From: an uncultured Clostridia bacterium
GTDB lineage: Bacteria; Bacillota; Clostridia; TANB77; CAG-508
Assembly: GCA_947624735.1 (NCBI GenBank)
Contig: CANQLM010000003.1
Coordinates: forward strand, 1-38,500
DNA: 38,500 nt
Reading direction: 5' to 3'
Shown: positions 1-38,500 of the stretch, one piece after another
Layout of the letters: every line of letters begins with the position of its first letter
Position numbering within the stretch: position 1 is the stretch's first letter
Position numbers and translations under genes: made by a program
Notes under the pieces: model-generated
The model's input: the letters and a program-made list of their open reading frames with translations, nothing else
What the model was told of the DNA's origin: nothing
Databases searched by the model: none

Positions 1-116
1 TAGTAGTAATCGCAACTGGAAAATTAGAAAAGAAACTAACTGTTAAAGCAAAGAGATTTACTAAATCTGCTAAGAAACAAATCGAATCTTTAGGCGGAAA
101 AGCAGAGGTGATATAA
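1..116 (+). CDS. rplO: 50S ribosomal protein L15, C-terminal fragment (truncated by window edge)
   Basis: Frame ending at TAA 114-116 reads ...[37 protein letters not shown], an L15-like C-terminus, directly upstream of secY. Confidence 0.85.
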
Positions 117-117
117 G

Positions 118-1443
118 TTGTTTAATACTTTAAAAAACGCTTTAAAAACACCTGAAATAAGGAAAAAAATATTATGGACAGTATTACTTTTAGTAATATT
201 TAGATTAGGTTGCTATATTACAATACCAATGGTTGATATAGTAAAATTGCAATCTACAATGAATTCTTATACAAATAGTGTAACAGGATTAATAAATATG
301 ATATCTGGAGGTGCTTTCTCTAGACTTTCAATATTTGCTATGTCAATTACACCTTATATTTCAGCTTCAATAGTTATTCAACTTCTAGGAATGGTTATAC
401 CTGCACTAGAAAGACTAACAAAAGAAGGTGGAGAAGAAGGAAGAAAGAAAATTGATAGATACACAAAATTAGTATCATTATTATTAGCACTAATTGAAGG
501 ATTAGGAATATATCTATCATACAAAAACTCTGGAATATTTGTTGAAGACAGTGCACTTACTGGATTTGTAGTTGTACTTTCATTAATTGCAGGTACATCA
601 CTTCTAATCTGGATTGGAGATAAAATATCTAGCAAAGGAATTGGAAACGGAATTTCAATGCTAATATTTGCAGGTATAGTATCAAGTATGCCACAAGCTG
701 TAACATCTATTGCTAGTTTAGCTTTCCAAGACGGAAAATTTAACACACTAGGACTAATCACTGCTATTTTAATGGCATTAGGAGCATTAGTTTTAGTAGT
801 TGCAGTAATATTTGTTCAACAAGCAGAAAGAAGAGTACCAGTACAATATTCAAAAAGAGTTGTAGGAAGAAGAATGGTTGGAGCACAAAATACTCATATA
901 CCAATTAAGCCAGCAATGGCAAGTGTACTTCCAATAATCTTTGCATCAGCATTTATGTCATTCCCAGGAATGATAATAAGTTTATTTGTAAGAGATATAG
1001 AAACAAAAACAGGTTTTTTAAGAGTACTATATAACTTTTCAATGGCAACATCTTCATCTGCAGTTGGATGGCAATATACAATAATCAATGCAATAGTATA
1101 TGTATTATTAATATTAGGATTTACCTATTTCTACACATATGCTACATTCAACCCAGCTGAAGTTGCAAATAATATAAAACAAAATGGTGGATTTATTCCT
1201 GGAATTAGAGCAGGAAAGCCAACAGCTGATTACTTATCATCAGTTCTATCAAAAATATTATTATTTGGTGGACTATTCTTATCAGCTATAGCAATACTTC
1301 CAATGCTTGCAAGAGTATCAGGATTAAATACAGCATTTGGTGGAACATCAATATTAATCGTAGTTGGTGTTGCAATAGAGTTAGGAGAACAATTACAATC
1401 ACAACTTGTAATGAGACATTATAAAGGATTCTTAGAAAAATAA
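118..1443 (+). CDS. secY: Protein translocase subunit SecY (TTG start)
   Basis: 441 aa multi-TM protein; SecY-typical segments (GGAFSRLSIFAMSITPYISASIVIQLL; QAERRVPVQYSKR; NPAEVANNIKQNGGFIPGIRAGKPT). Confidence 0.97.
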   Translation: MFNTLKNALKTPEIRKKILWTVLLLVIFRLGCYITIPMVDIVKLQSTMNSYTNSVTGLINMISGGAFSRLSIFAMSITPYISASIVIQLLGMVIPALERLTKEGGEEGRKKIDRYTKLVSLLLALIEGLGIYLSYKNSGIFVEDSALTGFVVVLSLIAGTSLLIWIGDKISSKGIGNGISMLIFAGIVSSMPQAVTSIASLAFQDGKFNTLGLITAILMALGALVLVVAVIFVQQAERRVPVQYSKRVVGRRMVGAQNTHIPIKPAMASVLPIIFASAFMSFPGMIISLFVRDIETKTGFLRVLYNFSMATSSSAVGWQYTIINAIVYVLLILGFTYFYTYATFNPAEVANNIKQNGGFIPGIRAGKPTADYLSSVLSKILLFGGLFLSAIAILPMLARVSGLNTAFGGTSILIVVGVAIELGEQLQSQLVMRHYKGFLEK

Positions 1444-1445
1444 TA

Positions 1446-1695
1446 AAAGCCTAAAGTTTAGAAACTATCCTAATAAATTTTTCTATTATCAATAATTTAA
1501 TAATTTCTCGTGCCTTGTTGTCGCATCGCAATCTAAAGATTGCTTGCTCCAGCTAACGCATATAGCTGTTGTTACGAAAACAAGTTTTCGACAACATCTT
1601 AATTCGCACTTCGTTTGGTCGCTACGCGGCGACTCTAAATTATTAAATTATTTGATAACTAATAAAAATGTAGGATAGTTTCGTGGAACGGCTTT
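1446..1695 (+). repeat. Structured interspersed repeat copy 1: long imperfect inverted repeat enclosing a multi-hairpin core
   Basis: Arms pair: aaagcc (1446-1451)/ggcttt (1690-1695), gaaactatccta (1461-1472)/taggatagtttc (1671-1682), and ttatcaataatttaataattt/aaattattaaattatttgataa. The core (about 1512-1632) is nearly identical to 31856-31985. Confidence 0.85.
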
Positions 1696-1719
1696 ATTAT
1701 TAAAAAGGAGAGATTTATT

Positions 1720-2376
1720 ATGTATATAATTATGTTAGGTGCGCCAGGAAGTGGCAAAGGTACAATAGGAAACGAGATTTGTAAAAAATATAATTTAACA
1801 CATTTGTCTACAGGAGATATTTTTAGAGATGAAATAAAAAGACAGACAGAATTAGGAAAAAAGGCAAATGAATACATATCAAAAGGAAATTTAGTTCCTG
1901 ATGAAATAACAATAGCTATGGTAGAAGAAAAACTTTCACAGCTTGATAAAGTTTTGCTTGATGGTTTCCCAAGAACTATTAACCAAGCAGAAAAGTTAAA
2001 TGAAATTTTAAATAGAAAAGGAACAAAAGTTACAGCAGTAATTAATTTAAATGTTCCAGATGAAGACATAATTAAAAGAACATCAAGTAGAGTAGTGTGC
2101 TCAAATAAAGAATGTTCAGCAACATTTAATACAATATTTATGCCACCAAAACAAGAAGGAATTTGCGATGTATGTGGTTCTAAATTAATAGTTAGAGATG
2201 ATGATAAACCAGAAACAATAAAGGAAAGATTAAATGTTTACTATAAAAATACAGAACCTTTAATTGATTTCTATAAAGAGCAAGGTTTATTAGAACAAAT
2301 TGATATAGATATTTATTCTCCAACTACTAAGGAAGATACTACAAGAAAAGCATTTGAAATAATAGAAGGAAAATAA
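1720..2376 (+). CDS. adk: Adenylate kinase (zinc-finger LID type)
   Basis: GAPGSGKGT P-loop; LDGFPRT; Cys motif CSNKEC...CDVCG. Confidence 0.97.
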   Translation: MYIIMLGAPGSGKGTIGNEICKKYNLTHLSTGDIFRDEIKRQTELGKKANEYISKGNLVPDEITIAMVEEKLSQLDKVLLDGFPRTINQAEKLNEILNRKGTKVTAVINLNVPDEDIIKRTSSRVVCSNKECSATFNTIFMPPKQEGICDVCGSKLIVRDDDKPETIKERLNVYYKNTEPLIDFYKEQGLLEQIDIDIYSPTTKEDTTRKAFEIIEGK

Positions 2377-2377
2377 A

Positions 2378-3148
2378 ATGGTTACGATTAAATCTAAATC
2401 TGAAATAGAAAAAATGCGAGAAGCATGTAGAATAGCAAATCTAGCGCAAAAAGCTGTAGAACAAGCAATAAGACCGGGAATATCAACGTTAGAGTTAGAT
2501 AAAATTGCAGAAAAAGCCATGAGAGAAAATGGTGCCATTCCAGCAGAAAAAGGGTATCCAAGTGGAATGAGAGGAGTACCAGATTTTCCAGGCTCTATAT
2601 GTGCTTCAATAAATGATAATATTATACATGGTATTCCATCAAAAAACATGATATTACTAGAAGGAGATATTATTAGTATTGATTTAGTTGCATACAAAGA
2701 TGGATTTAATGGTGACTGTGCAAGAACTTATACAGTTGGAAATGTTTCGCAAGATGCAAAAAATTTGATAAAAGTAACTAAAGAGGCTTTTTTTGAAGGA
2801 ATAAAATTCGCAAAAAAAGGCTTTAGACTAGGTGACATTAGTCATGCAATAGGAGAATATGTTAATAAAAATGGATATTCTGTAATAAAAGAATTTGAAG
2901 GACATGGAATTGGAAGAGAAATGCATGAAGATCCAGGAATTCCTAACTTTGGCAAAGCAGGTAGAGGTATTAGGCTAGAACCAGGTATGACACTTGCTAT
3001 AGAACCAATGGTAACAGCAGGAAAACCAGACATTGTTCAGGGTGAAGATGGTTGGTCAATTTGGACCTTAGATGAGAGCTTATCAGCTCACTATGAAAAT
3101 ACAATTTTAATTACAGAAAAAGAGCCAGAAATATTGACATTAGTATAA
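2378..3148 (+). CDS. map: Type I methionine aminopeptidase
   Basis: GYPSGMRGVPDFPGSICASINDNIIHGIPS, EGHGIGREMHEDPGIPN, EPMVTAG motifs. Confidence 0.97.
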   Translation: MVTIKSKSEIEKMREACRIANLAQKAVEQAIRPGISTLELDKIAEKAMRENGAIPAEKGYPSGMRGVPDFPGSICASINDNIIHGIPSKNMILLEGDIISIDLVAYKDGFNGDCARTYTVGNVSQDAKNLIKVTKEAFFEGIKFAKKGFRLGDISHAIGEYVNKNGYSVIKEFEGHGIGREMHEDPGIPNFGKAGRGIRLEPGMTLAIEPMVTAGKPDIVQGEDGWSIWTLDESLSAHYENTILITEKEPEILTLV

Positions 3149-3162
3149 AAATATTATATAAT
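3134..3162 (+). promoter_or_regulatory. Sigma-A-type promoter inside the 3' end of map, likely serving infA and downstream genes
   Basis: TTGACA (3134-3139), 17-nt spacer, TATAAT (3157-3162); perfect consensus hexamers. Confidence 0.7.
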
Positions 3163-3222
3163 AACTATTGTGTTATTATCGACTATTATGTCAATAAGCA
3201 AAAATAGGAGGCTTTATAATAT

Positions 3223-3441
3223 ATGTCTAAAGAGGATGTAATTGAAGTAGAAGGTACAGTTTCAGAAGCTTTACCAAATACATTATTCAAAGTAAAATTA
3301 GAAAATGGACATGAAATTTTAGCTCATATTTCTGGAAAATTAAGAATGAACTATATAAAAATTTTACCAGGTGATAAAGTTAAAATTGAACTTTCTCCTT
3401 ATGACCTTAGCAAAGGTAGAATAACATGGAGAGCAAAATAA
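3223..3441 (+). CDS. infA: Translation initiation factor IF-1
   Basis: 72 aa; [56 protein letters not shown]. Confidence 0.98.
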
Positions 3442-3449
3442 AATTAACC

Positions 3450-3516
3450 TAATGAAGTTGAAGTGTGAAGTGAGATGTAAACTACTTTACATTTGACTTC
3501 ACATATCAACCATTAG
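3450..3516 (+). repeat. Long imperfect hairpin between infA and rpmJ
   Basis: aatgaagttgaagtgtgaagtgagatgtaaa pairs with tttacatttgacttcacatatcaaccatt; no trailing U-run, so not an obvious intrinsic terminator. Confidence 0.6.
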
Positions 3517-3541
3517 AAGCAAATATAGGAGGTGTATCAGA

Positions 3542-3655
3542 ATGAAGGTAAGACCATCTGTAAAGAAAATGTGCGATAAGTGCAAAGTAATCAAAAGAAA
3601 AGGTGTAGTTAGAGTAATATGCGAAAATCCAAAGCATAAACAAAGACAAGGATAA
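3542..3655 (+). CDS. rpmJ: 50S ribosomal protein L36 (not in the ORF track because short)
   Basis: [37 protein letters not shown], 37 aa; SD aggaggtg upstream. Confidence 0.97.
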
Positions 3656-3667
3656 TTAATTTTAGAT

Positions 3668-3712
3668 ATCAACACAAATCTAGCAAGCGGCTGATTTAGA
3701 TTTGTGTTTATA
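3668..3712 (+). terminator. Terminator- or attenuator-like hairpin in the rpmJ-rpsM gap
   Basis: acacaaatcta...tagatttgtgt stem followed by tttatatata. Confidence 0.45.
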
Positions 3713-3884
3713 TATATGTCAAAAATTTTCTAAAGACTATTTAAGCAATAATGTATTAATGAAAACCTTTCAAAATTAATATATTCTTTAGTTTAAATAG
3801 TGCATTTCACCTTTAGAAACCTATGACAACACTTTAAAAATTTAAACAAAAACAAAAATTTAACAAAAAGAAAGAGGTGTAAAA

Positions 3885-4256
3885 ATGGCTCGTTTAGCAG
3901 GAGTTGATCTACCTAAAGAAAAAAGAGTAGAAATAGGACTAACATATATTTATGGAATAGGCTTAAAAAGGTCTCAAAAAATACTTAAAGATGCTGGAGT
4001 AAATCCAGACATTAGAGTAAAAGACTTAACAGCAGACCAAGAGCAAGCTATAAGAAAAGCTATGGCTGAATATACTGTTGAGGGTGATTTAAGAAGAGAA
4101 GTAGCTTTAAACATAAAACAATTAGTTGAAATGGGATGCTACAGAGGTATGAGACATAAAAAAGGTCTTCCAGTAAGAGGACAAAGAACAAAAACAAATG
4201 CTCGTACAAGAAAAGGACCAAGAAAATTAGTTAGCAAAAGCAAAGCTGACAAATAA
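3885..4256 (+). CDS. rpsM: 30S ribosomal protein S13
   Basis: [26 protein letters not shown]...[26 protein letters not shown]. Confidence 0.98.
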
Positions 4257-4283
4257 TTGAATTTTTAGGGAAGGAGAAAAATA

Positions 4284-4685
4284 ATGGCTACAGCAAAAAA
4301 AGAGGCTAAAAAAACAACAAGAAGAAGAGTTAGCAAAAATATAGAAAGTGGTAAAGCACACATTCATTCAAGTTTTAACAATACTATAGTTTCAATAACT
4401 GACGTTCAAGGAAATGTTTTATCTTGGGCAAGTGCTGGAGAACTTGGATTTAAAGGTTCAAGAAAAAGTACACCTTTCGCAGCTGGCGAAGTTGCTGAAA
4501 CAGCAGCTAAATCTGCTATGGAACATGGCCTTAAAACAGTTGAAGTATATGTAAAAGGACCAGGAGCAGGTCGTGAATCTGCAATTAGGTCTTTACAAAC
4601 AGCAGGTCTAGAAATTACATCAATTAAAGATGTAACACCAATTCCACACAATGGATGCAGACCACCAAAAAGAAGAAGAGTTTAA
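4284..4685 (+). CDS. rpsK: 30S ribosomal protein S11
   Basis: [28 protein letters not shown]...[15 protein letters not shown]. Confidence 0.98.
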
Positions 4686-4745
4686 TCAAAATTTAATTAT
4701 GAAACAAATACAACTAAGCTATAAAAATATGAAAGGAGAAATAAA

Positions 4746-5372
4746 ATGTCAAGATATAAAGACGAAGTTTGCCGTATCTGCCGTAGAGAAGGACAAAAGT
4801 TATTCTTAAAAGGTGAAAGATGCTATTCTGACAAATGTAGTATTAGTAGAAGAAACTATGCTCCAGGACAAAATGGACAGAAAAAAGCAAAACTTTCTGA
4901 ATACGGAACACAATTAAGAGAAAAGCAAAAAACAAAGTCATTCTATGGTGTTGGAGAAAAGCAATTTAGAAAATACTATACAATGGCTACAAAAACTAAA
5001 GGAAAAACAGGTGAAGCTTTATTAACATTATTAGAAAGTAGACTAGATAATGTTGTATATAGACTAGGATTTGCAAGTTCTAGAACTCAAGCTAGAATGC
5101 TTGTAACACATGGTGCATTTGATGTAAATGGAAAGAAAGTTAATATTCCATCTTACTTAATCAAAGCAGGAGATGTAATAAGCGTTAGAGAAATAAAAAA
5201 AGACAACGGAACAATCAAATCAGCATTAGAGTCAAATGAAGCTAGACCAGTTCCAACTTGGCTTGAAAAAGACGCAGAAAAATTAACAGGTAAAGTTGTT
5301 AGATTAGCAGCAAGAGAAGACATTGATTTACCAGTAGAAGAGCATTTAATAGTAGAGCTTTACTCAAAGTAA
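4746..5372 (+). CDS. rpsD: 30S ribosomal protein S4
   Basis: [23 protein letters not shown]...[27 protein letters not shown]. Confidence 0.98.
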
Positions 5373-5420
5373 TATTAATTGTTTTAATTTTAATTTTTAA
5401 TAAATTATTAGGAGGTAAGA

Positions 5421-6368
5421 ATGATAGAATTTGAAAAGCCAAATATTAAGTGTGTAGAGATAGATAAAGTAACTAACTATGGTAAATTCGTATGCGAACC
5501 ATTAGAGAGAGGATACGGAATTACAATAGGTAACTCTTTAAGAAGAATACTACTTTCTTCACTACCAGGAAGCGCTATCAAAAGTGTTAAAATTGAAGGA
5601 GCAGAACATGAATTTACTACAATACCAAATGTTGTAGAAGATGTTCCAGAACTAATTTTAAATTTAAAAATGGTTAGATTTAAATTAGATAAAAATGAAG
5701 AAAAAACACTTAGATTAGACTTTAAAGGTGAAGGTGAAGTTAAGGCTGGAGATATCATTACAGATGGAACTGTAGAAATACTAAATCCTGATTTGCATAT
5801 TGCAACAGTATCAAAAGGTGGTTCTTTACACCTAGATATGGTAGCAGATATGGGAAGAGGATACAATACTGCAGAAAAAAACAAAACTCCAAATCAACCA
5901 ATAGGAGTAATATCAATAGACTCAATCTATTCTCCTGTTAAAAAAGTAAATTATAATGTAGAGAATACTAGAGTTGGACAAATGGTTGATTATGATAAAT
6001 TAACTATCGAATTATGGACAGACGGTAGCTTAGAACCATATGAAGCATTAAGTTTAGCTGCTAAGGTTCTAACAGAACATTTAAAACTATTTGTAGATTT
6101 ATCAGAAACTGCAAAAAATACTCAAATAATGGTTGAAAAAGAAGAAGACCAAAAAGAAAAGACATTAGAAATGCCAATAGAAGAACTTGAATTATCAGTT
6201 AGGTCATTTAACTGCTTAAAGAGGTCAGGAGTATCAACAGTAGGAGATTTGACAAAGAGAACAGAAAATGACATGATGAAAGTTAAAAACCTTGGAAAGA
6301 AATCACTAGAAGAAGTAATTGAAAAATTACATAATCTAGGACTTGATTTAATGAAAGAGGAAGAATAA
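5421..6368 (+). CDS. rpoA: DNA-directed RNA polymerase subunit alpha
   Basis: [26 protein letters not shown]-terminal alpha[26 protein letters not shown]. Confidence 0.98.
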
Positions 6369-6408
6369 TTTTAACCATATAAATTCTTAAAAAAGGAAGG
6401 TGAAAAAA

Positions 6409-6930
6409 GTGCCAAATAGAAAATTAGGAAGAACAACTGATATACGTTTAGCAATGTTAAAAAGCTTAACATCAGATTTACTTTTACATGAAAAAATTGA
6501 AACTACTGAAGCTAGAGCTAAAGAAGTAAAAGCAATAGCAGATAGTTTAATAGCATTAGCTATTAAAGAAAAAGACAATTTTGAAGAAGTAGAAGTAAAA
6601 GTTGTTAAAGCAAAACTAGATAGCAAAGGTAATAAAGAGACTGAACTAGTAAAAAGCAAAAACGGAAAAGAATTCTTAAAAGTTGTTAAAGAAGAGAAAA
6701 AAGAAAAAAGACAAAAAGATAAACCATCTAGATTAAATGCTAGAAGAAAAATGATGACAAAACTTAATAAAGTTAAAGACAGCGAAGGAAATAAAGTAGA
6801 TTTAACAGATAAATTATTTAATGTAATAGCACCAAAATATGCATCAAGAGTAGGTGGATATACACAAATAATTAAGAAAGGTGCTCGTAGAGGAGACTCA
6901 GCAGAAACTGTTATATTAAAACTAGTTTAA
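6409..6930 (+). CDS. rplQ: 50S ribosomal protein L17 with lysine-rich internal insertion (GTG start; ORF track start 6400)
   Basis: MPNRKLGRTTDIRLAMLKSLTSDLLLHEKIETTEARAKE...ASRVGGYTQIIKKGARRGDSAETVILKLV; SD ggaagg 8 nt before GTG 6409. Confidence 0.93.
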   Translation: MPNRKLGRTTDIRLAMLKSLTSDLLLHEKIETTEARAKEVKAIADSLIALAIKEKDNFEEVEVKVVKAKLDSKGNKETELVKSKNGKEFLKVVKEEKKEKRQKDKPSRLNARRKMMTKLNKVKDSEGNKVDLTDKLFNVIAPKYASRVGGYTQIIKKGARRGDSAETVILKLV

Positions 6931-6938
6931 GAAATAAA

Positions 6939-6973
6939 AAATTGGGGGATTTTAAGATTCTCCTAATTTTTTT
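6939..6973 (+). terminator. Intrinsic terminator after rplQ
   Basis: aaattgggggattttaagattctcctaattttttt hairpin plus T-run. Confidence 0.65.
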
Positions 6974-7027
6974 ATTACTAAAATTAAAAATGAATGGCAA
7001 GTAGTTTAAATTTCTTGTATTCAAAGG

Positions 7028-7056
7028 TTTACAAAATGCTAAATTTAGGGTATAAT
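7028..7056 (+). promoter_or_regulatory. Promoter for lysS
   Basis: TTTACA (7028-7033), 17 nt, TATAAT (7051-7056). Confidence 0.6.
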
Positions 7057-7085
7057 TAAACATATTGAAAAAAGGAGAAAATAAA

Positions 7086-8600
7086 ATGCAAGAGAATAAT
7101 AATGAAAATGTAGAGGATGTAGAATTAGACATGAACCATCTAATGCAAGTTAGAAGGGAAAAATTAGATAAACTAGTAGCAAGTGGAAAAAATCCATTTG
7201 AAATAACTAAATTTGATAGAACACACACAAGTAAACAAATTGTTGATAACTATGCTGAATTAGAGCAAAAAGATGTAACTGTTGCCGGAAGATTAATGGC
7301 AAAAAGAATAATGGGAAAAGCATCATTTTGCCATATACAAGATGAAAGTGGAAAAATACAAAGTTATGTAAGTATAAACGATTTAGGTGAAGAAAGTTAT
7401 CAAGCATTTAAAGAATATGATATTGGAGATATTATAGGAATAACTGGATTTGTATTTAAAACAAGAACAGAAGAAATTTCTATACATGCAAAAAAAGTTG
7501 TTCTTCTAACTAAATCTCTAAAACCACTTCCTGAAAAATTCCATGGCTTGAAGGATACAGATTTAAGATATAGACAAAGATATGTTGACCTAATAGTAAA
7601 TCCAGAAGTTAAAGATACATTTATTAAAAGAACAATGATTATAAAAGAACTAAGAAAAATATTAGATGAAAAAGGATATTTAGAAGTAGAAACACCTATT
7701 TTAAACAATTTAATAACAGGAGATTCTGCAAGACCATTTGAAACTCATCATCATACTTTAGACTTAGATATGTATTTAAGAATAGCACCAGAGCTTAATT
7801 TAAAAAGATTAATTGTAGGTGGATTTAATAAAGTTTATGAAATATGCAGAAACTTTAGAAATGAAGGAATGGATATAAAACATAATCCTGAGTTTACAAA
7901 TATGGAACTTTACTCTGCATATGAAGATTATAATGACATGATGGATATAACAGAAGAAATCGTTTCAAAATTAGCAATAAAGACAACTGGAAGTACAAAA
8001 ATAACATATCAAGGAACAGAAATAGACTTAACACCACCATGGAATAGAGTAACAATGATAGATGCTATAAAAAATGAAACTGGTATAGATTTTAATTTGA
8101 TAAAAACAAATGAAGAAGCACAAAAAATTGCACAAGAAAAGAATGTAGAACTTGAAGATGGAAAAAAGACAAGAGGCCATATTATAAATGAATTCTTTGA
8201 AACTTTTGTAGAAGAAACATTAATTGAACCAACATTTATAATAGATTATCCAATTGAAGTATCACCTCTTACAAAAAAGAAAAAGGATAACCCAGAACTT
8301 ACAGAAAGATTTGAACTTTATATTGGTGGAAGAGAGTATGCAAATGCATATTCTGAGTTAAATGATCCAATAGACCAATATGAAAGATTAAAGAAGCAAG
8401 CAGAAGCTAGAGCAAATGGAGATGCAGAAGCGGGTATGATGGATGAAGATTTCGTAAATGCTTTAGAGATTGGAATGCCACCAACAGGAGGATTAGGAAT
8501 AGGACTAGATAGATTAATTATGCTTCTTACAGACTCAGCATCAATAAGAGATGTACTATTATTCCCAACTATGAAACCACTTGCTGACAATGGAAAATGA
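7086..8600 (+). CDS. lysS: Lysyl-tRNA synthetase, class II
   Basis: [98 protein letters not shown] aaaggag before ATG 7086. Confidence 0.98.
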
Positions 8601-8675
8601 AAATTATGCAAATGTAAACAATGTTGATAAAAAATATTAAAGATATTCACAAACATAGATTAAATGAGGCAAACA

Positions 8676-8716
8676 AAAAACTCTCAACTTTTTAAGTAGA
8701 GAGCTTTTTGTTTTTT
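8676..8716 (+). terminator. Intrinsic terminator after lysS
   Basis: aaaaactctc...gagagctttttgttttttg hairpin plus T-run. Confidence 0.75.
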
Positions 8717-8723
8717 GTAGATA

Positions 8724-8746
8724 TGCTTAAAGGTTAAGCATATCGA
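8724..8746 (-). terminator. Perfect palindromic hairpin at the 3' end of the minus-strand cassette
   Basis: atatgcttaa-agg-ttaagcatat; contains the final codons and stop of the 8727-8921 ORF. Confidence 0.5.
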
Positions 8747-8921
8747 GGTAGTAGTCAAAGAGGTTAGTACCAGGGGTAACCATAAGGTCAGGAACCTCTT
8801 TGAGCTTTTGAATTGCTACGGAATCGATCTTAACAGGAGCGGGAGTCGGCACTTTGGCTTCAATACCACCGTAGGTGAAATTAGAACCAAAGACGTTTGA
8901 GTAAAGAGACTCAGGATACAT
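8727..8921 (-). CDS. Small protein of unknown function (64 aa), second gene of high-GC cassette
   Basis: MYPESLYSNVFGSNFTYGGIEAKVPTPAPVKIDSVAIQKLKEVPDLMVTPGTNLFDYYLDMLNL*; SD gaaaggag upstream of ATG; locally elevated GC. Confidence 0.65.
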   Translation of the reverse strand: MYPESLYSNVFGSNFTYGGIEAKVPTPAPVKIDSVAIQKLKEVPDLMVTPGTNLFDYYLDMLNL

Positions 8922-8947
8922 TTTGAACTCCTTTCTCACTTGAAGTC

Positions 8948-9166
8948 CTAAATCCCATACATCTCCTTGCAAAGTTCACGGCAGTTTCCGGGACGTACCA
9001 CTTTCAAATCAGTAATGCCAGCTTGTTTATCCCGATCATAAGGATTATGAGACGTGGAAACAATGCATGGATAACTGGTAGCAGGCCCTTCAAGTAGCCT
9101 TTCTTTAATCTTTGCAAAACGGTCAGAGATGCTGTCGATGTTTCCGGAATCAGGTAAATAGGGCAT
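8948..9166 (-). CDS. Small protein of unknown function (72 aa), first gene of high-GC cassette
   Basis: MPYLPDSGNIDSISDRFAKIKERLLEGPATSYPCIVSTSHNPYDRDKQAGITDLKVVRPGNCRELCKEMYGI*; SD agaggtag before the second in-frame ATG (9166). Confidence 0.65.
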   Translation of the reverse strand: MPYLPDSGNIDSISDRFAKIKERLLEGPATSYPCIVSTSHNPYDRDKQAGITDLKVVRPGNCRELCKEMYGI

Positions 9167-9195
9167 AAAAAAATCTACCTCTTTCAATGTGTATT

Positions 9196-9250
9196 ATTGA
9201 GCAATAATGCTCAATACCTATATTATAGCACAAAATAGCTAAAAAGTCAA
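9196..9250 (-). promoter_or_regulatory. Consensus promoter with downstream operator-like dyad for the small-gene cassette
   Basis: Minus strand TTGACT (9245-9250), 17 nt, TATAAT (9222-9227), then the perfect inverted repeat ATTGAGCA-TTAT-TGCTCAAT (9196-9215) around the expected TSS. Confidence 0.75.
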
Positions 9251-9336
9251 AAAAATTGCTATTTTCTTGTAAAAATTACTAGTTTTCTTGTAATAAAAAA
9301 TAGTATTAATTATTTATCAAAAATACTTGCAAATAA

Positions 9337-9365
9337 TTGTAATTGAAAATAAATTATGATAAAAT
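9337..9365 (+). promoter_or_regulatory. Promoter for site-2 protease/tsaD genes
   Basis: TTGTAA (9337-9342), 17 nt, TAAAAT (9360-9365). Confidence 0.4.
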
Positions 9366-9426
9366 ACAATAAAAATAAAACGGTAGGAAAGGAGAGCATA
9401 ATAATTAATTATTATGCAAATATTAA

Positions 9427-10170
9427 ATGTTTTTTACTAATTTTTCAAATCCTTGGATGATGTTGTTTTTAATAATTTTAATAGCAGATAATCTAGGATA
9501 TTATTTAAGAACACCAGGGGCATTTCTTGCACTAATTTTATCAATTCCTGGAATTTTAATTGCAATTACATTCCATGAGTTTGCACATGGATGGATGGCA
9601 GATAAATTAGGAGATGATACTCCAAGAATGCAAGGACGACTAACATTAAATCCCTTAAAACATTTAGATCCAATAGGAGCAATTTTACTAATAACAGCAG
9701 GATTTGGATGGGGAAAACCAGTTGAAATCAATCCTAATAATTTTAATAGAACAATAAGTATTAGAAAAGGAAATGCACTAGTATCTTTAGCAGGACCACT
9801 AATGAATTTTATTCTTGCAGTTGTTTTTTCAATAATATATGGATTATTATTAGCCTTTGGAAGAGGATTTTTAGCAACAACTTTAGGAGAAATAATAGAT
9901 GGCGTCATAATATATACAATATCAATAAATGTAGGACTTGGAGTATTTAATTTAATACCACTTCCACCACTTGATGGCTCAAAAATACTTTCAGCATTTT
10001 TACCATCTAAAGCAAGAGCATGGTATGCAAGCCATGAAAGACTATTATATATAATTTTTATAGCAATATGGATTACTCCACTGGCAAGTTTAATAATATC
10101 TCCAGGAATAAAATTAATAAACACAGGATTAATAAAATTAATAAATCTAATAGTAGGATTAGGAGCATAA
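9427..10170 (+). CDS. M50 (site-2 protease) family membrane metalloprotease
   Basis: HEFAHGWMADKLGDDTPRMQGRLTLNPLKHLDPIGAI and NLIPLPPLDGSKIL motifs. Confidence 0.93.
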   Translation: MFFTNFSNPWMMLFLIILIADNLGYYLRTPGAFLALILSIPGILIAITFHEFAHGWMADKLGDDTPRMQGRLTLNPLKHLDPIGAILLITAGFGWGKPVEINPNNFNRTISIRKGNALVSLAGPLMNFILAVVFSIIYGLLLAFGRGFLATTLGEIIDGVIIYTISINVGLGVFNLIPLPPLDGSKILSAFLPSKARAWYASHERLLYIIFIAIWITPLASLIISPGIKLINTGLIKLINLIVGLGA

Positions 10171-11151
10171 ATGAAAGATATATATATACTAGGAATTGAA
10201 TCAAGCTGTGATGAAACTGCTGCTTCTGTTGTAAAAAATGGAAGAGTAGTTTTATCAAATGTGATTAATACACAAATTGACATACATAAATTATACGGTG
10301 GAGTTGTGCCAGAAATAGCTTCAAGGAACCATATTTTAAATATTTCAGAAGTTGTAAAATTAGCAATAAAAGAAGCTAATATAGATTTAAACAAAATAGA
10401 TGCAGTAGCATGTACTTATGGTCCAGGCTTAGTAGGAGCATTACTAGTAGGGCTTTCTTATGGAAAAGCTTTAAGTTATGCTTTAAATGTCCCTTTAATA
10501 GGAACTAATCATATTGAAGGACATATTGCAGCTAATTATATTACATATCAAGAATTAAAACCACCTTTTTTATGCGTAATGATGTCAGGTGGCAACACTC
10601 AAATAATATACATTAAGGATTATACAGAATTTGAAGTTTTAGGAAGAACAAAAGATGATGCAGTAGGTGAAGCATTTGACAAAGTAGCTAGAATAATGGA
10701 GTTAGGGTATCCAGGAGGACCTAAAATAGACGAATTAGGTAAAAACGGAAAGCCTAGTATAGAACTTCCAAAAACACATATGGAAAATTTAGATTTTAGC
10801 TTTAGTGGAATTAAAACAGCAGTTATAAATTTACACCACAAAAATCCAAATATTAATAAAGAAGATTTATGCAAAAGTTTTGAAAAAACTGTAGCAGAAA
10901 TTTTAGTAGAAAATACACAAAAAGCAATTAACAAAACAGGAATTAATACAATAGTTTTAGCAGGAGGTGTTTCTGCAAATAGCTATATAAGAAATGAATT
11001 TTTAAAATTAAATAATGCTAAAGTATATATGCCAGACTTAAAATTGTGTACAGATAATGCTGCAATGATTGCATCGGCAGGATATTATGATTTCGTAGCA
11101 GGAAAAATAAGCGATTTGACATTAAATGCAGAGCCAGACTTAAAATTATAG
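10171..11151 (+). CDS. tsaD: tRNA N6-adenosine threonylcarbamoyltransferase
   Basis: [55 protein letters not shown]. Confidence 0.97.
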
Positions 11152-11178
11152 GTATTTATAAAAAGGAGAATAAAAATA

Positions 11179-11883
11179 GTGTCAATATATGCGATAGGAG
11201 ATTTACATTTATCTTTTGGTACAGATAAGCCAATGAACATTTTTGGAGAAAACTGGGAAAATTACGAGGAAAGAATAAAAAAATATTGGAATGAAACAAT
11301 AAAAGAAGAAGATGCAGTATTACTTCCAGGAGATTTTTCGTGGGCAACATATCTAAAAGATACATTGCAAGATTTTGAATATTTAAGTAAATTAAACGGA
11401 AAGAAAATTCTGCTTAAAGGTAATCATGATTATTGGTGGACGACTTTAAAAAGTATGAGAGAATTTTTAAAGCAAAATAATTTTTCTAATATAGATTTTT
11501 TATTTAATTCATCTATTGAATTAGAAGAAGCTATAATAGTAGGAACACGTGGATGGCCTTTTAACGAAACAGATAATAGTGAAAAGATGCTAAACAGAGA
11601 AACTTCTAGGCTAGAATTATCTATAAAAGATGCTATGCAAAAAAATAGTAATAAAAAAATTATATGTATGATGCATTATCCTCCAATAACCAAAAATATG
11701 ATAGAAAAAAATAAAAAAAGTGAATATCTAGAAATTATGAAAAGAAATAATATAAAAGAATGCATTTATGGTCATTTACACGGAAAATCTCATGAAGATG
11801 CAGTAGAAGGAAATATTGAAGGAATTAATCTTAAATTAGTTAGTTCAGATTATTTAGAATTTAAACCAATAAAAATTGTGTGA
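11179..11883 (+). CDS. Calcineurin-like metallophosphoesterase (GTG start)
   Basis: IGDLHLSFGTDKPM, LPGDFSWAT, LKGNHDYWW, CMMHYPPI, YGHLHG. Confidence 0.92.
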   Translation: MSIYAIGDLHLSFGTDKPMNIFGENWENYEERIKKYWNETIKEEDAVLLPGDFSWATYLKDTLQDFEYLSKLNGKKILLKGNHDYWWTTLKSMREFLKQNNFSNIDFLFNSSIELEEAIIVGTRGWPFNETDNSEKMLNRETSRLELSIKDAMQKNSNKKIICMMHYPPITKNMIEKNKKSEYLEIMKRNNIKECIYGHLHGKSHEDAVEGNIEGINLKLVSSDYLEFKPIKIV

Positions 11884-11967
11884 ATAAGCAACAAAAATTG
11901 TGTAATTTTCAATAAATGAAATTTATGAAAATTGAAGCTTTATTAGATATAGAAAGGAAATAAATTT

Positions 11968-12801
11968 ATGAAAATAACAAAAGTTGAAGCATTAGAAAAA
12001 AGAGCAAATAGAATAAGACAAGACATTATTACTTCAATTTATTATGCTAAATCAGGACATCCGGGTGGTTCTTTATCAATAGCAGATATTTTATCGGTAT
12101 TATATTTTAATGAAATGAATATAAATCCGCTAAAGCCAGATGACAAATCTAGAGATAGATTCATTCTATCAAAAGGACATAGCGCTCCAGCATTATATGC
12201 AGTTCTTGCTGAAAAAGAGTATTTTTCAAGAGAAGATTTAGTAACATTAAGGCATATAGATAGTCCTTTTCAAGGACATCCAGATATGAATAAAGTACCG
12301 GGCGTAGATATGACAACAGGTTCTTTAGGACAAGGTTTGTCAGTTGCAAATGGAATGGCAATGGCTTCTAAAATGGATAGAATGGGTTACAGAGTATATT
12401 GCTTACTTGGAGATGGAGAATTAGAGGAAGGACAAATTTGGGAAGCAGCTATGACATCAAGTAAATACAAACTAGATAATTTATGTGTAATAGTTGATGC
12501 TAATGAACTTCAATTAATAGGAAAAACAGATGAAGTAAAAGGGTTATATCCAGAGTCAATAGAAGCAAAATTTCAAAGTTTTGGATTTAATACAATGATG
12601 ATTGATGGGCACAATATAGAAGAAATAATGAAGGCTTTTGAAAACGCAGAAATGACTAAAGAAAAGCCAACTGCAATAATTGCAAAAACTATCAAAGGAA
12701 AAGGAATTTCTTTTATGGAAAATAATCCTGCTTGGCACGGAAAAGCATTAAATGATGAAGAGTACAAAAAAGCACTAGAAGAACTAAATAGCAATGATTA
12801 A
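11968..12801 (+). CDS. Transketolase, N-terminal subunit
   Basis: SGHPGGSLSIADILSVLY, TGSLGQGLSVANGMA, LLGDGELEEGQIWEA. Confidence 0.96.
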   Translation: MKITKVEALEKRANRIRQDIITSIYYAKSGHPGGSLSIADILSVLYFNEMNINPLKPDDKSRDRFILSKGHSAPALYAVLAEKEYFSREDLVTLRHIDSPFQGHPDMNKVPGVDMTTGSLGQGLSVANGMAMASKMDRMGYRVYCLLGDGELEEGQIWEAAMTSSKYKLDNLCVIVDANELQLIGKTDEVKGLYPESIEAKFQSFGFNTMMIDGHNIEEIMKAFENAEMTKEKPTAIIAKTIKGKGISFMENNPAWHGKALNDEEYKKALEELNSND

Positions 12802-12829
12802 ATAGAAACTAAAAAGAAAGGAAAAACTA

Positions 12830-13780
12830 ATGGAAGAAGATAAGAAGATTGCTACAAGGGAAAGTTTCGGAAAAGCACTTTGTGAATTAAAAGATGAAAA
12901 TATCATTGTACTTGATGCAGATTTAAACTCAGCAACCAAAACAGAATATTTTAAAGAAAAATATCCAAAGCAATATATAGAATTAGGTATAGCAGAGGCA
13001 GATATGTTAGGAACTGCAGCAGGATTAGCAACTTGTGGTAAAATACCATTTGCTACAACTTTTGCAGTATTTGCAACAGGAAGATGTTATGACCAAATAA
13101 GAACAAGCATAGCTTATCCTAATTTAAATGTAAAAATATGTGGAACTCATGGAGGAATTACAGTTGGAGAAGATGGTGCAACACATCAAATGTTAGAAGA
13201 TATTAATTTAATGAGAGGACTTCCAAATATGGTAGTCATATCACCATCGGATGATGTTCAAACAAAGAGCTTAGTTAAAGAAATTGCAAAATATAAAGGA
13301 CCAGTATACTTAAGACTTGCAAGATATGCTACTCCAGAAATTTATGCAAATGATGTTGAATTTGAAATCGGAAAAGGAATTCAATTAGGAGATGGAATTG
13401 ATGCAACTGTATTTAGTACAGGAGTTACAGTATCAGAAGCACTAAAAGCACAAGAAGAGTTGCTAAAAGAAGGTGTAGATATCAGAGTTGTTGATATTCA
13501 TACTATTAAACCTATTGACAAAGAACTTATAGTAAAATGTGCAAAGGAAACAAGCATATTATTATCAGTAGAAGACCATAATGTAATAGGTGGATTAGGG
13601 ACAGCAATAGCAGATGTATTAGCAGAAGAATATCCAAAAAAGCTAATCAAATTAGGAATAAATGATTGCTTTGGAAAATCAGGAAAAGCAGAAGACTTAA
13701 TGGAATATTTTAAAATAGATAGTAAGGCAATAGTAGAAATATTAAAAGAAAAATTATATATAAATAATAATTCAAAATAA
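12830..13780 (+). CDS. Transketolase, C-terminal subunit
   Basis: LDADLNSATKTEYFKEKYPKQYIELGIAEADMLGTAAGLA; THGGITVGEDGATHQMLEDI. Confidence 0.96.
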   Translation: MEEDKKIATRESFGKALCELKDENIIVLDADLNSATKTEYFKEKYPKQYIELGIAEADMLGTAAGLATCGKIPFATTFAVFATGRCYDQIRTSIAYPNLNVKICGTHGGITVGEDGATHQMLEDINLMRGLPNMVVISPSDDVQTKSLVKEIAKYKGPVYLRLARYATPEIYANDVEFEIGKGIQLGDGIDATVFSTGVTVSEALKAQEELLKEGVDIRVVDIHTIKPIDKELIVKCAKETSILLSVEDHNVIGGLGTAIADVLAEEYPKKLIKLGINDCFGKSGKAEDLMEYFKIDSKAIVEILKEKLYINNNSK

Positions 13781-13802
13781 ATAATCGAAAGGAGAAAATG
13801 AT

Positions 13803-14801
13803 ATGTCAGTATTGGTAACAGGAGGAGCAGGTTTTATAGGCTCACACACAGTTGTAGAATTATTAAATGCAGGATATGAGGTAGTTATTGTAGATAACTT
13901 TTCAAACAGTAATCCTAAAGCATTAGAAGCAATAAAAAAAATAACAGGAAAGGATTTTAAATTTTACGAAGTAGATATTTTAGATACAGAAAAATTAGAT
14001 AAAGTTTTTGAAGAAAATCCAGATATAACATCAGTTATACATTTTGCAGCATTAAAAGCAGTTGGAGAATCAGTTGAAAAACCAATAGAATATTATCACA
14101 ATAATATAACAGGAACTTTATCACTTGCATCTTGTATGAAAAAACATAATGTAAAGAAAATAGTATTTAGTTCATCAGCAACAGTTTATGGGGATCCTGC
14201 ATCAGTACCAATAAAAGAAGATTTTCCAAAACATGCAACAAATCCTTATGGACAAACTAAAGTAATGAATGAACAAATATTAGAAGACATATATGTATCA
14301 GATAATACATGGAGCATTGTGCTTCTTAGATATTTCAATCCAATAGGAGCGCATGAAAGTGGATTAATTGGAGAATCGCCAAATGGAATTCCTAATAATT
14401 TAATGCCATATATTAATCAAGTTGCTCTAGGAAAATTAGACCATTTAAATGTATTTGGAAATGACTATCCTACTCCAGATGGAACAGGTGTAAGAGATTA
14501 CATACATGTTGTTGATTTAGCAAAAGGCCACATAAAAGCAATTGAAAGAACAGAAAAAATGACAGGAGTTGAAACTTATAATTTAGGAACAGGAACAGGA
14601 TATTCTGTTTTAGATATTGTTAAAAATTTTGAAAAAGCCAATAATTTAAAAATTAAATATGAAATTGCACCACGAAGACCAGGAGACATTGCAGAATGTT
14701 ATGCTGATCCATCTAAAGCAGAAAAAATATTAGGATGGAAAGCTGAAAAAAATCTTGAGGATATGTGTAAAGATTCTTGGAATTTTACAAAAAATGCCTA
14801 A
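13803..14801 (+). CDS. galE: UDP-glucose 4-epimerase
   Basis: [61 protein letters not shown]. Confidence 0.97.
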
Positions 14802-14884
14802 AAAGTAAAAAATTTCTTTTTGTATAATATTTTATTATATGCATATAATATATAATGAAAATATACAAAAAGGAGTAAAAGACA

Positions 14885-15079
14885 ATGAAAATTATAGATT
14901 ATATTGCTTTAGTATTAGTAATAATCGGAGCTATAAACTGGGGATTAATTGGACTATTTGGATTTGACTTAGTTGCAACATTATTTGGTTCAATGAGTGT
15001 AATTAGTAGAATAGTTTATACATTAGTAGGAATCGCAGGTTTATGGTCAATAAGATTTTTTGCTAAAGTTGATGACTAA
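14885..15079 (+). CDS. DUF378-like small membrane protein
   Basis: MKIIDYIALVLVIIGAINWGLIGLFGFDLVATLFG...SRIVYTLVGIAGLWSIRF. Confidence 0.85.
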   Translation: MKIIDYIALVLVIIGAINWGLIGLFGFDLVATLFGSMSVISRIVYTLVGIAGLWSIRFFAKVDD

Positions 15080-15167
15080 TTAAAATATTGGTACAAAAAA
15101 ATTATGTACTAAACTTAAATAATAAGATGAACCCAAAATGTACTGAAACATAATGGGCTCATTTTAT

Positions 15168-15608
15168 TTAATTATCGCCAATTTCAAAAGGTTCTTTATT
15201 TTGTAATCTATCTCTTAAATCATTTAATCTTCCTTTTAAATCTTTTTCATCAATTGGAATAATGTCAATTACTCCTAAATCATGAAGTTCATCAGTAAGT
15301 TTTATTTTATCAGATGAAAAAAGTACAGTTGGAATTTTTATATTTCTCTTTTTTAACTCTCGTAACATTAAAAGTCCACAATCTTTGCTAGCTTCTCTAC
15401 CAGGAGATATTGGAAAATGCATATCTAAAATCAATAAATCAAAAGGTACTTGGGGAAAACCAGTTTCAACAGAATGAATATTGTCATGTAAGGCATTTAT
15501 GCCAGATGAAAAGTTTTGGTGATAATCTAGATTATCAAGATTTAAATTCATAGCCAATTGAATAGCAAAAATTTTTTGGATACAATCATCAATCATAATA
15601 CAGTTCAT
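15168..15608 (-). CDS. Stand-alone response-regulator receiver-like protein
   Basis: Start at MNCIMIDD (SD ggggag). N-terminal IMIDD acidic pair, LLILDMHFP phospho-acceptor-like Asp, TVLFSSDK; no output domain visible. Confidence 0.7.
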   Translation of the reverse strand: MNCIMIDDCIQKIFAIQLAMNLNLDNLDYHQNFSSGINALHDNIHSVETGFPQVPFDLLILDMHFPISPGREASKDCGLLMLRELKKRNIKIPTVLFSSDKIKLTDELHDLGVIDIIPIDEKDLKGRLNDLRDRLQNKEPFEIGDN

Positions 15609-15806
15609 ATATAAATCTCCCCTCATATAATTAATAATATTATCTTTAGTATACGCACACTCACATCTTAACAAACTAAAAAATAAAGTCAATAGTTTTG
15701 ATAAAAATTCTTAAAATGTCTTAAAAATGTAATAATACCAGAAAAAGGGAAGATTTTGATAAAAAATAAAGTTTTAAAAAATCAATACAAAATGTATTAA
15801 AAAATA

Positions 15807-15835
15807 TTGACTTATTTGAAAAAATGATATAAAAT
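15807..15835 (+). promoter_or_regulatory. Promoter for AAA/TOPRIM-like module
   Basis: TTGACT (15807-15812), 17 nt, TAAAAT (15830-15835); SD gggagg before the 15886 ATG. Confidence 0.6.
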
Positions 15836-15885
15836 AGTATAAGTTAGTAGTAAAATTGATACAATATTAAGGGAGGTTGTTTTGA

Positions 15886-17232
15886 ATGTTTACTTATATA
15901 AAAGCCAAAAACTTTAAATCTTTAAAAAACATTGAATTTAACTTAAATAGAACCAAAACAAAAACTAACCAATTAATTTCTATATATGGAGAAAATGGAA
16001 GCGGAAAAACTAATATAGTAGATTTATTTGTAATTCTACAAAAATTAACTTTTGCAAGATGTGCAGATATAATCTTTAATAAAATGAGAATGGAATTTAT
16101 AGAAATGCAAAAAGACTTAGTAGAACAACCAAATCTAAATTTAAAAAGTTTCTTCTCTCCAGTAATAGAATTAGAAAAGTATAGAATGTTAAATGAAAAT
16201 GCACCAACAGAAATTGAATATGGTTTTAAAATAAACAATAAAGAAGGTATTTATAGTATAAAATTTGATAATGAAATCTTAGAAGAAAAAATATACTATG
16301 TTGCAGATAAACAAAGAGCATATTTGTTCGAAGTATGCAAAGAAGGAGAAAAAATAAAAAAGCAATTAAATAATAGTATATTTAAAAATGAGAAGTATAA
16401 TGAAGAATTAAAAGAAACCATTGATAAATACTGGGGAAAATATTCTTTTTTGTCATTGTTATTAGAAGAAAAACACGAAAAGAATAAAGAATATGTTATA
16501 AAAAACATATCTAAAAATATTTTTGATGTAATAGATGATTTCTTATCAATTGTTATTAATGAAGACAAAGAAAGATACAAAACATCTATACAAAGAAAGA
16601 GAAATAATATACAAAGAGGAAGCATTGATAAAGAAAGATTATATGAAATAAAAAATAAAGAAAGAATACTAAATATATTTTTCACTCAAGGATACGCAGA
16701 TATAAAAGCAGTTAATTATAAAATAAATGAAAGAAAAGGTAAACTAGATTATGAGCTATATTTTAAAAAAAATATAGGTGGAAAATTAAAATCAATACCA
16801 GCTGAATTAGAATCTAATGGTACCAAAAGAATATTAAATCAGCTAGAAACTTTATCAGACTCTTTACTAGGTAAAACAGTTGTAATAGATGAAATAGATA
16901 ATGGAATACATGATTTATTAATGAAAAACATTATTATGTCAATGAAAGATGAAATAACAGGACAACTAATTATTACAACTCATAATACTTTATTGTTAGA
17001 GGTATTACCAAAAGAATGTATATATATATTATCATCAGATTATAATGGAAATAAACAAATTAAATCTATAAAAGAATATGAACAAAAAGTACAAAGAAAT
17101 AATAATGCCCGTGATTTATATTTGAAAGGATTATTTGGAGGAATACCAACAACTGATTATATTGACTTTGAAGAAATCAAATATGCTCTAGAAGATGCAA
17201 AGAAACAAAAGAAGGATAAAAATGATAACTAA
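15886..17232 (+). CDS. AAA-family (AAA_15/OLD/SMC-like) ATPase, putative defence protein
   Basis: N-terminal FKSLKN...SIYGENGSGKTNIVDLF Walker A; LESNGTKRIL signature-like; VVIDEIDNGIH Walker B; LIITTHNTLLLE. Confidence 0.85.
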   Translation: MFTYIKAKNFKSLKNIEFNLNRTKTKTNQLISIYGENGSGKTNIVDLFVILQKLTFARCADIIFNKMRMEFIEMQKDLVEQPNLNLKSFFSPVIELEKYRMLNENAPTEIEYGFKINNKEGIYSIKFDNEILEEKIYYVADKQRAYLFEVCKEGEKIKKQLNNSIFKNEKYNEELKETIDKYWGKYSFLSLLLEEKHEKNKEYVIKNISKNIFDVIDDFLSIVINEDKERYKTSIQRKRNNIQRGSIDKERLYEIKNKERILNIFFTQGYADIKAVNYKINERKGKLDYELYFKKNIGGKLKSIPAELESNGTKRILNQLETLSDSLLGKTVVIDEIDNGIHDLLMKNIIMSMKDEITGQLIITTHNTLLLEVLPKECIYILSSDYNGNKQIKSIKEYEQKVQRNNNARDLYLKGLFGGIPTTDYIDFEEIKYALEDAKKQKKDKNDN

Positions 17233-17794
17233 TCTTAAATATTGTACCTGTGTTGTAATAGCACATGGGAAAAGTGAACTTCTTTTAGCAGAGCATATAA
17301 AAAGTAATTTACATTTACCTATAGGTATATATTCAAAAAATAATGGAAAAAAGAGCATACAAATAAATAGTCTGATGAACGTTTTAAATAATAAGATTTT
17401 TAAGAACATAAACGAATTAAAAAAAGAGTATGGAATTGAAATAGAAAAGAAAGTATTAAAAAATTTTACAATAATGCCAATTATGGATTTAGATGATGCT
17501 GATGATACACAAAAGCAAGAATATATATCAAAGAACATGTTTAAAAATCATTGGTTAGAACCATACATAGTTCCAATTTGGAATAAAAATAATCTAGATG
17601 AGGTATTATTAGATTTAAAATTAATAAAAAAATTGCCAGAAGATAGAGATAAAGGAAAAGTATATAGTTCATTATTTCCAACCAATAATGGACAATCAGA
17701 TAAACAACAAGTAGAAAACTTATTAAAAAAATTTGAAAAATCAAACAAAACTAATATGGAAATCTTTATAAAAAAGTGTTTAGATAGTTTATAA
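17222..17794 (+). CDS. RloB/TOPRIM-like putative nuclease partner of the upstream ATPase
   Basis: MITNLKYCTCVVIAHGKSELLLAEHI...IMPIMDLDDADD: a G-K-S-E loop then a D-x-D-D motif, TOPRIM/RloB-like arrangement; overlaps the upstream ATPase stop. Confidence 0.6.
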   Translation: MITNLKYCTCVVIAHGKSELLLAEHIKSNLHLPIGIYSKNNGKKSIQINSLMNVLNNKIFKNINELKKEYGIEIEKKVLKNFTIMPIMDLDDADDTQKQEYISKNMFKNHWLEPYIVPIWNKNNLDEVLLDLKLIKKLPEDRDKGKVYSSLFPTNNGQSDKQQVENLLKKFEKSNKTNMEIFIKKCLDSL

Positions 17795-17861
17795 TAAATA
17801 TATACATACTAAATAAAATATGTTATAATATTTAAATGAAAAATAAAAGGAGGAATTATTT

Positions 17862-18584
17862 ATGTCAGGACATAGCAAATGGCATAACATACAAGCCAAA
17901 AAAGGAAAAGCTGATGCAGCAAGAGGAAAAGTATTTACTAAATTAGGAAGAGAAATATTACTAGCAGTAAAACAAGGTGGACCAGACCCAGCAGGTAACT
18001 CTAAATTAAAAGATGTTATAGCAAAATGTAAAGCAAATAATATGCCAAATGATACAATACAAAATGCAATAAAAAAGGCATCAGGAGAAGGAAGTAATAA
18101 AGTTTACGAAGAAATTACATATGAAGGTTATGGACCATGTGGAGTAGCTTTTATAGTAGAAGCAAGTACAGATAATAAAAATAGAACAGCAGCAGATGTA
18201 AGACATTTATTTGATAAAGCTGGAGGAAACTTAGGAACAACAGGTTGTGTATCATATATGTTTAACAAAAAAGGTGTAATCGTAATAGATAAAACAAAAA
18301 CAAATCTTTCAGAAGATGACCTAATGATGCTAGCACTAGACAATGGAGCAGAGGATTTTAGCTCAGATGAAGAAATTTATGAAATAGTAACTGGACCATC
18401 AGACTTTTCAGCAGTAAGAGAAGCATTAGAAGCACAAGGACTAGAATTTGAAGAAGCAGAAATACAAATGGTTCCAACAACAACAGTATCATTAGATGAA
18501 GAAGGAGAAGAAAGAGTACAAAAGCTAATTGATAGTCTAGATGATTTAGACGATGTTATGAATGTTTATACAAACATAGAATAA
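17862..18584 (+). CDS. yebC: YebC/PmpR family transcriptional/translational regulator
   Basis: [32 protein letters not shown]. Confidence 0.97.
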
Positions 18585-18603
18585 AAAAAGAATAAATATA
18601 AAG

Positions 18604-18638
18604 AAAATAGCATATATTTTAATATATGCTATTTTTTT
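18604..18638 (+). terminator. Intrinsic terminator after yebC
   Basis: aaaatagcatatattttaatatatgctattttttt. Confidence 0.8.
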
Positions 18639-18667
18639 GCATATAAAAAATAAAAGGACATGAAAGA

Positions 18668-19555
18668 ATGGTTAGAAATTTAGATACAATACTTAGAATT
18701 CTTCCAAGGGATATAGCTAATAATTTAGAACAAGAAAAAATAGAAGAAATTAGAATAAGAGCAAATCGAAATATAATTTTAAAATATATGGATAGAGAAG
18801 AAGTAACAGATTTTATTCCAAGTCAAAGAGATTTACTTAATACTTTACAAATATTTTGCGACAATTCAATTTACTCATATCAAAGTCAAATTTGTAATGG
18901 CTATATTACATTAAACGGAGGACATAGAGTTGGAATAACAGGAAATGTAGCTATGAAGGACGGAATTATAAGTAATATAAATTACATATTTTCTTTAAAT
19001 ATAAGAATTGCAAAAGAAATTATAGGGGCGAGTGATGAAATAATTAATTTTGTTTTAGAAAATGGACAAATTAACAATACGTTAATAATTTCTCCACCGG
19101 GATGTGGTAAAACAACAATTTTAAGAGATTTAGTTAGAAATATTAGTAATTTGGGCTATACAGTATCATTAATAGATGAAAGAGGAGAAATCGCAGCAAT
19201 GTATAAAGGAATTCCACAAAATGATGTGGGCTTAAGAACAGATATATTAGACAATGTTTCCAAAAGTTTAGGAATGAGAATGGCAGTAAGAACAATGGCG
19301 CCAAAAGTAATAGTAACTGATGAAATAGGAACAGAAGATGATGTTGAAGCAATTAATTATGGAATATGTTCAGGTGTAAAAGGAATTTTCACAGCACATG
19401 GAAGTAGTATTGAAGAATTAAAGCTAAATACTCACTTGAACAAATTATATGAAGAAAAAATATTTAATAAAATAATTTTTCTAGAAAAAAGAGGAATTAT
19501 AAAAAAAGTTTATACATTAGATAAAAATATGTATATATCTGACGATGAAAAATAG
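18668..19555 (+). CDS. spoIIIAA: Stage III sporulation protein AA (ATPase)
   Basis: CNGYITLNGGHRVGITG; IISPPGCGKTTILRDLVR; LIDERGEIAA; first gene of an 8-gene spoIIIA-like run. Confidence 0.95.
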   Translation: MVRNLDTILRILPRDIANNLEQEKIEEIRIRANRNIILKYMDREEVTDFIPSQRDLLNTLQIFCDNSIYSYQSQICNGYITLNGGHRVGITGNVAMKDGIISNINYIFSLNIRIAKEIIGASDEIINFVLENGQINNTLIISPPGCGKTTILRDLVRNISNLGYTVSLIDERGEIAAMYKGIPQNDVGLRTDILDNVSKSLGMRMAVRTMAPKVIVTDEIGTEDDVEAINYGICSGVKGIFTAHGSSIEELKLNTHLNKLYEEKIFNKIIFLEKRGIIKKVYTLDKNMYISDDEK

Positions 19556-19624
19556 TAATAAATCAGTCTAAAATGAATATATTTTATTACATAGAAAAAT
19601 TTTAGAAAAGGACAAGCAAAACAA

Positions 19625-20134
19625 ATGATAGTAGTAAAAACATTTTTTTTATTAGGTATATTTATAATATCTACATATATTGGAATAACGATTTCAAAAA
19701 AATATTCATCTAGAGTAAAAGAGTTAAAAGAACTTTTATCAGCACTTAATATGTTTGAAGAAAAAATAAAATTTACGTATGAACCAATTCCAGATGTTTT
19801 CTTTGAAATATCACAAAATTGTTCAGCAAATATAGGAAAAATTTTTGAGGAAAGTTCATATAATATGAAAATGATGTCAGCAGGACTTGCTTGGGAAAAA
19901 GCAATAGATGAATCAAATACTAAACTTACAAAAGATGATAAAGAAATTTTAAGAAATTTAGCAAAAATGTTAGGAAAAACAGATTTAGATGGACAAGTAA
20001 GTGAAATAAGACTTACTAAAAAATTTTTAGAGACTAAATTGCAAGATGCACAATTAGAAAAGAGTAAAAATGAAAAACTATTTAAGACCTTAGGAGTAAC
20101 TTGTGGACTTGCTATTGTAATAATTCTAGTTTAA
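19625..20134 (+). CDS. spoIIIAB: Stage III sporulation protein AB
   Basis: Position plus N-terminal TM; SRVKELKELLSALNMFEEKIKFTYEPIPDVF; LAKMLGKTDLDGQ. Confidence 0.92.
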   Translation: MIVVKTFFLLGIFIISTYIGITISKKYSSRVKELKELLSALNMFEEKIKFTYEPIPDVFFEISQNCSANIGKIFEESSYNMKMMSAGLAWEKAIDESNTKLTKDDKEILRNLAKMLGKTDLDGQVSEIRLTKKFLETKLQDAQLEKSKNEKLFKTLGVTCGLAIVIILV

Positions 20135-20169
20135 GGGAAAATATTACTTAGCACAAAGAAAGGAATTAA

Positions 20170-20370
20170 TTGGTTATGGGAATAGATTTATTATTTAAAA
20201 TAGCTGCAATAGGAATTCTAGTTGCAGTTTTATATCAAGTATTAGTAAGAGCAGGAAGAGAAGACCAAGCAATGATGACTACTTTAGCAGGACTTATTAT
20301 AGTTTTATCATTAGTTATAAAAGAAGTAAGTAGCTTGTTTGATTCGGTAAGAACGATGTTCAATCTGTAA
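20170..20370 (+). CDS. spoIIIAC: Stage III sporulation protein AC (TTG 20170 or ATG 20176 start)
   Basis: MGIDLLFKIAAIGILVAVLYQVLVRAGREDQAMMTTLAGLIIVL. Confidence 0.95.
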   Translation: MVMGIDLLFKIAAIGILVAVLYQVLVRAGREDQAMMTTLAGLIIVLSLVIKEVSSLFDSVRTMFNL

Positions 20371-20383
20371 TAAAGGAGAAAAA

Positions 20384-20770
20384 ATGGATATTGTAAAAAT
20401 TATTGGAGTAGGCTTTATAGCAGTAATTATTATAGTCATTTTAAAACAATATAGACCAGAATTTGCAATATATGCTTCTATAATTGCAGGAGTAATAATA
20501 ATTTTAATGATTACAGATACTTTATCAGGAATAATAAATCTTCTTCAAGATATTGCAAATAGAACAAATGTTAATACACAATTTTTAAAAATACTTATGA
20601 AAATTACAGGAATAGCAATCTTAACAGAGTTTGCAGTAAGTATTTGTAAAGACTCAGGAGAAACTGCAGTAGCTAATAAAATAGATATAGGAGGAAAAGT
20701 AATTATAATATCTATGTCAATACCAATAATAAGAGCACTTTTAGAAACTGTACTTAAAATATTACCATAA
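20384..20770 (+). CDS. spoIIIAD: Stage III sporulation protein AD
   Basis: MDIVKIIGVGFIAVIIIVILKQYRPEFAIYASIIAGVIII; KITGIAILTEFAVSICKDSGE. Confidence 0.95.
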   Translation: MDIVKIIGVGFIAVIIIVILKQYRPEFAIYASIIAGVIIILMITDTLSGIINLLQDIANRTNVNTQFLKILMKITGIAILTEFAVSICKDSGETAVANKIDIGGKVIIISMSIPIIRALLETVLKILP

Positions 20771-20773
20771 ACA

Positions 20774-21955
20774 ATGGAGTTACAGATGAAAAAAATTTTT
20801 TTAGTTTTACTAATATGTGTAATTTATATATTTCCGAATGTAAGTTTTGCAACTGAAAAAAGTTCAAATAATGAAGAAATTAAAAACGAGCAAGAACAAA
20901 CTTTAGAAAATCAAAAACAATCGCTTGGAATTGGGGATTTTTTATCTGAGGCAAAAAAATATACAGAAGATATAGATGTAACAGAATTATTTAATAGTGC
21001 TATATCAGGAAATTTAGACAATACTAAAATATTAAAATACATAATAAACATTCTAGGCGATAATTTGAAAGATGCTTTGCAAGTAATGTCAGGAGTAATA
21101 GTTGTAATAATTATACATAGCATACTAAAAACAATAAGTGAAAATCTTGGAAATGAATCAGTCGCCAAAATTGCATATTACATACAATATATTTTAATTG
21201 TAACACTTATTATGGGAAACTTTTCAAACATAATAGAGGATATAAAAATTTCAATATCAGATTTAACCTCATTTGCAAATACATTAATACCACTTCTAAC
21301 AACGTTAATGATAGCAACAGGAAATGCAGTTAGTTCACATATGATAGAACCGATTTTACTTTTAGTAATAACATTTATAGGAAATTTTATAACCAATGTT
21401 CTTATACCAATAGTATTAGTATCAACAGCCTTAGGAATAATTTCAAAAATCTCTGATTATGCACAAGTTGATAAATTATCTAAATTCTTAAAAAAAGGTT
21501 CAACATTAGTTTTAACAACAATTCTAACCTTATTTATGAGTTTAGCAACATTAGAAGGAGGAATAACAAGTGGGCTAGATGGAATGACTTTAAAAGCAGG
21601 AAAATCATTAGTATCAAATGCAATACCAGTAGTAGGAGGAATTTTAGGAGATGCTATTGATACTGTCTTAGGATATAGCAATATAATAAAAAATGCAGTT
21701 GGAGTAGTTGGAATATTTGTAATAATTTGTATATGCATAAAACCAATATTAAATTTAACAGCTCTAACAATTACATATTATCTAGGCGCAGCACTTTGTC
21801 AGCCAATAGCGGATAAAAAAATAGTAAGCTTAATAGAGCAAATGGGAGGAACATTTAAAATATTTTTAGCGATAATGTTTACAATTACAGTAATGCTAAT
21901 AATCGGAATAGCAATAGTTATGAGAATATCAAATAGTGGACTTATGTATCAATAA
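20774..21955 (+). CDS. spoIIIAE: Stage III sporulation protein AE
   Basis: Multi-TM, signal-like N-terminus; position in spoIIIA operon; TLKAGKSLVSNAIPVVGGILGDAIDTVLG. Confidence 0.95.
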   Translation: MELQMKKIFLVLLICVIYIFPNVSFATEKSSNNEEIKNEQEQTLENQKQSLGIGDFLSEAKKYTEDIDVTELFNSAISGNLDNTKILKYIINILGDNLKDALQVMSGVIVVIIIHSILKTISENLGNESVAKIAYYIQYILIVTLIMGNFSNIIEDIKISISDLTSFANTLIPLLTTLMIATGNAVSSHMIEPILLLVITFIGNFITNVLIPIVLVSTALGIISKISDYAQVDKLSKFLKKGSTLVLTTILTLFMSLATLEGGITSGLDGMTLKAGKSLVSNAIPVVGGILGDAIDTVLGYSNIIKNAVGVVGIFVIICICIKPILNLTALTITYYLGAALCQPIADKKIVSLIEQMGGTFKIFLAIMFTITVMLIIGIAIVMRISNSGLMYQ

Positions 21956-22019
21956 AAAAACTAATTATAAAAAAATTAAGAAAGGAGTTAGATATTTTAT
22001 CTAACATTAATTATAAAGA

Positions 22020-22604
22020 ATGATAGCAAATCTTAGCTCTTGGGCACAAGGAATAATAGTTGCAATAATAATAGGTTCTATAATACAAATGCTTCTTCCA
22101 GAAAATAAAAACAAGAAATACATAAGAATGGTATTAGGAGTTTATATATTATTTTGCATAATAAGTCCAGTAGTAGGAAAACAATTAAACTTAGATGAAT
22201 ATAATTTAGAAAAGTACATAGATGTAGAAAATAAAAATATTCAAGAAGAAACAAATATATATGATAAAAATATCCGAGATATATTTAAAAATAAAGTAAT
22301 TCTAAATATAAAATCTCAGCTAAATTCAAAAGGATATGAAAGTAATAATATTCAAATTGATATAGATGAAAATTGTAATATTTTAAAAATAAAAATTTCA
22401 GAAATCTATGAAAGGCAAGAAGATACTGAAATTAATGAAAATAATCAAATAGTTATAAATAAAATAGAAACAGGAATAAATGAAGTGAGCATTGATATTA
22501 AGGAAAAAAGAGTATCAGGAATAGCCACAAGCGATAAAAATAGTTTAATAGATTATCTAGTAGAAAATTATCAGATAGATAGAAAAAACATAATAATAGA
22601 ATAA
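22020..22604 (+). CDS. spoIIIAF: Stage III sporulation protein AF
   Basis: IIGSIIQMLLPENKNKKYIRMVLGVYILFCIISP; operon position. Confidence 0.93.
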   Translation: MIANLSSWAQGIIVAIIIGSIIQMLLPENKNKKYIRMVLGVYILFCIISPVVGKQLNLDEYNLEKYIDVENKNIQEETNIYDKNIRDIFKNKVILNIKSQLNSKGYESNNIQIDIDENCNILKIKISEIYERQEDTEINENNQIVINKIETGINEVSIDIKEKRVSGIATSDKNSLIDYLVENYQIDRKNIIIE

Positions 22605-22628
22605 AGGAGGATACATTAACTAGTAATT

Positions 22629-23225
22629 ATGAAAGATAAACTAAAGAATATGTTTAAAGGAAAAAAGAAAACTGAAAATTTAATTGTGCTTATTGTTATT
22701 TTAATAGTTACAGTAGTAGCAATTAATTATATATGGAGTGATAACAAAAAGGAAACAGATGGCATAATAAAAAATGATTCTATAAGAGATAATTTGGGTA
22801 TTATTCAAGTTAATAATAAAGAATCAACAGAAGACGAACTAGAACTAAAATTAGAAAATATACTTAGTAAAATTTCTGGAGTTGGTCTAGTAAAAGTTAT
22901 GATTACATACTCAGAAAGCAGTACACTTTTACCAATATATAATGAAGACTCTAGTGTAAGTAATACAAATGAAACAGATAGTAATGGAGGATCAAGAACT
23001 ATTCAAGAGACTGAAAGCCAAAAAGAAGTTGTTTATAAAGAAAATGTTGATGGAAGTAAAGAACCGATAACTCAAAGCATAAGTAGTCCTAAAATAGAAG
23101 GAGCAATAGTAGTGGCTGAAGGAGCAGAAAATGCAGAAGTTAAAACAAATATAATAGGTGCCATAGAAGCTGCCACAGGGCTTGCAACTCATAAAATACA
23201 AGTGTTTAAAATGGAGGAAAATTAA
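22629..23225 (+). CDS. spoIIIAG: Stage III sporulation protein AG
   Basis: LENILSKISGVGLVKVMITYSES; SPKIEGAIVVAEGAENAEVKTNIIGAIEAATGLATHKIQVFKM. Confidence 0.94.
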   Translation: MKDKLKNMFKGKKKTENLIVLIVILIVTVVAINYIWSDNKKETDGIIKNDSIRDNLGIIQVNNKESTEDELELKLENILSKISGVGLVKVMITYSESSTLLPIYNEDSSVSNTNETDSNGGSRTIQETESQKEVVYKENVDGSKEPITQSISSPKIEGAIVVAEGAENAEVKTNIIGAIEAATGLATHKIQVFKMEEN

Positions 23226-23227
23226 AA

Positions 23228-24058
23228 TTGAAAATAACATTTATAAAAACAGGAAAAAGATTAAAACCTAAAGAAAATAAAATTGATTTAAGTGAAAAAA
23301 ATACACAAAAAAGTTATACAAATAAAAAAGCAATAAAAACAAAAAGTGTAGAAAAAGTGCAAAAAGATTTAAATAATAGTAAAAAGGAAGATAAAATAAA
23401 GGAAACATTAAAATCAATTTTTAAGAAAAATCAATTAGTATTATTAACACTAGCTTTAATGTTAGTTACAGCAGGGTATATGAATTATAATAACAATAAT
23501 AATGAATTAAATATTACACTAGCAGAATTAGGAGATGCTAAATTAGTTAGTGCAAATGTTGTGGATAATGAAGTAGATGAACAAGAATCTAATACAGTTG
23601 AAACAACTAATCAAAACGTAGTAGAAACTAATTCTAGTAATGAAGATAATAATGAAATAAATAATGAGGTAGTATCTGAAAATAAAACAGAGAATATAGA
23701 ATCTAATGATAATTATTTTACACAAACTAGACTAGAAAGAGAGACTATGTACTCACAAATGTTAGAAACATATAATAAAATAATGGAAAATGAAAAAATA
23801 CCAGCAGATCAAAAATCCATTGCCTCAAATGAAATAAAAAATATAAGTGATAAAAAGAGTGCAATATCAATTATAGAAAATTTAATTAAAACAAAAGGAT
23901 TTGAAGATGTAGTTTTGTTAATAAATGATAATAGTATAAATGTTGTAGTTAAACATACTAATAATTTAACAACAGAACAAGTTGCACAAATTACAAATAT
24001 TGTATCAAGAGAACTTAAGGCAGAAATTGAAGATATACATATATCAGTTCATAATTAA
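23228..24058 (+). CDS. spoIIIAH: Stage III sporulation protein AH
   Basis: TM plus low-complexity linker plus C-terminal QTRLERETMYSQMLETYNKIM...VVKHTNNLTTEQVAQITNIVSRE. Confidence 0.92.
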   Translation: MKITFIKTGKRLKPKENKIDLSEKNTQKSYTNKKAIKTKSVEKVQKDLNNSKKEDKIKETLKSIFKKNQLVLLTLALMLVTAGYMNYNNNNNELNITLAELGDAKLVSANVVDNEVDEQESNTVETTNQNVVETNSSNEDNNEINNEVVSENKTENIESNDNYFTQTRLERETMYSQMLETYNKIMENEKIPADQKSIASNEIKNISDKKSAISIIENLIKTKGFEDVVLLINDNSINVVVKHTNNLTTEQVAQITNIVSRELKAEIEDIHISVHN

Positions 24059-24067
24059 AACTATATT

Positions 24068-24112
24068 ATGCATTTACGGTCAAGTGAAAAAGTAAATGCA
24101 ATTTTGTAAAGT
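24068..24112 (+). terminator. Terminator after spoIIIAH
   Basis: tgcatttac...gtaaatgca attttgt. Confidence 0.6.
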
Positions 24113-24145
24113 TATGCATTCGCAGTAAAAATTATAGCAAAATGC

Positions 24146-24174
24146 TTGACATTTAAGTATTTAGATAGTATAAT
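24146..24174 (+). promoter_or_regulatory. Promoter of the rimP-nusA-infB operon
   Basis: TTGACA (24146-24151), 17 nt, TATAAT (24169-24174); perfect consensus. Confidence 0.8.
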
Positions 24175-24196
24175 ATTTAAGTAGCATAAGAGATAG

Positions 24197-24230
24197 CAAA
24201 GAGTGGAAGCAAATTCCACTCTTTAGTTTT
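24197..24230 (+). promoter_or_regulatory. Leader hairpin upstream of rimP (possible attenuator)
   Basis: aaagagtggaa-gcaaa-ttccactctttagttttagc stem-loop in the 5' UTR, followed by a T-rich tract. Confidence 0.6.
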
Positions 24231-24270
24231 AGCTTATATTAGTAAATAAAATATTTTTAAAGGAGTAATT

Positions 24271-24735
24271 ATGACACAAGTAGAGACAAAAGTTAAAGCG
24301 CTGATAGAAGATACAATACATAATTTAGGATATCAAACTTATGATGTTATTTATGAAAAAGAAGGAAAAGATAATTATTTAAGAATATTTATTGATAATA
24401 GTGCAACAATTACATTGGAAGACTGCGAAAAAGTAAATAATGCTATAACAGATATGCTAGACGAAAAAGACTTAATTAAATCACAATACTTTTTAGAAAT
24501 ATCATCACCAGGACTAGAAAGAAGAATAAGAAGTGATGAGCATTTACAAATGTTCATAAATTCAAAGATTGAAATGAATTTATTTAAAGCCATCGAAAAG
24601 AAAAAAATAATTACAGGAATTTTAAAAAACTTTGACAAAAGTCAAATTACAGTAGAAGTAGAAGGAAAAGATATTAGCATTGAAAGAAGTAATATTTCAA
24701 AAATAAAAAATGTTTATGATTGGGAGGAAATTTAA
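24271..24735 (+). CDS. rimP: Ribosome maturation factor RimP
   Basis: YLRIFIDNSATITLEDCEKVNNAITDMLDEKDLI...YFLEISSPGLERR. Confidence 0.96.
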   Translation: MTQVETKVKALIEDTIHNLGYQTYDVIYEKEGKDNYLRIFIDNSATITLEDCEKVNNAITDMLDEKDLIKSQYFLEISSPGLERRIRSDEHLQMFINSKIEMNLFKAIEKKKIITGILKNFDKSQITVEVEGKDISIERSNISKIKNVYDWEEI

Positions 24736-24736
24736 A

Positions 24737-26275
24737 ATGAGAAAGAAAGAAGCAAAAGCTGTAAACAGAGGAATAGACACAACTGAATTATTATTAGCAA
24801 TGGAGGAATTAGAAAAAACAAATGGAATAAAAAAAGATTTTCTAATGGAATCCATAGAATCTGCATTAGTTGTAGCATATAAGAGAAATTTTGACTGCAC
24901 AACTGAAAACGTAAAGGTTGTATTAGACAAAGCAGATGGAAAAATGCATGTATACCAAGAAAAAAATGTAGTAGAAGAAGTTGCGGACGAAAAAACTGAA
25001 ATTTCTTTAAAAGAAGCTAATAAAAAAGATAAAAAATTTAAAATAGGAGATATAGTTCAAATTGAACTTATGCCTAAAGAATTTGGAAGAATTGCAGCTC
25101 AAACAGCAAAACAAGTTATTACACAAAAAATTAGAGAAGCATCAAGAGATGTTATATTTACAGAATTTGCAGATAAAAAGGGTGAAATTATTACTGGATT
25201 AGTTCAAAAAGCAGATGGTGGAGCAGTTATTCTTGACTTAGGAAGAATTGAAGGAATAATGCCAAAGAAAGAGCAAATTCCAACAGAAAGATATAGAGTA
25301 AATGATAAAGTAAAAACTTGTATCATTAGCGTAGAAAAAGGCGTAAAAGGTTCAACTCAAATAATAGTATCAAGAGCTAGTACAGAATTTGTAAGAAAAT
25401 TATTTGAAATAGAAATTCCTGAAATTTATGAAGGATTAATAGAAATAAAAAGTATAGCAAGAGAAGCTGGTTCAAGAAGCAAAGTCGCAGTATATTCTCA
25501 AAATCCTAATATAGACCCAGTTGGTTCTTGTGTTGGACAAAAAGGAATTCGTATACAAAATATAATTAATGAATTAAATGGAGAAAAAATTGATGTTATT
25601 GAATGGGATGAAGATCCATCAACATTTATTGCAACATCACTTCTTCCAGCAAAAGTTTTAGCAGTTGATGCTAGAGAAGATGAAAAATTTGCACAAGTAA
25701 TAGTACCAGATGACCAATTATCATTAGCTATTGGTAAAGGTGGACAAAATGCAAAATTAGCAGCAAGACTTCTTACAAACAATTGGAAAATAGATATTAA
25801 GAGTGAATCTCAATTTAGAAAAATGCTAGAAGAAAATCAAGAAAACAGCGAAGATGAAAATCAAGAAGTAGAAGCTGAAAATGATGAAAATCTAGAAGAA
25901 GTAGAAAACAATTTAGTATCAGAACAAGAAGAAGTAAAAGAAGAAAAGCCTAAGAGAAAGAGAACTAAAAAAGCAGATTCTGACACAGAAAGTGACGATT
26001 CAAAAAAAGAAAAAAAGACAAAGAAAGCTAAGGAAACAAAACAATCAGAAGAAAAGAAAGCAAAAAAATCTGATGAGAAGAAAACAACAAAAACAGCAAA
26101 GGCATCAGATGAAAAGAAAGCAAGCAAGACAGCAAAAGCATCTGATGAAAAGAAAACAACAAAAACAGCAAAAAAGTCAGAGGGAAAGAAAACAAGTAAA
26201 AAATCAGACGAAGATGCAAAACCAAAAAAAGAGAAAAAATCTGGAACAAAAACTTCTAAGAAAAAAGAAGAATAA
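24737..26275 (+). CDS. nusA: Transcription termination/antitermination protein NusA with Lys-rich C-terminal repeats
   Basis: Start at MRKKEAK (SD gggaggaa). DPVGSCVGQKGIRIQNIINELNGEKIDVIEW; LAIGKGGQNAKLAARLL. Confidence 0.96.
   Translation: MRKKEAKAVNRGIDTTELLLAMEELEKTNGIKKDFLMESIESALVVAYKRNFDCTTENVKVVLDKADGKMHVYQEKNVVEEVADEKTEISLKEANKKDKKFKIGDIVQIELMPKEFGRIAAQTAKQVITQKIREASRDVIFTEFADKKGEIITGLVQKADGGAVILDLGRIEGIMPKKEQIPTERYRVNDKVKTCIISVEKGVKGSTQIIVSRASTEFVRKLFEIEIPEIYEGLIEIKSIAREAGSRSKVAVYSQNPNIDPVGSCVGQKGIRIQNIINELNGEKIDVIEWDEDPSTFIATSLLPAKVLAVDAREDEKFAQVIVPDDQLSLAIGKGGQNAKLAARLLTNNWKIDIKSESQFRKMLEENQENSEDENQEVEAENDENLEEVENNLVSEQEEVKEEKPKRKRTKKADSDTESDDSKKEKKTKKAKETKQSEEKKAKKSDEKKTTKTAKASDEKKASKTAKASDEKKTTKTAKKSEGKKTSKKSDEDAKPKKEKKSGTKTSKKKEE
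26069..26176 (+). repeat. In-frame 36-bp tandem repeat in the nusA C-terminal tail
   Basis: Three units starting 26069, 26105, 26141, encoding SDEKK(T/A)(T/S)KTAK(A/K). Confidence 0.85.
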
Positions 26276-26424
26276 AACTTATAAAGCTAGTAAAATAGCT
26301 TAAAAAGGAATAAACCTAAATAAAAATATATAAAATATAAATATGACAAGTAGGGGTGTAGTATTGAAAAAGATTATTTTAAAAAAGAAAATATCTAGTA
26401 AAAAAATATTAGGAGGTGATTCAA

Positions 26425-29343
26425 TTGAGTAAAATAAAAATATTTGAACTTGCAAAAGAATTAAAAGTAGAAAATAAAGAATTACTTGAAGTTGCTAAAA
26501 AACTTGGAATAAAAGCTACAAGTCATTTAAGCTCAATAGAAGAAGCCGACGCTAATAAAATTAAACAAGGACTAAAAAAGAGCGAAAATAAAACTACTAA
26601 TAAAAGTAGTAACAAAAAAGAAAGTAAGGCCGAAAATAAAAAAGAAGAAATAAAAACAACAGGTCAAGTTATAATAAGAAGACAGGTTATAGTTGAAGAA
26701 GAAAAGAAACCAACTACAAGTAGAGAAAACCAAAAGTCAGGTATAGGTTTTAATACACAAAGAAGAAATAAAGACTTTAACATTGTGTATAGGGAAAGAC
26801 CTACTAAGCCAATGACAGTTAATGAACTATTTGGTATAAAACCAAAAACTCCAAAAGTAGAAGAAAAGCCTGCAAAACCTGTTAAAGAAGAAGTAAAACC
26901 TAAAGAAAGTATTAAAGAAAAGCCTGCTGAAGAAATATCTAAAGCAGAGCATAAAGAACAAGTAGTTAAAGAAGAGAAAACTACTTCTTTAAGCAATGCT
27001 AAAAACTTTAATAATGATAATTTTAATAAAAATAAGCCTTTCAATAATGGATTTAAACCAAGAAATAATGAACAAGGCTTTAATAGAAATAATAACGACT
27101 TTAGAAACCATGACGGTTTCCACAGAGATAATAGAAATCAAAGAGGAAACTTTAAACAAAATGGTGAAAATAGAGCCTTTAATAATCGTGCCGGATTTAA
27201 CAGAACTAATAACGGAGAAAACGGAAATAACAATGGCTTTAAAAGAGACTTTAGAAAGCCTATGGGAAATAAGCAAAACGACAAAAACTTTAGCGAGATG
27301 ATGTCTATTGATGTTCTAGAAAAGAATAATAAAAAGGATTATTCAAATAGAATAATAGATAAACAAAAAGCAAATCGTAATCTTGATGAGAAGAAAAAGA
27401 CAAGGTCAAGAAGAGATATGGAAGAATCTTTTAATGGAGGAAAATTAAGAGATTTAAAACAAGTAAATAGACTTTCTAATATGTTTGAAGACCAAGAAGG
27501 CGGAATGTTAGATTACTATGATTTGTCAACAGCAAGAGGAAAGAAGAATAAGAAAAAAGGTTCAAAAGAAGATAGAAAACAAAAAATATTTGAACTTAAA
27601 GAAATAACAATTCCAGCAAATATTTCTGTAAAAGATTTAGCAACAGACTTAAAGAAAACATCTGCAGAAGTAATTAAAAAATTATTTGAATTAGGAATAA
27701 TGGCAAATATCAATCAAGACTTAGACTTTGATACAGCATACTTAGTAGCAGACGCATTTGGAGTTCAAGCAACTAAGAAGGAAGAAATCAAAGACGAAGA
27801 CATACTATTTGATGATTCAGAGGACAAGGAAGAAGACTTAGTTCCACGTCCACCAGTAGTTGTTGTAATGGGACACGTTGACCATGGTAAAACATCACTT
27901 CTAGACGCCATAAGGAAAACTAATGTAATTAGCGGTGAAGCGGGTGGTATTACTCAACATATAGGTGCTTATAAAGTAAATGTAAATGATAGAGAAATAA
28001 CATTTTTAGACACACCAGGACACGAAGCATTTACAAGTATGCGTGCAAGAGGTGCACAAATCACTGATGTGGCAATATTAGTAGTTGCAGCAGATGATGG
28101 AGTTATGCCACAAACAATAGAAGCTATTAATCACGCAAAAGCAGCCAATACTCCAATAATAGTTGCTGTAAATAAAATAGATTTGCCAGCAGCAAATGTT
28201 GATAAAGTAAAACAAGAATTAATGAAATACGAATTAGTACCAGAAGAATGGGGTGGAGATACTGTATTTGTACCAATATCAGCTAGAAATAATATTAATA
28301 TTGACAACTTATTAGAAATGGTACTTTTAGTTGCAGATATGCAAAACCTAAGAGCAAACCCTAATAGACAATCAAAAGGAACTGTAATAGAAGCAAGACT
28401 TGATAAAGCACAAGGTGCAATAGCAACAGTTTTAGTACAAAGAGGAACATTAAATGTTGGAGATACAATCATTTTAGGAACAGCAATTGGTAAAATTAGA
28501 ACAATGAGAAATGACAAAGGAAAACTTGTAAAAAAAGCAGGTCCATCAACACCAGTAGAAATAACTGGACTTCACGAAGTTCCTGAAGCAGGTGACGTAT
28601 TCTATGAAGTTAAAAATGAAAAAGTTGCAAAACACTTAATTGAACAAAGAAAATTAGCAAACCGTGAAAAAGCAATAGCTAATAATAATGCAGTAACACT
28701 TGATAACTTATTTGATAAGATGGAAAGCGAAGACTTAAAACAATTAAGCATAATAGTTAAAACTGATGTTCAAGGAACTGCAGAAGCAATGAAAGCATCA
28801 CTTGAAAAATTATCAAATGACGAAGTAAAAGTAAAAGTAATTCACTCAAGTGCAGGAGGAGTTACTGAATCTGATGTACAACTTGCAAAAGCTGCAAATG
28901 CAATAATAATTGCATTTAATGTAAGAACAGTAGGAGCAGCAAAAACATTAGCAGAAAAGGAACAAGTTGAAATAAAACAATATTCAGTAATTTATCAAGC
29001 ATTAGAAGATGTTGAAGATGCTATGAAAGGAATGCTTGCACCAGTTTACAAAGAAGTAAATATAGGTAATGCAGAAGTAAGACAAACATTTAAAATTACT
29101 AATGTTGGTACAGTTGCAGGATGTTATGTTACTGATGGTAAATTAGAAAGAAACGCAGGCGTAAGAGTTATTCGTGAAGGAATAGTTATTCACGAAGGAA
29201 AACTTGTATCTTTGAAGAGATTTAAAGATGATGCAAAAGAAGTATCAAAAGGATTTGAGTGTGGTCTTCAAATAGAAGATTACAATGACTTAAAAGAGGG
29301 AGATACAATAGAAGCATTCATTCAAGAAGAAGTAAAAAGATAA
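26425..29343 (+). CDS. infB: Translation initiation factor IF-2 (TTG start)
   Basis: [57 protein letters not shown] aggagg 8 nt before TTG 26425. Confidence 0.98.
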
Positions 29344-29427
29344 ATTGTGTGCAACAGGGAAGAAACATTATAAAATATTTGACATTGTTAAACAATTACA
29401 TTGATAGAATAAGAAAGGATTTTTAGC

Positions 29428-29787
29428 ATGAGGAAAAATACAAATAGGCTAGACAGAGTTAATGAAGAACTAAAAAAAGAAATTAGCCAAGTTATAAACT
29501 ATGAACTTAATAATTCTAATGTTACAGGTATGGTCAGTGTTACTAAAGTAAAAGTAACACCTGACTTAAGATATGCAAAAGTATATGTAAGTGTACTAAA
29601 TTCTAAAAATTTGAATAAAACTTTGGAAGGCCTAAAATCCTCTTCAGGCTTTATTAGAAGTAGAGTAGCTCAAACAGTAAATTTAAGAATTACTCCAGAA
29701 CTTGTATTTGAATATGATGAATCAATAGTTTATGGAGAAAAAATAGATGCAATACTTAAAAACTTAAAAGAAGAAAATAAGAACTAA
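29428..29787 (+). CDS. rbfA: Ribosome-binding factor A
   Basis: RLDRVNEELKKEISQVINYELNN; VTKVKVTPDLRYAKVYVSVL. Confidence 0.97.
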   Translation: MRKNTNRLDRVNEELKKEISQVINYELNNSNVTGMVSVTKVKVTPDLRYAKVYVSVLNSKNLNKTLEGLKSSSGFIRSRVAQTVNLRITPELVFEYDESIVYGEKIDAILKNLKEENKN

Positions 29788-29797
29788 AGGAGAATAT

Positions 29798-30748
29798 ATG
29801 TCAAGTTTAGATGAGATATTAAATAAAATAAATGAAGCAAAAAACATAGTAATATTAACACATGAAAATCCAGATGGAGATGCTGTAGGAACCAGTCTAG
29901 CATTATATATGGCATTGAAAAACTTAAAGAAAAAGGTTGATTTAATAATTCCTGAATATCCAAGAGTATTTAACTGTTTGCCACAAATAAAAAACATAAA
30001 AAAATCAGGGAAAAAAGAATATGAACTAGCAATCTCAGTAGATGTTGCAAGTATTAATCAACTAAATGGTTGGGCAAGATATTTTGAAAATGCTAAGTAT
30101 AGAATAGTAATTGACCATCACAGTAGCAATGCAATGTTTGGAGACTTAAACTATGTAGATATGAGTTCACCAGCATGTAGCCAAGTTATGTATGTACTAT
30201 TTAGATATTATAATTGGGAGATAACTTGCGACATTGGAACATGCCTTATGGCAGGAATAATTACAGATACAGGAGGATTCCAATATTCAGGAGTATCTAA
30301 AGAAACTTTTGAAATAGCTTCAAATTTATTATCACAAGGTGTAAATATTTCAAAATTATATAAGCAATTATTAGAAACACATACTAAAACTAGTGTACAA
30401 TTAAGAAAAATTGCATTAAATAGAATGGAATTTTTAGAAAAAGGCAAAATAACCTTTACATATATTACTAGAGAAGATGAAAAAAGCATAAATGCTGAAT
30501 CAGGAGACCATGAAGGAATAGTAAATGAAGGTAGAAATATAGAAGGAGTTGAAGTTTCTATATTTTTACATGAAAAAGAAAACGGATTTAAAGTATCTCT
30601 TAGGTCAAATGACTATGTTAATGTTTCAGATGTATGCTTAATGTTTGGTGGAGGCGGACATATTAAAGCTGCAGGTGCAACTATGCAAGGTACACCAGAA
30701 CAAATAAAAGAAAAATTAGTTAGAGAAATAAAAAGGCAATTAAAATAG
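29798..30748 (+). CDS. nrnA: DHH/DHHA1 phosphoesterase, NrnA-like (oligoribonuclease/pAp phosphatase)
   Basis: HENPDGDAVGTSLALYMAL; VIDHHSSN; ITDTGGFQYS; FGGGGHIKAAGATM. Confidence 0.93.
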   Translation: MSSLDEILNKINEAKNIVILTHENPDGDAVGTSLALYMALKNLKKKVDLIIPEYPRVFNCLPQIKNIKKSGKKEYELAISVDVASINQLNGWARYFENAKYRIVIDHHSSNAMFGDLNYVDMSSPACSQVMYVLFRYYNWEITCDIGTCLMAGIITDTGGFQYSGVSKETFEIASNLLSQGVNISKLYKQLLETHTKTSVQLRKIALNRMEFLEKGKITFTYITREDEKSINAESGDHEGIVNEGRNIEGVEVSIFLHEKENGFKVSLRSNDYVNVSDVCLMFGGGGHIKAAGATMQGTPEQIKEKLVREIKRQLK

Positions 30749-30758
30749 GGAGAAGTAA

Positions 30759-31532
30759 ATGAACGGAATACTTATTGTAGACAAGCAATTAGGAAAAAGC
30801 TCATTTGACATAGTAAGAGAAGTAAGAAAAAAATATAATACTACAAAGGTAGGACATATAGGAACGCTAGATCCGATGGCAACAGGAGTTCTAGCGATTC
30901 TTATTGGTGAAGCAACGAAACTATCTGATTATTTAATGGAGCATGATAAAGAATACATTGCTTGCCTTTCATTAGGACAAAAGACAGATACAGGAGATAG
31001 TGAAGGAAAAATTATAGAAACAAAAGATGTAGAAAAAAATTTAAGTAATGAAGAAATAGAGAAAACATTAAAAAGTTTTTTAGGAAAACAAAATCAAATA
31101 CCACCAATGTATTCAGCTTTAAAAGTAAATGGAAAAAAACTATATGAATTAGCAAGACAAGGCATTGAAATAGAAAGAAAACCAAGACAAATAGAAATAA
31201 CAGAAATCCAACTTTTAAAAGTAGAAAAAAATGAAAATATAGAAATAACTTTTAGAGTGGTATGCTCAAAAGGTACATATATAAGAGTGCTTTGTGAAGA
31301 CATAGCAGAAAAGCTAAAAACAGTAGGATTTATGAAAACATTAAGAAGAACAAGAATTGGAAAATTTAAAATAGAGGATGCCGGTAAATTTATAGAATTA
31401 GAAAATATACTAGACGATAAAATAGAAGTTACAGAATTAAAAAAACTTATTAATGGAGTAGACATAAAGGTACAAAACAAAGATGGATTAATTAATTTAT
31501 ATAATAATCGGAAAATATTTGGGAATTGGTGA
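30759..31532 (+). CDS. truB: tRNA pseudouridine(55) synthase
   Basis: MNGILIVDKQLGKSSFDIVREVRKKYNTTKVGHIGTLDPMATGVLAILIGEATKLS. Confidence 0.97.
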   Translation: MNGILIVDKQLGKSSFDIVREVRKKYNTTKVGHIGTLDPMATGVLAILIGEATKLSDYLMEHDKEYIACLSLGQKTDTGDSEGKIIETKDVEKNLSNEEIEKTLKSFLGKQNQIPPMYSALKVNGKKLYELARQGIEIERKPRQIEITEIQLLKVEKNENIEITFRVVCSKGTYIRVLCEDIAEKLKTVGFMKTLRRTRIGKFKIEDAGKFIELENILDDKIEVTELKKLINGVDIKVQNKDGLINLYNNRKIFGNW

Positions 31533-31569
31533 AATAAAAAACAATATATTAAAGCGAAAAATCATAATA

Positions 31570-31755
31570 TAAAAATCCCCACATTAGCCGTAAGATTAAA
31601 TATTTTAAGAGCCTGTTTTCACAGGTGGGTGTCTTGTTGAATGCTCCTGGGTTTCTTAAATAATTATTTAAGCATACACGCCACACTCAAAGGCAGACTC
31701 CCTTTAATCTATATGTTGGTTCTAAAATTCTAATCTACACGCACCATGCAGGGCA
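31570..31755 (-). ncRNA. ssrS: Candidate 6S-like RNA
   Basis: About 180 nt non-coding. On the minus strand the ends CCCTGCAT (31753-31746) and ATGTGGGG (31584-31577) form an 8-bp stem using two G-U wobbles. Nested stems are TTTAATCT-like/AGATTAAA, GCCTTT/AGGC and ACACGCCAC-type/GTGGGTGT, with a CCTG-TGAAAA-CAGG hairpin. A U-rich tail follows. Confidence 0.5.
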
Positions 31756-31825
31756 TATTTAACTATATATAAAATATCATAAATTTAGAAAAAAATCAAT
31801 ACATATAATTATAATTGTGGTAAAA

Positions 31826-32017
31826 TATAATTAATTAAAAATATTGTAATTCTCTGTGGCTTGTTGTCGCAACGAACCTAACGGTTGTTGCTCCAGCTAA
31901 CGCATATAGCTGTTGTTGCGAAAACAAGTTTTCGACAACATCTTAATTCGCCCTTCGTTTCACTTCGGTTGGTCGCTACGCGCCACTGCCGAATTTACAA
32001 TATTTTTAATTATAAAT
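31826..32017 (+). repeat. Structured interspersed repeat copy 2
   Basis: Core shares 71 nt with 2 mismatches with copy 1 (gctccagctaacgcatatagctgttgtt[a/g]cgaaaacaagttttcgacaacatcttaattcgc[a/c]cttcgttt). Flanking arms aattaaaaatattgtaa/ttacaatatttttaatt are self-complementary but unlike copy 1. Confidence 0.85.
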
Positions 32018-32045
32018 AAACCAATAAGTAGAAAGGAATAATTTA

Positions 32046-32888
32046 GTGAGAAAAAAAACAACCGTAATAGTAAATGGTAAAAAAAATGACAATACTAGAG
32101 TAAAAATCGTAGCAGTAATTATATTAATAATAGTTTTTTTGACAATGCTTGTTTTTACAATTTTATCAGAAATCACAAATAATAAATTTGCTTTAGAGAT
32201 AGACGAATTTTCTAAGCTAAATTCAAAGACAGTATTTAGCATAGACAAAATATATATGTATAACAGTGCTGATGCAGATAGTAACGAAGAAAATAGAGCA
32301 ATATGGAACATAAATGTTCACCAATTTACTGATATTGCACTATACATAAATAATAGGTCAGAGTCAAATGTTAATTATGAAAACTCAATAAAAGAAATGT
32401 ATATTGACAATATAAGGTTTTCAGGTTTAGAAAAAGGAACACCGACCTTAGCATTTGAAAATGTACAAAACTTTGGAAAATTCTCAAATATTGAAGAAAA
32501 TGTTATTAAAGATAGACTTGAATATACAGTAATAAATGATGGAAATATAGATTATTCTAAACCACAAATATATGCAGATTGCTCAAATCCAATACTTTTA
32601 GAATATGCAAATAAAAATATAAAAGAACACGAAATTATTTCTGACATAAGTCAAGAACTTAAATTTAATGGCGAACTATTAAGAAAAACAGGTGTATTTT
32701 TAGACAGTATAGAATGTATTTTAGCTTTTGATATAACAATTATCAATAACTATAATCAAAAGTTTATCGCAAATGTATATTTGGACATACCATTAGAAGA
32801 TACACAAACAGGAGATACAATTTACAACGGAAAGTACATAAAGAAAATAGACAATACTAATCAAATTAAATTTTTTAGAGTTGAATAA
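32046..32888 (+). CDS. Membrane-anchored protein of unknown function (GTG start)
   Basis: Lys-rich N-terminus, one TM (VKIVAVIILIIVFLTMLVFTIL), extracytoplasmic C-domain; SD aaagga upstream. Confidence 0.8.
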   Translation: MRKKTTVIVNGKKNDNTRVKIVAVIILIIVFLTMLVFTILSEITNNKFALEIDEFSKLNSKTVFSIDKIYMYNSADADSNEENRAIWNINVHQFTDIALYINNRSESNVNYENSIKEMYIDNIRFSGLEKGTPTLAFENVQNFGKFSNIEENVIKDRLEYTVINDGNIDYSKPQIYADCSNPILLEYANKNIKEHEIISDISQELKFNGELLRKTGVFLDSIECILAFDITIINNYNQKFIANVYLDIPLEDTQTGDTIYNGKYIKKIDNTNQIKFFRVE

Positions 32889-32900
32889 TGGAGCAATAAT

Positions 32901-33734
32901 ATGACAGTACATGAATTAGATAGAGAATTAGGCAAGCAAGTAGATTTAATATCAGCAGGTCTTATTATGCAATTTGTTTTAAAAATGAATAGAACTCAAA
33001 TTATAATTAATTCACAAAAAGAGTTAGAAACATACATAGTAAAAAAAGCATTGAGAATTGCAAAAAAAGTAAAAAACGGATATCCAGTTCAATACGCAGT
33101 TAAAAGAGCATATTTTATGTATGATTATTTCTATGTAAATAAAAATGTTTTAATACCAAGACCTGATACAGAAGTTGTCGTAGAAAAAGCTATAGAAATA
33201 ATACAAGAAATGCAAGAAAAAAATATAGGCAAAAGACTTAAGATTTTAGATTTGTGTACAGGCTCTGGATGTATAGCAATAAGCCTTGCAAAAAAGTTAA
33301 ATAATGTATATATAGTAGGAGTAGACATAAGTAATAAAGCATTGAAAGTTGCTAAAAAGAATTGTAAAAATATAATTAAAGAAAATACTATAAATACAAT
33401 TTATTTTTTTAAATCTAATATGTTTAAAAATATAAAAGAAGAACAATATGACATTATAATTTCAAACCCACCATACATTGAAAAAGAGGTAATTAAAACT
33501 TTAGACATAGCTGTTCAAAAAGAACCTCATATAGCACTAGATGGCGGAAAAGATGGACTTGAATTTTATAAAATAATTAAGCAAAATGTTGATAGATATT
33601 TAGCCAAAGACGGAATACTAATTTTAGAAATAGGATATAACCAAGCAAAAAAAGTAAAAGAAATTTTTAATGGAGCAGAATGTATAAAAGACTTAGCTAA
33701 TAATGATAGAGTGATTGTATGGAGGAAACAATGA
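32901..33734 (+). CDS. prmC: Peptide chain release factor N5-glutamine methyltransferase
   Basis: LIPRPDTEVVVEKAIE; ILDLCTGSGCIAISLAKK; IISNPPYIEK. Confidence 0.95.
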   Translation: MTVHELDRELGKQVDLISAGLIMQFVLKMNRTQIIINSQKELETYIVKKALRIAKKVKNGYPVQYAVKRAYFMYDYFYVNKNVLIPRPDTEVVVEKAIEIIQEMQEKNIGKRLKILDLCTGSGCIAISLAKKLNNVYIVGVDISNKALKVAKKNCKNIIKENTINTIYFFKSNMFKNIKEEQYDIIISNPPYIEKEVIKTLDIAVQKEPHIALDGGKDGLEFYKIIKQNVDRYLAKDGILILEIGYNQAKKVKEIFNGAECIKDLANNDRVIVWRKQ

Positions 33735-34561
33735 ATTCATTTTCAGCAAGAATAAAAAAAGAATTAAGTGAATTAAATAACTTATCAAATAAAACTCTTG
33801 TAAAAGCTGAACTAGAAGGCTATTTGCTTACAATAGAGGGTAATAAATTTATAACTGAAAACGAGTACAACATTAATAGATTTAGCAAACTGTTAAATAA
33901 CTGTGGAGAAAACAATTATAAAATTGAAATTCAAGGAAAAAACTTTTGTATCACATATCCAAAAAGAATTAAAATTGACAAAATAAATAAATCTGAAGAA
34001 GAAAAAAGAGCATTAGTAAGAGGTGCTTTTATGAGCTCTGGCTCAATAACAAATCCAAAAAATGTATATCATTTAGAAATAGTTTTTCAAAAACAAGAAA
34101 ATGCAATGATTTTAAAAGACATTTTACAAGAAAGTGAAATAGATGTTAAAATTTTAAAAAGAGAGAAAAGTTTTATTATATATGTAAAAGATGGTGAAAA
34201 TATCTCTAGATTTTTAGCATATATTGGAGCCAATAAATCTATGTTGGAATTTGAAGATGAGAGAGTTATAAAAGATATGAGAAATAAGGTAAATCGTTTA
34301 GTAAACTGCGAAACAGCTAATCTTAATAAAACGATTTCAAGCTCAGTCAAACAAATTGAAGACATAAAGCTAATTAAAGCAAAAAAGAAATTTGATAAAT
34401 TAACTGCAAAAGAGCAAGAATTGGCTACTATCAGACTTGCAAATCCAGATGCAAGCTTAAGTGAATTAGGCAATTTATTAGAAAATCCAATAAGTAAATC
34501 AGGAGTAAATCATAGATTAGAAGGAATAGCAAGATTAGCAGAAGAATTAAGAAATAAATAA
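33731..34561 (+). CDS. whiA: WhiA family sporulation/cell-division regulator
   Basis: MNSFSARIKKELSE start with SD ggagg; ALVRGAFMSSGSITNPKNVYHLEI; RLANPDASLSELGNLLENPISKSGVNHRLEGI. Confidence 0.95.
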   Translation: MNSFSARIKKELSELNNLSNKTLVKAELEGYLLTIEGNKFITENEYNINRFSKLLNNCGENNYKIEIQGKNFCITYPKRIKIDKINKSEEEKRALVRGAFMSSGSITNPKNVYHLEIVFQKQENAMILKDILQESEIDVKILKREKSFIIYVKDGENISRFLAYIGANKSMLEFEDERVIKDMRNKVNRLVNCETANLNKTISSSVKQIEDIKLIKAKKKFDKLTAKEQELATIRLANPDASLSELGNLLENPISKSGVNHRLEGIARLAEELRNK

Positions 34562-34572
34562 AAGGAAATAAT

Positions 34573-35706
34573 ATGAAAGATATAGGAATTTATATACACA
34601 TTCCATTTTGCAAACAAAAATGTAATTATTGTGATTTTACATCATTTTGCAAAAAAGATGAACTAATAAAAGATTATATAGAAGCGGTAAAAAAAGAAAT
34701 ACAAAGTAGAAATAATTTTGACTATACTGTTAGAACTATTTATATTGGTGGAGGAACACCATCTTACATTGATACGAAATATATTAATGAAATTTTAGAA
34801 GAAATAAAGAAAAATTATTCATTTGATGAAAATGCAGAAATCTCAATGGAAGCAAATCCAGGCACTACGAATGAAAAAAATCTAGATAAATATTTTCAAA
34901 TGGGCGTAAATAGATTAAGTGTAGGACTTCAAAGTTCAAATGATGAAATTTTAAAAACATTAGGTAGAATACATACATATAAAGAATTTGAGAAAATAAT
35001 AGAAAGTGCTAGAAAAGTGGGCTTTAGAAATATAAATGTTGATACAATGATTGGCCTTCCAAATCAAACAATATATGATGTAGAACGAACACTTATTAAT
35101 CTTATAGATTTAGAAATTCCACATATTTCAGTTTATTCACTAATCGTTGAACCAAATACAAAACTAGAAAAAATGATAGATAATAAAGAAATTGAACTTC
35201 CAGATGATGAAATGGAAAGATATATGTATTGGTACGCAAAAAGAAAATTAGAAGAAAATGAATATATACATTATGAAATATCAAATTTTGCAAAAGTAGA
35301 TAGAAGATGTAAACACAATGTTGATTGCTGGAATCAAGGCGAATATCTTGGATTTGGAGTATCTAGTGCATCATATGAGAATGGTATAAGATATGTTAAT
35401 ACATCAAAACTTGAAGATTATATAAAAAATATTAAAAACAATGAACATTTTAAAAATGTTAAAATTGAAGAAAAACAAACTAAAAAAATGATGATGAATG
35501 AATATATGCTTTTAGGCTTAAGAAAAATAAATGGAGTAAGTCTTAAAAATTTTGAAATTAAATTTGGAAGAAGTCCATTTGAAGTTTATAGCAAACAAAT
35601 AGGAAAACTATTAGAAGAAGATTTAATAAAAATAGGAAACGACACAATTAGACTAAGTAATAAAGGACTAGATTTAGCTAATTTAGTGTGGGAGGAATTT
35701 GTATAG
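34573..35706 (+). CDS. hemW: HemW-like radical SAM heme chaperone
   Basis: IYIHIPFCKQKCNYCDFTSF; IYIGGGTPSYI; WNQGEYLGFGVSSASYENGIRYVN. Confidence 0.94.
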   Translation: MKDIGIYIHIPFCKQKCNYCDFTSFCKKDELIKDYIEAVKKEIQSRNNFDYTVRTIYIGGGTPSYIDTKYINEILEEIKKNYSFDENAEISMEANPGTTNEKNLDKYFQMGVNRLSVGLQSSNDEILKTLGRIHTYKEFEKIIESARKVGFRNINVDTMIGLPNQTIYDVERTLINLIDLEIPHISVYSLIVEPNTKLEKMIDNKEIELPDDEMERYMYWYAKRKLEENEYIHYEISNFAKVDRRCKHNVDCWNQGEYLGFGVSSASYENGIRYVNTSKLEDYIKNIKNNEHFKNVKIEEKQTKKMMMNEYMLLGLRKINGVSLKNFEIKFGRSPFEVYSKQIGKLLEEDLIKIGNDTIRLSNKGLDLANLVWEEFV

Positions 35707-35717
35707 AAAATAATAAT

Positions 35718-35755
35718 TATAAATAAAGGAGCCTACTAAAGTAGGCTCCAAAAGC
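35718..35755. terminator. Hairpin usable as bidirectional terminator, best T-run on minus strand
   Basis: ggagcctactaaagtaggctcc; the minus strand continues tttatttat. Confidence 0.6.
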
Positions 35756-35770
35756 TTAAAAGGACACAAA

Positions 35771-35908
35771 TTAATTATGACGTACTGCAACATAAACAGC
35801 ATTTGGCTCTGACAAATCAGTAAAAGGCCCAACTACGACACTATCTATGTTTGCATTATACAAATTTGCAGCAATGTCCAATGCAAATATTGCCAAACAA
35901 TTTATCAC
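35771..35908 (-). pseudogene. Possible gene remnant or small ORF (45 aa) ending before the minus-strand terminator
   Basis: GTG start (35906-35908) to TAA (35771-35773): MINCLAIFALDIAANLYNANIDSVVVGPFTDLSEPNAVYVAVRHN*. Confidence 0.35.
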
Positions 35909-35979
35909 AAGTTTATGTTGATTTCAATAATATTAAATATAAATTTTTGATGAATAGGAAAAATTTTACATTAATAATA

Positions 35980-36009
35980 TTGACTTTTAAGAATAATCTG
36001 TACTATTAT
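35980..36009 (+). promoter_or_regulatory. Promoter for small hydrophobic peptide mRNA
   Basis: TTGACT (35980-35985), 18 nt, TATTAT (36004-36009); an overlapping TATAAT lies at 36007-36012. Confidence 0.5.
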
Positions 36010-36096
36010 AATATTTATAGGAAGTAAAACAAAAGCAGAAATGTGTGTTACCACCAAACTACATAGTTATTACTATGAGAAAGTGAGGTGGTGTTT

Positions 36097-36201
36097 ATGG
36101 TAAATTTCTTTGTATTCCTAATAATTGGATTTATGACGTCTTTGACTATAAACGTAGCCTTGTTAAGTATTATATACATAATGCTAGTATGCAAGGAATA
36201 A
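36097..36201 (+). CDS. Small hydrophobic peptide (34 aa), candidate type I toxin
   Basis: MVNFFVFLIIGFMTSLTINVALLSIIYIMLVCKE*; GAGGTGG SD; single TM plus charged C-terminus; convergent promoter downstream. Confidence 0.65.
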   Translation: MVNFFVFLIIGFMTSLTINVALLSIIYIMLVCKE

Positions 36202-36286
36202 AATAAGCACTACATTTTTGCTTGACCAGCAATGTAGTGCTTTACTAAATTATTTTGGTAATACTCATTTCTGAGTTTTATTTCCT
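36200..36286 (-). ncRNA. Candidate antisense (antitoxin) RNA overlapping the toxin mRNA 3' end
   Basis: Starts just downstream of a minus-strand TTGACT-N17-TATAAT; ends at hairpin agcactacat...atgtagtgct (36206-36241). Confidence 0.6.
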
Positions 36287-36292
36287 ATAATT

Positions 36293-36321
36293 ATTATACC
36301 TTGCTCGAATGCAAAAGTCAA
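36293..36321 (-). promoter_or_regulatory. Promoter of the candidate antisense RNA
   Basis: Minus strand TTGACT (36316-36321), 17 nt, TATAAT (36293-36298). Confidence 0.7.
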
Positions 36322-36389
36322 GTTTTATCAACTAAAAACCGAATAAGGTTAAGAAAATAAGTGTTTAGTAAAATATAATTTCAAAAATC

Positions 36390-36418
36390 TTGACTTTAAA
36401 AATGCTAAATGCTAAAAT
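36390..36418 (+). promoter_or_regulatory. Promoter of the small-TM-protein/cdaA operon
   Basis: TTGACT (36390-36395), 17 nt, TAAAAT (36413-36418). Confidence 0.6.
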
Positions 36419-36456
36419 ATTTATTGTATACATAAAAAATAGAAAGAGTGAATAAA

Positions 36457-36636
36457 ATGAGAAAAAAGGAAAAAGAAGAAAAGCAAAATAAAAAAGAAAT
36501 AAAACAAAAAAAGCATTTTGATCCGGCAAAAGGAGCAGTTAGAATTATTGCATTGTTATTAGTAATTATAATGCTTGGAGCATCATCTGCATCAGCAATT
36601 TTTTATTTAGTTTATAGCATACAAGGATTAATATAA
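36457..36636 (+). CDS. Small single-TM protein of unknown function upstream of cdaA
   Basis: MRKKEKEEKQNKKEIKQKKHFDPAKGAVRIIALLLVIIMLGASSASAIFYLVYSIQGLI; highly basic N-terminus then TM. Confidence 0.7.
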   Translation: MRKKEKEEKQNKKEIKQKKHFDPAKGAVRIIALLLVIIMLGASSASAIFYLVYSIQGLI

Positions 36637-36662
36637 AAATTTAAACAGAAAGGAAAAAAATA

Positions 36663-37634
36663 ATGTTTGAAAAAGTAAATGAACAAATGCAAATAGACTT
36701 TTCAGCATATTTAAATGAACTCAGAACACAGCCTTGGCAAATCATAACGTTAATAATAGATATTATTCTAGTAGGATTTTTAATTTATGGATTTATAAAA
36801 ATAACAAAAAATTCAAGGGCATTACAACTATTAAAAGGAATAGTATTATTAGTAATTATAACTGTCTTAAGTAATGTTTTTAGATTAAGAATATTAAATT
36901 TTATATTAACATCATTTATGACGTATGGAGTAATAGCTTTGCTTTTAATATTCCAACCAGAGCTAAGGAGAGCCTTAGAACAAATTGGTTCTAGCACTTT
37001 TACAAAAATGTTTGGAATAGATAAAAGTTTGAGAGATAAGACTAAAGAAGACATTTACAAAGTAGTAATAGCAGTACAAGAGATGGCAAAAACAAAAACA
37101 GGAGCATTAATTGTTTTTGAAAGAGACATTAAATTACAAGATATTGTAGAAACAGGTGTTGTAATAGATGCAGAAATATCACCACAACTTATTGCTAATA
37201 TATTTGTTCCTAAAACACCATTACACGATGGTGCAGTAATAATTGCAAATAACAAAATATCATCAGCAGCTTGTATTTTACCTCTTACAGATGATAAAGA
37301 TTTAGTAAAAGGACTAGGAACAAGACATAGAGCAGCCATAGGAATTTCTAAAGAATCAGATGCAGTAGCAGTTGTTGTATCAGAGGAAACTGGAAAAATT
37401 TCAATAGCGAAAGATGGAACTTTAATAGTTGACGTAGATGAAGATGCGTTAAAGAGAATTTTAATGAAAAATTTAATTATTGCTAGATTTGGGCCTGAAG
37501 AGAAAAATGATAGATTTTCTGCAATCAAAGGAAAAGTTGCTGATAGAAAAGCAAAAATAATAGAATATAAAAGTTTGAAGAAAAACAAAAAAGAAAATAA
37601 GGATAAAGAAACAGATAAAAATATAAAAGAATAA
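36663..37634 (+). CDS. cdaA: Diadenylate cyclase (CdaA/DisA_N family)
   Basis: N-terminal TMs; IFQPELRRALEQIG; LHDGAVII; GTRHRAAIGISKESDAVAVVVSEETGKIS. Confidence 0.96.
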   Translation: MFEKVNEQMQIDFSAYLNELRTQPWQIITLIIDIILVGFLIYGFIKITKNSRALQLLKGIVLLVIITVLSNVFRLRILNFILTSFMTYGVIALLLIFQPELRRALEQIGSSTFTKMFGIDKSLRDKTKEDIYKVVIAVQEMAKTKTGALIVFERDIKLQDIVETGVVIDAEISPQLIANIFVPKTPLHDGAVIIANNKISSAACILPLTDDKDLVKGLGTRHRAAIGISKESDAVAVVVSEETGKISIAKDGTLIVDVDEDALKRILMKNLIIARFGPEEKNDRFSAIKGKVADRKAKIIEYKSLKKNKKENKDKETDKNIKE

Positions 37635-37698
37635 AGATAATTATGGCGAGGATTTTTTAATCCCGCTATATTATTAAGTATAAAAAAAGGAAAATAAA

Positions 37699-38446
37699 AT
37701 GAAAAATATTAAATTAACAATAGAATATGACGGAAAAGATTTCAACCGGCTGGCAAAAACAAAATGATAGACTTAATATTCAAGGAGAAATTGAAAGAGC
37801 AATTGAAATTGTAACAGGAGAAAAAGTTGACTTAATTGCTTCAGGCAGAACAGATGCAGGAGTAAATGCCTTAAATCAAGTTGCTAATTTTAAATTAGAA
37901 AAAGATTTTCCAATAGAAAAAATTCCAATAGCACTAAACTCACAACTAAAAAAATCAATTAGAATAAAAAAGGCAGAAGAAGTAGATGAAAGATTTCACA
38001 GTAGATATGGATGTAAGAAAAAAACTTATGAATACACAATAAATAATTCAGAACAAGGAACAGCCATTTATAGAAATATGCAGTACCATTATCCTATAAA
38101 ATTAGATGAAAATAAAATGAACGAAGCAGTAAAATATTTAATTGGAGAACATGACTTCAAATCTTTTAAAGCTAGTGGAACTAGTAGTAAAAATAGTGTG
38201 AGAACTATTTTTGATGCTGAAGTTAAGAGACAAGGAGAAATTATTACAATTAGATTAACTGGTAATGGATTTCTATATAATATGGTAAGAATTATATCTG
38301 GAACATTAATAGAAGTAGGCGAAGGAAAAATTTTGCCTAAAGATGTAAAGGAAATTTTAGAAGCAAAAGATAGATTAAAGGCAGGCAAAACACTTCCACC
38401 AACAGGACTTTGCTTAGTAGATGTGGTCTATGAAGAATTAAATTAA
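37699..38446 (+). pseudogene. truA: tRNA pseudouridine(38-40) synthase, frameshifted near N-terminus (true lesion or sequence error)
   Basis: ATG 37699 gives MKNIKLTIEYDGKDFN then, with a +1 shift at about 37746-37747, GWQKQNDRLNIQGEIERAIEIVTGEKVDLIASGRTDAGVNALNQVANF... Confidence 0.9.
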
Positions 38447-38500
38447 TTTGTATCACCTTTTTAATATAAAAATTTAATTAATGAAAAAACTTAATAAAAA

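What the first reader, a model, noticed from the sequence alone, without database searches (positions are those of the whole stretch)
1446..1695. Two-copy structured repeat whose outer stem arms differ between copies but stay self-complementary
Seen directly: the cores at 1512-1632 and 31856-31985 are near-identical (71 nt with 2 mismatches over the best stretch) and rich in small hairpins (agct..agct, cgaaaacaagttttcg, gcaatc-taaa-gattgc). The arms outside the core do not match between copies, yet within each copy left and right arms are complementary. Copy 1 pairs aaagcc, gaaactatccta and ttatcaataatttaataattt with their complements; copy 2 pairs aattaaaaatattgtaa with its complement. The first internal hairpin also changes compensatorily (gcaatc/gattgc vs gaacc/ggtt). 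Inference: selection on a large closed RNA or DNA cruciform, or an element that enters or extends existing hairpins. I do not recognise a named family.
Basis: partly seen in the sequence, partly recalled or inferred. Interest (0 to 1): 0.88.

Follow-up and report, generated by a model that had tools for sequence, protein, structure and literature searches.

The report
Self-folding mobile repeat of gut Clostridia
The two repeats are copies of a previously unnamed, high-copy, self-folding piece of mobile DNA that has spread through one family of gut Clostridia; its core is nearly constant, while its paired flanking arms differ from copy to copy, probably because the cell's DNA copying machinery keeps re-matching the two arms of each copy and sometimes flips the middle.

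Summary
The core is no two-copy repeat: about 19 copies lie in this 1.2-Mb genome, up to 75 in sister species, and 88 of 290 sampled genomes of the order carry it, all in one family of uncultured gut Clostridia (17 genera). Nothing in Rfam matches. Anatomy: variable self-complementary arms (P1), near-invariant CTTGTTGTCGC / GCTCCAWTCGC / GGTCGCTACGCG around two variable hairpins (a three-way junction), plus an optional 50-nt hairpin module found in any of the three junction strands. Arms covary strongly, but almost only between Watson-Crick pairs (145 double changes against 6 G-U), which argues against RNA selection. Orthologous copies are often inverted in place (4 of 14 pairs with flanks at least 92% identical). 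Both together are the published signature of replication template switching between inverted-repeat arms. It is mobile (presence/absence at orthologous sites). In two sister species the core lies inside inverted REP arrays that also flank a RAYT (Y1 transposase) gene; window copy 1 lies in the loop of an older secY-adk hairpin. Best reading: a REPIN/MITE-like passenger with a conserved folded core; the mobilising enzyme in the window's own genus is unknown.

The parts
1446..1472 (+). Left arm of the host hairpin that predates copy 1 (AAAGCC ... GAAACTATCCTA)
   Evidence: Same hairpin without the element in G004 and G005 between secY and adk
1473..1670 (+). Copy 1 as inserted in the loop of the host hairpin (secY-adk gap)
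   Evidence: Absent from the G004/G005 orthologous loop; CM hit 1487-1658
1486..1506 (+). Copy 1 P1 outer arm, left
   Evidence: Pairs with 1637-1658; z=-6.6
1510..1514 (+). Copy 1 P1 inner, left (GTGCC, pairs with GGC.. from 1628)
   Evidence: Covarying helix across 49 copies
1515..1524 (+). Conserved junction strand (TTGTTGTCGC)
   Evidence: Near-invariant in all copies
1523..1547 (+). P2 hairpin, variable and covarying
1546..1551 (+). Conserved junction motif GCTCCA
1552..1601 (+). Optional hairpin module I, between P2 and P3
   Evidence: Absent in L041, L042, L043 of the same genome; related modules sit in two other junction strands in G005, G030, G006
1602..1619 (+). ATTCGC, P3 hairpin and TTGG
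1618..1627 (+). Conserved junction strand (GTCGCTACGC)
1637..1658 (+). Copy 1 P1 outer arm, right
1671..1695 (+). Right arm of the host hairpin (TAGGATAGTTTC ... GGCTTT)
31833..31852 (+). Copy 2 P1 outer arm, left
31856..31860 (+). Copy 2 P1 inner, left (GTGGC; right side GCCAC 31982-31986)
31861..31870 (+). Conserved junction strand TTGTTGTCGC
31869..31891 (+). P2 hairpin of copy 2
31896..31945 (+). Optional hairpin module I of copy 2
31946..31982 (+). P3 hairpin and conserved GGTCGCTACGCG of copy 2
31991..32011 (+). Copy 2 P1 outer arm, right

Best explanation
This is a family-wide, non-autonomous, palindromic mobile DNA element, REPIN- or MITE-like in behaviour, built around a conserved core that folds as a three-way junction in one DNA strand. 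The unit (core plus about 25-50 nt of arm on each side, about 140-200 bp) inserts between genes. Shown: it is multi-copy and present or absent at orthologous sites; the junction strands are conserved while every stem varies and stays paired; variation in the P1 arms is Watson-Crick to Watson-Crick; the middle flips in place between sister species. Inferred: (1) each copy's arms are kept complementary mainly at the DNA level, by replication template switching that copies one arm from the other and now and then inverts the spacer; (2) the conserved junction is kept by selection for mobility, as a folded single strand recognised by a protein; (3) in G137/G085 it moves as the passenger of a REPIN mobilised by the resident RAYT, while in the window's genus the mobiliser is not identified.
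For: Copies: about 19 in G000 and 0-75 in 31 genus genomes; 88 of 290 genomes of the order, all in one family, 17 genera; 43 contig stretches, all uncultured Clostridia MAGs. Mobility: 12 G000 sites mostly empty in relatives; G026 has a 201-bp insert against 10 bp in G011 between 99-100% identical flanks, and G011 a ~195-201-bp insert absent in G026. Fold: P1/P2 covariation reached by 0 of 500 shuffles, 119 double changes; outer P1 145 double changes against 6 one-sided; in 78 distinct copies outer P1 has 1130 Watson-Crick pairs, 2 G-U, 7 A-C; pairing of own arms 0.96 at 10-19 nt and 0.89 at 20-29 nt from the core, near the control beyond 30 nt. Flips: 4 of 14 ortholog pairs with flanks at least 92% identical, 5 more at lower identity. 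Template switching is known to homogenise inverted-repeat arms and invert spacers (PMC8604942; PMC8794818). REPIN link: 219 and 272 GGGGTCGGTCC sites in G137 and G085, none in 10 other genomes; the core lies between inverted REPs in all 19 loci first fetched there, and REP pairs without the core exist; a RAYT-type gene in each of the two genomes is flanked by the same REPs in inverted arrays.
Against: No enzyme is tied to it in the window's genus: Y1 transposase is not found in G021, G002, G022, G000, G024, G030 (these MAGs are 69-90% complete). Target-site duplication is not settled. G121 and G066, same genus as G137, have the core without these REPs although they have RAYT-type genes. Template switching is inferred from its footprint, not observed; the published spacer inversions are much shorter. 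P2 does show some G-U states (10 one-sided changes). Some G002/G022 'empty' alleles are deletions, not original empty sites.
Confidence: 0.6

Rival explanations
1. A classical MITE: a non-autonomous derivative of a DDE-type insertion sequence that recognises terminal inverted repeats and makes a target duplication; the central fold is a by-product.
For: High copy number, intergenic, palindromic, AT-rich arms, clean 195-201-bp insertions; a 6-bp ATAAT(A/T) overlap at L219/L349; weak arm similarity continues to about 70 nt.
Against: Arms differ between copies of one genome while the interior is constant, the reverse of a MITE, whose ends must be constant for the transposase. No constant terminus was found. 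Stems covary as a fold.
Confidence: 0.17
2. A cellular structured RNA or cis-regulatory RNA (attenuator, mRNA stabiliser, trans-acting RNA) kept by RNA-level selection.
For: Invariant unpaired strands with covarying stems look like a structured RNA; mild excess in sense over antisense between codirectional genes (40 vs 22) and few in divergent gaps (10).
Against: Almost no G-U in P1 (2 against 1130 Watson-Crick pairs; 6 vs 145). Present or absent between sister species at most sites and inverted in place, so direction is not conserved. No common neighbour gene. No Rfam match.
Confidence: 0.1
3. A parasite that specifically inserts into loops of pre-existing hairpins (host hairpins, REPINs), so the outer arms belong to the target.
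For: Copy 1 sits in the loop of the secY-adk hairpin that is empty in G004 and G005. In G137/G085 the core with its own P1 lies inside inverted REPs, and REP pairs with 13-79-nt spacers lack it. IS elements targeting REPs are known (PMC1525189).
Against: No long hairpin at 11 other G000 target sites or at the G011/G026 sites. The copies borne on REPs share one internal sequence next to the REP, so one capture followed by spread explains them.
Confidence: 0.13

Closest known systems
REPINs with RAYT (Y1 transposase) genes (PMC3116915)
   Same: Intergenic, high copy, inverted ends around a spacer, fold as one ssDNA hairpin, compensatory changes; in G137/G085 literally flanked by inverted REPs that also flank RAYT-type genes.
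   Different: REPINs have conserved ends and a variable spacer; here the spacer (core) is conserved across 17 genera and the ends change. Most genomes tested have no such REP in the arms, and several lack a detectable Y1 gene.
BOX elements of Streptococcus pneumoniae (PMC3049150)
   Same: Composite intergenic repeat, outer modules that pair, an optional inner hairpin module (boxB) in variable number, thought to be a non-autonomous parasite.
   Different: BOX ends are conserved between copies; here the optional module occurs in three different junction strands and the arms are copy-specific. The BOX sequences themselves were not aligned with it.
Classical MITEs (for example RUP, Correia elements; described in PMC3049150)
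   Same: Short, AT-rich, palindromic, no coding capacity, dispersed by insertion.
   Different: Constant interior with variable ends; target duplication and terminal repeats recognised by an IS were not demonstrated.
Integron attC sites (from general knowledge)
   Same: Function rests on a folded single strand; stems vary while a few unpaired features are kept.
   Different: No integrase or cassette context was looked for; the junction strands are conserved in sequence, unlike attC.

Membership tests
REPIN | Two REP sequences in inverted orientation around a spacer | tested here: inconclusive
   Met in G137/G085 (19 of 19 first-fetched loci); this REP is absent from 7 genus genomes including the window's and from G066, G121, G257
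REPIN | RAYT gene in the genome, flanked by the same REP | tested here: inconclusive
   Met in G085 and G137; no Y1 hit in G000, G021, G002, G022, G024, G030
REPIN | Ends conserved, spacer free | tested here: not met
   The core is conserved and the arms vary
MITE | Dispersed, non-coding, present/absent at orthologous sites | tested here: met
MITE | Constant terminal inverted repeats shared with an IS | tested here: not met
   No constant terminus among copies; no dedicated IS search was made beyond PF01797
MITE | Target-site duplication | tested here: inconclusive
   6-bp overlap at one site, 10 bp replaced at another
BOX element | boxA/boxC ends with optional boxB modules | tested here: inconclusive
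   Architecture analogous; the BOX sequences themselves were not aligned
Rfam structured RNA | Match to a curated covariance model | tested here: not met
   No match at gathering score in the window (only 6S RNA), and none at the element up to E=5 in ten loci with copies

The most novel reading that the evidence does not exclude
A new class of mobile DNA whose heritable part is a folded single-strand three-way junction carried in the loop of changing hairpins: the core jumps between or captures different palindromes (host hairpins, REPINs, its own arms), its ends are rewritten by arm-to-arm copying, and a second-level hairpin module moves among its junction strands.
Probability: 0.25. Interest if true: 0.86.

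Novelty: new variant of a known kind. Interest (0 to 1): 0.74.

Why it matters
Repeats with constant ends and free middles are well known; this one is inside out. It gives hundreds of natural palindromes in which double Watson-Crick changes without G-U intermediates and in-place inversions can be counted side by side, making the question whether DNA template switching, rather than RNA selection, produces covariation directly testable. That matters for everyone who reads covariation as proof of functional RNA. It also shows REPINs carrying a conserved folded passenger.

Tried and rejected
Chance complementarity of AT-rich DNA: rejected. Two-copy repeat: rejected. Known RNA family: no Rfam match. 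Phage origin: no hit for the exact core pattern in viral contigs. IS200/RAYT as general mobiliser: Y1 hits do not track copy number in the genus. Terminator or riboswitch-like part of one gene: copies lie in both orientations and in all gap types. Clean empty sites in G002/G022: these turned out to be deletions, collapsed arrays or a flipped remnant. Common termini beyond P1 in G011/G026/G023: no constant motif. Repeats around the G066 and G121 RAYT-type genes: not found in the arms of their element copies as far as compared. Antisense-strand RNA (A-C on the given strand would be G-U): hinted by 27 A-C vs 10 G-U at positions 13-35 in a redundant set, but only 7 vs 2 after removing near-identical copies, so not claimed. 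The tRNA yardstick for G-U (5 of 42 pairs) rests on two tRNAs only.

Full report
OBSERVATION. The longest ungapped stretch with at most two mismatches is 73 nt, 1544-1616 against 31888-31960. Folded as single-stranded DNA, both copies beat all 200 dinucleotide shuffles, z = -6.6 each. The better control is the left arm of one copy against the right arm of another: over 113 copies the median arm score is 57 for own arms and 22 for mixed arms. By distance from the core, own arms pair at 0.96 in nt 10-19 and 0.89 in nt 20-29, against 0.70 and 0.67 for mixed arms, falling close to control beyond 30 nt.

COPY NUMBER AND RANGE. The core is not a two-copy repeat. A blastn search of the window's own genome (G000, 1.2 Mb, 108 contigs) gives 19 matches, some of them halves of one copy or cut by contig ends; TTGTTGTCRC occurs 19 times and a covariance model (R1) finds 18. 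In 31 genomes of the genus the model finds 0 to 75 copies (G011 75, G026 54, G021 43, G002 36, G022 33, G023 28), with 17 genomes positive. In 290 genomes drawn from the order, 88 are positive at E <= 1e-6, all of them in the window's family, 17 of 45 genera, with at most 12 candidates scored per genome so counts are floors. An exact core pattern finds 43 stretches in 85,462 species genomes, all titled 'uncultured Clostridia bacterium', and none in viral contigs. Rfam has no match.

ANATOMY. From more than 100 copies: variable arm P1; C-TTGTTGTCGC (variants TTGCTGTCGC, TTGTAGTCGC, TTGCGGTCGC, TTGTGTGTCGC, matched by changes in the opposite strand, for example CTACGCG with TTGT and CTGCGCG with TTGC); hairpin P2, free in sequence and length; GCTCCAWTCGC; hairpin P3; TTGGTCGCTACGCG; arm P1'. 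This reads as a three-way junction closed by P1. A 50-nt hairpin module (..CATATAGCTGTTG..CGAAAWC..GWTTTCG..CAACATCTTA) is optional. In the window both copies carry it between P2 and P3; in G005 and G030 a related module sits between P3 and P1' (L049, L050, L053-L056, L059); in G006 one sits between P1 and P2 (L064, L066). Copies without it occur in the same genome (L041, L042, L043).

COVARIATION WITHOUT G-U. On 49 distinct copies, P1 inner and P2 give 119 both-sided changes and a covariation score of 0.536 against 0.181 in shuffles (0 of 500) and at most 0.124 when slid. One P1 pair reads CG 30, GC 12, UA 5, AU 2 with no exception. On 28 copies whose outer arms align almost without gaps, 145 both-sided changes stand against 6 one-sided ones. 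In 78 distinct copies the outer arm has 1130 Watson-Crick pairs, 2 G-U, 7 A-C, 41 other mismatches and 44 gaps. P2 shows 10 one-sided against 57 both-sided changes, so it is less extreme. RNA stems normally drift through G-U; a DNA-level process does not need to.

IN-PLACE INVERSION. Orthologous copies were paired by their flanks. With flanks at least 92% identical, 10 pairs have the same orientation and 4 are flipped (L046/L059, L045/L060, L196/L325, L185/L204). Five more flipped pairs have flanks of 72-82%: L034/L063, L048/L094, L026/L071 (the window's copy 1 against G006), L221/L342, L117/L061; in these independent insertions cannot be excluded. In L185/L204 the arms are near-identical and only the flanks change sides. 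The same footprint, arm homogenisation plus spacer inversion, is what template switching between inverted repeats produces (PMC8604942), and template switching has been proposed to create and maintain perfect stems (PMC8794818). I infer that this process, not pairing selection alone, keeps each copy's arms matched.

MOBILITY. Twelve G000 sites were compared with G004, G005, G030, G006, G002 and G022: most are empty and the arms are missing there. The best case is L202 in G026 against L348 in G011: 201 bp against 10 bp between flanks 99-100% identical; the second is L219 in G011 against L349 in G026, with a 6-bp ATAAT(A/T) overlap. In both the arms are part of the insert. Apparent empties between G002 and G022 are mostly deletions or collapsed arrays, and one is a flipped remnant. 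Tandem arrays occur (L073, L184, L397).

NESTING IN OTHER HAIRPINS. Copy 1 lies between secY and adk. G004 and G005 have there a plain hairpin, AAGCC..GAAGCTATCTA-NNNN-TAGATAGCTTC..GGCTT; in G000 its loop holds the element. In the sister species G137 and G085 the core and its P1 sit between inverted arrays of GGGGTCGGTCC, in all 19 loci first fetched (spacers 153-201 nt), while five REP pairs chosen for short spacing have 13-79 nt and no core. These REPs number 219 and 272, and are absent from ten other genomes. A RAYT-type Y1 gene of G085 (L405) and of G137 (L410) is flanked by the same REPs in inverted arrays, the arrangement known for REPINs (PMC3116915). The REP-borne arms also vary from copy to copy and stay paired (488 Watson-Crick, 5 G-U, 2 A-C).

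MECHANISM. Likely cycle: the element is exposed as a folded single strand, a Y1-type enzyme in at least one lineage moves it, and after insertion its arms diverge from other copies but stay matched to each other by template switching, which also flips the middle. The conserved junction strands need another cause, most simply recognition of the fold by a protein. Shown: distribution, fold, Watson-Crick-only covariation in P1, flips, presence/absence, REP/RAYT linkage in two species. Inferred: template switching, ssDNA mobilisation, selection on the junction. Not known: the mobilising enzyme in the window's genus, where Y1 genes are not found in six element-bearing genomes, including high-copy ones.

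RANK AGAINST KNOWN KINDS. It works like a REPIN or MITE and is built like a BOX element (PMC3049150), but it fails the REPIN feature 'conserved ends, free spacer' and the MITE feature 'constant termini'. I therefore do not file it as a member of either family; I call it a new variant of palindromic non-autonomous mobile DNA.

Noticed in passing
window 31572-31757 (-): 6S RNA (RF00013, 104.8 bits) lies just upstream of copy 2, on the opposite strand.
   Followed up: no
window 1446-1472 and 1671-1695; L125, L126, L143: The secY-adk gap of several species holds a hairpin framed by AGCCTAAAG...GGCTT whose stem changes sequence between species while staying paired.
   Followed up: partly
L137, L139, L140, L141 (secY-adk gap of G025, G012, G018, G028): A different palindromic repeat around GGGACGGTCC / GGACCGTCCC occupies the same gap in other species of the genus.
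   Followed up: no
L397 700-1350: In G300 three head-to-tail copies of the element (about 200-nt period) stand directly upstream of an IS200-type Y1 transposase gene.
   Followed up: no
L399, L400, L401, L402: RAYT-type genes in G250, G256, G147 and G277 are flanked by inverted GGGGACGTTTC, a different REP from that of G085/G137.
   Followed up: no
L382 and L392: In orthologous REP-borne copies with the same core orientation, a unique 14-nt stretch (GGGCGGTTTGGCTA) lies on the right arm in G137 and on the left arm in G085, as if one arm had been copied onto the other.
   Followed up: partly
L073 (G021:C7) and L184 (G002:C13): Head-to-tail tandem arrays of the element with periods of about 125 and 147 nt.
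   Followed up: no
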